From contig NVUX02000022.1 in the NCBI GenBank assembly GCA_002402045.2, positions 1 to 64,000 on the forward strand: 64,000 nucleotides of DNA. Direction: 5' to 3'. Each line of letters opens with the position of its first letter. The stretch's first letter is position 1. The translations under genes and the position numbers were made by a program. Under the pieces are notes generated by a model that ran no database searches, was not told the origin of the DNA, and saw only the letters and a list, made by a program, of their open reading frames with translations. Origin of the DNA: Paracoccaceae bacterium. GTDB lineage: Bacteria > Pseudomonadota > Alphaproteobacteria > Rhodobacterales > Rhodobacteraceae. Below are positions 1 to 64,000 of this stretch, piece by piece.

Positions 1-372
1 AGGCTGAAATAAGGTCTTTGAATCATGCGGTCTTGCTGCTTGAGAAAGCTTCCAGAGAACGTATCGTTGATCGACACGGTGAAGAGGAGGCATGGCGAGG
101 GCTGGCTTCAGATAGTTTTATTGGCATGGGGTGGATACCGTGAATATGTTGGCATCACGGCTATGATAATTGCATCATGGGAACATTCGGGCTGGGGGCG
201 AAATCCTACGCTAAGGTGTTTACATAAAACGGCCGTTTTTACGAGGGTCTATGAACGACCAGTAATATCTCTCTTTCAGGCCATTAGTGCGTTGATTAAC
301 CCATCTTATAACCTTAGTATCTATTTACTGTTCTACCACCCCTTTTTGCAACAGTTTCTGTTTGGGTCAAAA

Positions 373-1134
373 ATGATAGCCGGTTACGCCAGAGTTTCTA
401 CAAAAGATCAATCCGTTGATGTGCAGGTCGCACAGCTCCGCGCCTTGGGCTGCGATGAAATCTATACTGACCATGTTTCCGGCAAGAATATGAACCGTGC
501 AGGTCTAAAAGCTTGCCTTGAGCGCCTTCAAACAGGCGATACACTCATTGTTCAGGCTTATGATCGGCTCGGGCGCAGTGTCTCTGATCTTCTTAATATC
601 ACAGAAGGTCTCCGCAAAAAGGGTGTTCAGTTCAAATCTATTCGTGAAAGCGTGGATACTAGCACGCCTTTAGGCGAGCTCTTTTTTAATATATCCAGTT
701 CTTTTGCTCAATTCGAGCGTGACCTCATTTCTCAAAGAACCAAAATCGGACTTGATGCCGCGCGCGCCCAGGGCCGCGTTGGCGGTCGCCCAAAACTGCT
801 TACGGACGATCAGCTTAAGGATATTGAAGAAACAATTATCAAAACCGCCCAGCCCTTTTCCAAGATTTCCACACAATATGCCGTGTCTGTCGCAACGCTC
901 TATAAAGCCTTTCCCGGAGGGCGGGCTGCTCTTGTCAAAACGCGCTTCAAGATCGTTTCTGATTATTCTTATGGGCAAGAGTGCTTTCAAATCATCGAAG
1001 ACACAAAAGGTTCAGGGTTTTATTGGCGTGTATCGGCTGAAGGAGCCGCGTCACACAGTTCTCCCATGGGGCCGTTTCCCTCAATGCAGGCGGCGCTCGA
1101 TGAATGCGCCGGCCTAGCTTCAGGAGCTATTTGA
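373..1134 (+). CDS. serine recombinase (resolvase/invertase family)
   Basis: Site-specific DNA recombinase that cuts and rejoins DNA through a serine-phosphate intermediate. The N-terminus reads as a resolvase catalytic domain, with the nucleophile Ser9 in the motif YARVSTKDQ, and a DRLGRS arginine motif near residue 65. A helix-turn-helix lies near residues 160-180. After this comes an extra tail of about 60 residues, making the protein (253 aa) longer than the usual 185-200 aa. The reading frame stays open upstream, but the ATG at 373 matches the family start; the longer reading gives no family match. The stop overlaps the ATG of the nuclease gene by one base, so the first three genes are probably co-transcribed. 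It probably resolves multimers or is the residue of a transposon; the tail is unexplained. Confidence 0.9.
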   Translation: MIAGYARVSTKDQSVDVQVAQLRALGCDEIYTDHVSGKNMNRAGLKACLERLQTGDTLIVQAYDRLGRSVSDLLNITEGLRKKGVQFKSIRESVDTSTPLGELFFNISSSFAQFERDLISQRTKIGLDAARAQGRVGGRPKLLTDDQLKDIEETIIKTAQPFSKISTQYAVSVATLYKAFPGGRAALVKTRFKIVSDYSYGQECFQIIEDTKGSGFYWRVSAEGAASHSSPMGPFPSMQAALDECAGLASGAI

Positions 1135-1610
1135 TGGGTTTAGCGCAAACCATTAGTATGATTATTTCGGTTGTTGCCGTGTTTGGTTGTGCCGAAGCCA
1201 ATACCATCAGAGGCCAAGCGTCGATTATTGACGGTGACACTATCGAGATCCACGGTACGCGAATACGTTTGCATGGGATAGACACTCCGGAAAGCTCCCA
1301 ATGGTGTAGCGATGAAAACAGCACTCAATATCGTTGCGGTCGTGATGCGGCCTTCGCTCTGGATGATGCCATCGGCAACCGCGTGGTTTCTTGTGTCGGA
1401 AATAACACAGATCGATACGGCCGTATTATTGCTGTTTGTTCCGTTGGTGCCGTCGATTTAAACGAGTATCTGGTTCGCGCGGGTTTTGCTGTCGCCTACC
1501 GCAAATACTCAAGCGATTATATTTCAGCAGAACAAGAGGCGCGTGCGGCTGCCCGAGGGCTTTGGCGCGGCGCTTTCGAGATGCCTTGGGATTGGAGGCA
1601 CAACCAATGA
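1134..1610 (+). CDS. secreted thermonuclease-like (SNase) protein
   Basis: Staphylococcal-nuclease-fold enzyme expected to cleave DNA or RNA outside the cytoplasm. A signal peptide covers about residues 1-22 (hydrophobic core ending in CAEA). The SNase fold follows, with IDGDTIEI, then RLHGIDTPES, which supplies the conserved Arg and Glu, and TDRYGRI, which supplies the second catalytic Arg. The 158-residue length fits plasmid-borne family members. The chosen ATG overlaps the resolvase stop by one base; an in-frame codon at 1104 would add ten residues before the signal peptide. The stop overlaps the next gene by four bases. Such nucleases are common on alphaproteobacterial plasmids; the substrate cannot be told from sequence. 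Confidence 0.87.
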   Translation: MGLAQTISMIISVVAVFGCAEANTIRGQASIIDGDTIEIHGTRIRLHGIDTPESSQWCSDENSTQYRCGRDAAFALDDAIGNRVVSCVGNNTDRYGRIIAVCSVGAVDLNEYLVRAGFAVAYRKYSSDYISAEQEARAAARGLWRGAFEMPWDWRHNQ

Positions 1611-2038
1611 ACGCAACTAATACGTCAGATAAAACCATGCCCGAGATAGCCGAGAGGTTGCGCTCGATACGCATCGAGCGAGGATACTCGCAAAGGAAAA
1701 TCGCTGACGTGCTCAATATAGCTGATAAATCATATAAAAACTATGAGCTGGGCCTTAGAGACTTGCCCCTTAAAACGGCCGTTAAATTTTGCGACCATTT
1801 CAGTTTGGATTTGGAATGGTTGGTTTTCGGAGTGCCTTCGAAAGTGGTTGCTAATCTACCTTCCTTAGTAGGCGATATTGCGGCAACCATCTATGAACAT
1901 TCCATGACCAGCACCTCCAAGATTGACGGTGAACAGTTCGGCAAATATTGCCAATATGTATTGGCGAATGTGCTGGATAAAGGATCTGTACCTAGAGATG
2001 AAGCCAGTCTTTTTCTACGAACAATCGAGAGGGGCTGA
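1607..2038 (+). CDS. XRE-family helix-turn-helix regulator
   Basis: DNA-binding regulator of 143 aa. An XRE/lambda-Cro type HTH spans roughly residues 12-65, with the typical RLRSIRIERGYSQRKIADVL and SYKNYELG segments. The remaining 75 residues are of unknown function. It starts in an ATGA overlap with the nuclease gene, so it sits third in a tightly coupled operon and may autoregulate it. The start was chosen on this overlap; the frame stays open further upstream without any HTH features. Confidence 0.82.
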   Translation: MNATNTSDKTMPEIAERLRSIRIERGYSQRKIADVLNIADKSYKNYELGLRDLPLKTAVKFCDHFSLDLEWLVFGVPSKVVANLPSLVGDIAATIYEHSMTSTSKIDGEQFGKYCQYVLANVLDKGSVPRDEASLFLRTIERG

Positions 2039-2045
2039 GCTGATT

Positions 2046-2204
2046 ATGCCTAAGAAAATTGTCTATAGTAAAGATCACGAAAAAACATCGGAACAAAAGC
2101 TCATAGGTGGCCGCATCGCCCAAGTGAGAAATCTGAACCGTCTCTCGCAGAAGGAAGTTGAGGTCAAAATTGGTATAGGCGTTATCGCAAGGTTTGTTCG
2201 CTGA
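2046..2204 (+). pseudogene. truncated XRE regulator remnant
   Basis: An ATG 8 bases after the previous stop opens a 52-residue frame ending in an HTH start (GGRIAQVRNLNRLSQKEVEVKIG). It stops inside what should be the second half of the helix-turn-helix domain. An intact XRE domain needs about 30 more residues, so this looks like a second regulator broken by a frameshift or rearrangement. A very short functional peptide cannot be excluded. Confidence 0.55.
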
Positions 2205-2310
2205 GTAACGCTAAGGAAGAACATTTAGGGAATAGGCTTGGCTTCTGAGTTTTGCAAATACAGCGCCACCTACTTTCGGGCATAGCTCAACTCCATGCTA
2301 TTGGTTTCTG

Positions 2311-2338
2311 TGGGGTGCCTTGGCTTTTAGACACCCCA
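2311..2338. terminator. hairpin between convergent units
   Basis: Arms TGGGGTG (2311-2317) and CACCCCA (2332-2338) are perfectly complementary with a 14-nt loop. It lies between the rightward regulator remnant and the leftward viperin operon, so it could end both transcripts. There is no long U-tract, so the call is tentative. Confidence 0.4.
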
Positions 2339-2353
2339 TGAAATCTATTATTT

Positions 2354-2578
2354 TCACCCAACGGGGCAGGCCTGACCAGACGCTATAGCCCACCTGCGGA
2401 TATCTCGCTTAAAATATTGGAAGCATCTTGAACTACTTGGGGACCACGGTACAGTTAACGTCTTCCCTCCAATCGGCGCTTTTAACTTGCCGTGTTTGCT
2501 GCCCCATTTAAATGACCAACCCAGCTTCACCAATTTCTTAATGGCCATATTGGTCTTGTCACATTTGCAATACCGCAT
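2354..2578 (-). CDS. HicA-like small protein downstream of viperin
   Basis: 74-aa basic protein. The middle (KHGKLKAP..GKTLTVPWSPSS) resembles the HicA/YcfA mRNA-interferase fold, where a His-Gly-Lys element precedes the conserved strand, followed by a helix rich in Arg and Phe. No HicB antitoxin is next to it. Its ATG overlaps the viperin stop by one base (TAATG), so the two are translationally coupled and presumably act together. It could be a dsRBD-fold RNA-binding partner rather than a toxin. The link to viperin comes only from gene order. Confidence 0.6.
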   Translation of the reverse strand: MRYCKCDKTNMAIKKLVKLGWSFKWGSKHGKLKAPIGGKTLTVPWSPSSSRCFQYFKRDIRRWAIASGQACPVG

Positions 2579-3486
2579 TACGCCACCTCACTATAACGGG
2601 CGGCATAGCGCTCTGCGGAAAACCGCATATTCGAAAAAGCTTCGGCCGCCCCGGCATTCAGTATTGGCGGGCTGTATTGATAGCCATTGTTAAGCGTATT
2701 TTCTCCATTCTGGAAAAACCGCCCCATTGGGTCGATCATGATGTAGGATTCAAGCATCTCATCGTTATCTTCAACCCGATAGACATCGTGAAATGCATGG
2801 TGGCGCTCAACAAATGCCTGAAACGCCGCATCACTGACGGCTAGGTTTTGGTTGACCACGGGAAGCATCCTAAGGATTTTCCACTTGTTTGGAGACAATC
2901 CCGAAATCAACCCAGTGAAGTCCTCGTCGACATTAAGCGTGTTAACAACAGTGTTTATTTTTAGCTTCAGGGACGGGTTCTTCTGCATTTCCGCTACGAT
3001 GCCCTCAGACAGCTCGGCTAAATCAAGCAATCCCCCGCGCCGGTCCACACGGCCAATCTCGCGGTTGGCCTGATCATTTGTTGAATCAAGGCTAAGCCCC
3101 AGCCAGCTCATATGGGGTGCTATTTCTCCGAGCAGGCTGGCCGAAAGGCGGCTGCCATTGGTTATCAGTGATGTGTTAAATCCGAATTTCGAAGCAACGC
3201 GGACAAGGTCAGGTATCCGGTCGCTATGAAGGAGCGGCTCGCCCCCAGCAAAGTTCAACCGGACGCTTTTCCACTGCATTTTGTTGAACAAAGGGTTGGC
3301 GGTGTTGCCGGGGCGAAAGAATGCGTAAATCTCGCGGATAAGATCGTGTGAAGCCGCTCTGTCTTTCACAACATCACGGGATCCGCGCTCTTTTGCCCAA
3401 GCTGAATAGCAGTATTTGCAGCCAAAATTACAGGCCTCGGTGAGATGCCAGTTTATAACCAGCTCTGAAACAGAATTCTTGAGCAT
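2578..3486 (-). CDS. prokaryotic viperin (pVip), antiviral radical SAM enzyme
   Basis: Radical SAM enzyme of the viperin family, whose members make 3'-deoxy-3',4'-didehydro nucleotides that stop viral RNA polymerases. The cluster-binding motif CxxxCxxC is at Cys19, Cys23 and Cys26, preceded by INWHLTEAC as in viperins (NYHLTxxC in animals). A GGEP SAM-binding motif lies near residue 85. The segment KINTVVN then NVDEDFTGLI and KWKILRMLPV near residues 180-215 follows the animal pattern KINSVIN...NVEEDM...WKVFQ. The C-terminal ILNAG...AF and SYIMID elements also match. The length (302 aa) suits pVips. The ATG is preceded by a GGAGAG site. It is followed by an overlapping HicA-like gene and faces a divergent 677-aa gene. 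No adjacent nucleotide kinase is seen, so the CTP/GTP/UTP preference is unknown. Confidence 0.87.
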   Translation of the reverse strand: MLKNSVSELVINWHLTEACNFGCKYCYSAWAKERGSRDVVKDRAASHDLIREIYAFFRPGNTANPLFNKMQWKSVRLNFAGGEPLLHSDRIPDLVRVASKFGFNTSLITNGSRLSASLLGEIAPHMSWLGLSLDSTNDQANREIGRVDRRGGLLDLAELSEGIVAEMQKNPSLKLKINTVVNTLNVDEDFTGLISGLSPNKWKILRMLPVVNQNLAVSDAAFQAFVERHHAFHDVYRVEDNDEMLESYIMIDPMGRFFQNGENTLNNGYQYSPPILNAGAAEAFSNMRFSAERYAARYSEVA

Positions 3487-3657
3487 ATTAACTCTCCAAA
3501 CTACGCCTCCGGAGGTGGAGGACGCTTTATGGATTGGCTTTACGCGCGCGCGATTCGTTTCGTTATGAACAGCGCCGTACCCCCCCCTTTAAATTCGGGC
3601 GACCACACCATAGATTGACTTCAACAGTGTCATTTTCAACTTATAAGGCGCAACATC

Positions 3658-5691
3658 ATGGCAACCATTCCCACCCCTGAAGCAATTTTTTATGCGGTTT
3701 ATCAAAGCCTTTGCGGATCTGATTACGGGTCAGTCCCCAAGAAAAAATACACAACGGGCACGGCTGAGCTCAAATCTCAACTCGAAAAAACTGAAGAAAT
3801 CCTTGATGCAGTATTCAGGGCATTAAAGCTGAAAGAAATTGATGATCGGGCAATAGAGGCCGCCAAGTTCAACATTATGAATGCGGCCATGGCGTATAAA
3901 GAGGTTGAGATTAGCACATTCACATTTGAGGCGGGCGCACGCCAAATCATCTGGGATTTGCTCGGCTACCTGTATGTGCCAGGGGTCGCGCGCATTCTGG
4001 CCAATTGGAACCTTGAAGAGCCGATGGACAAAGATATGCCATCTGGCCGCTTTTGGTATTTGCCTGAGGTGGAAGGCACCTCCCTAAAGCTGCCCGTAGC
4101 GCAAGTTGTGGATTGGTACTTGGGCCTGCTGGGCATGCCGCTGGAAAAGTTTGCGGCAGAACGGATGGAGGGGCTGGCTGACGCCGAAGACAACACATCT
4201 GAATCCATGATCCGATCACTCTATAAATGGAAAAAGGGCACGCTGCCGAAAATTGACATCTTGGACGCGTATTTCCCAGATGAAATGGCGATAAAATACA
4301 AAGGCACATTCGAGCTTGATGCGGGCCTTATTGAAGATGAACAATTTGCCAAAGCACTAGAGTTTGTGGCGGCCAAAAGCCTGACGGCAGAAGCCTTGCA
4401 GATGGAGATCAATATCAGCGATCTTTCGCGCATTCAGCAGGTTCTTGATCGCAAGGCCGACAGCAGCGAGCGCTGCAATTTTGTTGATAGGCTCGAATAT
4501 CGCTATGCTGCCCCATCCCCTGCAAGAATTCGCCAACGGTTGCTGCTCGCCCGCATGGTTCAGGACGGGTATACAAGATTGCGGAAATTCCTGCTGCCTG
4601 ACGTCGCAAATGATTGCGCAGACCCGGAAGTGAATAAGCTTTTGCAGCTCATTCAACAATTCAAGCTGATATACAATTTAACCACTGAGGCCTCCATCCT
4701 AAAGGGCCGCTTTGGCGTGGATACCCAGAATACTGAAGACCAGTGGTTTGAGGAACGACTTCAAAAAACAATGCTGGACCCTGAGGTTTTCCTCTCCATT
4801 CTGCCGTCTCAGCGGGACATTGCCAATTTGGAGCTTAGCAAGATTCTGTCGCAACGGTTTCAAAAATCGGTAACGGAAAATCCACTACCAAATCTACTCC
4901 ATAGCGAATCTAAAGACAGCATGGGCAGCTACTTTGGGGGTCTGAAGGAAAAGTATGAAAAGCAGCAAAGCGGGCAAACTCGGTTCGACAAGCTGATCAC
5001 AAACCTAGAAAACGGGAATGTGGCGAAAGCACTGGCTGAAGAAGATCGTTACGATATGCTTTTCGCAGCGGTCAAGCATCAGGGCATGCAACGGTCGACC
5101 TATGACGAAATTTTCCAGCGGATCTTTGAATTGGAGCTTCCCGACTATCAATACATGGATGCATGGTTGTTTCAAACCGAGTGCTTTATGGACGGCAACG
5201 CGCCCAAAAAGATGGTGGATTTGGCGTTCAAAGACGCAAAAGCCCACGCCGGCTATGACATCTGGAAGGGCCCGCTGCTACATCTTGAAGGGAAGCACTT
5301 GGTCAATTGCAATGATTTCAACAGCGCGATTGCGTGCTTTAAAGAGGCCGAAAAGGACTGCCAAAAGCGAAACTATGGCCCCCTAAGAGGGCTAGTCGCT
5401 AGGGACCTGTTTGCCACTGAAATTGCGAATAAAAAGTTAAGCGTCAATAATCAGGAAAAATACTATCGAGATATCATCAATTTTGGCACGCATGGTGATG
5501 CTGAATTGGCCAGCATCGAAGAACTGGCTGCATATCTTTCAGGCTATTTTTGGAACGAGCTTTACCAGCCATATGCGGGTGTGCCGCGTTTGCGACCGCG
5601 CAGCGAGAAAAAAACGCAAGAGCTATTAGGCCTAACTGGCCCGAAGCTGCATATTTGGCTAGGTGAAAGAACGAAGGTAGAACGCATTTAG
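3658..5691 (+). CDS. 677-aa protein of unknown function, TPR-like C-terminus
   Basis: Not recognised. A soluble 677-residue protein with no signal peptide or membrane segment. The N-terminal ~330 residues are mixed alpha-helical (YKWKKGTLPKIDILDAYF near 190). The last ~250 residues are helical with TPR-like spacing, for example HLVNCNDFNSAIACFKEAEKDC near 545-565, so it may act as a protein-interaction scaffold. It is transcribed away from the viperin operon across a 171-bp shared upstream region. It sits between viperin and a resolvase in an otherwise defence-rich island, so a defence-linked or regulatory role is possible. That is inference from position only. Confidence 0.8.
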   Translation: MATIPTPEAIFYAVYQSLCGSDYGSVPKKKYTTGTAELKSQLEKTEEILDAVFRALKLKEIDDRAIEAAKFNIMNAAMAYKEVEISTFTFEAGARQIIWDLLGYLYVPGVARILANWNLEEPMDKDMPSGRFWYLPEVEGTSLKLPVAQVVDWYLGLLGMPLEKFAAERMEGLADAEDNTSESMIRSLYKWKKGTLPKIDILDAYFPDEMAIKYKGTFELDAGLIEDEQFAKALEFVAAKSLTAEALQMEINISDLSRIQQVLDRKADSSERCNFVDRLEYRYAAPSPARIRQRLLLARMVQDGYTRLRKFLLPDVANDCADPEVNKLLQLIQQFKLIYNLTTEASILKGRFGVDTQNTEDQWFEERLQKTMLDPEVFLSILPSQRDIANLELSKILSQRFQKSVTENPLPNLLHSESKDSMGSYFGGLKEKYEKQQSGQTRFDKLITNLENGNVAKALAEEDRYDMLFAAVKHQGMQRSTYDEIFQRIFELELPDYQYMDAWLFQTECFMDGNAPKKMVDLAFKDAKAHAGYDIWKGPLLHLEGKHLVNCNDFNSAIACFKEAEKDCQKRNYGPLRGLVARDLFATEIANKKLSVNNQEKYYRDIINFGTHGDAELASIEELAAYLSGYFWNELYQPYAGVPRLRPRSEKKTQELLGLTGPKLHIWLGERTKVERI

Positions 5692-5695
5692 GCGA

Positions 5696-6253
5696 TCACC
5701 CTTCTGAACAATCGTTTTGCAAAGTGCGGTAGACAGTCATACGAGATATGCCAAGGTTTCGTGCGATTTCAGCCTTGCTGATGCCTTCGCTGGCCAATTG
5801 TCGAATAGCTGTTTCATCTACTGTTTTCTTACGTCCTTTATATACACCCTTGGTTTTTGCGGCTTCTATCCCCGCGCGTTGACGGTCTTTGATGAATTTT
5901 AGCTCCATATCGGCAACCATGCCCAAAACTGTGATCACCATGCGGCCCATGTCGCCCGCTGTGGTGATGTCAGGTTCCAGGATACGCAGAGAAGCCCCTT
6001 TTGCATCCAGTTCATGAACCAGATTTAGAACGTCGCGAGTCGAGCGAGCGAGGCGATCAAGCCGGTGAACCACCAACTCATCACCTGTCCGCACAAACTG
6101 CAAAACCGTTTCCAGTTCGGCACGACCTTGGCGCGATGCACCGGAGCCGGTTTCAGACCGGACAATCTCGCAGCCCGCAGCTTTCAGTTTCGCAATCTGG
6201 ATATCCAAATCCTGATCTGTGGTGCTAACGCGGGCATATCCGATGCGGGCCAT
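5696..6253 (-). CDS. serine recombinase, Tn3-type resolvase
   Basis: 185-aa resolvase, the standard family length. The catalytic serine is Ser10 in YARVSTTDQD; VHRLDRLARST and the long E-helix follow. A C-terminal HTH (SKAEIARNLGISRMTVYRTL) binds the res site. It lies three bases from the end of the 677-aa gene on the opposite strand, so the two converge. No Tn3 transposase is nearby, so this is either an orphan transposon resolvase or a dimer-resolution gene of the element. The region upstream (6254-6420) holds inverted repeats suitable for a res site. Confidence 0.92.
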   Translation of the reverse strand: MARIGYARVSTTDQDLDIQIAKLKAAGCEIVRSETGSGASRQGRAELETVLQFVRTGDELVVHRLDRLARSTRDVLNLVHELDAKGASLRILEPDITTAGDMGRMVITVLGMVADMELKFIKDRQRAGIEAAKTKGVYKGRKKTVDETAIRQLASEGISKAEIARNLGISRMTVYRTLQNDCSEG

Positions 6254-6857
6254 GGTGTATCCGTAACAATAGGGTGGTATAGCGTGCTTATCGTGACAAT
6301 TAAGACTTTACCACCCAAAAGTGACATTAAACAGCGTAACATCCAGATGTATCGTTTGGGTTTACCCTAATTATATATCAAGTTGTGTGGACCTAGACCC
6401 TATTGGCTTACAATCCTCGCCCCAAAAGATAATCTACATTTGTTCTTTCAGCTGGCCAAATATACATGTTCAAAACAGAGCTAAAAACCGGGCATTTCAG
6501 GGAGCATCCACACATGAAGTTTCGGGCCAGCTAGTGCATAAATGGGCGGGAAGAAGACATTCGCTGCAGGAGCAAGCGATTAGGTAGCCATCTCCAAAAG
6601 CAGCCATTCAAATCCTGTTCTTCGTCTATCATCGCTTGGCCGGCCAGTTCTCGTGCTGTTTGAGCCAGCATTAACAGAAGTAGAGGCTGTAATAACGAGG
6701 GGTGAGGGCGGTGCGGAACCACATCCAATGCCCATTGGCCTTAGGGGACAGAATTTTGAGTAAAACCATCAACAACTGAGCCTAGATGACTTTGGTTGAC
6801 TGGGATCTAATTTTACCTGTAGTGGTGTGACACTTTTTCATTTTGGGATCACGTCTG
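6254..6857. other. intergenic region: possible res site and decayed sequence
   Basis: A 600-bp stretch without a convincing gene. Near the resolvase start, GGGTGGTA (6272-6279) and TACCACCC (6309-6316) form a perfect inverted repeat, followed by AT-rich sequence, as expected for a res/promoter region. Further on, 6541-6565 matches in inverted orientation the dispersed short repeat also found at 14.5, 16.1, 34.5, 39.2 and 41.2 kb. A short minus-strand frame (6531-6728) has no family match and is taken as decayed sequence. Confidence 0.45.
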
Positions 6858-8321
6858 ATGTTTCTTAAGCTAATCGCCCGAACAATTGCGTTTACATTCG
6901 CTATAACAACAGGTGCGGTTGCACAAAGCGAGGGAGACAAAGTTGAAGCCCTCGCTCTTTTGACATCAAATGCGATCTACAGTGACGACTGGTTCAACTT
7001 CGTCGAACTGGCACGAAATCCCTATCTTCTCATGAACGCTGACGACGTTACATATGTAGTCGATAACCGGACAGTGCCCGCGCATCTAGCGGAGCAGATT
7101 TGTCAGCCGGGCAGCTATCTTGACGCCCAATCAGCACTTCAAGCCGCCAACATCACGCTTGCCAGCGCATTGGATGATCTCAATTGTTATTATCACCTGC
7201 GTGGCGAGTTGGTTCGAGAACCCCATGGGGACATCGTACAGATTTCACATGGTCGCCCACTCGTTCTGCGCGGGGCATTTCTAGGGCCTCTGTCTCTTTA
7301 TCAGTCCTGGCTTATTAACGATGCTGCCATCGCATTTGATTTTGCAAAAGATGTCGCACGGGAGGGCCGTATTGAGTTGCTACCAGCCATTCTTGACGGA
7401 ACCAGTCAACACCTGCCCCTGCCCGAATTTGTTCAATGGCTGCAAGCAGACAATACAGCGCGCTTCACGTCATTGGGCAGCAACTTTATTTGGTTTCGCT
7501 CCAGAAGCATCTATCGGGCAAATTGGGCCATCTGCCGTAGCATCGCTGGCAATCTTTGGCGAGGAGACCCAGGCAAAGTGCGGCGTGCCGCGGTTGAATT
7601 GCAATCGCCATCACACGTTCAACATTACAACGATTATTGTGTAGGCCAAAATTGGGGTTGGGGCTTCCGTAGCGATATGGATGAGGCGTTGGGGCCTGTG
7701 TTTGGCACGTTGTCCGATGCAGCGTCTTCCACTGTTGGAGACAGGGAGCCATGGAGCGCAGCACAAGAAGCCGCGCTGCTTTCTCAAATCGAGTCACTTG
7801 TCGCAGCAGGCGCTACGGTTGGCGTCGTAGAAAGCAATCGACGACTTAGTCTGGTTGATCAGCCGATCGACATCGCCCTTCGAAAAAGCTCTTTCCTCAT
7901 TTCAGAATATCTACTGAACCAAGGCGCGACAACAGATCATCGCGGCATGTCGGGACATGATCCATTGGTAACTGCAATTCTGTCGGGTGCGCCGACCGAA
8001 ATTATTGAAAAGATTCTCGATAATGGTGCTGACCTATCCCGATCAGTCCGTATTGATGCCTCTTCGTGGGAAGCGGGAGAGCATTGTACGTCCCCAGCTG
8101 AAAAGGCGAGTTCTGCCTCATTGAGGTTCAACGCCTTGGATTTTGCTTTTTGCCACAATGTCGAAGACACGATGCGTCTTATTGTCAGCCAGATGGATGT
8201 TGAAGATGTTAATTGTGTTCGGTTTGGAATTGCACGACTTTGGGATCTGGAACTCGGTTTAAATCGCGACGGGATTGAGAGAATTCGAAACCTGAGAAAT
8301 GATCAGAGCATTTGCGGGTGA
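6858..8321 (+). CDS. exported ankyrin-repeat-like protein
   Basis: 487-aa protein with a signal peptide (about residues 1-22, ending GAVAQS), so it acts in the periplasm or outside. The middle portion carries several Cys and Trp residues without a recognised fold. Residues ~330-420 contain two ankyrin-like units (IDIALRKSSFLISEYLLNQGA and DPLVTAILSGAPTEIIEKILDNGA). Role unknown; ankyrin units suggest protein binding. A TTG five codons upstream is the alternative start, but the ATG at 6858 gives the cleaner signal peptide. It stands alone between a resolvase and an IS91 element. Confidence 0.75.
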   Translation: MFLKLIARTIAFTFAITTGAVAQSEGDKVEALALLTSNAIYSDDWFNFVELARNPYLLMNADDVTYVVDNRTVPAHLAEQICQPGSYLDAQSALQAANITLASALDDLNCYYHLRGELVREPHGDIVQISHGRPLVLRGAFLGPLSLYQSWLINDAAIAFDFAKDVAREGRIELLPAILDGTSQHLPLPEFVQWLQADNTARFTSLGSNFIWFRSRSIYRANWAICRSIAGNLWRGDPGKVRRAAVELQSPSHVQHYNDYCVGQNWGWGFRSDMDEALGPVFGTLSDAASSTVGDREPWSAAQEAALLSQIESLVAAGATVGVVESNRRLSLVDQPIDIALRKSSFLISEYLLNQGATTDHRGMSGHDPLVTAILSGAPTEIIEKILDNGADLSRSVRIDASSWEAGEHCTSPAEKASSASLRFNALDFAFCHNVEDTMRLIVSQMDVEDVNCVRFGIARLWDLELGLNRDGIERIRNLRNDQSICG

Positions 8322-8971
8322 AACCCGCGCGTTGAGCCAGCTCAGAGAAAGTCTGAGCATTTGGCGTTCATTCTTTCAGGAATACGGACATCCCCAAACA
8401 CAACGGCGGCCCCTGATGGTTCCGCCGCTTCCGTAATCAGATGGTATGAGTGGCTTAGGCCAATTCGACTTCTGCGCCAGCGGCTTCCAGCCTGGCTTTA
8501 GCACAGCTTATTTCGTCCGCTCAGCGGAGGCCTCCACGGGTCAAAATGCCGCGCACCCGCTCCGACGTCCGCTTTTGGGAAGCTGCGGCGCAGCATCGAG
8601 AGCTTGCGTGAACGGCGGCAATGGTGCAGGTTTCTCGGACGCCACGCGGTGAGTTTGAGCAATAGCGGGGGGTTGCTTGGCGTCGGAGAAGCGCTCAAGC
8701 GGGAAATCGCGGGGTTGGGCTTGGTGGGTTGGTTGTGGCTATGGGGATTTGCTGTGGAAGCGCGCCTTGGCTTTCCTCTGTTTCATGAGGGTCTCGGCGT
8801 TTTTTGGGTTGGCCTGAGGAGGCGTTTTGCAATTTTTGGGCTGATTTGCGGTTTGCGCCTCGAACCCTAGCGGCTGTTGCGTGATCATTAAATGGGTTGG
8901 CACATAGGTATCCGGCCGTGCGGGGTGGACCGGACGGATGAGGTTGTAATTATCGATCTTTGGCGCGGGTT
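8322..8971. other. non-coding flank of the IS91-type element
   Basis: About 650 bp between the ankyrin-like gene and the transposase. It includes a fragment of an rplL 3' end (8455-8505, listed separately). The remaining GC-rich sequence is probably the 3' (origin-side) non-coding end of the IS91-type element. Frames here overlap the transposase end and show no family features. Confidence 0.4.
8455..8505 (-). pseudogene. rplL: 3' fragment of rplL (ribosomal protein L7/L12)
   Basis: Read on the minus strand, 8505-8455 encodes AKARLEAAGAEVELA then a stop. This matches the conserved C-terminus of L7/L12 (pattern ...LEEAGAEVEVK or LEAAGAKVELK). Only about 16 residues remain, so it is a debris fragment next to the IS91 end. 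It suggests the mobile segment once sat beside, or captured, a chromosomal ribosomal locus. The match is short and rests on family knowledge. Confidence 0.5.
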
Positions 8972-10180
8972 TCATGCGGCGGCTCTCGCGGTTGCTGGCG
9001 GGGCTCTTGGGTGTTGTGCTGGCGCGATTGTGTTGATGATGGTCAGTTGACCACCGCAACATGGACAAGGCAGTGCGAGAATACGGGGCGGCTCATCAGT
9101 ATCGCCGGGGCTGTTGTCATTGGCGCGATCAGGGTCCGGTTTTTGGGCCCCGAGCAGGTGTCTGATGCTGGCGATATTGGCGGCACGATTACCATTGCCG
9201 TAGAAACCATAGTGACGGATGCGGTGCTGGCCTCTGGGGAGCACATGGATCAGGAACCGACGGATGAATTCATTTGTGGCCAAGGTCATGGCGGTGTGGC
9301 GGCCTACGCCTTTGAGGCGGTAATTTTTGACGCGAAAGGTGACGCCCTGGTCGTCCATACGGATCAGTCGGCTGTTGGAAATGGCGATCCGGTGCGTGTA
9401 TCGCGACAGATATGCAAGTACAGCTCTGGGTCCGGCAAAGGGTTCTTTGGCGTAGACTACCCAATCAATTTTGCGCAGCGGTTTGAGGAAATTGTCGAAG
9501 ATGGCCTTGTCGCAAAGGTCTATGTGATCGCCGAAGAAGTGCAGTTTTCCAGCATCGTGCAGCTTGGCCAACCCTTCCAGAATGAGACGACGGTATAAGC
9601 GGGACAGAACCCGCACAGACAAGAAGAAGTTCTTGCGGCAGGTGATCCATTTTGAGCCATCCCGTGACAACCCACCGCCTGGGACAATCATGTGGACGTG
9701 AGGGTGGTGGGTCATTGCTGAGCCCCATGTGTGGAGGACAGATGTTATGCCAACCCTTGCCCCAAGGTGTTTAGGATCGGCTGCGATCTTGATTACCGTG
9801 TTGGCACTTGCCCGCATCAGCAGATTGTAGAGTTCGCGTTTGTTTTGGTGGGCGATATCTGCAATCGGTTTAGGTAGGGTGAAGACAAGGTGGAAGTATC
9901 GTACGGGCAGTAGCTCTGCCTCACGTGCTGCCAGCCATGCTTTCGCTGCACCCGCCTGACATTTTGGACAGTGGCGGTTGCGGCAAGAGTTATAGGCGAT
10001 GTGCTCATGGGCGCAGTCGGCGCAGCGCGTGATATGGCCGCCGAGCGCCGCCGTTCTGCATCGCTCAACCGCGCTCATCACCTTCAACTGGGTCAGGCTA
10101 ATGTGGCCCTTGTTGGCAGCACGCCAGGCAGGGCCATGGGTGCGGAAGATATCTGCGACCTCCAGAAGTGGAGCAGCCAT
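8972..10180 (-). CDS. IS91-family transposase
   Basis: 402-aa HUH-type rolling-circle transposase. The N-terminal zinc-binding domain has CADCAHEHIAYNSCRNRHCPKCQ-like spacing (Cys pairs near residues 54-74). The HUH metal site is HHPHVHMIVPGG near residue 160, and the tyrosine motif is AYLSRYTHRIAI near residue 265. The length is typical of the IS801/IS1294 branch. It is followed downstream by non-coding sequence and preceded by a tyrosine recombinase gene seven bases away, a pairing common in IS91-like elements of alphaproteobacteria. It moves by one-ended rolling-circle transfer and can carry neighbouring DNA. Confidence 0.93.
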   Translation of the reverse strand: MAAPLLEVADIFRTHGPAWRAANKGHISLTQLKVMSAVERCRTAALGGHITRCADCAHEHIAYNSCRNRHCPKCQAGAAKAWLAAREAELLPVRYFHLVFTLPKPIADIAHQNKRELYNLLMRASANTVIKIAADPKHLGARVGITSVLHTWGSAMTHHPHVHMIVPGGGLSRDGSKWITCRKNFFLSVRVLSRLYRRLILEGLAKLHDAGKLHFFGDHIDLCDKAIFDNFLKPLRKIDWVVYAKEPFAGPRAVLAYLSRYTHRIAISNSRLIRMDDQGVTFRVKNYRLKGVGRHTAMTLATNEFIRRFLIHVLPRGQHRIRHYGFYGNGNRAANIASIRHLLGAQKPDPDRANDNSPGDTDEPPRILALPCPCCGGQLTIINTIAPAQHPRAPPATARAAA

Positions 10181-10186
10181 GACGGT

Positions 10187-11110
10187 CTATGAAGGTCTGG
10201 CCTTGCGCTTGGTTTGGTTCAGGTCGTCCAGCGGGCTGTCCACGGCTGCGATCATTCCAGTGGCAACGCTTGCGTAGCGTGCTGTGGTCGTCAGTTTGGA
10301 ATGCCCAAGCAGGGCTTGGATGACCCGTATATCCACACCGCGCTCCAGCAGATGGGTGGCGAAACTGTGCCTTAACGTATGCAGTGTGACCGGTTTGGTG
10401 ATCCCGGCCTCCCGCGCCGCCTCCTTAAATAGTCGCGAAATCTGCCGGGCCGAGAGGTGCTTGCCTCGATATCCGGGGAAGAGGGCACGCTCGGGGGCTG
10501 GCACATCCTTGTCCTGACCGGTCGGCCGCTCCGCCCACCAGTCGCGCAGTAGCCCCAAAATGTCCGCAGGCAGCATGACATTGCGGTCCTTGCGCCCCTT
10601 CGATTGCACGATCCTGATAATCTTCTGAGCGCTGTCGATATCGCCGACTTTCAGCCGGACGACCTCTCCCGCGCGCATGCCGCAGCCATAAGCGAGCGAC
10701 AACATCACCCGCGCTTTCTGGCTTGATGCCATGGCCAGAATGCGCTTGATCTCCTTCTTGCTCAACACCAGAGGCACCTTTACCGGTTCCTTCAGATGGA
10801 ATATCTCGGCTACCAGATCGTGCCGCCGCATAGTCACGCGGAACAGAAACTTGACACCTGTCATTGTTTGGTTGCGCGTGCAAATGCTCATGCCGCTTTC
10901 AATCAGATATTGCTGGAAATACTTCACATCATCCGGCGTAGCCGTCTCAGGCGAGCGTCCGAGCCAAGCCGCAAACCGCTTGCAGGCGCGCAGATGGCTG
11001 GCCCGGGACGCTGGGCCCAGATTGCGTGCACTCATATCGGTACTCATGCGTTCCCGAAGCGGTGTCGTCGGTGTGGAATGCTGAATGTTCATGGGGAAAT
11101 CCTCTGTCAA
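10187..11110 (-). CDS. tyrosine recombinase of the IS91-type element
   Basis: 307-aa XerC/D-like integrase. An N-terminal SAM-like core-binding domain (LRACKRFAAWLGR...DVKYFQQYL) precedes the catalytic domain, with the first Arg in YGCGMRAGEVVRL near 150, HTLRHSFATHLLERG (H-x-x-R) and LLGHSKLTTTARY supplying the last His and the nucleophile Tyr. All catalytic residues are present. It lies directly upstream of the IS91 transposase on the same strand and is probably co-transcribed. The start ATG gives a few residues of extra leader; an internal Met near residue 6 is equally possible. Confidence 0.9.
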   Translation of the reverse strand: MTEDFPMNIQHSTPTTPLRERMSTDMSARNLGPASRASHLRACKRFAAWLGRSPETATPDDVKYFQQYLIESGMSICTRNQTMTGVKFLFRVTMRRHDLVAEIFHLKEPVKVPLVLSKKEIKRILAMASSQKARVMLSLAYGCGMRAGEVVRLKVGDIDSAQKIIRIVQSKGRKDRNVMLPADILGLLRDWWAERPTGQDKDVPAPERALFPGYRGKHLSARQISRLFKEAAREAGITKPVTLHTLRHSFATHLLERGVDIRVIQALLGHSKLTTTARYASVATGMIAAVDSPLDDLNQTKRKARPS

Positions 11111-11224
11111 TCAAGGCAAAATCACCTCAACCAACAGCACGCACCCAACATCCCAAACCGCGCAACATATTCCTAACCAGCACAACACCCGCCACAAGCG
11201 CCCCTATCGCGAAGCGATTTAGTG

Positions 11225-11361
11225 CATGGGCCGGAAGTGACGTCACCCATTTTGTTTCGCTCGAAAAAATCCGCATAGCAACACTCATCAAACCGGCCAT
11301 CCATCGGCTTTTATCAGTGTCAGATTTTATGTAGTTATCCCAAAAAGGACAACTTATGCTG
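11225..11361 (-). repeat. ~135-bp repeat, copy 1 (likely IS91-type element end)
   Basis: Upstream of the recombinase gene. This stretch is nearly identical, in inverted orientation, to 33151-33288. Shared blocks include GGGATAACTACATAAAAT, AAGCCGATGGATGGCCGG, TTTGATGAGTGTTGCTATGC and ATGGGTGACGTCACTTCCGG. It does not encode a conserved protein. Its place at the edge of the transposase/recombinase pair suggests the terminal (terIS-like) end of the element. Confidence 0.7.
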
Positions 11362-11509
11362 CACGTGCTCTAGCCCCCGATGTCTCATCGCTATAGCAGC
11401 CCTGCGACCCCGATAGCGAACCTGTGGCCAACTTTGAGTTCGATTCAATAAGTCGCGCCCATAGATTTTTGAAAGCCGGCCCAAGCTTGTAGTTTTCATT
11501 TAGAAGGGC

Positions 11510-13051
11510 CTACTGCGCTGAACTTTCATTGGTATGATTGAATAAGCTGCCAACTTTGATCAAAACGTTTTCAGTCCGACTTCCAAACGCCTCAACACGT
11601 TTTTCGCCAAGCAAGCGTACCGACTGAATTTCGCTGCCCACAAAACAATCTCGGATCAATGGACGACCTAACGATATCTTTATATCATTACCATTGCATT
11701 CTTGATGCTCAACAGGGAGTTCCAAGATGGCCACAAAGGCCACGGTCTCAAGGTTCAACTCGATGTATCCCACTAAACCATGCAGTGGTTTATCCGATGG
11801 GAATTCTCGATCCAATGTTATCTCGAGTTTAGCCCCATCCGTCGTCAAGTAATTATAGAACCTACTACATTCTTTCCAGTTTCTAAAAAACGATGCGGGA
11901 GTCAATGGCCACAAATTTGCTCCAGCCCTACGTGTGATGTCCAGTAGCTTTGCAGCAATCTTTGTTGGATCAGTAAAGGAGAGGCCGCCTTTCCCATGGC
12001 TTATGTTTATATGCCCTTCAGCCAATGGGAGCCCGTCCCCGACAATGCTAAACTCGACTGGCCCCTTTTCTCCCCAAGATAATATCTCGAAAAATTGCTT
12101 TAGCTTTTCCAGTGTGATTGCTATTTCGAAGTCGAGACTTAGATCGATGTCGACTTTATTGCCGCTGGAAACAACCGCACTAAAAAACCAAGATTCAATT
12201 CTCAGCTTCAGAGCCTCAGGTGGCATGTTGGGAATGGCCGGAGCAGTAACTACTGATGCTATAGACATGGACTCCCCATCTTTAGAGCGAAAAATCATTT
12301 GGCATTCCCTTTTTGCAAGAGAACGCATCTTTACTAGAGTTGGTTGTCCATCAAAAATGGGCAATGTTGATTGAATATCAAAACGTGTCTCAATCATGTT
12401 GATATGATCGACTGCTATGTTTTCAGATAGGCCTAGCTGATGGTCTACCAGGTTCTCTATGCTCGCCGTGGCACCAAATTTAATTTCACCTTTCCATTGC
12501 CCATCTTCAAAACCAACAGTTTGTTCAAAAAGAGACTTTTCGCTGCCATACTTATTCGTAAAGTTTCGAACTGTGTTGACAAGCCAGTCAATGGCATCCG
12601 GCGATCGCTCTTCGTTTTCGGATAGAGTAAACTGAATGAAAGTTTTATTTAGCTTTTGGCCTTTGGGTCCAGCCTGTCGGAGGCGTTTGAGAGCCTTCTC
12701 AATCTCCGGCTTCCAGAAATGTCGGATAAATACACGTGGACGAGGCGTATTCTCGTCTAGAATGGCGACCAAAAAACAAGGCAGTTGGCTTTTAGAAAAT
12801 GCTCGCGCATTGGCCAAGCTTAGTTTAACCACAGGCTTTGCCTTTTGCGGTCCTTTAACTTGGACTTCACACTTTCGAACTTCACCAACTAAATCAGCTG
12901 AAAGTGCATCTGCTGTGAGCATTGGTACTTCCACGATGAAGTCCCAGCCATGATCATCCTCGTCCGATCTATTGCAAGTGATCCTAGCCTGTGAGCACAA
13001 TAAACTGAAGTGCTTTTCGGCTGGCCGGCCACTTCTTTGATCCAATTTCAT
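11510..13051 (-). CDS. DUF4365-type protein, predicted PD-(D/E)XK nuclease
   Basis: 513-aa protein. The first ~110 residues read as a DUF4365-like PD-(D/E)XK domain: a lead Glu in the first helix, GWDFIVEVP with the metal-binding Asp, and CEVQVKG supplying the E-x-Q-x-K signature, then an ANARAFSKSQLPCFLVAI segment. About 400 residues of beta-rich sequence follow with no recognised domain. The start at 13051 has AAAGGGG just upstream; the frame extends 26 codons further without conservation. It stands alone on the minus strand. DUF4365 proteins often occur in defence islands as restriction-like effectors, but the target here is unknown. Confidence 0.72.
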   Translation of the reverse strand: MKLDQRSGRPAEKHFSLLCSQARITCNRSDEDDHGWDFIVEVPMLTADALSADLVGEVRKCEVQVKGPQKAKPVVKLSLANARAFSKSQLPCFLVAILDENTPRPRVFIRHFWKPEIEKALKRLRQAGPKGQKLNKTFIQFTLSENEERSPDAIDWLVNTVRNFTNKYGSEKSLFEQTVGFEDGQWKGEIKFGATASIENLVDHQLGLSENIAVDHINMIETRFDIQSTLPIFDGQPTLVKMRSLAKRECQMIFRSKDGESMSIASVVTAPAIPNMPPEALKLRIESWFFSAVVSSGNKVDIDLSLDFEIAITLEKLKQFFEILSWGEKGPVEFSIVGDGLPLAEGHINISHGKGGLSFTDPTKIAAKLLDITRRAGANLWPLTPASFFRNWKECSRFYNYLTTDGAKLEITLDREFPSDKPLHGLVGYIELNLETVAFVAILELPVEHQECNGNDIKISLGRPLIRDCFVGSEIQSVRLLGEKRVEAFGSRTENVLIKVGSLFNHTNESSAQ

Positions 13052-13290
13052 CACCCCTTTAGACAACGTAAACCTTCTTTTTCTTACAACTAAAATACTA
13101 GTATATACATCGATGCACTTAATCCTCAAAGCGGTTTTGGTCTAGCTGGTTGCCGTAACCGCTAGCCATCGCAACGTCTAAATTGCAGGTCCGCGCCTGA
13201 AACGAATGCTGCTGCGCGCCTCGTCAATGTCCACTTTGAAGAAGCTGCATCGCAGCCCATGCTGACAGGGCCAAGTTCCGCAATGGGGCA

Positions 13291-13896
13291 TTATCTTTTA
13301 CTGCCTATCCTTTTCGCCATATGCCACTCATTCATGATCTGATCGAAGTGGCAAGGGTCAAAACTCCGCATGTCGAAGTCGCGAACCTCACGCCCGCCGT
13401 CCCATGTCAGGAACGCTGAGTTGATCGCTGAGATTGAAAGGTCGCCAAGGTGCGCGGCTTCGATCCGCGGCATAACATTATGGCTCCGGTTTCCAGTCAC
13501 GTCCCACCTCTCAACGATTTCGTCCGTTGATACAAAGCTATGCGATATGGCCGCGTGGTCGATACTTAGCCAGACAGCACCCCCCCAATCGCCTCGATGT
13601 GGCACAAAATATTGCCAAGAGCTGAGCGGATGACTGGCGGAATATTGCTCGGGGTCGAAGCCGCGAAAATCGAAAAGGCTGATTCCTCCTATCTTCCTCA
13701 CAAAAGGGGGGTGATCCCGGGTGCCCCAGCGTTCCTTATCGTCAATGTTTGGTTCCACCATGATCTCACCAGCGGAAACGATAGATGGCACTCGGCTGGG
13801 TCGGGTAGTGTGCCACAGGCCGCCGTGAAGAAGGTCATGCAGCGCGCCCATGCCTTTCATGTTCACGTCGTTCGGAGCTCGATTATCTTCGCCCAC
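13291..13896 (-). CDS. ART-like (DarT/DUF4433-like) protein paired with HEPN gene
   Basis: 201-aa protein starting with GTG directly after the HEPN gene stop (no gap). The segment GLWHTTRPSRVPSIVSAGEI near residues 26-45 resembles the N-terminal signature of DarT-like ADP-ribosyltransferases (H-x-T with a helix NLxSILxxG). AVWLSIDH further on is a plausible second strand. No confident catalytic Glu was placed, so enzymatic activity is a guess. Tight coupling to a HEPN protein suggests a toxin-antitoxin or two-gene defence pair. Confidence 0.5.
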   Translation of the reverse strand: MGEDNRAPNDVNMKGMGALHDLLHGGLWHTTRPSRVPSIVSAGEIMVEPNIDDKERWGTRDHPPFVRKIGGISLFDFRGFDPEQYSASHPLSSWQYFVPHRGDWGGAVWLSIDHAAISHSFVSTDEIVERWDVTGNRSHNVMPRIEAAHLGDLSISAINSAFLTWDGGREVRDFDMRSFDPCHFDQIMNEWHMAKRIGSKR

Positions 13897-14391
13897 TTAA
13901 TAGTCTCCGGTGAAGATTGTTCGGACTATGTCGTCCTCCTTCAGGATCTGATCAATAACGTAGAGAGACGCGACATATAGCTTGGGGTTACGGTCGGAAT
14001 CCGGATCTCCACCCTTGCCTCCGTGAAATAGGTTATTTCGTACGCGCCTCAGAGCTCCGACTAACTCCTGTACCGACGAAACTATGCCAGCTTCTTCCCA
14101 ATCAAGACTACCACTTTGGTCAACAACCTGTCTCTTGGGCGGCGTTTGGATCAAAGTCTCTGCGTTTGCGGCTCCCTTTATCTTTCGCCAGAACGCTGAA
14201 CCTAATTTTTCGTTGGCATAGCGATCCCATTCCACTTCTGCAGCTTGCCGTCGGCCAGAACTAGCATAACCGGCATCTTTCAGAGCGAATTCCAATCGCG
14301 TCATGACCTTAAAGAGGCGAACGCCGTCGTCGGCAACCTCGTCAATCTTTGCGTAGTCTACCTCTTGAGTGGTCAATTCTTTATCCTCCAC
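13897..14391 (-). CDS. HEPN-domain protein
   Basis: 164-aa helical protein with the motif RNNLFH (R-x4-H) in ALRRVRNNLFHGGKG near residues 117-130, typical of HEPN RNase-like domains. It is all alpha-helical by eye, with RLFKVMTRLEFALKDAGY as the first long helix. Its stop codon abuts the GTG of the ART-like gene. HEPN proteins either cleave RNA or serve as partners of nucleotidyl/ADP-ribosyl transferases in toxin-antitoxin and abortive-infection pairs. Which partner is the toxin cannot be told here. Confidence 0.7.
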   Translation of the reverse strand: MEDKELTTQEVDYAKIDEVADDGVRLFKVMTRLEFALKDAGYASSGRRQAAEVEWDRYANEKLGSAFWRKIKGAANAETLIQTPPKRQVVDQSGSLDWEEAGIVSSVQELVGALRRVRNNLFHGGKGGDPDSDRNPKLYVASLYVIDQILKEDDIVRTIFTGDY

Positions 14392-14495
14392 GGACGTTCG
14401 GGTGAGTCGGCACCATAACTGAGAGATGGCGATAATTGAAGCTGCACCGCAGCACGCGATGCGTCGTCCACGAAGGTCGGCTAAGGGCCGTTCGT

Positions 14496-14535
14496 GTCGA
14501 CCGACACAAAGGGCGGGAAGAAGGCTTTCGCTGCA
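14496..14535 (-). repeat. dispersed short repeat copy
   Basis: On the minus strand it reads CTGCAGCGAAAGCC..TTCCCGCCCTTTGTGTCGGTCGACA. Related copies occur at 34505-34560 and 39157-39205, with partial copies near 6541-6565, 16060-16090 and 41228-41252. All lie between unrelated cargo genes. No coding role is evident. Confidence 0.55.
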
Positions 14536-14550
14536 GGTTGCACAAATCGA

Positions 14551-15693
14551 CTAGAGACAATTTAGCATTTGATCAATCTCGGCTTCGGAAATGAAGAAAT
14601 TGGGGCTAACCCGCAGCGATCCGTGGCGCATTGAAACCTGAATTTTTGCTTTTGAGAACTTTTCGTAAAGCGCCTGATTTCTGGCGTCACTACCCGCAGT
14701 AAAAGCCACAATCGCTGAACGCTCCTGATGTGTTTCAACCGGCGACAGCACGCGATTGTTGGTGCAATTTAGCCCAGCTATCAATCGGTCGGTTAAATGC
14801 AGGTTGCGCGCGGCGATGTTTTTGATGCCAATTTCGGTCAATAATCGCAGGCCTTCAGCCCAGCCGTGCAACAGCGTATAGGCGATGGTGCCGGTCTCAT
14901 AACGCCGCGCATCATCATGAAAGTTAAGGTCGGTAAAGCTGTGCTCGGCCGCAAACATGCCTGGCGAGACGGGTGCAATAACAGAGCGGGCGCGTTCATT
15001 CACATACATAAACCCGGTTCCTGCCAAGCCCATCAGCCACTTGAAGCCGCCACAAGCGAACACATCAATACCATCTTCAACGACATTGATCTCGCTTGCA
15101 CCCGCACATTGGGTGCCATCCACAACCAACAGCGCACCGTGGGCATGCGCCAGATCAGAAAGCGCACGTAGATCCGCGCGAAGGCCGGTATCAAACCGCA
15201 CCGCTGTCACCGAGATAACCTGCGTGCGATCATCAACCTGAGCCGCCATATCCTCGATCAATACCCGGTTATCCTCGTTAGGTTGCACCATACGGGTGCT
15301 TACGCCACGGCTTTGCAAATTAAACCATGGGAAGGTGCTGTTCCAATGTTCACCCGCTGGCAACACAACATTATCGCCCGCCTGCCAGTTCAACCCGGCA
15401 GCAACCGTGCTGATACCAATACCCGTGCTGGTCGTTACGGCGTAGTCTTTGGGTTGCCCGCCAAGCAGTCCGGCCAACAAGTCACGAACTGGTTCGCGCA
15501 CGGAGGGGCGCGCATCAAGATCAACCGCAGCCATGTCCAAATAGGATGTCAGTGCTGCATGGCTACGGGTATTCAGAGGCGACTGGGCTGCGTTCATCAG
15601 ATAATTTTGGTGCTGTGTTATTGGAAACAACCCGCGAATGGCTTCAAAATCATGGGATAAGCTAAGGCTATTATGAGATGAATTATCGGGCAT
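14551..15693 (-). CDS. class V aminotransferase (PLP-dependent)
   Basis: 380-aa fold-type I PLP enzyme of the cysteine desulfurase/isopenicillin-epimerase-like group. Visible features are TTSTGIGISTVAAGL (phosphate-binding loop, ~87-101), AGEHWNSTFPW (~113), LLVVDGTQCAGA with the cofactor-binding Asp (~192), and GGFKWLMG with the Schiff-base lysine (~Lys218). ARRYETGT lies near 265. It lacks an obvious desulfurase cysteine loop, so it may be a lyase or epimerase. It stands alone between the HEPN pair and the restriction operon, flanked by repeat debris, so it is probably acquired cargo. Substrate unknown. Confidence 0.85.
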   Translation of the reverse strand: MPDNSSHNSLSLSHDFEAIRGLFPITQHQNYLMNAAQSPLNTRSHAALTSYLDMAAVDLDARPSVREPVRDLLAGLLGGQPKDYAVTTSTGIGISTVAAGLNWQAGDNVVLPAGEHWNSTFPWFNLQSRGVSTRMVQPNEDNRVLIEDMAAQVDDRTQVISVTAVRFDTGLRADLRALSDLAHAHGALLVVDGTQCAGASEINVVEDGIDVFACGGFKWLMGLAGTGFMYVNERARSVIAPVSPGMFAAEHSFTDLNFHDDARRYETGTIAYTLLHGWAEGLRLLTEIGIKNIAARNLHLTDRLIAGLNCTNNRVLSPVETHQERSAIVAFTAGSDARNQALYEKFSKAKIQVSMRHGSLRVSPNFFISEAEIDQMLNCL

Positions 15694-16210
15694 AGTTTTA
15701 CATTTCCAATTCTATTATTGCTCAATTTATTCGGCACATGGTCGAATAGTATTTCATTTCATAAGATAGTAAATAGCAAGGAGACGGAAGTAGGGCGTGA
15801 TTCAGATTCAACGCTGTCAATATTTGTATGACCCAGTAAAAGTTGAGCGGCGCGCAGGATGCCAGTTTTTGTAAATTTGAGCGACCTTAGTTCGGAGCAT
15901 CGAATGGGCACGCCAAGCGCTCGGTTTGGGACCAATAGGTCAGACGCTAGAAAGATTATGGTTTCTTAAAAACTGATGCTAACGCAACCAGCCTACGTGT
16001 TTTCCAATGGCTGTTTTGTCCACACAGTGGCAATTATCTGGAGGGCGAACTACGCACCTGCAGCGAAAGTCCGGTTCGGCGGCCCGGAACATGATAAGTC
16101 GAACCCATTTGAAAGGCAGCAAAGGGCCGATACCGTTTGCTCTTCGTCCTTTTCATAGGCCGATTCAGCTTAACAACTGGTCTGAAATCTTGCGACCACC
16201 TCTTATAGTG
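15694..16210. other. intergenic debris
   Basis: About 515 bp without a convincing gene. It contains an AT-rich promoter-like stretch upstream of the aminotransferase and, at 16060-16090, CTGCAGCGAAAGTCCGGTTC, a partial copy of the dispersed short repeat. Short plus-strand frames (15976-16158, 16007-16258) have no family features. Confidence 0.5.
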
Positions 16211-17398
16211 CTACCGTTCTTTCAGACACGCGCTTTGCGGATCGTAGACATAGCCTGAAATCGTTCCATCCTTGATACGCTCAACCGCTTCATTAATTAC
16301 AAACAACGGCACAAGAAACCATTCACGGGGCATAACTGGGCGCCCGAAGCGGTCCATGATTTCAATCTCAAGCCGTGCGGGCTCAAAAATGCGGTGGATC
16401 AGGTTTTCAAGCTTTGTGCGGTTGATGTTGTAGAGCTCGTATTTTGCGACCACCTCGACATTTGCCATGAGGAAAGTTGGCTGAAGATGAGCGCCCGCAA
16501 TGCGCTTTTCCACGTCCATGTTGGTAACACCGATCTTGTGAACCAGTTCTCTGTTTTCGGCAACAAGCGGGTGATCGGATTTGCTGCGCAACACATAGAT
16601 CGTTCCGCTTGCCTCGTCGCCGTCAATTGTTTGATCAGAAAACAGCGGACCGGCAGTTGGCTCGGTAATCCGTCTCCCTGCTTCATCTTTATTCAAGGCA
16701 CGCTGAAGCGAACGCATGAGCATGTTGCTCTCTGCCCCATTGTCGAAGATCACGCGCAATCTTGCATCGGTGCGCCCATGCTCCGTGGTGGTGATTTCGC
16801 CCTTTTCGGCAACATAGGCTTTTTGTCCGCTGACAATAAAGAAACGGCCTTTCTCGATTTCGGCTTTCATCTCAAAGGGTCTGGTTTCGCGAAGCCCCGT
16901 GTTCAGCTCCTTTTGCACCTGCTCAAAAAGCGGCTTGAAGGTCTCGAAATCCGCGCATCTTTCACGATTGGCCACATTTTCGGCGGCTTTTTTCTCGGCC
17001 ATAGGGCGGACATGCTTTAACACTGTGATGGGCGAAGCTTCGGCCTCGACCCCAAGTGCTGCCAGCAGGGCGTCGTCATCAAGCGCTTCTTCATCTGGTG
17101 TTGCCTCCCGAACCGAATGCTCCAAAAGCCCCTGCCCATCCAAAGGCTCGACCAAATCTCGACATTCTTGCAGCGCGAGGATACGATCCAGGCGAACGGC
17201 GTAAAGACGCTCGAAAATGTCACGGTCTTCGCCATGTTGTGGCGCGTGGCCATGTTCCTCCGTGAAGCGCTCTATCTCTTCAAATCCGGCAATGATGCGC
17301 TCTTCGCGCGGGGTGCGGCGGGTGGCTTTCCGGGTTTCTACCTCGACGCCAAGCTCGGCTAGAAGATCATCATCTTCCCGGGTGAATTCTTTAGCCAT
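16211..17398 (-). CDS. GIY-YIG nuclease of restriction operon
   Basis: 395-aa protein. The C-terminal third reads as a GIY-YIG (T5orf172/MUG113-like) nuclease: TIYVLRS for GIY, VHKIGVTN for YIG, EKRIAGAHLQ with the catalytic Arg, and KLENLIHRIF with the metal-binding Glu. The N-terminal 250 residues are helical and charged and probably contact the helicase. Its ATG lies inside the last codons of the helicase gene (8-nt overlap), so it is the fourth gene of a methylase-AlbA_2-helicase-nuclease operon. It is the likely cutting subunit, because no PD-(D/E)XK site is evident in the methylase. Confidence 0.83.
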   Translation of the reverse strand: MAKEFTREDDDLLAELGVEVETRKATRRTPREERIIAGFEEIERFTEEHGHAPQHGEDRDIFERLYAVRLDRILALQECRDLVEPLDGQGLLEHSVREATPDEEALDDDALLAALGVEAEASPITVLKHVRPMAEKKAAENVANRERCADFETFKPLFEQVQKELNTGLRETRPFEMKAEIEKGRFFIVSGQKAYVAEKGEITTTEHGRTDARLRVIFDNGAESNMLMRSLQRALNKDEAGRRITEPTAGPLFSDQTIDGDEASGTIYVLRSKSDHPLVAENRELVHKIGVTNMDVEKRIAGAHLQPTFLMANVEVVAKYELYNINRTKLENLIHRIFEPARLEIEIMDRFGRPVMPREWFLVPLFVINEAVERIKDGTISGYVYDPQSACLKER

Positions 17399-19436
17399 TG
17401 GCGGCCTCCTGTTTCATGCGGGTAAGGTAGGCCACGCCTTCGGCCATCTTCTTTTCCCAGGCATCGGATGATGTGATTGACGGCAAGCGCCCGCGTTCCT
17501 GTTTGAACTTCACGGCGCGGCGGGCCAGCTCGCGGGCCTCTTCGGCGGAGAGCTGAACCTTCTTCGCCGAAATCACCGCCGCAACCTGTTTGAGGCTCTC
17601 TTCGCTCATGGTTTTAGCCAGAATCGCATAGGCTTGGCCAAACGGATTGATCCGGTCGATCAGGTCGATATCCAGCTCCCGCACGTCCATCGCAAACTTG
17701 CGCACGCCGTCAATAAGCGCTGTGTTGCCGCTCGCCTCTGCATCATCGGACGCAGACAGGGTAATCTCCTTGGCCTTCTGGGTCAGGTTCAAAGCCGCAA
17801 CCGCATGTTGGCGCACGGCCTCTTGATCCCCGGCATCCAGTTCTGGAAATTTTGCCCCGACGATCTTGCCCATACGCACCTGGGTCAGCTCTTCGGGCAC
17901 CAGCTCTTCATCAAATAGCCCCCGCTCTATCGTGGTTTTATCCTGAACAAACGCGGTGATCACCTCGTTCAGATCTTCCTGGCAAATGCGTGCGGCCTCT
18001 TTGCTCTTTGGCTCCGCCAGCCCCTTGATCTCGATATGAAACTGGCCGCTGGCCTTGTTGAATCCGACATTCTCTTTTGCCGGATCATAGCCGCCCTCGC
18101 CATAGTCAAAGCCCTCGACTGGCGCGCATGCCGGGCTTTTGGGGGTGAAGTTGAAACGCGGGGCAAGAACTTGTTCCATCAGCAGGCTGGCGGCGATGGC
18201 CTTCAGCGTGTCGTTCACGGCCTCTGTCACCGCCGCTTCGGCAGCATCCGGTTCGGCGATCAGATTGGTGAACCGGGCGCGGGTCTTGCCCTTGGCGTCA
18301 CGGGTGGCACGGCCGATGATCTGCACGATCTCGGTCAGGCTTGCCCGATAACCGACGGTTAGCGCATGTTCGCACCAAATCCAGTCAAAGCCCTCTTTGG
18401 CCATACCCAAGGCGATGATGATGTCCACATGACCGCGATCATTCTTGTGGGCGGGGTCTTTGAGTGCGGCGGAAACCTTGTCCCGTTTCACCGGCTCGTC
18501 ATCCACCAGATCGGCGATTTTCAAAATCCGCCCTTCCGGCGTCTTCACCAGCTGAAATCCGGTGTCGGGGTCCGTGCCCTGCCAATCGCCAAGCGCATCA
18601 ATGATATGCTCGACCTCCTTATGCTTGTCCTTTGTGCTTTCACGGGAATTTACATTCGGGATATGCAGGATCGTTTTCTCGTTCGGGTCAAGCACATCCA
18701 GTATGCTGTCGGCGTAGGAGCCGGCATAGAAGAAATAGCCGATATCCAGTGTTTTCAGGTATTGATAGCCGTTCAGCTGCTCATAATAGGTGTAAGTGAC
18801 GGTATCAAAGCGTGCCTCGTTTGCCGGCAGCAGGATCGGCACCGCATCACCGCGAAAATAGCTGCCGGTCATGGCGACCACATGCACCCGATCCCGCGCG
18901 ATAAAATCATTGAGTTGCTTGCCAAGAATGTTGTCTTCGCTCGCCGAAACATGGTGGAATTCATCCACCGCAATCAGCCGATCGTCAAATGCCGCCACCC
19001 CAAGCTTTTCCACAGCAAAGCGGAAGGTCGCATGGGTGCAGACCAGTATTTTATCGTCGCTCGCCAGAAATGCCCCAACCGATTTGACCTTGCCGCCATC
19101 GGTGCCCGGGGAATTGCACAGGTTCCATTTTGGCTGAACCGTCCAGTCTGCCCAAAAGCCGAAATTGCTCAGCGGCTCGTCATTAAAGCTAGCCCCGATG
19201 GATTTTTCCGGCACCACCACGATCGCCTGCTTCACCCCCTGATTTTCTAGCTTGTCGAGCGCAATGAACATCAAGGCGCGGCTTTTGCCCGAGGCTGGCG
19301 GTGATTTGATCAGCAAATACTGCTCGCCGCGTTTTTCATAGGCCCGCTCCTGCATCGCCCGCATGCCCATCTCGTTTGAGGTGGTCGAGGAGCCGTTTGT
19401 TGCGTACTCGACAGATACGGATGGAATTTGCTTCAT
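17391..19436 (-). CDS. DEAD/DEAH-box helicase of restriction operon
   Basis: 681-aa superfamily 2 helicase/translocase. Motif I is PPASGKSRAL (~46-55), motif II is the DEFH box in LIAVDEFHHVS (~151), MTGSYFRGD (~183) fits motif III, and IVQIIGRATRDAKGK (~373) is motif VI. The C-terminal third is helical. It is preceded by the AlbA_2 gene with a 140-bp gap and overlaps the GIY-YIG gene. The arrangement matches type I/III-like systems in which a translocase connects a methylase and a separate nuclease. No frame damage seen. Confidence 0.88.
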   Translation of the reverse strand: MKQIPSVSVEYATNGSSTTSNEMGMRAMQERAYEKRGEQYLLIKSPPASGKSRALMFIALDKLENQGVKQAIVVVPEKSIGASFNDEPLSNFGFWADWTVQPKWNLCNSPGTDGGKVKSVGAFLASDDKILVCTHATFRFAVEKLGVAAFDDRLIAVDEFHHVSASEDNILGKQLNDFIARDRVHVVAMTGSYFRGDAVPILLPANEARFDTVTYTYYEQLNGYQYLKTLDIGYFFYAGSYADSILDVLDPNEKTILHIPNVNSRESTKDKHKEVEHIIDALGDWQGTDPDTGFQLVKTPEGRILKIADLVDDEPVKRDKVSAALKDPAHKNDRGHVDIIIALGMAKEGFDWIWCEHALTVGYRASLTEIVQIIGRATRDAKGKTRARFTNLIAEPDAAEAAVTEAVNDTLKAIAASLLMEQVLAPRFNFTPKSPACAPVEGFDYGEGGYDPAKENVGFNKASGQFHIEIKGLAEPKSKEAARICQEDLNEVITAFVQDKTTIERGLFDEELVPEELTQVRMGKIVGAKFPELDAGDQEAVRQHAVAALNLTQKAKEITLSASDDAEASGNTALIDGVRKFAMDVRELDIDLIDRINPFGQAYAILAKTMSEESLKQVAAVISAKKVQLSAEEARELARRAVKFKQERGRLPSITSSDAWEKKMAEGVAYLTRMKQEAANG

Positions 19437-19576
19437 TTTATACCTCAGTCAAAACTTGATCAAGAAATCCAGGATCGGGGGAAATTCCACAACCAACTGA
19501 ATAACAACAATTTATTTACAAACTATACTTCTTCGCGATCTCTGAATGCTCTCATAATCAAAACCCAATCAAGAAC

Positions 19577-21043
19577 TTATGCCCAAAAGGGCAGATACCC
19601 TGCGCGAGGGTGCTCGGGGTCAGCATGCTTGATGAGATTTTCCTCTAAAGTTTGCCGAATTACATTACTTGCCTGCGCAGCATTCTTGCTGTTGATGCCA
19701 AATCGTTCACAGAGGGTTGCATTTTTCATTCGCCCACCATTCACCCACTTTAGCGCTGCGTGTAAATAACACGCTCTTATACGCTCAGATGGCGTCATAT
19801 TTGCAAACCGTCGCGGCGCATACAGGATAACCTTCACTGAGTCATGCTCATGGCGAAAATCTGGTGCTGGCATTCTATGGAGTTCAACAGCAAAAAGCAC
19901 TTTATCCACCCCAGAACCTTGTTCCTCGCAAAAACCCATTCGGCGCATAGCCGATGCCAACGCCTCATTGCGCGACCTCGGAGGGAGATCCAAAAATCGG
20001 TTGGGATCGACCAGCGGCTCTCCAGGATTGGTGATTTCGATCCGGTCCGAAAACATTTCAATCTGTGGGCCAGCGCCAGTAACTGTCATATCCTGATGGA
20101 TAATGGCGTTCGCAACAAGCTCGCGTAACGCGATCTCAGGGTACAGCGTTGTTTCTTCCCGCAATGCCTGCCCGATATGCTCATTCTTAGGCAGCAGACC
20201 GTTGATATAGACCATCAGCCCCTCAAAACCATTGGCATACCCCATAGCCCCATCATGACGGTTCACAACTGTATCGGCTTTGGTTGCGCCGTCATACTGA
20301 ACAAAACGCACCCCTTTTCGGGCGATTGATCCCGAAATATCAGACAGTCTTTTGGCAAACAAAATCGCACCTAAATTGGTGATATTCCAATTTTGACCAA
20401 CATCTTTTTCGATAATATCATCTGCCGCCAGACGCTCGAAAATGCCAGCACGGTTGTCAGGAAGCGGGATTTTGTTCAGCTCAAAATACTTGGGGTAGTC
20501 TATCAGATCCAACACTTCATCAGCCGTCACAAATTGCTTGGCAACATCCGTTTCCCAGGCAAATGAATTGAGCTCCCGCCACAATGCCGCTTGAGCTTGC
20601 GCATTGTCCGACAGCCTTGGAGTTGCCTCTCCAACCCGAATATAAGCTGTTCGTTCAAATTCAACGGGCGCATTCAAGGCAGGTGGAATTTCCATCAAAA
20701 CTAGGACCACGCCCTCATAGTCAATCTTTCGAAAGGTAAAATCCACTCTGGGGTGAAGCTGACTGGATAACCAGATTTGCAGCGGCTGGTTGCCCATCTT
20801 TTTTAGCCCCGGATCAAAACTTGTTCCAACCGGATTGTGCGACCCGTCCTCGACACCCCAAACGATATACGCAAAGGGTTTGTTATCCTTGCGGGCAGAG
20901 TTTGAAAGCGCCGAAATCAGCTTCCCAATCATCTTTCCGTCTGCATTGTTGTGCTTGAACTCGACAACATGCCCTTCTGCCGTGGTTTCTAAAAGATCAC
21001 GGACTAAGGCGACATCACGATCAGCCACTTGGAAATCAGGCAT
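19577..21043 (-). CDS. AlbA_2 (Schlafen-like) ATP-binding protein in restriction operon
   Basis: 488-aa protein. The N-terminal ~150 residues match the AlbA_2/SLFN domain (ETTAEGHVVEFKHN, IGKLISALSNSARKDNKPFAYIVWGVED). A C-terminal GHKL-type ATP-binding part follows: ALRELVANAIIHQD (N-box), IEMFSDRIEITNPGEPL (G1 region) and EEQGSGVDKVLFAVE. A winged-helix-like tail follows. Its start overlaps the methylase stop by 8 bases. Such proteins are usually annotated as transcriptional regulators or putative helper ATPases; in this operon it could sense or regulate the restriction complex. Confidence 0.83.
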   Translation of the reverse strand: MPDFQVADRDVALVRDLLETTAEGHVVEFKHNNADGKMIGKLISALSNSARKDNKPFAYIVWGVEDGSHNPVGTSFDPGLKKMGNQPLQIWLSSQLHPRVDFTFRKIDYEGVVLVLMEIPPALNAPVEFERTAYIRVGEATPRLSDNAQAQAALWRELNSFAWETDVAKQFVTADEVLDLIDYPKYFELNKIPLPDNRAGIFERLAADDIIEKDVGQNWNITNLGAILFAKRLSDISGSIARKGVRFVQYDGATKADTVVNRHDGAMGYANGFEGLMVYINGLLPKNEHIGQALREETTLYPEIALRELVANAIIHQDMTVTGAGPQIEMFSDRIEITNPGEPLVDPNRFLDLPPRSRNEALASAMRRMGFCEEQGSGVDKVLFAVELHRMPAPDFRHEHDSVKVILYAPRRFANMTPSERIRACYLHAALKWVNGGRMKNATLCERFGINSKNAAQASNVIRQTLEENLIKHADPEHPRAGYLPFWA

Positions 21044-23789
21044 GTGTGGGTACCTCCGTTGTCATCTTGGTATACATCGCAAACAGTTTTTCCAGCCGTT
21101 CGGTATCGTTGCGGAAACGGCGGCCGATGTAGATGCGTTCTAGCACTTCGTCGTTGCGATTGTGAGCGTCGCGCAGGTTTGCGGGCATGGCGTCGGGTTT
21201 ATAAAGGTCGGCGATGGTGGCGGGGAAATGCGCCTCGCGGGCCAAGAGGATATCTGTCGCGCAGCGGGTTAGGTCCGCGCGGTTTTTCTCGGTCAGTTTG
21301 GGAACGGGAAAGGTGTTCCAGCCAAGGGTGTTTGAATAGCTGAAATCGGTACGCATCCGCACGCAAACCGTGCCGATCCAGACCCAATGCAGACGTGAAG
21401 CGATCAGCGCCATGTTCCACAGCGGGGCGTCGTAGAGGGCGAAGGCTTTCTCTTGAATGACACTCTCGGGGGGCAGGATGCCTACAGGCAAATAGGGTCT
21501 ATTTTCAGAGCTCACACGTGGCACAACAATAACTCGACTCTCAGCCATATTTTGTTCGCGAAACCGATAGGGTGTGGCTGCTAGCTTTTGAGCAGCGTTG
21601 TCCTTGCTGGCAGCTGTTCGTGACATTTCAACTCTATTGAACCGCTCTTGAATGGCCGCAATCCTAGAGGCAGCAGGCAAGTCGCTTTCCTTGACCCAAA
21701 GGCACGCTCTGGGCGAAGCAGAAATAAACTCTTTCGATCCGTATAGAGGACGTATTAAATCCTTAACCTTGGGATATTTGACGATTAAGTCACGACCTTC
21801 TTGCTGCGAAAAAATGAGAGCACTGCCGTAATAAGGATGGTTTCCAAACTGCATCTTGGCCCTCTCATCAAGAGGCGCAGAAAGCGCGTTGACCGTGACA
21901 TTTCCAGAGGCAACCAAATAAGCGTTTATGTTCTCGACCTCTTTCATCACTGCTTCATTCTCTGCATTCAGAGAATAGAGATTCCGCATCGGTCCTGCGT
22001 GATTTGAGATTGCGACAATCGCCACGGTCACGCCCGCATTGTGGCTGGCAAGGTTGGCCCATTTAAACGAGGTATGAGCAAAGTTGATCTCATGCCCCGT
22101 GGCAAAGATCGTCGGCCACAGGATTGACACCTGCTGCCCTTGGCAGATCGAATTGGTCGACACGAACGCGGCACTTGATTGCGTGTGCAGTCCAAAATCT
22201 GCCGCCTTCATGAACCAACCCGCCACATAATCCAGCGATTTCCAGCTTTTGACGCGCCCATCAAAAATGCGCTTCAGGTCTTCTTTCTGTTCCGCGCTTT
22301 GCCATTTCGACCCCAGATACGGCGGGTTGCCGCAGATAAAGATTTCGCCATCATCTGCCTCAAAATTGATCTTGGCCTGATCCAGTGGAGAGCGAAACAG
22401 ATCATCGGCACGCAACTGCACACCGCCGCCTTCTACATCCATAAAGCTGGTCCAGTCCAGTTGCAGTGCATTGGCGCAAGTGATCCAGTTTTTCGAATCC
22501 AGCGGCAAGAACGCCTCCAGCGCGTCCTTGTGGCCGCGATAGGTCACGTCGCATTGGTATTCCGCGATGATCAGCGCAAGGCGGGCGATTTCGGCCGGGA
22601 AATCGCGCAGCTCTATCCCACGATAGTTAGTCAGGGGAATATCGGTGCGCCGATCGACCTCGCCGCTATAGGCGTTGATCTTGGCCTCGATCTCTCGCAG
22701 TTCTTTATAGGCGATCACAAGGAAGTTGCCCGACCCGCAAGCCGGATCAAACACGCGGATTTTGGAAATACGAGCGCGCAGGGTCTTAAGCTTTTTCTTG
22801 CTATCCCCCGCCGCCGTCAGCTGTGCATTCAGATCATCTAAAAACAGCGGGTTCAGCACCTTGAGGATATTGGGCACTGATGTGTAATGCATCCCCAACG
22901 CGCCGCGTTCCTCATCATCAGCCACGGCCTGGATCATCGAGCCAAAGATATCGGGGTTGATCTTGGTCCAATCCAGCGAACCGATATGCAGAAGGTAAGA
23001 GCGCGCGATTTTGCTGAACTGCGGCACATCCGTACTGCCCGAAAACAGCCCGCCATTTACATAGGGAAACTTGTCGGCCCAATTTGGCAGGTCGGCCCCC
23101 GCACGATCGGGATCATCAACGTTCATGGCGCGGAACAGTTCGGAAATCACCCAATCGGTGTTCGAGCTGTCCTTGGCAGACATCGTGGTAACAGTGGTGG
23201 TGAACAGATCTTCGCCCTTGAGGATCGAGGTATCCTCAGCAAAGAACAGGAAAATCAGCCGCGCCATGAAGTGGTTCATGTCATGGCGGCGCACGGCGGT
23301 GCCCCAGTCTGGGTTGTCTTTGAGTAGCTCTATATAAAGGCGGTTCAGGCGACCCGTGGCCTTGATGTCAAAGGCGCTCTCGCGGATCTGCGTGACGGTA
23401 GAGATCCCCGCAAGCGGTAGGAAGAAGCCGAAGTGATCGTGGAAATCAATGAAATCGCAAGCAATCGTCTCACCCGATTTCAGATCCTCGGCCTCAAGCG
23501 TTTGGCCGTCTGTGGCAAGGATGAACTTCGCCTTGGCCTTTGTCGTCGCAGGGCTTGCTTTGAGCGCAGAAAGCGTTTCGGAAACAGTGTCTTGGGCGCA
23601 GGATTTCAAGTGAATGTTGTTGGTTTGCAGCACCCCATCCAGATCAGATTTGTTCTGCCCTTTGCGCAGGCGCTTGATGGTGGTGGGTTTGTTGCCGAAA
23701 GCCTCGAGGAACTGGAACGGAAATTCGGCCGCATCAAAGGGCTGTTCGGCCAACGCGGAAATGGCTTCTTCGATTTCAACAGCGTTCAT
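21036..23789 (-). CDS. MmeI-like class I DNA methyltransferase
   Basis: 917-aa amino-methyltransferase. Domains by eye: an N-terminal MmeI_N-like part (1-150, FILATDGQTLEAEDL, FFLPLAG), a helicase-spacer-like region (HDMNHFMARLIFLFFAEDT), the SAM-binding motif VFDPACGSGNFLVIAYKEL (~349), the catalytic motif CGNPPYLG (~480), a target-recognition region, and a C-terminal tail (SNTLGWNTFPVP). The D...ExK nuclease signature of true MmeI is not evident at the N-terminus, so it probably only methylates adenine. It is the first gene of the four-gene minus-strand operon ending with the GIY-YIG nuclease. Confidence 0.88.
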   Translation of the reverse strand: MNAVEIEEAISALAEQPFDAAEFPFQFLEAFGNKPTTIKRLRKGQNKSDLDGVLQTNNIHLKSCAQDTVSETLSALKASPATTKAKAKFILATDGQTLEAEDLKSGETIACDFIDFHDHFGFFLPLAGISTVTQIRESAFDIKATGRLNRLYIELLKDNPDWGTAVRRHDMNHFMARLIFLFFAEDTSILKGEDLFTTTVTTMSAKDSSNTDWVISELFRAMNVDDPDRAGADLPNWADKFPYVNGGLFSGSTDVPQFSKIARSYLLHIGSLDWTKINPDIFGSMIQAVADDEERGALGMHYTSVPNILKVLNPLFLDDLNAQLTAAGDSKKKLKTLRARISKIRVFDPACGSGNFLVIAYKELREIEAKINAYSGEVDRRTDIPLTNYRGIELRDFPAEIARLALIIAEYQCDVTYRGHKDALEAFLPLDSKNWITCANALQLDWTSFMDVEGGGVQLRADDLFRSPLDQAKINFEADDGEIFICGNPPYLGSKWQSAEQKEDLKRIFDGRVKSWKSLDYVAGWFMKAADFGLHTQSSAAFVSTNSICQGQQVSILWPTIFATGHEINFAHTSFKWANLASHNAGVTVAIVAISNHAGPMRNLYSLNAENEAVMKEVENINAYLVASGNVTVNALSAPLDERAKMQFGNHPYYGSALIFSQQEGRDLIVKYPKVKDLIRPLYGSKEFISASPRACLWVKESDLPAASRIAAIQERFNRVEMSRTAASKDNAAQKLAATPYRFREQNMAESRVIVVPRVSSENRPYLPVGILPPESVIQEKAFALYDAPLWNMALIASRLHWVWIGTVCVRMRTDFSYSNTLGWNTFPVPKLTEKNRADLTRCATDILLAREAHFPATIADLYKPDAMPANLRDAHNRNDEVLERIYIGRRFRNDTERLEKLFAMYTKMTTEVPTHA

Positions 23790-24040
23790 GCCGGTTTTCC
23801 TTCCTGCCTAAAGTTCTGAGTGTTTTAGCAGTCCATTTTTTTATCTTTAGCAGGCGCTTATGCCCTGTGCATCCGTAAAGCCGACATGGATCAATATATC
23901 CACAAGAGACACCTTGCGGCAATCCTGCTTGGCGATTTTCCACCATGGTGCATTACATCAATGAAAGCTATAATTCCCCTGCCCCGTTTGAGGCCGGAAG
24001 CTCGCCTTGGTCGGCATACGTCAAGCGTCAACGGCTTAAT

Positions 24041-24346
24041 CTAAACGCCCACCCATTGTTCAACCATATCAACGTAGCGCTGCACGTTTTTCTGACGCAA
24101 GGCTGGGTGCGGTTCCAGAAGCGCTTTTTGAAGCCCCTCAACCAGCATCGGGCCTTTTTCTACCTCTTCACGGACGTATCGTAGTGCCGCAAGAAACTCT
24201 TTGTCATTCACATCCCTATCGGCGCAATTATTGGCCGCCCGCCGCAACACATCCATGATGCTTTGCAGCTCGTCTTCAGCCACCAATGCTTCAGACCACG
24301 CGCCGCCAAAAGCCACATTCGATAATTGTTTCTTGAAATCTACCAT
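24041..24346 (-). CDS. small SOS-controlled protein, divergent to Y-family polymerase
   Basis: 101-aa helical protein of unknown function (VDFKKQLSNVAFGG... ending in VDMVEQWVGV). The ATG at 24346 lies only 2 bases from the LexA box. A promoter with TTGCAA (-35) and TATTTT (-10, 18-bp spacer) would start transcription within a few bases of this ATG, so the mRNA may be leaderless. A TTG at 24382 is the alternative start, but it would place the operator inside the gene. It shares the SOS operator with the polymerase and is expected to be induced by DNA damage or by ssDNA entry. Confidence 0.65.
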   Translation of the reverse strand: MVDFKKQLSNVAFGGAWSEALVAEDELQSIMDVLRRAANNCADRDVNDKEFLAALRYVREEVEKGPMLVEGLQKALLEPHPALRQKNVQRYVDMVEQWVGV

Positions 24347-24348
24347 AA

Positions 24349-24363
24349 GAACAAAATAAGAAC
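24349..24363. promoter_or_regulatory. LexA operator (SOS box), GAAC-N7-GAAC
   Basis: GAAC (24349-24352), seven bases, then GAAC (24360-24363) is an exact match to the alphaproteobacterial LexA box (GTTC-N7-GTTC read on the other strand). It sits in the divergent promoter region of the Y-family polymerase and the small minus-strand gene and overlaps the predicted -10 of the latter, so LexA should repress both. Confidence 0.85.
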
Positions 24364-24396
24364 ATACAACAGGTATTTGCAAGTCAGGATTTCGCT

Positions 24397-25596
24397 TTGA
24401 CAGTTTTTAGAACGCTCTACATTGATATGAATAGCTTTTTTGCATCCGTAGAACAGCAGGAAGAACCAGCCCTACGTGGCCGGCCGCTTGCGATCACAGC
24501 TATTTCTTCCGAATCAGGAGCCGTAGTTGCTGCTAGTTACGAGGCCAAAGCTTTTGGTGTGGGAGTCGGCACTCGCATTTATGAGGCTAAACAGCTCTGC
24601 CCTGGCATTGTTTTTCGGCCAAGCCGTCACCGGCTTTATGCACGAGTGAACCAGAAAATCGCCGCCGTTCTCGATCAAATGGCCGAGCTAGAGCGCGTGC
24701 GTTCCATCGACGAGTTTCAAATTGCACTTGGCGGTTCAACGGCCGAGCTGGATAATGCTCTGGCATTGGCCCGGCGCATGAAACTAGCAATCTATGATCA
24801 GGTTGGTTCAGAATTGCGGTGCTCTATCGGCATCGGCCCAAACCAGCTCTTAGCCAAAATTGCCGGAAAGCTGGAAAAACCTGACGGTCTTTCTTGGCTT
24901 TCCCCAGACAATATGCCCGAGCGCCTTGCCCATTTGCAGATTGATGATCTGCCGGGGATCTCGCGTGGCATTCGTGCGCGGCTCAACAAAGCCATGATCT
25001 GGGATATGCGGTCGCTCTACGCCCTCGATCCCCGCCATGCGCGGCTGATTTGGCACTCTGTTGAGGGAGAGCGCTTTATCCGCGCCCTACAGGGCGGGAA
25101 TATTCCACTCGGTGAAACACAGCGCAGCGGCTATGGCAACTCGAAGGTTCTGGCCCCAGAATATCGACGCCCCGATAAGGCGGTGCTTGTGGGCCGCTGG
25201 CTGATCGAGAAGGCCGCCGAGCGGATGCGGCGCGACGAATATTGTGCGCAGCGTTTCAGCCTTCATACTCGCTTTCTGCCTGAAGGTGGTTGGTCCGGTG
25301 CTCAAAGCGTGATGGCCACCCAAGATACACGCGCGATGCTTGGTATCTATTCCGATCTTTGGGAGAGGTTGATGCAAAAGCGGCCTAGGCTGATCAGCTC
25401 GCTTAGCGTTCACCTTGGCAATATCATTCCTCTTTCTCAGCGCTCTGGGGAATTGTTTTTGCCGCTGGAAGCCGCGACGCAAAGCCGGAACGAAAAACTT
25501 TCCGCCGTGGTGGACCGGATTAACCGGCGCTATAAATCTCGCATGATCACCTACGGCGATCAGCAAGATCACCCTGGGTTTTTTGAAAAGGGTTGA
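24397..25596 (+). CDS. Y-family translesion DNA polymerase (DinB/UmuC type)
   Basis: 399-aa error-prone polymerase. LYIDMNSFFASVEQ (~7-20) supplies the first metal-binding Asp, the steric-gate segment is nearby, and RVRSIDEFQI (~103) supplies the Asp-Glu pair. The helix-hairpin-helix LQIDDLPGISRGIRARL and a C-terminal little-finger region (QRFSLHTRFLPEGGW) follow. The start is TTG, with AGGAT at 24386-24390; no ATG occurs before the catalytic DMN. A LexA box lies 34 bases upstream. No umuD-like gene is adjacent. Plasmid-borne SOS polymerases help repair or mutate DNA after stress and transfer. Confidence 0.92.
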   Translation: MTVFRTLYIDMNSFFASVEQQEEPALRGRPLAITAISSESGAVVAASYEAKAFGVGVGTRIYEAKQLCPGIVFRPSRHRLYARVNQKIAAVLDQMAELERVRSIDEFQIALGGSTAELDNALALARRMKLAIYDQVGSELRCSIGIGPNQLLAKIAGKLEKPDGLSWLSPDNMPERLAHLQIDDLPGISRGIRARLNKAMIWDMRSLYALDPRHARLIWHSVEGERFIRALQGGNIPLGETQRSGYGNSKVLAPEYRRPDKAVLVGRWLIEKAAERMRRDEYCAQRFSLHTRFLPEGGWSGAQSVMATQDTRAMLGIYSDLWERLMQKRPRLISSLSVHLGNIIPLSQRSGELFLPLEAATQSRNEKLSAVVDRINRRYKSRMITYGDQQDHPGFFEKG

Positions 25597-25656
25597 TATT
25601 TTCGCGTTTTACCGCTCCTATAACCAACTAATATTTCTAGCCTTAAGGTTCTAACA

Positions 25657-26136
25657 ATGCCGCCCCGATGCGCAGAAAAGGTTTCTCGAAATCGTGCAAT
25701 AATCGCGCGCCATGCCGTTGGTGAATCTTATAAATCTATCGCGGTTTCATTGGGGATTTCATATGGCCGTGTTCTTGAGCTGGCGGCCCGCGAACGTGAC
25801 CGTATTTTTAAGCTTATGCTCGATGACGCTGTTACCACGGAACCCAAGGCTCTCATGGCTGAATATTCTGTTTCCGAAGAAGCATTAAGCAATATCGTGG
25901 CCGCTGAATTGGATAAATTCAGGAAAAGACAGCATGAAGATTACCTGCGCGAACTCAAATGCGACAAAGAAGAAAATGAATATCTGGTTCGGCAAGCTAG
26001 CGACTTCTACGTAGATTTTGTTTCGGGTTCATCCATTGATGAAATGTCGGAAGAATCTGGTATCGCCGAATCCGATATTTTATCGTTAGTCACCACCCAC
26101 CTTCACGTCCTAATTGAAAAGCACGGTTTGGCTTAG
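25657..26136 (+). CDS. HTH protein translationally coupled to luxR
   Basis: 159-aa acidic protein. An N-terminal helix-turn-helix (SRNRAIIARHAVGESYKSIAVSLGISYGRVLELA) resembles sigma-region-4/resolvase-type HTHs. The C-terminal half has a second possible HTH (SSIDEMSEESGIAESDILSLV). Its stop TAG overlaps the GTG of luxR by one base, so it is co-translated with the quorum-sensing receptor. Function unknown; the position suggests a modulator of the LuxR/LuxI circuit. It follows the polymerase gene by 60 bases, so read-through from the SOS promoter is possible. Confidence 0.7.
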   Translation: MPPRCAEKVSRNRAIIARHAVGESYKSIAVSLGISYGRVLELAARERDRIFKLMLDDAVTTEPKALMAEYSVSEEALSNIVAAELDKFRKRQHEDYLRELKCDKEENEYLVRQASDFYVDFVSGSSIDEMSEESGIAESDILSLVTTHLHVLIEKHGLA

Positions 26137-26837
26137 TGAAAATTATTGATCTCAGCGAAGAAGAAGCCTGCAACGAAAACAACATTCTTTTCATTAATCA
26201 GCTTTGCAGTAATCTTGGCCTTGATTACGCAACTTACTCAACGACGGATCGAGTATCCGGCTCGGTTCAAGGATATGCCAATTATCCTGAAGAATGGAAA
26301 TCCCACTATATAAACCGTGGCCTTCATCTTGTTGATCCAACCATACACAAATCCGCTCTCAGCATTGCCCCGGTGGACTGGTCCAGATTTGAACGTGATG
26401 CGAAATACGATGCCGTATTTTCCGCTGCGTGCGATTTTGGCCTACCAAACCAAGGCATAACGGTGCCCGTGAGGGGCGTCTTCGGGGATCGTGGTCTGCT
26501 TAGCGTCACCACAAACTGTTCTGATATGGAATGGGAAAAGCAAAAAACCAAAATTATGGGTGATTTGCAACAAGCCGCTGTCCATATGCAGGACGCCGTG
26601 ATGAGATCCGATGTTTTTGCAAGATCTCTGTCTTTGCCAAATCTTTCGGCTCGGGAGATCGAAGTTCTTCAGTGGGTAGCCGCCGGTAAAACCTATCAGG
26701 ATATTGGCGATATTCTAAGTATCTCTGATAGGACCGTCGAGGTTCATTTGAGATCCTCAAGAGACAAGCTCGGAGCGCTTACAACAGTTCAGGCGGTCGG
26801 CCGTGCCATAGGAATGAAATTAATCTATCCGCTTTAG
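26136..26837 (+). CDS. LuxR-type acyl-homoserine-lactone receptor
   Basis: 233-aa quorum-sensing regulator. The autoinducer-binding domain has the full ligand-contact spacing seen in TraR: Trp, then Tyr four residues later (EEWKSHYINR), Asp-Pro 13 and 14 residues after the Trp (LVDPTI), and a second Trp 28 residues after the first (PVDW). The C-terminal GerE-type HTH (LSAREIEVLQWVAAGKTYQDIGDIL) is intact. GTG start overlapping the upstream stop. The luxI gene begins 94 bases downstream, so this is a complete LuxR/LuxI pair on the mobile element; conjugation genes are a plausible target. Confidence 0.93.
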   Translation: MKIIDLSEEEACNENNILFINQLCSNLGLDYATYSTTDRVSGSVQGYANYPEEWKSHYINRGLHLVDPTIHKSALSIAPVDWSRFERDAKYDAVFSAACDFGLPNQGITVPVRGVFGDRGLLSVTTNCSDMEWEKQKTKIMGDLQQAAVHMQDAVMRSDVFARSLSLPNLSAREIEVLQWVAAGKTYQDIGDILSISDRTVEVHLRSSRDKLGALTTVQAVGRAIGMKLIYPL

Positions 26838-26864
26838 CCGGTTTGTCGATATGTCGACTACGGG

Positions 26865-26901
26865 TATTCCCGAATAGTATCCTGTAAAAAATTCGGGAAT
26901 A
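26865..26901. promoter_or_regulatory. 11-bp inverted repeat upstream of luxI
   Basis: Perfect arms TATTCCCGAAT (26865-26875) and ATTCGGGAATA (26891-26901) separated by 15 bp, ending about 30 bp before the luxI ATG. The spacing is too wide for a classic 20-bp lux box. It could be the LuxR operator of luxI, a terminator for luxR, or an RNA switch. A smaller palindromic stretch (GTCGATATGTCGAC, 26845-26858) lies just before it. Confidence 0.6.
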
Positions 26902-26931
26902 TAGCCCCCAACATACACGTTGGGAAGAAAC

Positions 26932-27576
26932 ATGATCAAAATTATAGACTCGATTAACCATAGCAAAAACCTGGATTTGCTTGAACAAATGCACCAGTTA
27001 CGCGCCCGGGTTTTTCAAGGACGCTTGGGCTGGGATGTAAATGTCGTTGATGGTAAAGAAATCGATATGTTTGATAACCTGGACCCCGCTCATGTTGTCA
27101 GCGTTAGCACCAGCGGCGAAGTTTTGGGCTGTATGCGGCTGCTTCAAACAACCGGCCCTCACATGCTTGCTGACGTGTTTTCGTCAATTATGGATGGTGA
27201 ACCGCCTTTGAGGAGTAGCACGCTCTGGGAAGCTACACGCTTTTGCGTTGATACCGAGCGGCTTGGTCGCGGCAAAGGCCGGAACACCATTAGCTATGTG
27301 ACCAGCGAAATTATGATTGGTGCTTTTGAATTTGCCATGAAAGCTGGCGTGAGCGATGCCGTTGCGGTCATAGATCCGATCATGGACCGTGTGATGAAAC
27401 GCTCTGGCAATGCCCCGTACGATTACTTAGGTTCCGCAACCCCGATGGGCAAAGTCACAGCGCTGGCCGCTCTTATGGATTGTTCAGAAGAGCGGATTGC
27501 TAGCATTCGTGAGTATTCCGGTATTACCCATAATGTTTTCTCAGGCACGCTCGAGCGGTTCTTGGAAGATGCTTGA
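26932..27576 (+). CDS. LuxI-type acyl-homoserine-lactone synthase
   Basis: 214-aa autoinducer synthase. It shows the invariant LuxI residues: Arg, Phe and Trp in LRARVFQGRLGW, the Asp pair in EIDMFDNLDP, the Arg in CMRLL, and Glu-x-x-Arg in WEATRFCVD. The ATG at 26932 has GGGAAGA seven bases upstream; an in-frame TTG four codons earlier is less likely. It sits downstream of luxR and is expected to be positively autoregulated. The acyl chain cannot be inferred. Confidence 0.94.
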   Translation: MIKIIDSINHSKNLDLLEQMHQLRARVFQGRLGWDVNVVDGKEIDMFDNLDPAHVVSVSTSGEVLGCMRLLQTTGPHMLADVFSSIMDGEPPLRSSTLWEATRFCVDTERLGRGKGRNTISYVTSEIMIGAFEFAMKAGVSDAVAVIDPIMDRVMKRSGNAPYDYLGSATPMGKVTALAALMDCSEERIASIREYSGITHNVFSGTLERFLEDA

Positions 27577-27619
27577 TAATTTGGTCAGATTATCCAAAGG
27601 CTCCTGACCATTTATATGA

Positions 27620-28990
27620 TTATCGCTGCCAAATTTCTAGTGCGTGCCCAAAAAGCTCGACACCGCGTTTGCTTACCGTTTCTTCATTCCACTCCATTTG
27701 ATCGTGCAGTTGCAGGTTCAGCGGGAGTAATGAGTGAGCCATTAGCTTAGGTTTCTTTTCAGACCAGCCAAGATTACTTTCGTCTGAATTTAGTGCTTGG
27801 GACAATATTGTTAGATTGCCCATACGTTGCACCACCCTGTTTCTTTCCCGCGTGTCGATTAGCGCTTGGTCGGTTTGGTCGACGTCCTGCATTTCATAGA
27901 ATGTCATGCCCTTCTCGCCACTTTGGAGTGGCCAGTGCTTTTGCCAATTCTGCGGCATTATATGTTCCACTGTAGGTCGTACTTCGAATTTAAGTGTTTC
28001 GGACTTCGTGCTGCCGAATTTTTGATTAAGCTTGGAAAGGATGTGAACAAGTCTTCCACTGCCTAGAGGGCGGTATACCTCGTTGTTGACCCAGCCTTCG
28101 AGAAACAGATTGTCGTCCGGCCAAAGGCCTGACTCACCTGATTGGGATTTAAGAAATTGTGCGAGATTTTGAGCAGTAAACCCTTCTCGTCTTAAATTCC
28201 GAGCGGCGCTCAGGAACAGCTTGTTGTAGTTTTTAGTGCCTAAATCGCAAATAGCGCGGCGGACTATATACGATTCCAATACTTCGCCGATCTGTCCCCA
28301 CTCCTCGTCTGAAGGCTCTATTTCAAAGAAACTGAGCAGAAGGGGATAGATGGTGCTAACGTCAAATACGCTTAAAAAGGTCGCGAGCGGAGCAATCGGA
28401 TCATCTGTTTCCGGCGCTAGCAAGCGTCTGAAGTTCTGACTTTGTTCAGAAATTAGTTTGAGCTCTTCTAGCACGCTAAGCTTAGTTTCTTCTTTTTCGC
28501 TCCAATGACGATATTCTGCATAAAGATGCTTGATAGGAATATCGCGTCCTTGCCGACTGGCCAATAAGTGTTGAACAAAAATATCGCTTCTTGGCCGGTT
28601 TAACCGCCCTTGCCGGACTTCGTCCCGCCAAAATTCATCGTCGAAATGGCGCCAATACTTTTCATACATTTTCTCCGTATCTAACTCGTCCCGGCGCGCC
28701 CTCAAGAAAATGTAGTTCCGAATTAAATCAGCTGGGAGTAGTGGTTGGCCGCGCGCGTTCAAGGTCTCGAATATAACTTGCGGGTCGTCACCAGCGTCTA
28801 GATCGATAACCACAACTAACAAAGAAGATCGCATCGACCGCAGGCATTCCTCCAGCCGCATTTCTATGCTGTGATTTCCGCCTACTAAATCTTCTGCCGC
28901 TGTGCCAACAAAAAAGTCTTTGAGTGCTGCAAAAAAGAAAAAATACGCTTCAACCATGCGCGGCTTCGGATCATCCTTTCGAGCATATTT
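27620..28990 (-). pseudogene. GmrSD-like (DUF262/DUF1524) protein, N-terminus lost
   Basis: The C-terminal ~450 residues match GmrSD-type IV restriction enzymes: the DUF262 part with VIFETLNARGQPLLPADLIRNY, then the DUF1524 His-Asn-His region VEHIMPQNW...RVVQRMGNLTILSQALN...LGWSEKK. The N-terminal ~100 residues with the DGQQR motif needed for NTP hydrolysis are missing. The frame runs on to 29236, but from about 29001 it reads through repeat sequence (18 bases shared with 46780-46797, then a block shared with 33012-33115, then leader copy 1). The gene was therefore cut by recombination at a repeat and is probably inactive. Confidence 0.72.
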
Positions 28991-29041
28991 TTGGCCCTTC
29001 GGGTAACTATCGCTGGGGTGGCCGGGGTTTCCGTTTACCCA

Positions 29042-29135
29042 CAAGCCCACGTTGCGATACCTGACGTCTGACTTTGGGCTGCTTTGGCCAGAACAAGCTC
29101 TCCCAAGGTCGACCTCCATTCTGGCTGGATAAACA
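29042..29135 (-). repeat. ~95-bp repeat, inverted partner at 33012-33115
   Basis: On the minus strand this stretch shares ATCCAGCCAGAATGGAG, TCGACCTTGGGAGAGC, TTGTTCTGGCC, CAGGTATCG and GTGGGTAA in order with 33012-33115 on the plus strand. The two copies face each other around the 29-33 kb segment. Neither copy encodes a recognised protein, although both keep partly open frames. Confidence 0.65.
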
Positions 29136-29158
29136 GAAACACCGGCAGGTAGGTGGCG

Positions 29159-29492
29159 ATCCCCGCGCGGTGCGGAAATCAAGATGCTTTGATAGACACC
29201 CTGCCCTACGCTTTGCTCTGGTTTGGGTGGCGACATTCATTTTTATGGCCCTTCGGGCGTTGCTAAGAACCCGCTGGGTTCTCGCGCCCGCAAGGATAAT
29301 AGACAGAGCCGTGTGGTCGGCTGCGCCGACTGCCCGCACCTATTCCCCGTCGATTTTTCTTGCAGTTGCTACCTCCGGCACTTCGCCAGTGGATCAGATT
29401 TTAGAGACGAGCGCGCTAAAGCGCTTCGCTTAAAATCAGACTTAAAGGGGTCAAAAAACCTCAAAAGTCATACCACAAAAGGAGTGCCACAA
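29159..29492 (+). promoter_or_regulatory. structured leader, copy 1 of 4
   Basis: A ~330-nt non-coding leader ending at the ATG of the 247-aa gene. It shares its architecture with the leaders at 41345, 42771 and 47604 and is closest to copy 2. From 5' to 3' it has an end hairpin (CCGC/GCGG), the GCCCTTCGGGC hairpin, GAACCC/GGGTTC, GCAAGGATAAT with a near-complementary partner 50 nt later, GTCGGC/GCCGAC, and a terminal stem GATTTTA (29397-29403)/TAAAATC (29431-29437) around AGCGC repeats. The ribosome site GGAG lies just before the ATG. Possible role: RNA regulator or promoter active on single-stranded DNA. Confidence 0.75.
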
Positions 29493-30236
29493 ATGGCCAA
29501 CGTAGATATTTTTGAAGGTCTTGAAACGAATACCAACAGCGAGGGCGTGACCACCATGTCTGTTTATGGGCCATTGAGTATAATCTGGTCTTGCGAATAC
29601 TGGAATGTAGGCGGCGAGGGCGACCAGTGGCGCTATCGCCTTTCAGGGGCAGATGGGCCGCGATTTGCCTATTCTCACCCGTCCGAGCATGGGTGCCAGA
29701 TTGCAATCAAACGGCATTTTATCACTGTGGGCCTTGTGAACGTTCCCGAAGATAACAGCCACCTTGATGACGAAAACCAGCTTATCGCGGCTGAAATTCT
29801 GGCCAACTGGAATGCGCGCACCGGAAAGCCTCGTGTTGGGGATTTTCTGCGCATGGCCGATGGCAGTTTGAAACGGTTTTGTAATGATACGGGTGACGGT
29901 CAACAGACAACAAAAGGCGGGAGTTTTTCAATATCGCGCTTCGCTGGTGTTTCTTATTCCGGTGGCTTGGATAGCCCGATTATGTGGGAGCGGTTCAAGT
30001 CTGCAAATGAAATGGCCAAGGGCCGGTTTTGGTTCTTTAGCCATGATCGGGCCGGAGCTGGGCGCGGTGTTGATGTGTTTTTGCCCTGCCGGATTTATGA
30101 ACTGGTGGATTTCTCAATGACCGAAGAGGAAGCCATCGCGCATCCTGCGGCGGTTTCTTCCCGCGAGTTTTGGGGTGCTGAGCATACTTCTTATCTCAAA
30201 AAGGTTGCTGCGCTTATGCGGGGTGATCTTGGTTGA
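29493..30236 (+). CDS. hypothetical protein behind leader copy 1
   Basis: 247-aa soluble protein, not recognised. Tryptophan- and glycine-rich N-terminal half (IIWSCEYWNVGGEGDQWRYRL), then a segment FWFFSHDRAGAGRGVDVFLP. The ATG is fixed by GGAG at 29481-29484 and by the parallel position of the starts behind leader copies 2 and 3 (the context GCCACAAATGGC is shared). It opens a run of four plus-strand small genes. The frame continues upstream through the leader, but this is not coding by comparison with the other copies. Confidence 0.72.
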   Translation: MANVDIFEGLETNTNSEGVTTMSVYGPLSIIWSCEYWNVGGEGDQWRYRLSGADGPRFAYSHPSEHGCQIAIKRHFITVGLVNVPEDNSHLDDENQLIAAEILANWNARTGKPRVGDFLRMADGSLKRFCNDTGDGQQTTKGGSFSISRFAGVSYSGGLDSPIMWERFKSANEMAKGRFWFFSHDRAGAGRGVDVFLPCRIYELVDFSMTEEEAIAHPAAVSSREFWGAEHTSYLKKVAALMRGDLG

Positions 30237-30347
30237 TGTTTCGGGTTGGCTTTGCGCGGCATGGCCAGCCCTTCCCTAATTTTAGACACACAGCGCCAAA
30301 CGGAACGACCCGATAGCGCGGAACCATATAAAAAAGGAGCGCCGAAA

Positions 30348-30590
30348 ATGGCCTTTAAGATTACCCTCAAGGAACGTCGCAAAGTTATTCTGCAAACCAA
30401 ACATGACTTTGATATTATGTTGAATGGGAAGGTGTTCGGGCAGCTCACCTATAACATGACCGGATATATTGGCTATCTGCCTTTGCCCGAAGGCGGGAAA
30501 ATGGATTTTGGCGAAACCGGTATTACTGCTTATCGCCGGACTATTGCGTCTTTGAACCGCGAAGCCCGTTTGATGGAGTGCGCAGCATGA
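30348..30590 (+). CDS. small hypothetical protein
   Basis: 80-aa protein, not recognised. A beta-rich N-terminus (LNGKVFGQLTYNMTGYIGYLPLPEGG) is followed by a helix (ITAYRRTIASLNREARLME). The start has AAAAAGGAG at 30331-30339. The stop overlaps the ATG of the following gene by four bases. Part of the leading-region-like operon. Confidence 0.68.
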   Translation: MAFKITLKERRKVILQTKHDFDIMLNGKVFGQLTYNMTGYIGYLPLPEGGKMDFGETGITAYRRTIASLNREARLMECAA

Positions 30591-30937
30591 AAATCTGGAT
30601 AGCCCTTGCTGAAACAAACGATGGCAACGATATGAGCTATTTCTATAGCGAAGCCGGTGCTGATAAATTTGCGCGTGATTTTTGCAAGCAGCGCTGGCAT
30701 GAAGATTACGGCCAAATGCCGGAGAATTGGCGGGATGCTTACGAAAAACTAACCGCTGATCCTTCCTATATGGATTGGCTGCACATGGATTTTCTGGATA
30801 TTTCCGGCCACCCAGATTTGTTGGCGGCCCGCGAAGAGTTAAAGCATATTGTGACTACGGGTTATCCTACCTGCGTAGATCATGCAGCGGATATTATCGT
30901 TAATCTTGGCGGCGAACAGTTGGAGTATGAAGAATGA
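30587..30937 (+). CDS. hypothetical protein
   Basis: 116-aa acidic protein, not recognised (IWIALAETNDGNDMSYFYSEAGADKF at the N-terminus). It starts in an ATGA overlap with the 80-aa gene and ends in an ATGA overlap with the next gene, so three genes are translationally coupled. Small acidic proteins of this kind are common in antirestriction or leading regions, where some act as DNA mimics; nothing in the sequence proves that here. Confidence 0.7.
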   Translation: MKIWIALAETNDGNDMSYFYSEAGADKFARDFCKQRWHEDYGQMPENWRDAYEKLTADPSYMDWLHMDFLDISGHPDLLAAREELKHIVTTGYPTCVDHAADIIVNLGGEQLEYEE

Positions 30938-31293
30938 TGATTGACCTGATCCCATATGATGCCAGCACGATGGAATATACGCATTATGACAATATCAGCG
31001 GCATGTGCATGACCCGTGATCAGTATTTTGCTTGCTTTGCTGGCGGAGCTGAATTTCCCACTAAAGCCCCGGCGCTGGCTAAGCTGGCTGCAAGGATGAT
31101 CAAAACCGGCTTTGTTAAACACCGTGAGTTTGAAAGCTGCTTTGAAATGGGCAACGGCGGCGCGGTTATGGCTTTGCTGGTCGATATGGCGCTGGAAGAT
31201 GATGAATTGCGGGATTGGTGGAATCTTGGGGATTATCATATCGGGGAATTTGATAAGGTGAAGCAAAGGTTTTATCCGAGTTCGGCGGCGTAG
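30934..31293 (+). CDS. hypothetical protein
   Basis: 119-aa acidic protein, not recognised. It has a helix-rich middle (KAPALAKLAARMIKTGF) and an acidic C-terminal stretch (MALEDDELRDWWNLGDYHIGEFD). It is coupled to the upstream gene through an ATGA overlap and ends the four-gene run begun at leader copy 1. Its low pI and size would allow a DNA-mimic role; this is a guess. Confidence 0.7.
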   Translation: MMIDLIPYDASTMEYTHYDNISGMCMTRDQYFACFAGGAEFPTKAPALAKLAARMIKTGFVKHREFESCFEMGNGGAVMALLVDMALEDDELRDWWNLGDYHIGEFDKVKQRFYPSSAA

Positions 31294-31334
31294 TTTCCTC
31301 TTGAATAAGGTGCGGCAATGCCGTATATGTAGAT

Positions 31335-31706
31335 ATGCACACAGTAGCCCTAACGCCAATGTTTCTAAATCAAGCCAAGCGCGAAGGAATGGCCGACAAA
31401 GATATTTCGGATATCGTTAACGTGCTGGCTGATAACCCCAACGCGGGGGATTTGATGGCCGGAACAGGGGGCGCTCGTAAACTACGCCATGCTGGTCGTG
31501 GCAAAGGCAAAAGTGGTGGATATAGAACCATTCACTATTTTGGCGGTGATGATGTGCCGGTTTTTCTGTTGTCGGTTTACGGAAAAGGCACAGCCGACAA
31601 CTTAACCAAAGCCGAACGAAATGAACTGGCTAAAATTCTGCCTAAGATGGCAGATGCGTATAAGAAAAGCGCCAGCCAAGCGAAAGCCAAATTTGGCTAT
31701 AAATGA
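31335..31706 (+). CDS. RelE/HigB-type toxin
   Basis: 123-aa protein of the RelE/HigB-2 family (ribosome-dependent mRNA interferase or its relatives). Typical elements are the N-terminal helix FLNQAKREGMADKDISDIVNVLADNP, then GARKLRHAGRGKGKSGGYRTIHYF and PVFLLSVYGKGTADNLTKAERNELAKIL. A HigA-like antitoxin gene starts 17 bases downstream, giving the toxin-first order of higBA loci. It stabilises the element in the host. Confidence 0.88.
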   Translation: MHTVALTPMFLNQAKREGMADKDISDIVNVLADNPNAGDLMAGTGGARKLRHAGRGKGKSGGYRTIHYFGGDDVPVFLLSVYGKGTADNLTKAERNELAKILPKMADAYKKSASQAKAKFGYK

Positions 31707-31722
31707 TGAAAGGAAGTACAAC

Positions 31723-32010
31723 ATGAGTTTTGGTAAAGAGCTTATTCAAAGTGCAAACGAGGCTTTGGCTATGGCCAAAGGTGACTTGGAACCCGCTGCC
31801 GTTTACATTCCTGAAACAGTTGATGTAGCGGCTATTCGAAAAAAATTAAAACTCTCACAAGTAGCCTTTGCTGATAAGTATTGCCTGCCTGTGGGAACCG
31901 TGCGTGATTGGGAGCAAAAACGCCGTTCACCCGATCGTGCAGCCGTGGTTCTTTTATCCATAATAAAACGGCAGCCTGATTTAATCGCCGAAACCATAGC
32001 CGCTAATTAG
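31723..32010 (+). CDS. HigA-type antitoxin
   Basis: 95-aa antitoxin with a C-terminal XRE-type HTH (DVAAIRKKLKLSQVAFADKY then GTVRDWEQKRRSPDRAA), matching the HigA/NadS group paired with RelE-like toxins. The ATG is preceded by AAAGGAAG. It is expected to neutralise the upstream toxin and to repress the operon. Confidence 0.88.
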   Translation: MSFGKELIQSANEALAMAKGDLEPAAVYIPETVDVAAIRKKLKLSQVAFADKYCLPVGTVRDWEQKRRSPDRAAVVLLSIIKRQPDLIAETIAAN

Positions 32011-32044
32011 TGCCGAACAATCGCAAAATCTCTCACCAGCCGTC

Positions 32045-32710
32045 ATGCAGCAACGTAGTGAACCCATTGGGTCCGCTGATTACTTTGGCACCCCACCTTG
32101 GGCGACCCGCGCACTCATGGAAAGGCTGGCGCTTTCTCGCAGCGCCGTGGTTTGGGATTCAGCTTGCGGGCGGGGCTTAATAGCGCGGCCATTGGCTGAA
32201 TATGCCAATCACGTTATCAGTTCGGATTTGCTTCACTATGGCCATGGCGAGGTGATGGATTTTCTTGCCCCTGAAGCGGACGCGATATCTTGCGACTGGG
32301 TTATCACTAATCCGCCCTTTAACCTTGCCGCCGAGTTTATTCTAAAATCTTTTACCCGTGCTCGATGTGGCGTTGCGATATTGGTGCGCACGGCTTTTGC
32401 AGAAAGCCGAGGCCGGTATGAAGCCCTGTTTCGCGATCACCCCCCTACCCTGCGCTTGCAATTTGTTGACCGCGTGGTGATGCACAAAGGCGATCCACCG
32501 GACCCGGATATTTCCATGCAAGTTTGGGATAAGAAAAAAGACGCTTTTGTTCTGCGAAAGCCCAGCACAGCCACAAGCTATGAATGGATGGTTTGGGATA
32601 AAACGGCGCCCCACACTGGCACTCAAACAGAATGGCTGGCTACAAAGCGCCGCGATCTGACCCAAACAGGTGATTATTCCGCATCAAAGGTGTTTTGCGA
32701 GGCATCCTGA
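32045..32710 (+). CDS. orphan DNA adenine methyltransferase-like protein
   Basis: 221-aa SAM-dependent methylase. VVWDSACGRGLIARPLAEY near residue 35 is the SAM-binding motif, and WVITNPPFNLAAEF near residue 85 is the N6-adenine catalytic NPPF. No nuclease partner is adjacent. Orphan methylases on plasmids often protect incoming DNA from host restriction. It follows the RelE/HigA pair by 34 bases, so it may share the transcript. Confidence 0.8.
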   Translation: MQQRSEPIGSADYFGTPPWATRALMERLALSRSAVVWDSACGRGLIARPLAEYANHVISSDLLHYGHGEVMDFLAPEADAISCDWVITNPPFNLAAEFILKSFTRARCGVAILVRTAFAESRGRYEALFRDHPPTLRLQFVDRVVMHKGDPPDPDISMQVWDKKKDAFVLRKPSTATSYEWMVWDKTAPHTGTQTEWLATKRRDLTQTGDYSASKVFCEAS

Positions 32711-32722
32711 CGCTATTTTAGA

Positions 32723-32887
32723 CTACCCCGATTTGGTGATTTCCTTGCGCGGCCAGCCCGGAACACTGAATATTTTGTATTCAATTATTAGCCCAAAAAT
32801 CAAAATTGCGGTAGCCGCAACGCCCAGAATCGCGCCAGTGGCGGCAATTAGCCCAAGTATTCCCAGCTTTTTAATTTTGTTCGACAT
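32723..32887 (-). CDS. possible small single-pass membrane protein
   Basis: A 54-codon minus-strand frame: a short basic N-terminus (MSNKIKK), then a long hydrophobic helix (LGILGLIAATGAILGVAATA and beyond) and a polar tail (SVPGWPRKEITKSG). The composition fits a real transmembrane peptide. AGGAG lies about 27 bases upstream of the ATG, farther than usual, so expression is uncertain. It lies convergent to the methylase gene. Confidence 0.42.
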   Translation of the reverse strand: MSNKIKKLGILGLIAATGAILGVAATAILIFGLIIEYKIFSVPGWPRKEITKSG

Positions 32888-33011
32888 GATTCCGCAATTT
32901 GTTTGAACGTTTCACTCCTATCATAAATCGTAGGTTTTAGCATCCCGTTGCTTGCACGTTCTTGTTATCGGCTTGATTGTCAAATCTGGTTGATTGTTGG
33001 CGTTCTGATTT

Positions 33012-33115
33012 TTAAGTTATCCAGCCAGAATGGAGATCGACCTTGGGAGAGCTTGTTCTGGCCTTGCATCCCTAAGCGAGACCTCAGGTATCGAGCGTGG
33101 GTTGTGGGTAACTCT
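33012..33115 (+). repeat. ~100-bp repeat, inverted partner at 29042-29135
   Basis: Shares a series of ordered blocks (ATCCAGCCAGAATGGAG, CGACCTTGGGAGAGC, TTGTTCTGGCC, CAGGTATCG) with the minus strand at 29042-29135. It lies just left of the second copy of the IS91-end repeat, within a ~600-bp gene-free stretch. Confidence 0.65.
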
Positions 33116-33150
33116 AATGTGTGGCGTGCACCACAGCTTGTCCTTTTGTT

Positions 33151-33288
33151 CAGCATAATGTGTCCTTTTTTGGGATAACTACATAAAATATGACTCTGAT
33201 CAAAGCCGATGGATGGCCGGTTTGATGAGTGTTGCTATGCGGATTTTTTACGAGCGAAACAAAATGGGTGACGTCACTTCCGGCCCAT
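33151..33288 (+). repeat. ~135-bp repeat, copy 2 (IS91-type end)
   Basis: Nearly identical and inverted relative to 11225-11361. It begins directly after GTTC (33147-33150), the reverse of the GAAC tetranucleotide targeted by IS91-family elements. No transposase is next to it, so it is either a solo end left by one-ended transposition or the far boundary of a composite segment 11-33 kb. Confidence 0.68.
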
Positions 33289-33499
33289 TGCCGGCATTCG
33301 AGCCGGCAACAATTGACCTACTTATATTACGCAAACCGGACATTCATACACGGTGCAGCATTCCCAACAGATCGAAGTTCGCTACGACCGCTCAACTGTC
33401 TTTTTGTCGAATGGGCTATTGGGAACTTCGCGGTTTAAGTATCATCATGCAACCGATAGTATTGATCTTATCGAACTCTGTTTGAACCGGAAAACACAA

Positions 33500-34237
33500 A
33501 TGCTTACTGCAAATATCAACGGCAACCGAAGCAGGCCATTCCCAGGCACAGTTGGTACTTGTCCCTTTTGTTATTCAGAGATGATTCCGCGATGTGGTGA
33601 GATCAAGGTTCATCATTGGGCACACAAGAGCAAAACGGACTGCGATCACTGGTGGGAACCCGAAACTGACTGGCACCGTAATTGGAAAAACGAATTCCCT
33701 CTAAGGTGGCAAGAGCGGGTATTTACGGATGAAACAACTGGTGAAAGGCACATTGCCGATGTTTTTACACTTGCTGGTCTGACTGTAGAGGTTCAACATT
33801 CCCACCTAGACCCAGAAGAACGTCGTGCGAGAGAGGCATTTTATAAGAACATGCTCTGGATCGTCGATGGTTCGCGGCTTAAAGGGAATCGAAAGAACAT
33901 AACGGAATGGCGAAACGGTTTGGCTGAAATTGTTCAGGGCCAAAAACGCACAAACCTGTTCCTGACCGATAAAGCGGAAGAGCTATTTCCCAAAGATTGG
34001 CTGGAATGTCCTGTTCCCGTTTGCTTCGATTACATGGGGCCAAACGCTGAATTGTCAGCTGCCCCCCAGCCACTTTTTCTGCTCTATCCGGGCACTGTCC
34101 ACAGAAAGCGTCTTGTTGAACCGCTGCCACGCGACGGGCTATTACGATCCATTCTATCAGAGAGGCTGGATGCGAACTCAATACACAACATCATGCAGAA
34201 TGTCTCAAAGTTGCGCGTTGGAAAAATCCAAAGATAA
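33500..34237 (+). CDS. CoiA-like nuclease
   Basis: 245-aa protein of the competence-protein-CoiA-like group, predicted PD-(D/E)XK nucleases. An N-terminal zinc-binding part (GTCPFCYSEM...KVHHWAHKSKTDC) precedes ERHIADVFTLAGLTVEVQHSHL, which gives the Asp and E-x-Q signature, and EERRAREAFYKNMLWIVDG. The start at 33500 is chosen because family members begin just before the first strand; the frame extends to 33353 without similarity. It stands alone in the island. Confidence 0.75.
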   Translation: MLTANINGNRSRPFPGTVGTCPFCYSEMIPRCGEIKVHHWAHKSKTDCDHWWEPETDWHRNWKNEFPLRWQERVFTDETTGERHIADVFTLAGLTVEVQHSHLDPEERRAREAFYKNMLWIVDGSRLKGNRKNITEWRNGLAEIVQGQKRTNLFLTDKAEELFPKDWLECPVPVCFDYMGPNAELSAAPQPLFLLYPGTVHRKRLVEPLPRDGLLRSILSERLDANSIHNIMQNVSKLRVGKIQR

Positions 34238-34566
34238 CCGACTATCGCCTCACCGGCTTTTCACGTGTGTTAGCTAAAATTACTTTTGATTTTCGGCCCA
34301 AACCGGACATTTGCGTTGGAGAAGCAATGCTGCGACGCAGCATGGTAATGCAGTCATACGCTTTCGAAAAAGTGACTGACGGTGCTTGGTGAAGCTGTGC
34401 TACCAAATCTAGCACGTGAGATAGGGTGAAGGGCTTTGGGGCAGTCACGTGAACAGCAATTTCTGCCTCTTCAAACATTCGAGCTTACCGCCCCCGTTGT
34501 GAATGCCCGCGTTCCGCCCTTTGTGTCGATCGACAAGAGCGGGCCCTTAGCGGACATAGCAAGTAA
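34238..34566. other. intergenic stretch with dispersed repeat
   Basis: About 330 bp without a convincing gene. Positions 34505-34560 carry CGCCCTTTGTGTCGATCGAC and GCGGGCCCTTAGCGGAC, a copy of the dispersed short repeat seen at 14.5 and 39.2 kb. A minus-strand frame (34242-34478) has no family features. Confidence 0.5.
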
Positions 34567-35658
34567 ATGACGGCTCAACATTTAGGACAAGCAGCTTGGA
34601 GGCTTGAGTCTTTGCGGATATCCTATTGGAATATCCTTACAGGCCGCGGAGACGTATGCCGACGAGACAGAATTAGGGCTAAAGAAATGAGTGAACAAAT
34701 GAACGTATGGCAGAATGCCGCTTTTCAGTTGGATGATCTGTATTCGCGGGACTTAAGCGTCGCTAGACGGCAACTCAAAAATCAACCGCAGCTCCTAGTA
34801 CTAGAAGGGACGCGCCACAAATTTTTTCCTATACGGCGATTGGCCGATGGCATCGCGGGCAGAAAAATGGATGCGCGAAAGAGCGAAGCACAGGAGGTGC
34901 AGCGTTATCGACAAAATTTGAGATACTCAGGGTTTCGGGAAATTACCGAAGAACACGCTGAACACAAAGATCTACTTGGCAGTCTCGAAAGCCTTCTTGT
35001 AGATATGTTCAAGGAAAATCCGTCGCCTTCAAAAAAGACATTCTGGATACTGAACACGGATATCAGAGAGGCGGTTCTCGACGCCTTTCGGCAGTATGAT
35101 GAACACGGAATGCCTGATGGGTTCGCCGAAGCTCGAACTTGGTTTGTATCACATCCTGAGACGGACGTCCCATACCCAGCAAAGATGATCTGGGGTATAG
35201 CAATAAACAAAAAGGGATCAGAATTCATCTCTCACCAGGCTCGGGATGGACTACGCCAAGCGGGCTTCGAGTGTGCTGACTTAACTAATTTAGCTGAACC
35301 CGATCGAAGGCCTGCGCAACTTAAAGAGGGTTCTATTCGCGAAACAATCCAAGTCAGACGCGAACGCAACCCTATAGCAAGAGCTCTTTGCATCGAGCAT
35401 TACAGAAAGAAAAATGATGGACGCCTAATCTGTATCGTTTGCGAATTTGAATTTGCCACCTCGTATGGAGTGCTGGGTGCCGGATTTATACATGTCCATC
35501 ACCTAAACCCCATCTCGGAAGCAGCTTCCTCACGATTTGTATCTCCTGAGATCGATCTTGTTCCCGTTTGCCCAAATTGCCATTCAATGATCCATCGAGG
35601 TGGCGAAAACAGATCAATCACTGAGATGCGCAGCATTTTGGCTCAAAACTATCTTTGA
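34567..35658 (+). CDS. HNH endonuclease (McrA-like)
   Basis: Up to 363 aa. The C-terminal ~100 residues hold a zinc-bound HNH domain: CIVCEFEF, FIHVHHLNPISEA (the catalytic His pair) and LVPVCPNCHSMIHRGG. The upstream ~250 residues are helical with a predicted coiled stretch and no recognised domain, possibly a modified-base reader. An ATG at 34687 would remove 40 residues and lies after an AAAG site; either start is possible. HNH proteins of this shape often act in type IV-like restriction. Confidence 0.78.
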   Translation: MTAQHLGQAAWRLESLRISYWNILTGRGDVCRRDRIRAKEMSEQMNVWQNAAFQLDDLYSRDLSVARRQLKNQPQLLVLEGTRHKFFPIRRLADGIAGRKMDARKSEAQEVQRYRQNLRYSGFREITEEHAEHKDLLGSLESLLVDMFKENPSPSKKTFWILNTDIREAVLDAFRQYDEHGMPDGFAEARTWFVSHPETDVPYPAKMIWGIAINKKGSEFISHQARDGLRQAGFECADLTNLAEPDRRPAQLKEGSIRETIQVRRERNPIARALCIEHYRKKNDGRLICIVCEFEFATSYGVLGAGFIHVHHLNPISEAASSRFVSPEIDLVPVCPNCHSMIHRGGENRSITEMRSILAQNYL

Positions 35659-35821
35659 CCCAATAAGATCGGCCCAAACCGGCCATTGAGACGCAGCGTT
35701 GCGGCTTCCGGAAAGCGGTCAATCTGTATTTGAGGCGGTTCCCCCCTACATTTGGTTGTTTAGTCTTGTTGGCTACACCGGTATCCTTATAATGGTTAGA
35801 AACATTTGAGGCCAAATCGAT

Positions 35822-36781
35822 ATGACGCAATATTTCGATCTTAGCGATGACCAGTTCGAAAAAATTGTGATCGCAATCGGTCAGAGATTATTTGGTGCGG
35901 GGCTGATGGGCTTTGCCCCTGGCAAGGATGGTGGCCGAGATGCAAAGTTCAAGGGAACCGCCGAATACTACCCCTCCGCAGCCGAGCCTTGGACTGGCTG
36001 CACAATCATTCAAGCCAAACACACGAATGGCATCAACGCGTCTTTCAGCGATCCAGCAGTGTGCAATGTAGAAAAGCTCACTGGGCTGATATGCGAAGAA
36101 ATTCCAAAGATTAAAGCTCTGTATGAGAGCGGAGAAGCACAAAACTATCTGTTGATTTCCAACAGGAAACTGTCTGGCATTGCTGAGCCAAAACTCACGA
36201 AACTGATCTCGGATCTGACCGGCATGCCGATAGAGAATATTGCGCTTGCGGGGACACAGCAGTTGGATGATTGGCTGGAGCTATTTCCAGACGCGAAGGC
36301 TTCGCTATCGATCAATCCCTTGCAGTCGCCGCTGATCGTCAGTCCAGACGACCTCGCAGACACAATTGAGGGTTTTCGAGAGGCAGTTCAGGTTGTGACT
36401 GTGGATGAAGATCGCAGTACTCCTACCCCGCGCACGTCTCTGGAAGAGAAAAACCGCCTCAACAACATGACGCCGGACTTCGAGACAGCTCTGCGTAAGA
36501 GATATTTCGAACTCATGTTCGACATCCGCAAGTTTTTGTCCGATCCGATCAATGAGAGATTCAAAGCCTCGTATCAAGAGGCTGTTGACGAATTCAACTT
36601 GAAGATTATAGCCAAACGGACCGACTATGAAACCTTTGATGATGTTTTCAATTATCTTCTCGACCTTTTGATTGGCCGATCTGGCATTCTAAGGTCGAAT
36701 AGGAGGCTGACTCGCGCTATGCTATACTACATGTATTGGAACTGTGACATCGGGAGGGGTAAAGATGATCAGACCGTCTAA
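35822..36781 (+). CDS. ABC-three-component system nuclease-type protein
   Basis: 319-aa protein. The N-terminal part reads as a restriction-endonuclease-like domain: GKDGGRDAKFKG supplies the Asp, and CTIIQAKHTNG supplies the Q-x-K. The C-terminal ~120 residues match the conserved C-terminal domain of ABC-three-component (ABC-3C) effectors (FEIMFDIRKFL-like helix, YLLDLL, YYMYWNCDIG). Its stop overlaps the middle-component gene by 17 bases. It is the predicted toxic effector of a defence or conflict module, held in check or triggered by the ATPase and middle component. Confidence 0.8.
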   Translation: MTQYFDLSDDQFEKIVIAIGQRLFGAGLMGFAPGKDGGRDAKFKGTAEYYPSAAEPWTGCTIIQAKHTNGINASFSDPAVCNVEKLTGLICEEIPKIKALYESGEAQNYLLISNRKLSGIAEPKLTKLISDLTGMPIENIALAGTQQLDDWLELFPDAKASLSINPLQSPLIVSPDDLADTIEGFREAVQVVTVDEDRSTPTPRTSLEEKNRLNNMTPDFETALRKRYFELMFDIRKFLSDPINERFKASYQEAVDEFNLKIIAKRTDYETFDDVFNYLLDLLIGRSGILRSNRRLTRAMLYYMYWNCDIGRGKDDQTV

Positions 36782-37004
36782 ACACGCCCATCCAGACCTC
36801 ACGGTGATGAGCGTGGCTACTGTGATCCTAGAGCGACTGAAAGCAAAGCGGACCGAGACCTATGCGGATCTGGTCATCCTTGTCGAAAAGCGCACGAAGA
36901 ACGCCAAAACGCTCTTTCTGCCTGCCTTGAATCTTCTCTTCATACTTGGTCTGATCCGGTATCTTCCAAAAGCGGACCGCTTTGAATACACGGCGCAGTC
37001 ATGA
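36765..37004 (+). CDS. ABC-3C middle component (type 6-like)
   Basis: 79-aa winged-helix-like linker. MIRPSKHAHPDLTVMSVATVIL and FLPALNLLFILGLIRYLP match the middle component 6 group of ABC-3C systems, which connects effector and ATPase. The ATG at 36765 follows GGGAGGGG; the frame start at 36744 is less likely. It overlaps both neighbours (17 bases before, 4 after), which fixes it as the middle of a three-gene operon. Confidence 0.82.
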   Translation: MIRPSKHAHPDLTVMSVATVILERLKAKRTETYADLVILVEKRTKNAKTLFLPALNLLFILGLIRYLPKADRFEYTAQS

Positions 37005-38797
37005 GACTGCGCAGGCTTTACAGCAATCTTGACCATTATTTCACGCCGATCCTGTTCAACGACGGTTTGAACGTGGTCTTGGCTGAAATCCGGCTGCCTG
37101 AAAACAAGTCCAAAAGCTCCCACAACCTTGGCAAATCGACGCTCGCCCGCGTCATAGATTTTTGCCTCTTGGGCGGCGTATCGAAAGACCACTTTTTCAA
37201 AAAGCGAGAAGACCTCTTCGGCGAATTTGTCTTCTTTTTGGAGATAGAACTCCTGGACGGTTCTTTCCTAACTATCCGGCGAGCCGCAAAAAACGCATCG
37301 AAGGTGAGCTTTTCATTGTCGCCCGCTACCCAACCGGATCTCACCAGCTTAGCGGAAGACGAGTGGTCTCATTTTGAGCTGCCGTTTGGTAAAGCTAAGT
37401 CCCTCTTGGACGGTTACCTGGATTTGCGAGATATTGACCCTTGGAAGTTCCGAAATGCCATCGGATATTTTTTGCGCACGCAAGCAGACTATGATGATGT
37501 TTTCAAACTCCAGCGCCATGCTGGCGTCGATAAAGACTGGAAACCGATCCTTGCACGGATCCTCGGCCTCGATGCCTCAATATTTACCAACCGCTACGAG
37601 CTGAAGGCCGAGATTGATGTTAAGGCCGCTCTACTTTCGAAAGCAGTGCAGGATGCCGAAGGCAATGAAACAGACCCGGCAAAAGTTGATGCGCTGATCC
37701 AGCTGCGCGAGGTGGAAGTCAACCGGATGCAGAACGAGCTGGATGAGTTTGATTTCGAGGGTTTCGATGCCAACAAAACGACAGCCATCGTCGATCAAAT
37801 TGACGCTCATATCGCGGATTTGAACCAAGGACGATACAGGCTGAAACATTCTGTAGCAGAACTGGAACGCGGTTTAGGCGCCGACAAAATCACTTTCGAT
37901 CCCAACAAGGCAAAAACCCTCTTTGAGGAGGCAGGCGTCAGTTTTCCAAATCAGGTTAAGACCGATTTCGAGCAGCTTATCGCCTTCAACAGAGCCATCA
38001 CAGAGGAACGAAGCACTTATATTCGCGAAGAACTCGCGTCATCAAAAGCAGAGATTGCGCGTATCAATGCGGAATTGAAGGTTCTCAACGCAAGACGCCG
38101 AAAGAACCTAGAATACCTGCGCAGCGAGGACGTGTTCGACAAATATCGTACGCTTTCAGCCGAAGTGGCTAAAAGCGCAGCGGAAGTCGAACTGCTGAAG
38201 CGCCAACACAACACTTTGTCAGACATCCAAGACAAACGACGTGAATTGCGCGAGGCAAAAGCAAATTATGCGGAGTTGCAGGGCGTCGCAGAAGAAACTC
38301 TGAAAGAGGCAAGTCAAGATCGCACTAGCCTCTTGTCTAGGGTCAGGGAATATTTCAGCGGCCAGTTGAAGGACGTACTGGGGCGGGACGCCATTTTATC
38401 CGTCAGCCTTAACGGGGAAGGCAATTTAGAGTTTCGCACCGATTTTGTCGATGGGAACGAGCTATCCACAAGCGAAGCAGAAGGAACGTCTTTCAAGAAG
38501 CTGCTTTGCGTGGCCTTTGACCTTGCGATTGTTCGCGCTCACTTGGAAGGCGCATTCCCGCGATTTGTTTTTCATGATGGGATTTTCGAGTTGTTGGACC
38601 CTCGTCCAAAAATGAACCTCCTCGACTCCGTGCGATCGTACGCCGATCTAGGCATCCAATCGATCATCACTGTCATGGATTTTGATTTGCCAAATAGTGA
38701 AGAAGATAGCGAGGATGGTCTCAATGAGGACGACATCATCTTGCGTTTGCACGACGATGGTGAGCAAGGTCGGTTGTTTCATTTCGATGGATGGTAA
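37001..38797 (+). CDS. ABC-3C SMC/Rad50-like ATPase (DUF2326)
   Basis: 598-aa ATPase with coiled coil. The N-terminal SMC-type head has a Walker A in HNLGKSTLARVIDF (~46-59). A long coiled coil covers ~190-450 (many Glu/Lys heptads such as LKVLNARRRKNLEYL). The C-terminal DUF2326 part has GTSFKKLLCVAFDLAIVRA and FVFHDGIFELLDPRPK (Walker B region). It starts in an ATGA overlap with the middle component. It is the third gene of a complete ABC-3C system, probably sensing DNA structure or invading DNA. Confidence 0.87.
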   Translation: MRLRRLYSNLDHYFTPILFNDGLNVVLAEIRLPENKSKSSHNLGKSTLARVIDFCLLGGVSKDHFFKKREDLFGEFVFFLEIELLDGSFLTIRRAAKNASKVSFSLSPATQPDLTSLAEDEWSHFELPFGKAKSLLDGYLDLRDIDPWKFRNAIGYFLRTQADYDDVFKLQRHAGVDKDWKPILARILGLDASIFTNRYELKAEIDVKAALLSKAVQDAEGNETDPAKVDALIQLREVEVNRMQNELDEFDFEGFDANKTTAIVDQIDAHIADLNQGRYRLKHSVAELERGLGADKITFDPNKAKTLFEEAGVSFPNQVKTDFEQLIAFNRAITEERSTYIREELASSKAEIARINAELKVLNARRRKNLEYLRSEDVFDKYRTLSAEVAKSAAEVELLKRQHNTLSDIQDKRRELREAKANYAELQGVAEETLKEASQDRTSLLSRVREYFSGQLKDVLGRDAILSVSLNGEGNLEFRTDFVDGNELSTSEAEGTSFKKLLCVAFDLAIVRAHLEGAFPRFVFHDGIFELLDPRPKMNLLDSVRSYADLGIQSIITVMDFDLPNSEEDSEDGLNEDDIILRLHDDGEQGRLFHFDGW

Positions 38798-38844
38798 GAA
38801 CTGCTCGAATGGCTGCTTTAGCGTAAGCGGTGTCCCGTTCCCAC

Positions 38845-39210
38845 CTAGCCCTTAAAATTCCAAGGTAGCAGGTCTTCGATGTCACTTTGTTTGTGACCAT
38901 TGACGATGGCGGTGAGGATGCCGGAGATATAGCTGTGCGGTTCCACGGCATTCAGTTTACAGGTTTCGATCAGGGATGCGAGCATGACCCAGTTTTGGGC
39001 TCCGGCCTCGTGACCTGCGAACAGGGCGTTTTTACGGCTTAGGGCTATGGGACGGATGGTGCGTTCCATCGGATTGTTATCGATCTCGATGCGACCGTCG
39101 GTGAGGAACAGGGTAAGCGTTGTCCCACCCAGCGAGGTATCACGCACAAGCAGCGAATGGCCGCTTCCTGCCCTTTGTGTCGATCGACAAGAACGGCCCA
39201 ATGCCGCCAT
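38845..39210 (-). pseudogene. IS66-family transposase C-terminal fragment
   Basis: 121 codons matching the end of IS66 TnpC: LFLTDGRIEIDNNPMERTIRPIALSRKNALFAGHEAGAQNW with the last catalytic Glu-containing motif, then the terminal helix CKLNAVEPHSYISGILTAI and LLPWNF. The N-terminal ~380 residues, the zinc finger and the catalytic Asp residues are absent, and the preceding codons derive from the dispersed short repeat (39157-39205). A dead remnant marking an old insertion. Confidence 0.9.
39157..39205 (+). repeat. dispersed short repeat copy
   Basis: Reads CAGCGAATGGCCGCTTCCTG, then CCCTTTGTGTCGATCGACAA and CGGCCC..TGCCGCCATTCG. It is the fullest copy of the family also seen at 14.5 and 34.5 kb. 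It joins directly to the truncated end of the IS66 fragment. Confidence 0.6.
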
Positions 39211-39390
39211 TCGAGGCCGTTTAGGATGCTGCGATGCCGCCCGTCAAAGCTGCCAGTGGTAGATCGTGCAGTATTTCGAAAATCATAATAGCAGGAGAGC
39301 GGACTTCGCGGCTCTGGATATTCTCTGATCCAATGGTTGCTTTCAATTGTGGGTACAATTCGCGGTGCTCACATGGTAAACAACCTTTAA

Positions 39391-41214
39391 GTGCCCGAAG
39401 TTGCCAATGAATTAGAAAGAGCTCCTAGAGTATCAATGGGAAAAATTAAATCTTCAATATCAGTTCGAGCTGCTAGAGCAACGGGTCGTTCAGCGATTTT
39501 TTTTGCTAAGGTGACCGGAAAAGCAGGATGGGCAGTTGCCAAACCTGTCGGAAGGCTGACCGGCAAACTGGCTGTAAAAGGCGGTCGAGCTATAAAAGAG
39601 CAAGCGAACATAAAACTTGCTGAGTACGAACTCAGGCATGCGGAATATACCCGAGAGAATTTTTATGAAAAGAGCGCAACAACCCTTGAAGACCTTGTCG
39701 ATGCTTTATTAATCGAGAAAAGTGGGACCTCAGCAAGGGTTGTTAGAGCTCTTTCTGTAAAGCTTGGTGCCGCAGGTGCAACAGTTGGAATATTTTCTAT
39801 CGCATCTTTACTTGGGACAGCTAGCACCGGAACAGCAATATCTTCACTCTCTGGTGCGGCCTTTAATAGCGCTGCCTTGGCGTGGATTGGTGGGAGCGTT
39901 GTAACAGGCGGTTGGATTGTTCTGGGTGCTGCCGTAGTAGGTTCAGCAGCGGCTTATTACGGGTCCCGGAAGTTGCTTGGCAAATGGACCGGCAAGCGAC
40001 GTAAGAAAAAAACACTCGATACTCAGGAGAAACAATTTGTTGAAACATGCCTGATGCTGGCGACAGCTTTTAGAGGGCGGGCCGAACAAAATGCCGTGCT
40101 GGATCAAATTACTGCTGAAGCTATGCACCACAACCTATCAAGAGAACTAATCCAACAGTTTGATGTCTGCTTCGCCAAAGTGGCAGACTGGCCAAGCATT
40201 CCACTCAACCGGCTTGAAAACTGCAAAGTAAAACTGGAGCAACTATTAGAAGCTTTGAAAGAGGCAAATGATAAAACTTCTGCGGTGCAAAAAGGGTCGA
40301 TAGCGAGCGGCCCCATTCGGACAGGTGTTGTTTCCGCTACCGTTATGAAATTGATGACATCAGACCTGCCTTCATTCAGCGACGATGAGCAGTTAGTTTT
40401 GCAAGCCTTACGAAGGTCTAACAATAGCCTTGCCGATGCAAGTGACCTTGACCTGTCAACATACGTGCAATCAATATCAGTCGAGCAAATTGCAGGACTA
40501 AAGAACAACGTGAAGGACATCATTCTGACAGGTGTTATCTCCGCCACTATTATGAAAGTGATGGCATCAGACCTGCCTTCATTTAGCGACGATGAGCAAT
40601 TGGTTTTGCAGGCCTTACGAAGGTCTAAAAATAGCCTGGCCGATGCAAGTGACCTTGATCTGTCAAAATACGTACAATCACTATCAGTCGAGCAAATTGC
40701 AGGATTAAAGAACAACGTGAAGGGCATTTACCATGAGCTTGCGTTCCAGCGCCGTGAGAACCTTGATGGTGACGAGTATATCGTAGAGCTGTTCGACGAT
40801 ACGAACCACGCGGGGGCGGATATCCGTATCATTAATGTAGAGACAGGCGAGGTTTCCGAGGTTCAACTCAAAGCGACTAATTACGCATCGTATGTACGAG
40901 AACATAATGAGAAGTACGAAAATATAGAAGTCCTTACAACTAGCGAAGTCGCATCCGCATCTTCGGAATGGTCTTCGTCGGAGTTCAGTAACGAAGGTTT
41001 GACAGCTGATACAGCTGCAACTCTAAATATACTCGATCAGGGTGCTGACGCCAACATTGCAGAAAGTATGGGAGTTGCCGCGATGGTGACACTTGCTGCC
41101 AATGCGAAATCGATGTTGAAAGGGGAAGCTTTTTCGACAGAAGCCAAACAAAAGATAATTCAAGACGGTGTTGTTGCAGCAAGTGTTGCAGGTTTGGTTC
41201 AGCTTATTCTTTAA
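39391..41214 (+). CDS. membrane protein with predicted PD-(D/E)XK domain and internal duplication
   Basis: 607-aa protein. Basic N-terminus, then two glycine/alanine-rich membrane segments (~130-160 and ~170-195: VGIFSIASLLGTAS, WIVLGAAVVGSAAAYY). Residues 311-379 and 380-448 are a near-perfect tandem duplication (DLPSFSDDEQLVLQALRRS, LADASDLDLS, VEQIAGLKNN). A C-terminal region follows with GADIRIINVETGEVSEVQLKAT, a D...E-x-Q-x-K pattern of PD-(D/E)XK nucleases, and a third hydrophobic tail. GTG start at 39391; an ATG at 39436 is possible. A membrane-anchored nuclease effector is a reasonable reading, not proven. Confidence 0.7.
   Translation: MPEVANELERAPRVSMGKIKSSISVRAARATGRSAIFFAKVTGKAGWAVAKPVGRLTGKLAVKGGRAIKEQANIKLAEYELRHAEYTRENFYEKSATTLEDLVDALLIEKSGTSARVVRALSVKLGAAGATVGIFSIASLLGTASTGTAISSLSGAAFNSAALAWIGGSVVTGGWIVLGAAVVGSAAAYYGSRKLLGKWTGKRRKKKTLDTQEKQFVETCLMLATAFRGRAEQNAVLDQITAEAMHHNLSRELIQQFDVCFAKVADWPSIPLNRLENCKVKLEQLLEALKEANDKTSAVQKGSIASGPIRTGVVSATVMKLMTSDLPSFSDDEQLVLQALRRSNNSLADASDLDLSTYVQSISVEQIAGLKNNVKDIILTGVISATIMKVMASDLPSFSDDEQLVLQALRRSKNSLADASDLDLSKYVQSLSVEQIAGLKNNVKGIYHELAFQRRENLDGDEYIVELFDDTNHAGADIRIINVETGEVSEVQLKATNYASYVREHNEKYENIEVLTTSEVASASSEWSSSEFSNEGLTADTAATLNILDQGADANIAESMGVAAMVTLAANAKSMLKGEAFSTEAKQKIIQDGVVAASVAGLVQLIL
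40321..40734 (+). repeat. tandem 207-bp duplication inside the membrane-nuclease gene
   Basis: Two in-frame units of 207 bp (69 codons each), 40321-40527 and 40528-40734, with only a few differing codons. The high identity, including silent positions, points to a recent duplication that kept the frame. Confidence 0.85.
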
Positions 41215-41344
41215 AAGCGCAAGGCGCAGCGAATGTCCGGTTCCCGCCCTTAATGTAGCCATCTTTCCAAGCGCGTAAGAAGGAAAAGGTCAATCGATGG
41301 CGCACTCCACATCTAAAATCAGAATTTATTAGGGTGGTTATAGA

Positions 41345-41677
41345 AATTCCCGCGCGGTGCGGGAATTAAAGTTATAATTGACACCTCGCCCGGCGCTTCG
41401 CTCTGGCTTTGGTGGCGACATTCTTTTTAATGGCCCTTCGGGCGTTGCTAAGAACCCGCTGGGTTCTCGCGCCCGCAAGGATAATAGACAGGGCCGTGTG
41501 GTCGACTGCGCCGCCTGCCCGCACCCATTCCCCGTCGATTTCCCTTGCAGTTGCTACCTCCGGCACTTCGCCAGTGGATCAGATTTTAGAGACGAGCGCG
41601 CTAAAGCGCTTCGCTTAAAATCAGACTTAAATTGGGGAAAAAGCCTCAAAAGTCACACCACAAAAGGAGTGCCACAA
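41345..41677 (+). promoter_or_regulatory. structured leader, copy 2 of 4 (before ardC)
   Basis: Closest to copy 1 (long stretches identical), ending at the ardC ATG. The end hairpin is AATTCCCGC (41345-41353)/GCGGGAATT (41359-41367), perfect, where copies 3 and 4 pair GATC..CCG with CGG.GATC. Next are GCCCTTCGGGC, GAACCC (41452-41457)/GGGTTC (41461-41466), GCAAGGATAAT with its partial complement, and the terminal stem GATTTTA (41582-41588)/TAAAATC (41616-41622). The pairing is kept while the bases differ from copies 3 and 4, which supports a selected fold. Confidence 0.77.
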
Positions 41678-42556
41678 ATGGCCAAATTTGATGTTTATCA
41701 GGAAATCACCAACCAAATAATTGATGCAATGGAGGGTGGAACACCGCCTTGGCGCAAGCCGTGGACAGGTGATAGCTCGGGTTTTGTATTTCCAAAACGT
41801 GCCAACGGCGAAGGCTATAAAGGTATCAATGTTCTGATGCTTTGGATGATGGCCGAGAAACGGGGTTACACCTCTGAAAATTGGTTCACCTATCGCCAAG
41901 CAAAGGAAGCTGGCGGACAGGTTTGCAAAGGTGAGAAATCAACAACTATTATTTATTACAACACCGTGAAAGCTGAGAATGAGCAAGGCGAGGAAAAGAC
42001 CATTCCTTTTGCCAAGGCATACCGCGTGTTTAACGCTGAGCAGATCGAGGGTTTGGCAGATGAATTTTACCAGAAACCAGCGGAGCCGCGCGACCTTGGA
42101 ACGAAAGCAGACCCCGAGCTAGAAGCTTTTTTTGCGTCTATCGGGGCAAAGATCGTGACCAGCGACAAACCACAGGCTTACTTTTCACCCTCAGAAGACA
42201 TTATCCACATGCCGCCGATTGAAACTTTTCATTCCGCGAATGGATATTATTCCACTCTTGCCCATGAATCGATTCATTTTTCAGGCGTTGAAAAGCGTCT
42301 TGGCCGTTATGGAAAATATTCTAATAAGCAAGAGTATGCGGCGGAAGAAATTGTCGCGGAAATTGGTTCCACTATGCTTTGCGCCCAGCTTGGCCTAACC
42401 CCAGAGTTTGACCAAAGCGCCGCTTACATCGAGGGATGGCTAAAAGCGTTGAAAGACGACAAGCGCTTTATTTTCAAAGCCGCCAGTGCCGCCCAAAAAG
42501 CTACCGATTATTTGCTGGAAGCTGCAAACCCTGCCCAGATCAAGGAAGCCGCGTAA
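41678..42556 (+). CDS. ardC: ArdC-type antirestriction protein
   Basis: 292-aa ArdC homologue. The N-terminal ssDNA-binding domain (EITNQIIDAMEGGTPPWRKPW, then GYKGINVLML, NWFTYRQAKEAGGQVCKGEKSTTIIYY) precedes a zinc-metalloprotease-like domain with HESIHFSG (H-E-x-x-H) and EEIVAEIGSTML. ArdC proteins bind incoming single-stranded DNA and protect it from restriction. The ATG is set by GGAG at 41666 and by the shared leader context. Its position behind a structured leader in the presumed leading region fits expression right after entry into a recipient. Confidence 0.93.
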   Translation: MAKFDVYQEITNQIIDAMEGGTPPWRKPWTGDSSGFVFPKRANGEGYKGINVLMLWMMAEKRGYTSENWFTYRQAKEAGGQVCKGEKSTTIIYYNTVKAENEQGEEKTIPFAKAYRVFNAEQIEGLADEFYQKPAEPRDLGTKADPELEAFFASIGAKIVTSDKPQAYFSPSEDIIHMPPIETFHSANGYYSTLAHESIHFSGVEKRLGRYGKYSNKQEYAAEEIVAEIGSTMLCAQLGLTPEFDQSAAYIEGWLKALKDDKRFIFKAASAAQKATDYLLEAANPAQIKEAA

Positions 42557-42571
42557 GCGGCTCCCCTGTTG

Positions 42572-42680
42572 GCGTGCTGAAGCCATTGAAGTGATCTTGT
42601 GGGTCATTGGTGGAGCTGTGCCAGCCACCCCCACGAAATGGTCGCTTTCCCGCAAAAGCCCAACGACGGCGAATAAAACG
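42572..42680 (+). pseudogene. remnant of duplicated segment including 3' end of a DUF736-like gene
   Basis: Positions 42572-42640 match 46931-46995. The next bases, 42640-42675, encode EMVAFPQK and a stop in the manner of the 63-aa gene's 3' end at 47470-47508. The intervening ~460 bp present at 47 kb is missing. So this is a deleted copy of the 46.9-47.5 kb block, joined to leader copy 3. Confidence 0.7.
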
Positions 42681-42701
42681 TCATCAACCCATCCAGGAGG
42701 G

Positions 42702-42722
42702 GCGGCCGAAAGGCCGATTTTT
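42702..42722 (+). terminator. rho-independent terminator (duplicated)
   Basis: CGGCC-GAAA-GGCCG followed by ATTTTT, a GNRA-capped stem with a U-run. It corresponds to the terminator at 47533-47555 and precedes leader copy 3, so it isolates the downstream operon from ardC transcription. Confidence 0.75.
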
Positions 42723-42770
42723 CGGTGTTCCACAGTTTCGACCAGAGCAAAAAGCCGGAGTGTCAGTGGA

Positions 42771-43101
42771 GATCCCCGCAAAACGGAGATCAAGATATTT
42801 GAGTGGACACCCAGACCGCCGCTTCGCTTTGGTCAGGATGACGATGTTTCAATTTTTAGGCCCATACGGGCGTTTCTAAGGGGCTTCGCCCACTCGCGCG
42901 CGCAAGGATAATAGATCAGGGCCGTGTCCTCGCTGCGCTGCGGTCCGCACCAAAACCCTGTCGATTTTCCTTGCACTTGCTACCCCCACTCTCGCCGAGG
43001 GGCAGAGTTTCAGAAGAGCGCGCAAAAGCGCTTTTCAGAAACTTACAGCCCATTAAGGGGAATAATCCTCAAGGGAAACACCACATTAAGGAATGCCACA
43101 A
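42771..43101 (+). promoter_or_regulatory. structured leader, copy 3 of 4
   Basis: Nearly identical to copy 4. End hairpin GATC..CCG/CGG.GATC, the GGGC-TTC-GCCC hairpin where copies 1 and 2 have GAACCC/GGGTTC, GCAAGGATAAT pairing with ATTTTCCTTGC, and the terminal stem AGTTTC (43006-43011)/GAAACT (43038-43043) around AGCGCGCAAAAGCGCT. It ends at the ATG of the 166-aa zinc-ribbon gene. It includes GATAAT, a good -10 hexamer, inside the long stem. Confidence 0.77.
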
Positions 43102-43602
43102 ATGGCTGAATATTTTTGCGCTGACTGCAATTCTACCGAGACACTAAAATTTACGCCCGATTGTTGCTCCTATTGCGGTGGCCCAATCGTCGAAACCCCA
43201 TCCAAAACCAGAAAAAAGTTTCGTGTTGTAGCAACCTCGCTTGTCACCTATTCCGCCGTTGTTGAGGCCGAAAGTGAGGAACAGGCTGGTGAGATTGCCT
43301 TCAATCAAGATAATACCTCTTGGGAAGAAATTGGGGACGCCGATTGGCAAATTGACAGGGTGGAGCCTTTTGTTGGCAACCAGCCGGAGCCGTTGAACCA
43401 AATCAATGGCATGCGCTTTTCCGAACTATTGACCCGCCAAACGCACCTTCTCAAGCTGATTGACGAGCTGAGCGAAACTATGAAAAGCGGGTTTCTACCA
43501 CCCCATGCTGCACAAGAGCTTACGGGCCGTAGGAATAATGCCCGAATGGAGCTGAAGGGCCTTGAGGTCGAAATCAATAAAGCTGCGGAGGAAAGCAAAT
43601 GA
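43102..43602 (+). CDS. zinc-ribbon protein
   Basis: 166-aa protein. An N-terminal zinc ribbon (CADC, then CCSYCG within 25 residues) is followed by a beta-rich part (KFRVVATSLVTYSAVVEAESEEQAGEIAF) and a C-terminal coiled region. The ATG at 43102 rather than 43093 is chosen by comparison with the leader copies; AAGGA precedes it. First gene of a four-gene operon behind leader copy 3. Function unknown; the ribbon suggests DNA, RNA or protein binding. Confidence 0.78.
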   Translation: MAEYFCADCNSTETLKFTPDCCSYCGGPIVETPSKTRKKFRVVATSLVTYSAVVEAESEEQAGEIAFNQDNTSWEEIGDADWQIDRVEPFVGNQPEPLNQINGMRFSELLTRQTHLLKLIDELSETMKSGFLPPHAAQELTGRRNNARMELKGLEVEINKAAEESK

Positions 43603-43979
43603 AGCCTTCAGTAAAACTTATCAAAGGTCTGCATATTACCGCTGCCGACAAGCGCAATATCATAGCTGTAATCATCTTCCTTGAAGACAGATTTTCGGGA
43701 TTTGTGCAAGCGGACCCGCGCTGCATTCCTAATTACGGTGATATTGCGGTTAAGCGTGGTAAATCTCCGAAATCATACGCCATAACCCCGCGCCAGTGTG
43801 CTGCGGGAACCTATGATGTGATAATTCGCGAAACCTACAGGAACGATTTTGGGCTAGAGCGTAATTCCTCAATTTCCGTAACGGTTGCTGTGAAAGGTAT
43901 TTCCCCGCTTTACCTGCCTGATTATGCCTTGCCAGATGTTGGCCCGTCTCTGTTTTCTGACGAAGGAGCTTCCCTATGA
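43599..43979 (+). CDS. hypothetical protein
   Basis: 126-aa protein, mostly beta by eye, not recognised. It begins in an ATGA overlap with the zinc-ribbon gene and ends in another with the next gene, so it is made in fixed ratio with both. No signal peptide or membrane segment. Confidence 0.75.
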   Translation: MKPSVKLIKGLHITAADKRNIIAVIIFLEDRFSGFVQADPRCIPNYGDIAVKRGKSPKSYAITPRQCAAGTYDVIIRETYRNDFGLERNSSISVTVAVKGISPLYLPDYALPDVGPSLFSDEGASL

Positions 43980-44392
43980 AAACTCACATTATTTGCAGCC
44001 AGTGCGGAAGCACAGATGTGTACGCTGACGCAACCGCCCGTTGGAATGTCCTAAAGGGCGAGTGGGTTTTGGGAACCGTGCATGATGACCGCTATTGTGA
44101 TAACTGCGGGGCCGAGGCTGATCTGATAGAAGTGGACGAGGCCGAGGGTTTGGAAATTCAGGTCTCGGGAATGATTGCCGATGGCGAAAATTCCTTCCGG
44201 TTGGTTGAAGATCATGAAGAACCCGCCTTTTTTGACGTGATGGTCAGAACCACAGCGCTTGAAAGTGGCGATATTCTAACCTTGCACGAATTTGATGATC
44301 TCACGCGACCAGAGGCCGATAAGGTGCTGAATGATCTTCTTTTTATTTTCCGCACAACACCTATTTCTCGATTTTTGGGTAAGAGGAGCTGA
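43976..44392 (+). CDS. zinc-ribbon protein
   Basis: 138-aa acidic protein. It begins with a four-cysteine ribbon (CSQCG ... YCDNCG, about 30 residues apart). The rest is acidic (VDEAEGLEIQVSG) and not recognised. It starts in an ATGA overlap and ends four bases before the methylase-like gene, so it belongs to the same operon. A role with nucleic acids is likely from the ribbon alone. Confidence 0.75.
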   Translation: MKTHIICSQCGSTDVYADATARWNVLKGEWVLGTVHDDRYCDNCGAEADLIEVDEAEGLEIQVSGMIADGENSFRLVEDHEEPAFFDVMVRTTALESGDILTLHEFDDLTRPEADKVLNDLLFIFRTTPISRFLGKRS

Positions 44393-44395
44393 TCT

Positions 44396-45862
44396 ATGAA
44401 TATGGTTTCTGAAATCCTACCCAATGGCGACGATATTCCTTCCGATGACAGCTTGCCCGCTTTGCAAACCGAAATCTCCACCATTGTTGAATCGCGCAAT
44501 GCGGCGATTGCCACAATGCAAGAGGCCTTGGATAATTTGAGCGCCGCTTACGCGGTCTCAAATACCCGGATGGGAGCGGCGCAGGGTTTTGCCAACCGCG
44601 CCCATATGGGTGCAATGCCGCCCGCCTATATTTTTGGACCGAAGCGATATGAGCGGAGCCACACGCGCAAGATTGATGTTGAGGACAGCATGAAGGCTTT
44701 TGTTGCTGATACTGATGCCTCAATCTGGTCTTATCTTTTGGAGCGTTCGGGTATCCGCTCAATTATGGACGTGGAGGCTATCAAGGAATGGGAAACAAGC
44801 ATGGCCGAGGGCATTCCCGAGGTGACGCTTGAAAACCTCACGGCAACGTTCCAAACTATTATGGCCGATGCGGTCCTGATCTTTAAGCGCGGTTTGGCCA
44901 ATGCTTTTTCCAAACTGGACCGCCGCTTCAAAAGCCATGATGGTTTTAAAATTGGTAGCCGTATAATCCTTACCAACGTGTTTAGCGAGTTTTCCGGTTC
45001 TTGGAGTTATGGTGACAAGCGGCGCGAAACCATAACCGATATTGAGCGGGTTTTTGCAAAGCTTGATGGAGTGGCACCCGATCCTCACGGATTGTTGCAC
45101 GCGATTGAAGCGTCACGAGGAGCGGGGTTTGGGTGTCGCCAGTCCGAGGTGGAAACCGCATATTTCAAAATTAGGGGTTTTAAGAACGGTAACGCGCATC
45201 TTTGGTTTACTCGCGATGACCTTGTGGTCAAAGCCAACAAGCTCTTGGCAGAATTTTATGGCGAGGTTATTCCAGACGCCGCACCGGAAAATGTCCAGCC
45301 CGAGCATTTTACCAGCGGTTCGCTTGTGCGCGCCAAAGACCTGCAATTCTATGCAACGCCATCGAGCGTATTGCACGAACTGGTTCGCGATCTACATATC
45401 TTTGAAGGGGCGCGGGTGTTGGAGCCAAGCGCCGGAACAGGGGATATCGTGCAGCGGATGCAGGGCCAAAATGCCCGCATCACCGCAATTGAAATTCATC
45501 CTGACCGCGCAAAGCAGCTTCGCCGTTTTGCTAGTGCTGGTTGTGAGGTAATCGAAGGGAATTTTCTGACCTACCCTGCTACGGCTTGTTTTGATTTTGC
45601 CATCATGAACCCGCCTTTTTATGGCACCCATTGGATGGATCATGTTCGCCATGCTTGGGATTGCCTGAAGGAAGGGGGAAAGCTCTCGGCTGTTTTGCCC
45701 ATTTCAGCGGAGCTGGGGCAGAGTTCCAAACATGTTGCTTTTCGCCGGTGGGCTGAAAAGCACAGTCGGGGGTGGCGCGGGCTGTTTACCGATCTTCCTG
45801 CCGAGAGTTTTGCGGAATCTGGAACGCGAATAAACACCGTTATTTTGACATTGTGTAAATGA
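44396..45862 (+). CDS. DUF4942-containing SAM-dependent methyltransferase
   Basis: 488-aa protein. The N-terminal ~270 residues match DUF4942 (WSYLLERSGIRSIMD, FKRGLANAFSKLDRRFKSHDGFKIGSRII, YFKIRGFKNGNAHLWFTRDDLVVKAN). The C-terminal ~190 residues form an N6-adenine methylase-like domain, with VLEPSAGTGDIVQRM as the SAM site and FDFAIMNPPFYGTHW as the catalytic NPPF. Proteins of this type are frequent next to ardC and parB-like genes on conjugative plasmids. It may methylate incoming DNA and thereby evade host restriction. Last gene of the operon behind leader copy 3. Confidence 0.87.
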   Translation: MNMVSEILPNGDDIPSDDSLPALQTEISTIVESRNAAIATMQEALDNLSAAYAVSNTRMGAAQGFANRAHMGAMPPAYIFGPKRYERSHTRKIDVEDSMKAFVADTDASIWSYLLERSGIRSIMDVEAIKEWETSMAEGIPEVTLENLTATFQTIMADAVLIFKRGLANAFSKLDRRFKSHDGFKIGSRIILTNVFSEFSGSWSYGDKRRETITDIERVFAKLDGVAPDPHGLLHAIEASRGAGFGCRQSEVETAYFKIRGFKNGNAHLWFTRDDLVVKANKLLAEFYGEVIPDAAPENVQPEHFTSGSLVRAKDLQFYATPSSVLHELVRDLHIFEGARVLEPSAGTGDIVQRMQGQNARITAIEIHPDRAKQLRRFASAGCEVIEGNFLTYPATACFDFAIMNPPFYGTHWMDHVRHAWDCLKEGGKLSAVLPISAELGQSSKHVAFRRWAEKHSRGWRGLFTDLPAESFAESGTRINTVILTLCK

Positions 45863-45928
45863 CAGAATTGTCACGGCGGCAAGGGGCCACTGGTTTTCTG
45901 GTGGCCCCAACTCTTCTCGTGTAATAAA

Positions 45929-45960
45929 AAAGCCGTGCTGGTTACTCCATCACGGCCTTA
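45929..45960. terminator. bidirectional terminator
   Basis: GCCGTG and CACGGC arms with a 13-nt loop, flanked by an A-run on the left and CTTAT on the right, between the rightward methylase gene and the leftward small gene at 45983. It can end both transcripts. Confidence 0.65.
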
Positions 45961-45982
45961 TCGTTGATGCTGACAACTTGAC

Positions 45983-46180
45983 TTATTCGTCGTCGGTTTC
46001 CTTCGCCTTTGGTTCAAACATCACCAGCTCGGATACTGCAACTGGGAAGTCAAGTTTGAGATTATATACCTTCTCGCCATTTTCCTTTTTGTTTTCGAAC
46101 ATCACGCCGACTTTTGTGTAGCGGGTTTTGCCATCGCTACCTTCGTGGGCAACCGTTGCATTATAGGGTTTTTTGGTCAT
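45983..46180 (-). CDS. small conserved plasmid protein (DUF736-like)
   Basis: 65-aa protein (TRYTKVGVMFEN...ELVMFEPK.KETDDE). It is a distant paralogue of the 63-aa protein at 47317, sharing the pattern K-T-[RF]-[YW]-x-[KR]-[VC]-G-V-[ML]-F and the ending E-[LM]-V-x-F-x-P-K. Small proteins of this DUF736-like style are common on alphaproteobacterial plasmids. Function unknown. Convergent with the methylase operon. Confidence 0.72.
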   Translation of the reverse strand: MTKKPYNATVAHEGSDGKTRYTKVGVMFENKKENGEKVYNLKLDFPVAVSELVMFEPKAKETDDE

Positions 46181-46317
46181 TATGTTAGCTCCATTATAGT
46201 TACGCGATATAATACTAGTAGTTCATAATTAGTATAAAGTCACGGAAATATATTGCTATACCCGTTCTATTCCTGTATTCGTGTTTCTGCTGCGCTCACT
46301 GTTTTAGGAGACTCCTT

Positions 46318-46614
46318 TTGAAATTAGATTTAAAATACCCTGTCCTGGTTGGAGAGGATTTTCAAAGAGCTATTGATGACGGTGGCGAGGTCGTTTTAGA
46401 GCTTGTTGAATATGATAATGCTTTAGGTTTTGCTTGGCTGGTTTTCCTTGTGGATGCCTTTAATATGAAACACCAAATATTGTTGACAAGAGGTAAGCTA
46501 AAACCAATGGTTATCAGATCTACACATTCAATAACTAAATTTGCTACAAAGTTTGGCTTGGCGTATGTTCCTAGACTGCCAGTGCCTACGCCTTTGTGCA
46601 TTGATAAGACTTAA
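46318..46614 (+). CDS. hypothetical protein
   Basis: 98-aa protein starting with TTG at 46318, preceded by TTAGGAG eight bases upstream. Beta-strand-rich, not recognised (EDFQRAIDDGGEVVLELVEYD). It stands alone between the divergent 65-aa gene and a 700-bp non-coding stretch. The good ribosome site is the main support. Confidence 0.6.
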   Translation: MKLDLKYPVLVGEDFQRAIDDGGEVVLELVEYDNALGFAWLVFLVDAFNMKHQILLTRGKLKPMVIRSTHSITKFATKFGLAYVPRLPVPTPLCIDKT

Positions 46615-47124
46615 TTATTTGCTTTCTGCCACTCATGGCTTTGCCATGATCGCGCTATAGGCTAACGCCCCGAACCCTGAATTTTTATTCTCCCTGAGAA
46701 ACTTTCCCCTAAATTGTCTCGATGAGTCAATTTAGGGTTTTTTCTCATGGTCGCCTAAAAGCCCAGGTTTCGGCCCTGCGGGTAACTATCGCTGGGGCTG
46801 CATCGGTTTCACCTATGGATACTCCGGTTTATTGCACTGGTCTTGTTTATTTGCCCTGTCAGCCGCCCTTGGGGAGGGTTTGATGTTTGTTTCCGGCGTT
46901 GTGACTGGGGGATGGATCATTTCGCGGGGTATGGGTGTGCTGAAGCCATTGAAGTGATCTCGTGGGTCGTTTGAGGAGCTCAGCCGGCCACCCCTGCGCT
47001 ATCCCATTAGATTTTGCCTTAATCGCCTTTGCTAAACAGTTTTCAGAACCGTAGCCAAGTTCCCATACTCATTCAGGTGTTTCTTCTCGATAAAACATAG
47101 CTGGCAGTCGGGAGAGATCGCTCC
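46615..47124. other. non-coding stretch before twin hairpins
   Basis: About 500 bp without a convincing gene. 46780-46797 shares 18 bases with 29001-29018. 46931-46995 is the source-like copy of 42572-42640. No promoter or RNA gene was recognised with confidence; a minus-strand frame at 47069-47257 is a shadow of the hairpins. Confidence 0.5.
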
Positions 47125-47186
47125 GGCCGGTATTTTTGTTTCCCCTGGCTAAAGCCATTCCTCGCGCACAAACAAAAATACCGGCC
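47125..47186. repeat. hairpin element A with shared loop motif
   Basis: Perfect 17-bp arms GGCCGGTATTTTTGTTT (47125-47141) and its complement (47170-47186). The 28-nt loop reads CCCCTGGC, AAA, then GCCATTCCTCGCG. The same loop start and end occur in element B directly downstream, although the stems are unrelated in sequence. Confidence 0.8.
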
Positions 47187-47196
47187 TGCGCTTCAA

Positions 47197-47250
47197 CAGG
47201 GAATTTCCCCTGCCCCGTGCCGGGCCATTCCTCGCGAAACAAATTCCCTG
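47197..47250. repeat. hairpin element B with shared loop motif
   Basis: Arms CAGGGAATTT (47197-47206) and AAATTCCCTG (47241-47250). The loop again starts CCCCTG and contains GCCATTCCTCGCG. It lies 67 bp before the 63-aa gene, so it may be in its leader, or A and B may be a paired selfish or recombination element. Confidence 0.78.
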
Positions 47251-47316
47251 CTGACACCCCCTCTTCCTGCCAGCTCTTACATGTTTATCGAAACACTAAA
47301 AAATGAGGATTACACA

Positions 47317-47508
47317 ATGGCTACTCAAACTCTGAAACTGAATGTTAAATCGGGCGAAAAAGACGGCAAAACCTTCTGGGACCGCTGCGGGGTTCTCTTC
47401 GTGAGCACCAACGACGCAGGCGAGATCACAGCGATCAATGTCAAGCACAGCATGTTCCCCAGCGTCGAAATGGTCGCTTTCCCGCAAAAACCCAACGATG
47501 ACGAATAA
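47317..47508 (+). CDS. small conserved plasmid protein (DUF736-like)
   Basis: 63-aa protein (KTFWDRCGVLFV ... SVEMVAFPQKPNDDE). Paralogue of the minus-strand gene at 45983. The ATG at 47317 has GAGG eight bases upstream; the frame opens 12 codons earlier without similarity. It follows the twin hairpins and is closed by a strong terminator. A 3' fragment of a second copy lies at 42640-42675, so this block has been duplicated within the element. Function unknown. Confidence 0.75.
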   Translation: MATQTLKLNVKSGEKDGKTFWDRCGVLFVSTNDAGEITAINVKHSMFPSVEMVAFPQKPNDDE

Positions 47509-47532
47509 AACGTCATCAACCCATCCAGGAGG

Positions 47533-47555
47533 GGCGGCCGAAAGGTCGCCTTTTC
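47533..47555 (+). terminator. rho-independent terminator after the 63-aa gene
   Basis: GGCGGCC-GAAA-GGTCGCC (one G-U pair) followed by TTTTCTT. It separates the small gene from leader copy 4. Confidence 0.82.
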
Positions 47556-47603
47556 TTGTGTTCCACGGTTTCGACCAGAGCAACAAGCCGGAGTATCAGT
47601 GGC

Positions 47604-47933
47604 GATCCCCGCAAGGCGGAGATCTACATATTTGAGCGGGCACCCGGACCGCCGCTTCGCTTTGGTCAGGATGACGATGTTTTATTTTTTAGGCCCATTC
47701 GGGCGTTTCTAAGGGGCTTCGCCCACTCGCGCCCGCAAGGATAATAGAACAGGGCCGTGTCCTCGCTGCGCTGCGGGCCGCACCAAAACCCTGTCGATTA
47801 TCCTTGCACTTGCTACCCCCACTCTCGCCGAGGGGCAGAGTTTCAGATGAGCGCGCAAAAGCGCTTTTCAGAAACTTACAGCCCATTAAGGGGAATAATC
47901 CTCAAGGGAAGCACCACATTGAAGGAAGTTACC
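47604..47933 (+). promoter_or_regulatory. structured leader, copy 4 of 4 (before parB-like gene)
   Basis: Nearly identical to copy 3. GATC..CCGC/GCGG.GATC end hairpin, GGGC (47714-47717)/GCCC (47721-47724), the long stem GCAAGGATAAT (47735-47745)/ATTATCCTTGC (47797-47807), which is fully complementary in this copy (9-10 of 11 pairs in the others), and the terminal stem AGTTTC (47839-47844)/GAAACT (47871-47876). The last ~20 bases, with GAAGGAAG, differ from the other copies and supply the ribosome site. Confidence 0.77.
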
Positions 47934-49772
47934 ATGACTAAACATTCCAAAATCACCGCCATTGAAACACCAGTAATTGGGTATTTTGATCTCGCTGATT
48001 TATATCTATCTGATTTGAACCCGCGCCAAGATGTTGACGATGCTGATATTGATCTTCTGGCCCAGAGCATTGTCGCTTGTGGCCTTATTCAAAACCTTTC
48101 CGGCCTCATGGACGAAAACGGCAAGGTTGGCATTGTGGCAGGTGGTCGTCGTCTTCGCGCGTTGCAAATCGCTGTGCATGAAGAACCAAATCTTTCTCAA
48201 GTGCCTGTTAAGCTGGCTGTTGATGCTCATATGGCAGAAACATGGGCCAATGTTGAAAACTCGGTTCGTGTTGATCTTCACCCAGCCGATGAAATCCGTG
48301 CTTTTGGTAAGATGTTTGACAAAAGCCTTGGTGTGCCGCGCATTGCAAAGGTTTTTGGGGTAACTGAAAAGCATGTTTATCGCCGCCTTGCGCTGGTCAA
48401 CCTGCCCTCCCCTGTTTTGGATGCTCTGAAATCCGGTGAGATCAATATGACCATGGCGGCGTCATTCACGGTTTGCGATGATGAAAAGCTATCCTTGGAA
48501 GTGTTGGAGCGAGTGCGGGGTGATTCCCATTCGGCACACCAAATGAAAAACATGCTAAAGCCTTCGGCTGTGAGCGGTTCAGATCGCAAAGCGGTGTTTG
48601 TTGGCGCTGGCGATTACAAAGCGGCTGGTGGTATCGTGGGCGGGGATTTGTTCTCCGATCAGATCACTTTTGATAGCCCTGACATTTTGGAGGAAATATT
48701 TCAATCCAAGCTGGCAAAGGTTGCGGCTGATCTTTGCAAGGAACAGGGTTGGAAATGGGCGGAGACCATCGAGTCCAGCCATATTGGTTATTGGGAAATT
48801 GAACAGGGCGGATATGAGCGGTTTTATCCGGTTGAGGGCGCTTTGGCAGAAGATCAGACCAAACGTTTTGAAGAATTGTCCGGCTTGGATGATGAAGGCG
48901 ACCTTGATAAAGATGGTGAAACCGAACTTGCTTTGATGCAAACCACTATTGATGGGGATTATACGACCAAACAAAAGGCCCATGGCGGGATAATTGTTAA
49001 TGTTTCGCATAGTGGTGAGGTTTCTATTTCTGGTGGGCTGGTGAAGCGCGAGGACAAGAAGGCAGCGATTGAAGCGGGTGTATTGGCCAAATCTAATCAC
49101 CAAAGCAGTGATAAGCCAAAGTCTGACTATTCCCAAAAGCTCATTGATGATCTCAAAGCTATCAAGCTGGGGGCGCGGCAGAATGCAATGGTCAATAAAG
49201 CAGATATGATGCTCGATCTTTTGGCTTTCCAACTTTCTGGGAATACGGGGTATCGTCGTATTTTTGAAATGCGGTTTGATCATCCACGTAATCAGCCTGA
49301 TACCGAAACCGGCTTTTGTTTGGATGCCCGTTTAACAGAGCCAAACGATGTGCCTAAGGATAACTGGAACTCCGACTTGGAAAAGACCTTTTCGGAATTT
49401 CAGGCCAAGGGTAAAAAGCATAGGAATGCAGAAATTGCCCGTCATCTTGCAGCTTTGCTTTCTGGTGGTGATGAAGCATTTTCTGCGGTGCTGGATGAAG
49501 CTTCTGGTGCAAATATCCGTAGCGTTTGGACGCCCACAGCCGAGAATTTCTTTAAGCGGGTAAATGGTGCATATCTTGAAGCCTTGCACCTCACCATGCT
49601 TGATTTAAAGGCGGACCATAAAGATGCGAAAGCGTTTACCAAGCTGAAAAAAGGTGAGAAAGCCGTTTTCCTTGAAACTATCTTTGGTGATGAAGATACG
49701 AGAAATGCGCTTGGTTTGGATGACGATCAAAAAGCACGGATTGATGCTTGGTTGCCTGACTATTTTGGGTAA
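47934..49772 (+). CDS. ParB/Spo0J-family protein
   Basis: 612-aa ParB-like protein. The N-terminal ParB/sulfiredoxin-type domain shows YLSDLNPRQDVDDADIDLLAQSIVACGLIQNLSG then VAGGRRLRALQ (the GGRR nucleotide-binding motif) and ENSVRVDLHPADEIRAFGKM. A HTH follows (RIAKVFGVTEKHVYRRLALVNLP). The long C-terminus (~350 aa) is acidic and not recognised. ParA is not adjacent. Large ParB-like proteins of this form lie in the leading regions of conjugative plasmids, where some act as nucleases or counter host defence; a partition role is less likely here. The ATG follows GAAGGAAG. Confidence 0.86.
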   Translation: MTKHSKITAIETPVIGYFDLADLYLSDLNPRQDVDDADIDLLAQSIVACGLIQNLSGLMDENGKVGIVAGGRRLRALQIAVHEEPNLSQVPVKLAVDAHMAETWANVENSVRVDLHPADEIRAFGKMFDKSLGVPRIAKVFGVTEKHVYRRLALVNLPSPVLDALKSGEINMTMAASFTVCDDEKLSLEVLERVRGDSHSAHQMKNMLKPSAVSGSDRKAVFVGAGDYKAAGGIVGGDLFSDQITFDSPDILEEIFQSKLAKVAADLCKEQGWKWAETIESSHIGYWEIEQGGYERFYPVEGALAEDQTKRFEELSGLDDEGDLDKDGETELALMQTTIDGDYTTKQKAHGGIIVNVSHSGEVSISGGLVKREDKKAAIEAGVLAKSNHQSSDKPKSDYSQKLIDDLKAIKLGARQNAMVNKADMMLDLLAFQLSGNTGYRRIFEMRFDHPRNQPDTETGFCLDARLTEPNDVPKDNWNSDLEKTFSEFQAKGKKHRNAEIARHLAALLSGGDEAFSAVLDEASGANIRSVWTPTAENFFKRVNGAYLEALHLTMLDLKADHKDAKAFTKLKKGEKAVFLETIFGDEDTRNALGLDDDQKARIDAWLPDYFG

Positions 49773-49824
49773 ATTATTGGCGGGGTGGCAAGCCGCCCTG
49801 CCCTATTCTAACTAGGTATTTTTG

Positions 49825-50088
49825 ATGATAGATTTTTGTATTTACAGCGATCCCGTTTTAGCCGTTACCTGTCCCGATTGCGGTAATGCTGATGGAATAA
49901 AATGCGCTTGGCCTGACGGTAGCAATTCTAGTGATTTTCATAAATCGTGAAAAGAGTTGGCGGATCAGATTTTTGTTACTCAGCATGGCAACTATGTTCG
50001 TCTCGAAAAGGTCGGAGAGCGTTGGATTATTGTTCCAACAAGTCGCAGATGTTATTATCAGTGGGATGCTCAGCTCCCTCTCCTCTAA
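49825..50088 (+). pseudogene. small zinc-ribbon gene with in-frame TGA
   Basis: An ATG at 49825 opens a frame with CPDCG and coherent protein-like sequence for 41 codons, stops at TGA (49948-49950), then continues in the same frame for 45 codons with equally protein-like sequence (QIFVTQHGNYVRLEKVGERW, YYQWD) to TAA at 50086-50088. Either a nonsense mutation broke an 87-residue protein, or the stop is read through. A GTG frame at 49947 (77 aa) in another frame has no such quality. Confidence 0.55.
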
Positions 50089-50118
50089 TTCTCTTTCCTT
50101 TGTGGTTAAGGACCGACT

Positions 50119-50147
50119 GCCCCGGCCTTATTGGTCGGGGCTTTTTT
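50119..50147 (+). terminator. strong rho-independent terminator
   Basis: GCCCCGGCC (50119-50127) pairs with GGTCGGGGC (50133-50141), followed by TTTTTT. It ends the rightward leading-region transcripts and lies at the 3' end of the leftward luxR solo. Confidence 0.9.
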
Positions 50148-50856
50148 ATGGCAGAATCAGTAATTTGGATTGCGCTATAGATACAGCATGTACCAGATTC
50201 AGTGCTCTGAGTTTATGCCGTGAGGTATCAATATATACGCGGAGAGTATGCTCGGAAATTTGCAATTTTTCAGCCACGCTGGCTCTGCTTAAGCCTCGTG
50301 CTAACCAAGTTAAAACATCAACCTCTCGCATGGATAGTTTTGTGTAAATGTCTTCTTCTTGACGACACATTAGCTCGTTTGCTTTTTGATGGATATGGTG
50401 GGAAATGAGCAGCATGTCCCTTTGGTTTTCTTTTACGAATTTGGCCCATGATGCATCATTATCTTCATTGTTAATTGTAAATAGGGCGAACTGTCCGTTA
50501 CGACCCCTAATTGGCATTGATAAGCCCTGGTTGCCGACACCAGCATTTATGGCTTCTCCCAGAAATGCTGTTGAACCTCGTGAACTCCAATCAAGTTTAT
50601 TCCAGTCCAATGGATGAAATTGTTGGGTTGCGCGTTTTACTACAGGGTCAACTCGAATAAATTTTTGCCCTTGATACTGCTGCATCCAATCTTCGGTATA
50701 GGTAAGAGCTGCAAATGGTTGGTCATCAAGATTTAGCGCATGGTAGACAACATTAGAGACACTATATGTGCTTTGAAGTGCTTCAATCATACTTTGAATA
50801 TCGGTTGGAGTTTTAACGTGTTCGAGTTGGCCTATAAAGGCTTCCATCCTGGACAT
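50146..50856 (-). CDS. LuxR-type regulator (solo, no adjacent luxI)
   Basis: 236-aa AHL-receptor-type regulator. The ligand-domain spacing is complete: Trp then Tyr four residues on (EDWMQQYQG), Asp-Pro (RVDPVV) and a second Trp 28 residues after the first (PLDW). The C-terminal GerE HTH is LSMREVDVLTWLARGLSRASVAEKL. The ATG at 50856 has GGGA seven bases upstream; the frame extends 27 codons further without similarity. It is a candidate link between the luxI signal at 26.9 kb and the transfer genes nearby. Confidence 0.9.
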   Translation of the reverse strand: MSRMEAFIGQLEHVKTPTDIQSMIEALQSTYSVSNVVYHALNLDDQPFAALTYTEDWMQQYQGQKFIRVDPVVKRATQQFHPLDWNKLDWSSRGSTAFLGEAINAGVGNQGLSMPIRGRNGQFALFTINNEDNDASWAKFVKENQRDMLLISHHIHQKANELMCRQEEDIYTKLSMREVDVLTWLARGLSRASVAEKLQISEHTLRVYIDTSRHKLRALNLVHAVSIAQSKLLILP

Positions 50857-50952
50857 AATATTTCCCGTGATAATATATTCAGGTCTATATATTACACTTT
50901 TACGTGATAAATATACTCCCCTAAAATAGCGAGCCATTTATGGGGAGGTTAT

Positions 50953-51159
50953 TTACGCAAGGTTATTTCCAACAATATCAGCCGGACTAATTTTCAACAT
51001 CGTGAGAGGCCCCACAATACCTTTTTTGTCAACTGTAAACAGCTTAGTAAGCTCGCCGTTATCCCAAAGATACTGTATGCCAACTTCTCTTGTTACGCCA
51101 TTTTTTATTGTTTCTAGAATTCTTGCGATTGGATCGGCTTTTTCGGCTATTTTAATCAT
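50953..51159 (-). CDS. small hypothetical protein
   Basis: 68-aa protein, not recognised (ADPIARILETIKNGVTREVGIQYLWDNGELTKLF). The composition is protein-like and it fills the gap between the luxR solo and virC2-like genes on the same strand. A GAGAG stretch lies upstream of the ATG. No motif supports a function. Confidence 0.55.
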   Translation of the reverse strand: MIKIAEKADPIARILETIKNGVTREVGIQYLWDNGELTKLFTVDKKGIVGPLTMLKISPADIVGNNLA

Positions 51160-51300
51160 ATTAACTATCTCTCAGTAACTCTAATTACAGAGAAGTTAAT
51201 TCACTTATTCTTTGCTGAATACTCACTTAATTTGGCAAGCATAATTCGTCTAGCGTTTATGGGCTAGCTATTTTGGGGGAGCTTTTTTTGGGCGGTAACT

Positions 51301-51876
51301 TCAGCTTTCTTTCAATTCTTGAATGACTTCTTCCATTTTTTCCCAAAATATTTTCTCGTATTGGCCTTGAAGCATTGAGGCATCCGATTTTAGGTTTAAC
51401 GGATCGGCACTCTTATGCAATTCGTTCAGTATTGCGGTTTCTACGTTCTTAGTAGTTGTATAGCGATATTTGCTACTCAAACGCTTTACATCTTTTGGGG
51501 CAGTATACCTTGAGCTTGGCGCGAATATTGAGTTTGCACGTCTTCCAGCTATCCGTGCCACGTCCTTTGCCTCTATGCCTTTTTTCGATAGTTCATCAAG
51601 ATCTTGCATGTGTGCTTTTTGGGGTGTGGCGAACAAATATACATATTTCTTTTGTTCAGCTTGAGGAGTGGTGGTCCGGCGTTTCTGAACGGGCTTGGCT
51701 GGTGCTTTGGGTTTTGATGCATTGTCTATAACAGGCATCTCTTTTGGCGCTTTTACGGCTTCCTGTTTTTGCTCAAGATTCGGCATGTTTGTAGGTATAG
51801 CCTTAAATCCTGCACGGAAGTCTGTTGTATAAGCAGGGTCGCTACCTTTTATCACTGGTTTTTTCTTACGTGCCAT
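51301..51876 (-). CDS. VirC2-like protein
   Basis: 191-aa basic protein. The N-terminal ~75 residues are disordered (Pro/Lys rich). The rest follows Agrobacterium VirC2: KKYVYLFATP compares with KLQVFLSARPP, and DPLNLKSDASMLQGQYEKIFW with the DPLGLETARAFGHKLATAAL region, so a ribbon-helix-helix DNA-binding fold is expected. VirC2 works with VirC1 at a DNA site beside the T-DNA border to bring the relaxosome to the T4SS. Its start overlaps the VirC1-like stop by one base. Similarity is modest, so a ParB/ParG-type centromere protein remains possible. Confidence 0.65.
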   Translation of the reverse strand: MARKKKPVIKGSDPAYTTDFRAGFKAIPTNMPNLEQKQEAVKAPKEMPVIDNASKPKAPAKPVQKRRTTTPQAEQKKYVYLFATPQKAHMQDLDELSKKGIEAKDVARIAGRRANSIFAPSSRYTAPKDVKRLSSKYRYTTTKNVETAILNELHKSADPLNLKSDASMLQGQYEKIFWEKMEEVIQELKES

Positions 51877-52592
51877 TATTTCTTACCTCCGATCACGCCT
51901 TCTAATATTTCCTTTGCCTCTTCTATTGCCTCTACAAAGTATCTTGCGTGGGTTCTAATAAGGTGATTTGGATCTTTTCTTTTGATTTCTGCAACATCCT
52001 GTAGCAGTCCTTCCATATCGGAATCGGCGTGTTGTTTGCGCTCCATAAACATTTCGTCGATTACCGGGAATAGCTTCACTGCTTTTTCTGCTACTTTCAG
52101 CATTGCTTTTGAAGGCTTTGATGGAACGCGAGCTAAAACAACGTGAAAGGTTGGGAGATCTTCTGGGTTTTCTGTGCGGTCCAATAGGCCACAATACCAG
52201 TTAAATGTGTCTATGGTGATTTCAAGATCGGTTTCAGTGAGCATCATTGGGCAGACTAGATGATCACTGAAAGCGGCGAGTACATCTGCCCATTCCCCAG
52301 CAGCTCCAAGGGTGTCTACGAAAACAAAATCTGTTTTGCCTTCATCCCATGCATCATCGGTTTCTTTTTCCAGCGCAGCCGCGTCTTCAAGATTCCTAAC
52401 CTCAAGAAGTGGGTTGTCATAGTTAAGTCGGTTAGACCATCTCAGGAGAGCTTTCTGGGGGTCTCCATCGAGCGCCAAACATTTTTTCCCTTCGGAGGTT
52501 GCCGCGCTGACCAATGCCCTGAGGAGAGTTGTTTTACCCGCACCACCTTTTCTTGTTAGAACGGTGATTACCTTCATTTCCGTATTTTCCAC
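51876..52592 (-). CDS. VirC1-like ParA-family ATPase
   Basis: 238-aa ParA/MinD ATPase. The deviant Walker A is RKGGAGKTTLLRAL (~14-27), LALDGDPQKALLRW fits the A' motif, and FVFVDTLGAAGEWADVL is Walker B. MLTETDLEITIDTFNWY and RKQHADSDMEGLL follow Agrobacterium VirC1 (MLTPLDIDEALSTYRY, RDAFAAMKERGML) more than plasmid ParAs. GTG start with AAAGGA eight bases upstream. It probably delivers the relaxosome to the coupling protein; a partition role is the alternative. It is transcribed away from the repeat-rich region at 52.6-53.4 kb. Confidence 0.78.
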   Translation of the reverse strand: MENTEMKVITVLTRKGGAGKTTLLRALVSAATSEGKKCLALDGDPQKALLRWSNRLNYDNPLLEVRNLEDAAALEKETDDAWDEGKTDFVFVDTLGAAGEWADVLAAFSDHLVCPMMLTETDLEITIDTFNWYCGLLDRTENPEDLPTFHVVLARVPSKPSKAMLKVAEKAVKLFPVIDEMFMERKQHADSDMEGLLQDVAEIKRKDPNHLIRTHARYFVEAIEEAKEILEGVIGGKK

Positions 52593-52612
52593 TTGTAATA
52601 TCCTTTTGTTGC

Positions 52613-52682
52613 GTTCAGCGTTCAGCGTTCAGCGTTCAGCGTTCAGCGTTCAGCGTTCAGCGTTCAGCGTTCAGCGTTCAGC
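52613..52682. repeat. ten tandem GTTCAGC heptamers
   Basis: Ten perfect copies of the 7-bp unit GTTCAGC in a row, 20 bp upstream of the virC1-like GTG. Tandem short repeats at this place are typical of centromere or relaxosome-accessory binding sites (overdrive-like, iteron-like). Confidence 0.95.
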
Positions 52683-52740
52683 GTGACGTTTATATTATGC
52701 CTTATCTTTTATGTTTTATCTCTTGTCAAGTATGGCGTAT

Positions 52741-52781
52741 CACTTATCACTTATCACTTATCACTTATCACTTATCACTTA
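52741..52781. repeat. five and a half tandem CACTTAT heptamers
   Basis: Five perfect copies and one partial copy of CACTTAT, 58 bp after the GTTCAGC array. The same 7-bp period with a different sequence suggests two binding arrays for two proteins or two orientations. Confidence 0.93.
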
Positions 52782-52995
52782 AGTCTGTTCTATTGGTTGT
52801 TTCCGAATTACCCATAGGAAAATCGTCTTGAATGGAAATAGGGAGGCTAGTCGACCTGCGTATATATGCTTTTAAGCTCATTGAGCGACCCGTGAGCCGC
52901 CATCTTGTGATTTTATGCCCCACTATAGCCGCCAAGCACAGCAGGAGGCTTAAGGGGCTTCTGTGTGTTTCCGGCTAGGCGCTTACTGGAATCGA

Positions 52996-53021
52996 GTTAT
53001 CGGATCATTTTATCCGATAAC
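52996..53021. repeat. perfect 10-bp hairpin in the candidate oriT
   Basis: GTTATCGGAT (52996-53005), a 6-base loop, ATCCGATAAC (53012-53021). Compact and AT/GC mixed, like the inverted repeat recognised by MobF relaxases beside the nick. Confidence 0.8.
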
Positions 53022-53214
53022 AAGTTTCTTGATGTAATTAATAATCGACCTTTTAGGTCTCATAAAGGTCCACACGCTACGCAGCTCGACAATCGAGGTG
53101 CAAACAAGAGGTTTTCGCCATATTTATATGGCGGAAATAGAAAGAAAACTGAAAAATTATACGGAAGGTAGAATTGCCGTTATTTTATTGACTAATATAA
53201 CGGCAATTTTCCAT

Positions 53215-53267
53215 TTGGACGTAAATGGACGTAGATATTTCCATGATTGGACGTAAATGGACGTAGA
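53215..53267. repeat. two 21-bp direct repeats at 32-bp spacing
   Basis: TTGGACGTAAATGGACGTAG occurs at 53215-53234 and 53247-53266. Each unit itself contains two GGACGTA elements. Spacing of three helical turns suggests cooperative protein binding. Confidence 0.85.
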
Positions 53268-53302
53268 CTTAACCCTACTAAACAAATCTGTTGATGCAAA
53301 AT

Positions 53303-53335
53303 AAAAGGCTTCCGCCCTACAGGAAGAAGCCTTTT
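53303..53335. terminator. bidirectional terminator at the end of the traI operon
   Basis: AAAAGGCTTC (53303-53312) and GAAGCCTTTT (53326-53335) form a perfect stem with A/T runs on both sides. It lies 50 bp after the last gene of the leftward traD-traI operon. Confidence 0.85.
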
Positions 53336-53386
53336 ATACAATATTAAGGAATACTTAAGCCTGGCCAGATAACAAGCGAGGTATGT

Positions 53387-53842
53387 TTATTCCCGCTCTA
53401 TATCTTGATCTTTTCTCGACTGTTGATCTTCAATGGATTGTCTTCGCTGTGTTTCTTCGATCTTTTCTTGAAGCTTTTTTAAGGCTGGATGGTCCAAATC
53501 AGAATCTTCAGCGGCCTCAAGCTGTGTTTTGTTTATGCGGTTATTCATCATTTCCAACATAATCTCTACTTCATCGGAAGTGCCGGCCGAGAGCGCTTGT
53601 ATCATATATCGCATTGATATGAGTGTTTCATTCATCAACTGAAGTTGATCTTTAACCCATAATGGAATTTTTTCGGCTGAGGGTTTTGGCTTCAATAGAT
53701 TAAATATTCCCGCCTCAAGGTGATGTGCTGTCACTTTTTTACCACCAGAAACGCTTTCTGCAATCTCGTAAGCTTTTGGACCGAGCCTTATTCTCGGGAG
53801 TGACTTATCATCCATAACTTCTGGATATTGGTTGTCGCTCAT
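53387..53842 (-). CDS. small accessory protein of the traD-traI operon
   Basis: 151-aa acidic helical protein, not recognised by name. The N-terminus contains RIRLGPKAYEIAESVSGGKKVTAHHLEAGIFNLLKPK, possibly a short DNA-binding fold. The second half is a predicted coiled coil (MNNRINKTQLEAAEDSD, LKKLQEKIEETQRRQS). Its ATG overlaps the relaxase stop by four bases. The position suggests a relaxosome or transfer accessory factor; that is inference. Confidence 0.68.
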   Translation of the reverse strand: MSDNQYPEVMDDKSLPRIRLGPKAYEIAESVSGGKKVTAHHLEAGIFNLLKPKPSAEKIPLWVKDQLQLMNETLISMRYMIQALSAGTSDEVEIMLEMMNNRINKTQLEAAEDSDLDHPALKKLQEKIEETQRRQSIEDQQSRKDQDIERE

Positions 53843-56772
53843 CGTTCATAGTCTCCCAGCTGTTTTTGAGCTAATTTTTGAAGCTCTTCAATTTCGTCTT
53901 TCAGGCTGTATTTTACACCATCCTGGTTTTCAGTGTCTTTTTGGGTAGGTTCTTCATTATCTTTATTGTCCTTACCGCGATCATTATTATCATCAACCTT
54001 TTGATGAAGGCGGTCTTTTTCAGCTTCAACATAAGCTTCCAGAGCGTTGATCTTTTCCCCAGTCTGAGCCTCCAGTCGGTTAGCCAGTTTTTCAGGATCA
54101 TCAGTGATAAGTGTGATTTCATCGCGAGCACGCGATGCCGCTACGTAAAAGCTCTTTTGATTTGCAAGCTGTTCGTTGGCCGTCATTGCAATTATGATTT
54201 TATCAACTGTGGCTCCCTGGAAGTCATGGGTGGTGAGGGCATACGCATGATCAAGACCAGCAGCCGCTAGTGATCCGCGCTGGATCTCGATGTGACTGTC
54301 ATCTGATTTTTGGAATTCAATGGTTTTGTCATTAATTGATGTGATTTTGGCTGTTTCGCCACTATCGATATTTTCTTTTGGATCATTAATTCTGAATTTC
54401 ACATCGTCACCGATGGCAAATTCTCTGGATTTTCGTTCGTATAGCTCTATTGAACCAGCGGCCTTACTATTCTGAGTGTGGGAGAAGGGCAGGGTGGTTC
54501 CAGTCTCACGATCCTTCAGTATTACTTGTTTTTCCTCATAACGAACCTCAATAACATCATAAATCCTTCCCTTGACCAAACCAGCGCTTTTAACAGCCTG
54601 AAAAGGTATAACCACATTTCCAGGCTCGAACGAGTTTGTTTCAGCGGCTTCAACTCGGCTAAGTCTCATCGGTGACAATGTGTTAACTCTATGGTCGTTT
54701 CCGGTTAACTGGCCTTCATCCCGTAGACCGAGCCTAACATGCTCGTTGATTGCCTCGCGAACACGGTTGGTAGGCGTTACAAGACCGACTGTTTCCCGTT
54801 TTTGGGCAGGAACGGATAAATATTTGTGAGCTGCCGCTTCAGCAATATCTTCTGCCTTAATAATCCCCCGACCAATTTTGTTGAAGGCTTCTTGAACTTC
54901 ACCTGCAATAGCATGTTTGACAACAGCTAAGGTATTACCATCCCTTTGCCTTTGAATATCATCCATGACAGCGGTGCGCATCCCAATTTTCTGCAATAGA
55001 TCAAAAGGTGTACCTGCGGAAACGGCGTCAAGTTGTTGAACATCTCCTACAAGGACAACTCGCGCAATTTTCTGGTCATTGGCCTGTTGCAGAAGAGCTT
55101 TCATCTGCGTTGTCGAAATCATGGAGGCTTCATCCACAATCAATATTGTTTTTTTAGGGTCTGCTTCTTTGTCGGCTGATTTCTGCCTTAATAGTCTTGC
55201 TTGAAGCGTTTCTGAAGAGGGTAGGGCGTCTATCAGCTCTGATACTGCCTTTTTGCTGGGTGCAAGCCCCTCAACCTTATAACCGGCCCTGTTAGCCTCC
55301 TTGGCGAGGTGGGCCATCATGAAAGTCTTCCCTGTTCCAGCGTAACCCTGGACTCCAACAAACTGACCTTTACCTGTCAGGCTGGTTACGACAGCGGCTT
55401 TCTGACCATCCGACAGAGTTGTGTATTCCAGCCGTTTGGTCAAAGACGTTTCTGGCTTTCGATCTATCCAACTATTTGATTGGGTATATCCTTTTAGTAA
55501 TACTCCTGGTGTTCTGGCTCCGGTTCTAAATGATCGGGTCATTTCCCGTTCGTTTGCGAGCGTTGTTTTGTCGGTCAGAATTTCGGTTTTTTTATTTCCA
55601 TCCATTATGGGGATTAAGGTACCATCCTGCTTAGCTTCGGTGATGGCGTGATTGATCGCTATTACATCGGCCTTTTCGGAAAATGCTAAAGCTGTAGTTA
55701 GGAGATCATTTTCAGAGTACGAAGTATTACGCTCAGAAATGTGTGCAATCGACTTTGCTAGGGAATCCCGCGCATCTTGAAGGTATGGGGCAGGGGGGCT
55801 ACCAGCTCGTGTAACGCCAGGGATGCGCATTGCAGCTCGTTGCAATGTAGCTGTTCGCACTTCCTTCATTTTTTCTATGTCTATGTTGAGGTCTTTGGCT
55901 TCTTTTAACCATCCCTTTTGAAGCTCATCCCGATCAACGTTTCCATTTTTTACAGCTCTAGTGGCAAGAGCGGCAAGCTCGGCAGTTCTAGGATTATCTT
56001 TCATTCCGCGTCCAGCCATTGCCGCTTCCATCTCAGAACGTCGTTTCGAGAAATTATCCACCAACTCTCTTGGTATTTCTCTTAATTCGACAAGCCGTTC
56101 TTTCCCAACACGATCCACTGTATAACCAGCTTCAATCGCCCCGCGAGCGAGTTCGTTTCTATAGATTTCTGACCCTAATTTCTGGGTTCTGAAAATCAGA
56201 TCATTATGAAGTGCTGTTGTATTTCCGGTCGAGTTCTCAACCATGTTAGCAATAACTGCGTGTGTGTGGAGTTGGGGATCTAAGGCGCGCGACGTATCAT
56301 GCCTAAAGAGGCCAGCGACTATTTTGCCGCCAGTTTCCACTTCCAAGCGGCCATTTTTATAAAGCCTGGTTTGAATAATTTTTTTTTCTACATATTCCAT
56401 CGCTTTAATTACAGCCTGATCGTGTGCCTTGATTAATCGTTCATCCTGATAAACCAACGCTGCAATGGATACCGATTTCGGAGCTGAAAATGTAAGATCG
56501 AAGCCGGGGCGATGTTGTCGTTCTCCATCAATGATTTTACCCATAAGCTTATCAGGTTCAGGGCCATCTTTACCCGGCTTGAAGGAAACGCCCTCAAGCA
56601 TCTGGGTGAACAGTGCGTCATCCACTCTACCCTGTAATCCCAATGCTTCCGCTTTTTCCCCGAACCAAGTTGCAGCCGCGTCTCCTTCTTCGGAGCCAGC
56701 AGCATAATATCCCTCTGTTTTATAATAGCCGGAAGATGCCGCTCCGGCACTGACTGGGCTGATAGACATCAT
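53839..56772 (-). CDS. traI: MobF-family conjugative relaxase/helicase
   Basis: 977-aa TrwC/TraI-type relaxase. The N-terminal tyrosines Tyr16, Tyr17, Tyr22 and Tyr23 and the three-His metal site His158, His169, His171 (RHDTSRALDPQLHTH) define MobF. The helicase part has Walker A GYAGTGKTFMMAHL (~475), IVDEASMIST (Walker B), VGDVQQLDAV and the late motif YVAASRARDEITLI. The last ~80 residues are charged. It nicks oriT, stays bound to the 5' end of the transferred strand and unwinds the plasmid. Its ATG overlaps the coupling-protein stop by four bases. Shorter than F TraI (1756 aa), like TrwC (966 aa). Confidence 0.96.
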   Translation of the reverse strand: MMSISPVSAGAASSGYYKTEGYYAAGSEEGDAAATWFGEKAEALGLQGRVDDALFTQMLEGVSFKPGKDGPEPDKLMGKIIDGERQHRPGFDLTFSAPKSVSIAALVYQDERLIKAHDQAVIKAMEYVEKKIIQTRLYKNGRLEVETGGKIVAGLFRHDTSRALDPQLHTHAVIANMVENSTGNTTALHNDLIFRTQKLGSEIYRNELARGAIEAGYTVDRVGKERLVELREIPRELVDNFSKRRSEMEAAMAGRGMKDNPRTAELAALATRAVKNGNVDRDELQKGWLKEAKDLNIDIEKMKEVRTATLQRAAMRIPGVTRAGSPPAPYLQDARDSLAKSIAHISERNTSYSENDLLTTALAFSEKADVIAINHAITEAKQDGTLIPIMDGNKKTEILTDKTTLANEREMTRSFRTGARTPGVLLKGYTQSNSWIDRKPETSLTKRLEYTTLSDGQKAAVVTSLTGKGQFVGVQGYAGTGKTFMMAHLAKEANRAGYKVEGLAPSKKAVSELIDALPSSETLQARLLRQKSADKEADPKKTILIVDEASMISTTQMKALLQQANDQKIARVVLVGDVQQLDAVSAGTPFDLLQKIGMRTAVMDDIQRQRDGNTLAVVKHAIAGEVQEAFNKIGRGIIKAEDIAEAAAHKYLSVPAQKRETVGLVTPTNRVREAINEHVRLGLRDEGQLTGNDHRVNTLSPMRLSRVEAAETNSFEPGNVVIPFQAVKSAGLVKGRIYDVIEVRYEEKQVILKDRETGTTLPFSHTQNSKAAGSIELYERKSREFAIGDDVKFRINDPKENIDSGETAKITSINDKTIEFQKSDDSHIEIQRGSLAAAGLDHAYALTTHDFQGATVDKIIIAMTANEQLANQKSFYVAASRARDEITLITDDPEKLANRLEAQTGEKINALEAYVEAEKDRLHQKVDDNNDRGKDNKDNEEPTQKDTENQDGVKYSLKDEIEELQKLAQKQLGDYER

Positions 56773-59063
56773 TGGGCTTGGTCTCCCACAATATCCATAA
56801 TTTCAGTTGTCTTTGACCAAGCGGTTTTGGCTTTGTGGATTTCCTCAACAGGAGCACTTCTAATTAACGCGCGCTTCCGTCTACCTGATTTCTCATTTGC
56901 GTCAGTATCGTCATTTTCTGAAATATTTTCTGCTTTGTCGCAGCTCCCATTCTCTTCAACATTTTCGCTCAATTCACTTTTACCGTGAGGTTTATCTGAA
57001 TTAACCAACGGAAGGATTTGCGTCTCGTTCTCATTTGACCCCATCATTGGAACCGATGGGGCAGGGGGGCCGATTTCATTCGCTCTTTGGCCTAGCTTTC
57101 GTTTTTCCGAGAAGTGGTCCCAAAGAACAGTATCCATACCTTGCCCTGGAGCAAATATTTCCATACCGCTGTTGACGATGCGAGAGCGCCATTCTTCAAA
57201 CTCTGCTTTTTGCTGTTCTTTGGTTAGCCCATTGAATGAGGAGGGCGCAGGTTTGCCCCCTTCCTCAATAATTTCTTTTTCGGTGGCGGCGTTCATACTG
57301 CCTTTGGCAAATTTCCCTCCATGGTATGGAATGAATTTTGGAGCCATCACCTCTCTGTTCACCGGCTTGAACTTGATAAACGCAGCGGGCGCATCATAAG
57401 CAAATCTCACATAACCTTGAAACTGTGGAAGCGATTGTATCTGCGATGCTGTTACAATCGGTCGCTCGGTGCGCTGCGACATGAAACTAACACCGTCGCG
57501 CGTTTCATGTGCGCCAACACTAATGTTCTCACGGCGCTCATCTACATCTTCAGAGCCTAACGATTTTGAAAATAATTCCGCCGTTCTAGCATCTGGAGTA
57601 TTGAAGATAATGCGGTTGTTTAGGTTGCCAACGATGGTCTGTGCTGACTTTTCGCCATAAATATCTTCGAGTTGAGAATACACCTGATAGCCAACAACAA
57701 ATGCACCACCAAACTGTCTGATTTCAGCTAGACTTCGATCTAGGAAAGGCATTCGGTTTAGGGTCGGTACTTCATCCATCAAAAACCAGATTTTAGGGTC
57801 ATTGCTTTCTTCGCAAGTCATCAGAGCATTGGCACCCACTTCAAAAATTGTTGATATTATGTTTCTGGTCGCGGCTGCGTGTTCGGAATCACCAGTTAGG
57901 AATACAAACCCATTTTTGGCGGTTTTTACCCAATCCCGTATTGAAAATGGTTCTCCATCATCATGTAAGAATTCGAGAAAGCGCAACTCAGCAATCAAAT
58001 TGGCTCGAATAGAACCTGCCGTTTTTGCAATTTCTTGGTTGAGAAAATGCCGCCCCGGCGTGTTCTCAATCATTGCAGCTAACTCTTCGCCAGGAATTAA
58101 AAGAATAGCGTCACGTAATTTTGCGTTTGAATAATCACCACTCGCCAATAGTTTTTGTGCTGCATAGTCAAAAACAATACGAGCTGCCTGTGTCCAGAAC
58201 GGATCATTGCTTCCTGGTCGGTCTGGTATCATCACTTCCGCAATCTGTGTGAAAAATTCCGGCCGCTCTGCTTCATAAAAGGGAGACCAGGCGTGTGATC
58301 TATCATCAAAAGGATTTATAATGATGTCGGTTTCAGGGTCATAATAATCGCGAACCAATGCTCCCATTCTGTCATAGATAATAGCTCGTCCATCGTTATC
58401 TCGAATGACATTAAGTAATTCCTTAAGGCAGGTTGTTTTACCCGTACCGACTGTCCCGCATATGGCCGTTTGTGCCTCAACTGCGTTCGGAGGAAACCTT
58501 ATTCCCGCAATCGTGTATTCGGGTCCTTTTTTAAAATCCTTCCCGAATTGTTTTTTGTAAGCTTTCCATTTGAAATCTACCCAACGTTTTAGCTCTTTCG
58601 CGGTTACTAGCTTTGTTCCCCGAATATGCTCGTCGCCGTCAAGTTTGCTGCCAGATATATAAAATACAATTCCCGCTATAAGCGCCGCAAAGCCGGCGGG
58701 AATGAAAGACCAGTAAGCAAACTCATATGCTTTTGCTAAGTACTGTTCTGAAATGTCTTGAATGAACTGGTTTTGATAGATTGCGGCGGCAGTATCCTCT
58801 ACCCATCCATTTTCCGGATCTTTGTATCTAATTAGTTTATCGGGCTGGCCACGGTTTTCTACGAAAAACGAAGCCAGCCAATTTGCCCATGTTAAGTGGA
58901 TATTCTCTACTTTGTAGTAGGTAAAACACAGTCCGACATAAGCTATAAAGAAGAACAAAGCAGCAAAGGATATAGCTGATTTGATAACTTGAGCGGCCAT
59001 TCTCAGCCAATGTTGTGTAGTCTGTCCGCCACGAATGAAGTTATCGGATACTGATTTTCTCAT
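56769..59063 (-). CDS. traD: TraD/VirD4-type coupling protein
   Basis: 764-aa membrane ATPase that connects relaxosome and secretion channel. Two N-terminal membrane helices (ISFAALFFFIAYVGLCF near 35, FIPAGFAALIAGIVFYIS near 115), Walker A CGTVGTGKTTCLKEL (~205), Walker B WFLMDEVPTLNR (~430) and FVVGYQVYSQLEDIYG typical of the TraD/TrwB group. The C-terminal ~150 residues are polar and likely contact the relaxosome. The start at 59063 follows GGTGAAG; the frame runs 39 codons further without similarity. First gene of the traD-traI operon. Confidence 0.94.
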   Translation of the reverse strand: MRKSVSDNFIRGGQTTQHWLRMAAQVIKSAISFAALFFFIAYVGLCFTYYKVENIHLTWANWLASFFVENRGQPDKLIRYKDPENGWVEDTAAAIYQNQFIQDISEQYLAKAYEFAYWSFIPAGFAALIAGIVFYISGSKLDGDEHIRGTKLVTAKELKRWVDFKWKAYKKQFGKDFKKGPEYTIAGIRFPPNAVEAQTAICGTVGTGKTTCLKELLNVIRDNDGRAIIYDRMGALVRDYYDPETDIIINPFDDRSHAWSPFYEAERPEFFTQIAEVMIPDRPGSNDPFWTQAARIVFDYAAQKLLASGDYSNAKLRDAILLIPGEELAAMIENTPGRHFLNQEIAKTAGSIRANLIAELRFLEFLHDDGEPFSIRDWVKTAKNGFVFLTGDSEHAAATRNIISTIFEVGANALMTCEESNDPKIWFLMDEVPTLNRMPFLDRSLAEIRQFGGAFVVGYQVYSQLEDIYGEKSAQTIVGNLNNRIIFNTPDARTAELFSKSLGSEDVDERRENISVGAHETRDGVSFMSQRTERPIVTASQIQSLPQFQGYVRFAYDAPAAFIKFKPVNREVMAPKFIPYHGGKFAKGSMNAATEKEIIEEGGKPAPSSFNGLTKEQQKAEFEEWRSRIVNSGMEIFAPGQGMDTVLWDHFSEKRKLGQRANEIGPPAPSVPMMGSNENETQILPLVNSDKPHGKSELSENVEENGSCDKAENISENDDTDANEKSGRRKRALIRSAPVEEIHKAKTAWSKTTEIMDIVGDQAQ

Positions 59064-59204
59064 ATCTTCACCATATTTGTTTCCATAATGCAGATATTTT
59101 CTAGCATTAACTAATATAGAAACATAGAATAATAATAGTTGCCTTTGTCCGTTATAGAAGAGATTATACAGTATGCACAAAGCAATCTATTACGGAGTTA
59201 CCCA

Positions 59205-59912
59205 ATGCGTATTCAATTTATTCTAACATTCCTCACCCCATTTTTGTTCTTCTTCCCGGCAACTGGACAATCTCAAACGCAAACTCCGTCATCTTTCGAT
59301 GAGCAAGTTCGTCAGGTTTTACTCCGTAATCCTGAGATCATCCTTGAGGTTTTTGCTATTCTTGAGGATCAGCAACGAGTTGAAACCTCGGCCAGTGACC
59401 AGCAGATCATTGAGCAGTTTAGTAATGAGCTTTTTGGTGACAATGCGGATGCAAGTCACAGCATTCTTGTAGAGTTTTCAGATTATCAATGCGGGTATTG
59501 TCGCCAATCTGCTCCGGTAGTTGCTTCGATCCTTGCAGAAAACCCTGAGATAACGCTTCGCCTAATTGAGCTTCCAATTCTTGGAGAGAAGAGCCGGGAA
59601 TATGCAGCAAAGATGTTGGCTATTAGATCTTTGTATGGTGAAGAAACCTATATGGAGCTTCACAGGTTATTTCTTGGGGGCAGGGGGGGCGAGTTACAAA
59701 ACTTTGATGCTGTTATTGCTGAGCGCGGCCTAAGTCCCCAGCGGGTTTATGAAGTCGCAAATACCGATCCAATTCAGGAAACTATTGCAGCCAATCTTGC
59801 GCTTGCGGATGCGATGGGAATAGGCGGAACACCCGGTTTTGTGACCCGTACCGATATTATACGTGGCTTTGTTCAAAAACCTGTTTTGCTAGAAGCCCTA
59901 TCAGGATCATAA
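59205..59912 (+). CDS. exported DsbA/DsbG-like thiol oxidoreductase
   Basis: 235-aa protein. The signal peptide (~1-22) ends with a PATGQSQ-like site. A short helical extension precedes a DsbA-like thioredoxin domain: ILVEFSDYQCGYCRQSAP with the active-site CGYC (~95), and GIGGTPGFVT supplies the cis-proline loop. It probably makes or shuffles disulfides in T4SS pilus or channel proteins. The ATG at 59205 has GGAG 11 bases upstream. It is divergent from traD with a short shared promoter region. Confidence 0.87.
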   Translation: MRIQFILTFLTPFLFFFPATGQSQTQTPSSFDEQVRQVLLRNPEIILEVFAILEDQQRVETSASDQQIIEQFSNELFGDNADASHSILVEFSDYQCGYCRQSAPVVASILAENPEITLRLIELPILGEKSREYAAKMLAIRSLYGEETYMELHRLFLGGRGGELQNFDAVIAERGLSPQRVYEVANTDPIQETIAANLALADAMGIGGTPGFVTRTDIIRGFVQKPVLLEALSGS

Positions 59913-60409
59913 TGTTTCCTCCTATCAACACACCTATTGGATTATTCGTCTTCGTGGCTCTATGCTTCGGAGGGGTGGCAGGGGGCTTATATGTCCGCAG
60001 CAGTGGGCTCTCTGCCCATTCATGTTCGGTGTTGAATAAATCAGAGCTTCGACTATTCAAAAAACTTCGTGAATCTTGCCGAGATGTTCTGGGAGAGACA
60101 TACTATGTGATGGCGCAAGTTTCTTATGGCGAATTTCTGGCTACTGACAGCCGTTCATTATTTTTTCGATTCAACTGTAAGCGTGCCGACTTTCTTATTA
60201 TGGATCATATCGGCCAGCCGATTGCCGTAGTGGAATATCAAGGTTCAGGACATTATGGTTTCTCGCTTGTCTCACGCTTCAAAGCGATGAAAGCCGATAA
60301 GGTTAAACGAAATATCTTGAAGCGGGCAGGCATACCATTGCTTGAGGTTCCTGCAATATACAAATTAAATATTCTGTTAACCTTTTTCCAGTCAATAAAA
60401 TTTGCTTGA
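59912..60409 (+). CDS. DUF2726-type protein with N-terminal membrane segment
   Basis: 165-aa protein. Membrane segment at ~8-28 (GLFVFVALCFGGVAGGLYV), then a DUF2726-like PD-(D/E)XK domain: KRADFLIMDHIGQPIAVVEYQGSGHYG gives the Asp and E-x-Q pattern, followed by ADKVKRNILKRAGIPLLEV. It may bind or cut DNA at the membrane during transfer. It starts on the last base of the dsbA-like stop, so it is co-transcribed. Function is inferred from domain type only. Confidence 0.78.
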   Translation: MFPPINTPIGLFVFVALCFGGVAGGLYVRSSGLSAHSCSVLNKSELRLFKKLRESCRDVLGETYYVMAQVSYGEFLATDSRSLFFRFNCKRADFLIMDHIGQPIAVVEYQGSGHYGFSLVSRFKAMKADKVKRNILKRAGIPLLEVPAIYKLNILLTFFQSIKFA

Positions 60410-60469
60410 ACTAAGGGGCTCATGAAGGGCGCATAATAGTTCTTATGTTACTAATAGGAGAATATTGCA

Positions 60470-60919
60470 ATGAAAACACTCGTTTTAATGGTTGGTGTTC
60501 TAAGCACTCTAGCTGCTTGCGAAATGGATAATACAGGCGCTTCCGGTGAATCACCAGCGCGGCCATTCCCGGATGCAGGCACCGTCAGGTCCATTGCCAT
60601 TAATGGATATCAGGCTACGCGGCACCAACCGCCCACAAGCTTGCGTGTTGGCAGCGTTGAGCAAGCCAACGCCTTCATTGGCCTTCCACCGGATTATCTG
60701 GTGTGCGTCAGCACCACCGAGAACACGGTGTATTCTGTATACGATAACGCGGGCAATCTTGTAGCGCCCGCTGGTGTTCCGTTTCGCCAGAGTTACGTCA
60801 TGCTGGTGCGTGATTATCCGCATCTAGGCGGTTGGGCTTCTGGGGTTTTCCGCCGGGTTGAAGAAGGCAAAATTGGACATATTGATATGGCCAGTGTTTG
60901 TCCGCCAAGTGAACGGTAA
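60470..60919 (+). CDS. lipoprotein
   Basis: 149-aa predicted lipoprotein. The signal peptide carries a lipobox (STLAAC, Cys17) that would be lipidated and held in the outer or inner membrane. The mature part is not recognised. AGGAGA precedes the ATG. It overlaps the start of the traB-like gene and probably belongs to the transfer operon. Confidence 0.8.
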   Translation: MKTLVLMVGVLSTLAACEMDNTGASGESPARPFPDAGTVRSIAINGYQATRHQPPTSLRVGSVEQANAFIGLPPDYLVCVSTTENTVYSVYDNAGNLVAPAGVPFRQSYVMLVRDYPHLGGWASGVFRRVEEGKIGHIDMASVCPPSER

Positions 60920-62108
60920 TTCGCTCAATCATACCGCCCTTCTATCCGCTACCGTTGGTGGCCTCACGGCGGCTTCAATGCTCTTGGCCATTCCGGCCGG
61001 GGGTATTTCGTCTTTGTGCCTGTTGGCCGTTTTAATCACAAAACGCCCAGTGCTGGCCTTGGCGGTATGGGGCGGGGTTTACGTTCCTGTATCCGGCCTT
61101 TGGGTGTTTCCTGCTTTTGTGGGTCCGTTTGAATATATTCTGGGTGGTTTGGGCCTGAGTATTGCAGGTGTTATCTTTTATGGTGGAGCTGGGTTTATCT
61201 CATGGTTTGCGCTCCGGCGTTTGCCGGTTCTTATCCTTCCGACAGCTCTTCTTCTTGCCGAAGTCACAGCCGCCCATCTGGGGCTAGTCATGGCCCCTAT
61301 TGGGCTATTTGCCGTGGATAGCGCCCTTGGTGCGATGCTCTCGATGGTCACAGTCTATGGGGCTACGGCGTTCTTTGGGTTTGCGGCTTCAATCCTGCCT
61401 CGGCTGATCGCGCGGCCATTTCCGGTCATGTTTGGTGCTATGATGGTTATCGGGTTGCTTCCCGCGCCTTCACGACCAGAATATAACGGCCCGCCGATCT
61501 TTGGAGTTTCACACAGGCCGGATGCATTGCTTAAGTGGTCGTCACCCGCTTACGCCGCCGAAATGCTGGATACCCTCACTACCCTTTCTGTTGGTACAGC
61601 CGGAGCCGGCCTAACTGTCTGGCCTGAAAATGCCATCACCAGCACTTTTGACCTTAATGAGGCGGTTGCCTCGCTAGACCCAAACCTGTTTCCGCTTCTA
61701 TTCGGGATAACGCGGTTTGAACGTGCAGGATCCCCTGAGCTGCGTAATTCGGCGGTGCTGGTGACGGCTGAGGGGGTGCAGGTTTCTGATAAAGAGCGGC
61801 TGGTGCCGGTGATTGAAACGGGAGTGCCGTTTCTTGATCATTCCGATCTGCATACCGGTCCTCGAAAAATACTATTTCTAGATGATGGCACAAAAGTATT
61901 GCCGTTGATTTGTTATGAAGCGGCTTTCATACTCCCAAGGTCTGATCTCAGCAGCCATCTGGACGTGATCATAATTCTTGCTGCTGAATCCGGTTTTGCT
62001 GAAGATTTGGCAGCGTCCATTATGCGTCGTCATGCCAGAGCGCGGGAATTGGAAACGGGAATTAGGGTTGACCGAGTGAGTGATATTGGTTCAGAATTCG
62101 CGCATTAA
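60909..62108 (+). CDS. traB: TraB-like membrane CN-hydrolase
   Basis: 399-aa protein. Several N-terminal membrane helices (LLAIPAGGISSLCLLAVL and others through ~180) precede a CN-hydrolase domain with the catalytic triad LTVWPENA (Glu), SDKERLVP (Lys) and PLICYEAAF (Cys). This is the layout of apolipoprotein N-acyltransferase and of Agrobacterium conjugal transfer protein TraB. It may modify the adjacent lipoprotein or a pilus protein. GTG at 60909 is chosen; the frame reaches back to 60858 inside the lipoprotein gene, so the start is uncertain. Confidence 0.8.
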   Translation: MNGNSLNHTALLSATVGGLTAASMLLAIPAGGISSLCLLAVLITKRPVLALAVWGGVYVPVSGLWVFPAFVGPFEYILGGLGLSIAGVIFYGGAGFISWFALRRLPVLILPTALLLAEVTAAHLGLVMAPIGLFAVDSALGAMLSMVTVYGATAFFGFAASILPRLIARPFPVMFGAMMVIGLLPAPSRPEYNGPPIFGVSHRPDALLKWSSPAYAAEMLDTLTTLSVGTAGAGLTVWPENAITSTFDLNEAVASLDPNLFPLLFGITRFERAGSPELRNSAVLVTAEGVQVSDKERLVPVIETGVPFLDHSDLHTGPRKILFLDDGTKVLPLICYEAAFILPRSDLSSHLDVIIILAAESGFAEDLAASIMRRHARARELETGIRVDRVSDIGSEFAH

Positions 62109-62123
62109 AAAACTGGAACAGCA

Positions 62124-62846
62124 ATGAATTTAGCCTTTAAACCTCTGGCAGACGATGACCCGCTTTTACTTACGTCCCCCCTAATTCACGGTGTGCTAAA
62201 AACGGCGGAATACATCGAGGCTCAGGATGGCATTGGTTTAACCAAATCCGGGGCTTTCAACCGCAAATTTGTACATTGGGCTGCTGCGGCATTTGATTGG
62301 CCGGGTTATTCCGAAGACGAATTGTTCAGCATCAATAAGGTTCTCAATGAGTGGGATTTTCAGCCAGCCAGCGATATCCATGCTCTTTTACAGGAATTCA
62401 AACTTGCAAGGCCCTACAAAGGGCAATTTATCCTGACCAAGGCCGGAAAAGATCTGGTTGCTCATCCCGGCCGCCTGTTTTCAGAATTGGTACCCAATTA
62501 TCTGTTTCACCTCGATCATGGCGCGCATTTGCGGGCAGAGGAGGAGATTTTGGGGAACTGGGATATATTCCTTAATGTCATCAATGTTGAGGCCAACCAT
62601 GGCACCAGTCAGTCCGCCCTGCGCAAAGCTCTTTATGGTGACCCGGAACCTTCCGCCTACGGTTTTGATCCCATCGCCTCAACTCTCTATATCACTGTCT
62701 TGCGCCCGCTTTGTTGGGTGGGGCTGTTGCAGGAAGAGGAAGGAGATGATGGAAATTTTGACCGGCGGCTTATAAAAACACAGCTATGGCGGCGGGTTTT
62801 ACGCCTCGAAACAGATCGGCATTTGAAACCGCGTGTGGTGGATTGA
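62124..62846 (+). CDS. hypothetical protein
   Basis: 240-aa soluble protein, not recognised. A winged-helix-like part (KTAEYIEAQDGIGLTKSGAFNRKFVHWAA) and a hairpin-like element (GQFILTKAGKDLV) suggest DNA binding. The C-terminal half is helical. It lies 16 bases after the traB-like gene and probably shares its operon. Confidence 0.72.
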   Translation: MNLAFKPLADDDPLLLTSPLIHGVLKTAEYIEAQDGIGLTKSGAFNRKFVHWAAAAFDWPGYSEDELFSINKVLNEWDFQPASDIHALLQEFKLARPYKGQFILTKAGKDLVAHPGRLFSELVPNYLFHLDHGAHLRAEEEILGNWDIFLNVINVEANHGTSQSALRKALYGDPEPSAYGFDPIASTLYITVLRPLCWVGLLQEEEGDDGNFDRRLIKTQLWRRVLRLETDRHLKPRVVD

Positions 62847-62895
62847 AATGCAGAGTTTTTTGGAAACAGCCCTATCTAAGCCTGAACCCAAAGCT

Positions 62896-64000
62896 TTATT
62901 TTAAGAATTCACAAAGGGCTAGAATGCAAAATCGGGCAGAAATAATCGACCCATATTTATGTAGTTCATCGCCCTTTCTTTCATCAGTTTTATCCACAAC
63001 CACCTTTGCAGAAAAATCAATTACATTTGAATGAGAAAGAGCAACGGCTCTATGGAAGCCATAAATTTCCATATCAATCCCTAAGAGTTTTCGATGGGTT
63101 TCATTGATGTCCTTTAGTTTTTTGGAGCTCGCTATCACAGCTGAACCCGAACCGAAAATTGCTAAGATGGGATGAGATGGTGGTGAGGGTCTATGTATAC
63201 TGTGCAGTTCAGTTTCCAAGGCGTCCTTAGTGCACTTGTCGGTTTTCATCAGCAGCCGCAGTTTTGACTTTATTCTTTCTGATGGCCCTGCTGGATATGC
63301 CCCGAGTTTAAACCCATCTTTAGACCATTTTCCACATTGATAGTCGTAGCTGAAGTCCGTTACGAGTAATTGCCCTAAAACAGAGTCACCTGTTCCACCG
63401 CAAATTCCTGACATAAACGTTACTTTAGGGGAATACTCTGTAAGGAATTTTGAAACCACGGATGCAGCATCAATCATTCCCATATATGGCATGGTAACTA
63501 AAACTCCAAATTTATCCCCAAATTTTACTTCGATGCAAGAGTTGCCCAATCTTTCAACATTGGTTTTATAAATTTCAATTTGATCACAGTTAAAGAACCC
63601 CTCTCTCTCAATTTCTAACGCACAAAACCCAATAAAATCGTATCGATGTTTTTGTTGGACATTTTCCAATTTTGAAACTAGTGCACTTGCCCATATATCT
63701 TCTTCGAAATCATATACTGATATCCCGCATTTTTGCAGATCACCTAACTTTGGCTTTAAGTCTTCAAAATAGGCGCTTATTGATATAACTGGGATTCGAG
63801 AAAGAGCCGTGGTATTTACTAATTTTACGACGTCAGCGAATACATTAGTTTCGGCACCACCAGATACGACGGGTAGAAAGAAATCCAATATAACCAAATC
63901 AAACGAATTGAATTTTTCCTTTTTTGCATACAGTTCTGGAAGTGTTGATACTCGATCAACAGAAAATTGTTCGCCTGGAATATTTTTGATTACTTTTATG
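62896..64000 (-). CDS. receiver plus nucleoside-phosphorylase-like protein (partial)
   Basis: Open to the right edge of the window, so the N-terminus is missing. At least 368 residues are visible. The first part resembles a response-regulator receiver (SFDLVILDFFLPVVSGG with the acceptor Asp, then IPVISISAYFED). The second part is a PNP/MTAN-type phosphorylase domain (YDFIGFCALEIEREGFF, VTMPYMGMIDAASVV, VTFMSGICGGTGD, GIDMEIYGFHRAVALS, the last supplying the conserved Glu/Met region). Such fusions occur in nucleotide-based conflict systems and could deplete nucleosides or NAD-like substrates. Substrate unknown. Confidence 0.8.
   Translation of the reverse strand, partial: IKVIKNIPGEQFSVDRVSTLPELYAKKEKFNSFDLVILDFFLPVVSGGAETNVFADVVKLVNTTALSRIPVISISAYFEDLKPKLGDLQKCGISVYDFEEDIWASALVSKLENVQQKHRYDFIGFCALEIEREGFFNCDQIEIYKTNVERLGNSCIEVKFGDKFGVLVTMPYMGMIDAASVVSKFLTEYSPKVTFMSGICGGTGDSVLGQLLVTDFSYDYQCGKWSKDGFKLGAYPAGPSERIKSKLRLLMKTDKCTKDALETELHSIHRPSPPSHPILAIFGSGSAVIASSKKLKDINETHRKLLGIDMEIYGFHRAVALSHSNVIDFSAKVVVDKTDERKGDELHKYGSIISARFCILALCEFLK

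Follow-up and report, generated by a model that had tools for sequence, protein, structure and literature searches.

A seven-base-pair repeat ladder between a predicted F-like nick site and a virC1-like gene in a Rhodobacterales contig

Introduction

VirC1 and VirC2 of the Ti plasmids are well-known partition-type proteins that are used to start DNA transfer. Their genes are arranged in the order virC1 then virC2, and the VirC2 fold is of the ribbon-helix-helix (RHH) type, with two RHH motifs in a single chain. On plasmid pSM19035, omega dimers stack on the parS site. The conjugative plasmid R388 is a MobF plasmid.

In the sections of PMC9499535 drawn on here, the omega heptad of pSM19035 is given as WATCACW, one omega dimer pairs with one 7-bp unit, and full activation of the ParA ATPase needs at least four contiguous units. 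According to the part of PMC3098194 used, R388 has a ParA/VirC1-like gene in the stbABC operon beside oriT, on the side that enters the recipient first, with direct repeats at the operon promoter. For plasmid F, the text available from PMC5422253 gives nic as GCGTGGGGTGT/GGTGC and places 27 nt with an inverted repeat on its 5' side.

Here we analyze the window, a stretch of 64,000 nucleotides from a Paracoccaceae bacterium (contig NVUX02000022.1), whose intergenic DNA at 52593-53386 had been proposed as a candidate oriT or centromere (the original prediction). Sequence comparison shows that its minus strand has an F-like nick motif (53072/53071) and that a single ladder of 25 heptads, which surrounds a conserved -35-like box, lies between this site and the start of virC1. 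A ParA-type ATPase with a DNA-binding partner and a repeat array near oriT is an arrangement of an already known kind; the form described here appears to be new.

Results

Genes around the intergenic region

Read on the minus strand, the direction of virC1, the region starts with a TraD-type coupling protein (56769-59180) and a MobF relaxase-helicase of the TrwC/TraI type (53839-56772), both recognized by Pfam and NCBIfam profiles, followed by a gene for a 151-aa protein (53387-53842). Next come a terminator-like hairpin (53337-53301), 21-bp direct repeats (53267-53215), a 12-bp hairpin (53208-53172), the predicted nic (53072/53071), a 10-bp hairpin (53021-52996), the heptad ladder (52784-52603), virC1 (52592-51876) and a partner gene (51876-51301). 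The VirC1-like gene and the MobF operon named in the original prediction were both found, the latter with a TrwC/MobF relaxase and a TraD-type coupling protein; the partner, a second gene behind virC1 in the same operon, was absent from it.

The 238-aa product of virC1 is a ParA-type ATPase that scores 93.3 bits against the Pfam VirC1 family (PF07015, E 1.9e-26), well over the gathering cut-off of 24, and matches the NCBIfam VirC1 model at E 2.4e-27. Its 95.8 bits against the equivalog NF010423 fall below the curated cut-off of 313, and we therefore call it VirC1-like and not a VirC1 equivalog. The VirC1 models of both databases score above ParA models on this protein. Among viral contigs, 72 pattern matches for it included no relative.

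A TraG-like gene is found on the 72-kb contig as well, and so is one end of a TraH gene, the other end being on contig C117. These calls have NCBIfam scores under the curated cut-offs and Pfam TraH matches above theirs; we therefore assign the region to an F-type conjugative element. The 151-aa protein has 37% identity over 131 aa to a protein in the same place in Maritalea and may be a relaxosome accessory protein. It gave no significant family in Pfam, PHROGs or NCBIfam, and its single-sequence fold was discarded at a mean pLDDT of 62. At gathering scores Rfam had no match in the window, and the intergenic DNA had none in PLSDB (blastn, distant mode).

A predicted F-like nick site

The minus strand contains GCGTAGCGTGT/GGACC at 53082-53072|53071, a motif that went unmentioned in the original prediction and that matches the nic of F; cleavage is predicted between 53072 and 53071 (GCGTAGCGTGT/G, feature 53071-53082). 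The pattern GCGTNNNGTGTG, defined from the window, Maritalea and F before any counting, occurs once in the window (53082-53071, minus), where 0.27 matches are expected and 23 of 100 window shuffles contain at least one. We compared nine MobF records: the window, Maritalea, two Cereibacter, Gemmobacter, Leisingera, Tritonibacter, G163 and F. The motif is found exactly once in eight of them, the window and F included, and is absent from the 11-kb G163 stretch. In the seven alphaproteobacterial records that have it, it lies after the small gene behind mobF, on the strand of the relaxase gene. Six such plasmids besides the window thus have the motif where the relaxase operon ends, the sites of the two Cereibacter plasmids being near-copies. 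Four records (Maritalea, both Cereibacter and Leisingera) have it within the beginning of an annotated ORF, whose annotated start may be wrong. Most 14-mers common to the intergenic region and three MobF plasmids are at chance level, except in the nic region. Across 295 genomes of the family, a MobF search at E 1e-150 or better returned one relative besides the window's own (G163, 57%), a genome that does not appear in the list of those with a VirC1-like match.

On the 5' side of nic, on the same strand, we read by eye an imperfect inverted repeat at 53081-53101 (GCA-C-CTCGA-TTG-TCGAG-C-TGC, eight pairs and one mismatch), which by analogy with F may be the relaxase-recognition hairpin. As in F, a GCGTNNNGTGT/G core follows an inverted repeat and the transfer genes lie 5' of nic on the cleaved strand. 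In F, however, the transfer genes are transcribed away from nic, whereas the relaxase operon of the window runs towards it; and in the 4.5-kb F stretch neither an annotated ParA/VirC gene nor a 7-bp ladder is present (best z7 4.1), whereas the window has both. A nick motif like that of F at a conserved position makes it very probable that the region is an oriT. The original idea of an oriT/centromere gains support from this and from a centromere-like array that adjoins the VirC1-like gene. Cleavage at the predicted nic would send the ladder and the virC genes into the recipient first, and the predicted site marks out a candidate oriT in a group of MobF plasmids from alphaproteobacteria.

The smaller repeats reported for this DNA were recovered as well. 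The perfect 10-bp hairpin at 52996-53021, between nic and ladder, is terminator-like on the plus strand; as a nick hairpin it was rejected, since the nick motif is elsewhere and the hairpin suggested by the F oriT is the imperfect one at 53081-53101. The AT-rich hairpin and the 12-bp inverted repeat correspond to two 12-bp inverted repeats, an AT-rich one (53172-53208) between nic and the 21-bp repeats, and one after the relaxase operon (53301-53337) that is terminator-like on the minus strand. The 21-bp direct repeats (53215-53235 and 53247-53267, 32 bp from start to start) amount to four TGGACGTA at spacings of 10, 22 and 10, and are possibly accessory-protein sites on the transfer-gene side of nic.

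The locus resembles stbABC of R388 in having a ParA/VirC1-like gene in an operon beside oriT, with direct repeats at its promoter, on the side entering the recipient first. It departs from that system, as far as the portion of PMC3098194 used describes it, in several respects: the stbDRs are 9-bp units with 2-bp spacers in two sets of five, and the window has 7-bp units without spacer; the stb and MOB operons of R388 diverge, and the virC and relaxase operons of the window run in the same direction; and stbA precedes stbB, whereas the DNA-binding gene of the window, predicted to be of the RHH type, follows virC1.

One heptad ladder upstream of virC1

Listed in register, the DNA upstream of virC1 is a continuous ladder of 25 units of 7 bp on the minus strand (52603-52777), with a partial edge unit to 52784. 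It contains two homogeneous runs. The downstream one (52611-52684; GAACGCT on the VirC1 strand, GTTCAGC on the plus strand) lies between the -35-like box and the start codon; Tandem Repeats Finder gives it as 10.6 copies of GCGTTCA with 100% matches, in agreement with the ten perfect GTTCAGC units noted earlier. The upstream one (TGATAAG on the VirC1 strand) had been described as five and a half CACTTAT units; the run is real and slightly longer, 6.3 copies of TATCACT with 100% matches at 52738-52781. Between the runs is a degenerate linker (52680-52742) of nine in-register heptads: TGATACG CCATACT TGACAAG AGATAAA ACATAAA AGATAAG GCATAAT ATAAACG TCACGCT.

The original prediction took the runs for unrelated arrays that bind two different proteins, and the homogeneous units do differ at six of seven positions when aligned in register. 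We consider this reading very unlikely. The runs fall in a single 7-bp register: counted from the start of virC1, the core A is at -183 in one and at -92 in the other, a distance of 91 = 13x7. What TGATAAG and GAACGCT have in common is the A at position 3 followed by the Y-R class. The intermediate units of the linker are of the same core: all nine have A at position 3 and eight have R-Y-R at positions 3-5, against 0-3 of nine in the other six registers, and none of 200,000 linker shuffles reached R-Y-R in eight units. Over the whole ladder the core on the VirC1 strand is N-N-A-Y-R-N-N, and R-Y-R fits 23 of the 25 units (misfits ATAAACG and ACAAAAG). Related loci, moreover, have a single long ladder with many unit variants. 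The two arrays form one array.

Within the 3.79-Mb genome the 14-mer GTTCAGCGTTCAGC has nine overlapping matches, all of them inside the array, and tandem pairs of WATCACW were counted five times in the window, always within the array (0.00 expected). The likeness to pSM19035 delta/omega/parS, as described in part of PMC9499535, extends to a ParA-type ATPase, a predicted RHH protein and contiguous 7-bp units whose array overlaps the promoters of its own genes. TATCACT fits WATCACW, and the gap-free units of the window go well past the minimum of four of a pSM19035-type parS. Unlike parS, which mixes orientations, each homogeneous run has all its units in one orientation, the same for both runs. 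Further differences are a unit core that changes from locus to locus, a predicted RHH protein with both motifs in a single chain, and a position beside oriT.

The ladder across related loci

In a scan that took one genome from each GTDB species, the VirC1-like protein had relatives at 135 loci; the best 80 of 135, three plasmids and the window make up the 84 loci compared here. In all 84 the strongest period between 4 and 13 bp directly upstream of virC1 (500 bp; 183 bp in L039) is 7, with z from 10.4 to 27.4; in control windows from the same loci z7 never exceeded 10 (0 of 249; maximum 6.9). The loci are related and not independent, forming about 24 clusters at 90% VirC1 identity. Clade 1 comprises L035-L058, the three plasmids and the window, and clade 2 the 56 loci L059-L114. 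Clade 1 cores are mostly NNACANN, with exceptions such as A-T in L050, L052, L053 and L057. R-C-R was rejected as a universal core on account of these four, and our claim is accordingly a common 7-bp period with a locus-specific core. In clade 2 the longest stretch over which one G stays fixed in register spans 22-57 units per locus (median 30.5); across 2,036 units, C or T precedes this G in 94% and follows it in 80%. By these comparisons the position of the ladder is conserved and its sequence is not.

Perfect tandem units could come from slippage, and tandem repeats of a Rep-binding site are what iterons are. A neutral slippage repeat or replication-origin iterons seem to us extremely unlikely explanations nonetheless: the ladder is followed by a virC1-like gene in 84 of 84 loci and by its partner in 83 of 84, not by a Rep gene, and slippage alone would not maintain the one G that is kept over 22-57 consecutive heptads in the 56 loci of clade 2.

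The linker of the window includes CTTGAC (52725-52730, minus strand), which we propose as the -35-like box of the virC operon. Within 250 bp upstream of virC1, CTTGAC is present on the strand of the gene in 71 of the 84 loci (best 80 of 135, three plasmids and the window) and on the opposite strand in one. This conserved hexamer is our ground for placing the virC promoter in the linker, where a scan with the sigma-70 consensus reported no promoter. The linker may have escaped homogenization because it is both ladder and promoter. Since the ladder surrounds the box and ends about 20 bp before the start codon, it might be a mere operator for autoregulation of the virC operon. This we hold to be quite improbable, as ladders reach 57 units, or about 400 bp, seemingly far beyond the needs of an operator, and in the clade 2 loci shown nearly the whole ladder is upstream of the CTTGAC box.

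MOBP relaxase genes are encoded upstream in 77 of the 83 relatives (best 80 of 135 and three plasmids), a finding that favours a role in transfer; among the six without a MOBP match, four have less than 1.1 kb of upstream sequence, and L053 and L068 have 6 kb. The ladder could instead be the centromere (parS) of a ParA/RHH partition system that lies beside oriT by chance and serves segregation, not transfer. Its ParA-type ATPase, RHH protein and heptad array have the anatomy of pSM19035 delta/omega, in the part of PMC9499535 used, and the upstream run fits WATCACW in tandem; but we judge this unlikely, given the relaxase genes beside the cassette in those 77 relatives, the higher scores of the Pfam and NCBIfam VirC1 models over ParA models, and the case of R388 StbB, also next to oriT, which the relevant part of PMC3098194 reports to be needed for transfer and not for stability.

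In the upstream DNA searched (6-9 kb at most), no MobF match turned up for any of the 83 relatives, and the combination of a 7-bp ladder with MobF is therefore a single case, that of the window. More distant VirC1-like genes on two MobF plasmids, of Maritalea and Cereibacter, have ladders of 8 bp instead of 7, which suggests that the step length may be set by the protein. Five generic ParA genes (L122-L126) have no adjoining relaxase in the stretches shown; L122, L123 and L124 lack a strong 7-bp period, and L125 and L126 have short 8- or 4-bp repeats near the promoter. A Roseinatronobacter plasmid (L127, about 3770-3900) has a 4/8-bp ladder of GTGC, GTGG and GTGT units, not 7 bp, at a virC1-like gene that adjoins mobC and a gene with an LPD7 domain in the relaxase position. 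In a Cereibacter sphaeroides plasmid (L033, 11300-11555) the annotated ParA start is inside an 8-bp ladder, such that the first ~85 residues are translated repeats, probably an annotation error.

We found no description of heptad ladders at VirC1-like genes in the literature searched, which excluded most subscription journals; the main texts of three papers on Rhodobacterales plasmids (PMC5613091, PMC9025767 and PMC4886583) contain neither "virC" nor "oriT". The ladder could serve as an easy marker of transfer regions in Rhodobacterales.

A VirC2-like partner

The partner gene follows virC1 in 83 of the 84 loci (best 80 of 135, three plasmids and the window), the exception, L075, being a contig edge. 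Its 191-aa product had no significant family in Pfam, PHROGs or NCBIfam, a PDB profile search with its alignment gave nothing significant, and VirC2 was not among the Pfam matches of the 30 aligned members. An AlphaFold prediction from these 30 sequences (pTM 0.61) shows a basic N-terminus, a linker and beta-alpha-alpha twice, at 76-117 (E76-83, H87-98, H103-117) and 139-190 (E139-146, H147-157, H165-190). Block means of pLDDT are 92-98 from residue 81, and the N-terminal 70 residues are of low confidence. Foldseek ranked VirC2 of pTiC58 (2rh3) first at E 0.022 and probability 0.97, with no match at 0.001 or below. VIA-align also placed it first with a modest score (Z 5.1, 102 residues, 4.8 A), tied under the rule of the tool with 3ueb (Z 4.9) and a DndE (Z 4.2). 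F relaxosome chains came lower down in both lists.

The partner is thus predicted, from its modelled fold, to be a tandem RHH protein like VirC2, with two RHH motifs in one chain, and the virC1-virC2 order of Ti plasmids agrees with this assignment. A VirC2-like protein, guessed at in the original prediction, is accordingly predicted to exist. The locus shares with the Ti system a VirC1-family ATPase above the Pfam cut-off, the gene order, the place beside the transfer origin and a partner whose first-ranked solved match is VirC2. It differs in that its relaxase is MobF and not VirD2, the partner has no Pfam VirC2 match, and a 25-unit 7-bp ladder stands in the place of overdrive.

If the two RHH beta-strands read the unit, strand residues should change with it. 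We compared heptad profiles with strand residues over 24 loci, to which the set was reduced at 90% VirC1 identity once L055, L075 and any locus with less than 150 bp upstream had been removed. The two distances had a correlation of 0.64, and given VirC1 distance the partial Mantel r was 0.28 (permutation P 0.0005). Random sets of 18 columns averaged 0.01, and 0.4% of them reached 0.28. Within clade 1 alone (16 loci) r was 0.19, matched or exceeded by 7% of random column sets. Sliding windows of nine columns peaked at starts 5-8 (0.26-0.29) and 76 (0.29, strand 1), with a lesser peak at 136 (0.17, strand 2); they range from -0.28 to 0.29, and the drop to -0.28 at residue 94 shows that single windows are noisy. 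Overall, the data are suggestive of co-variation between the heptads and the predicted DNA-reading strands, weakly so within clade 1.

Proposed mechanism

The reading that we favour, with moderate confidence, is that of an oriT which belongs to an F-type (MobF) conjugative element and is flanked on the leading side by a VirC1/VirC2-like cassette. In this reading the ladder would be bound by the VirC2-like protein and driven by the VirC1-like ATPase, as a transfer enhancer that also positions the relaxosome and regulates the operon. Mechanistic precedents are found in parts of PMC9499535, PMC4949242 and PMC3098194.

The VirC2-like protein probably coats the ladder. Each monomer would read one heptad through its beta-strands, and two non-identical RHH halves per monomer would account for units that all have one direction. 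Neighbouring molecules would stack along the ladder into a filament, which would repress the virC promoter within the ladder and would recruit and stimulate the VirC1-like ATPase next to nic. The ATPase would in turn place the relaxosome at the coupling protein and the secretion channel, and transfer would start at nic, with ladder and virC genes the first to enter the recipient. The system may possibly contribute to plasmid segregation.

On a broader proposal our opinion is evenly balanced: that such ladders are a general and apparently undescribed oriT element, of contiguous heptads (22-57 without phase slip in one clade) with as little as one bp in seven fixed, coated by a filament of a tandem-RHH VirC2 homologue, and that ladder, virC1 and virC2 would make up a mobile cassette shared among elements with unrelated relaxases (MOBP, MobF). 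A fixed-step ladder with natural variants and a cognate predicted DNA-binding protein makes DNA reading by VirC2-type proteins, and the handover to the ATPase, directly testable.

Other genes in the window

A 671-aa ParB-like protein (47757-49772, plus strand), 1.5 kb from the virC operon, may belong to a separate partition system; it has an HTH_ParB domain, a ParB_N match just under the Pfam cut-off and a match to a PRTRC-type ParB model at E 3e-13. About 360 bp after the virC operon is a LuxR-type regulator with an autoinducer-binding domain (50146-50937, minus), which hints at quorum control of transfer. The gene for an ArdC-type antirestriction protein (41378-42556, plus) is some 10.5 kb away from nic, on the side that would be the first to reach the recipient. 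A 207-bp unit is tandemly duplicated (90% matches) at 40314-40727, within an ORF at 39391-41214. Finally, a prokaryotic viperin gene (2578-3486, minus; NCBIfam NF038283, E 7.8e-101) is present on the contig, together with MmeI-type and GmrSD-type restriction genes, a Schlafen AlbA_2 protein and an ABC-3C system.
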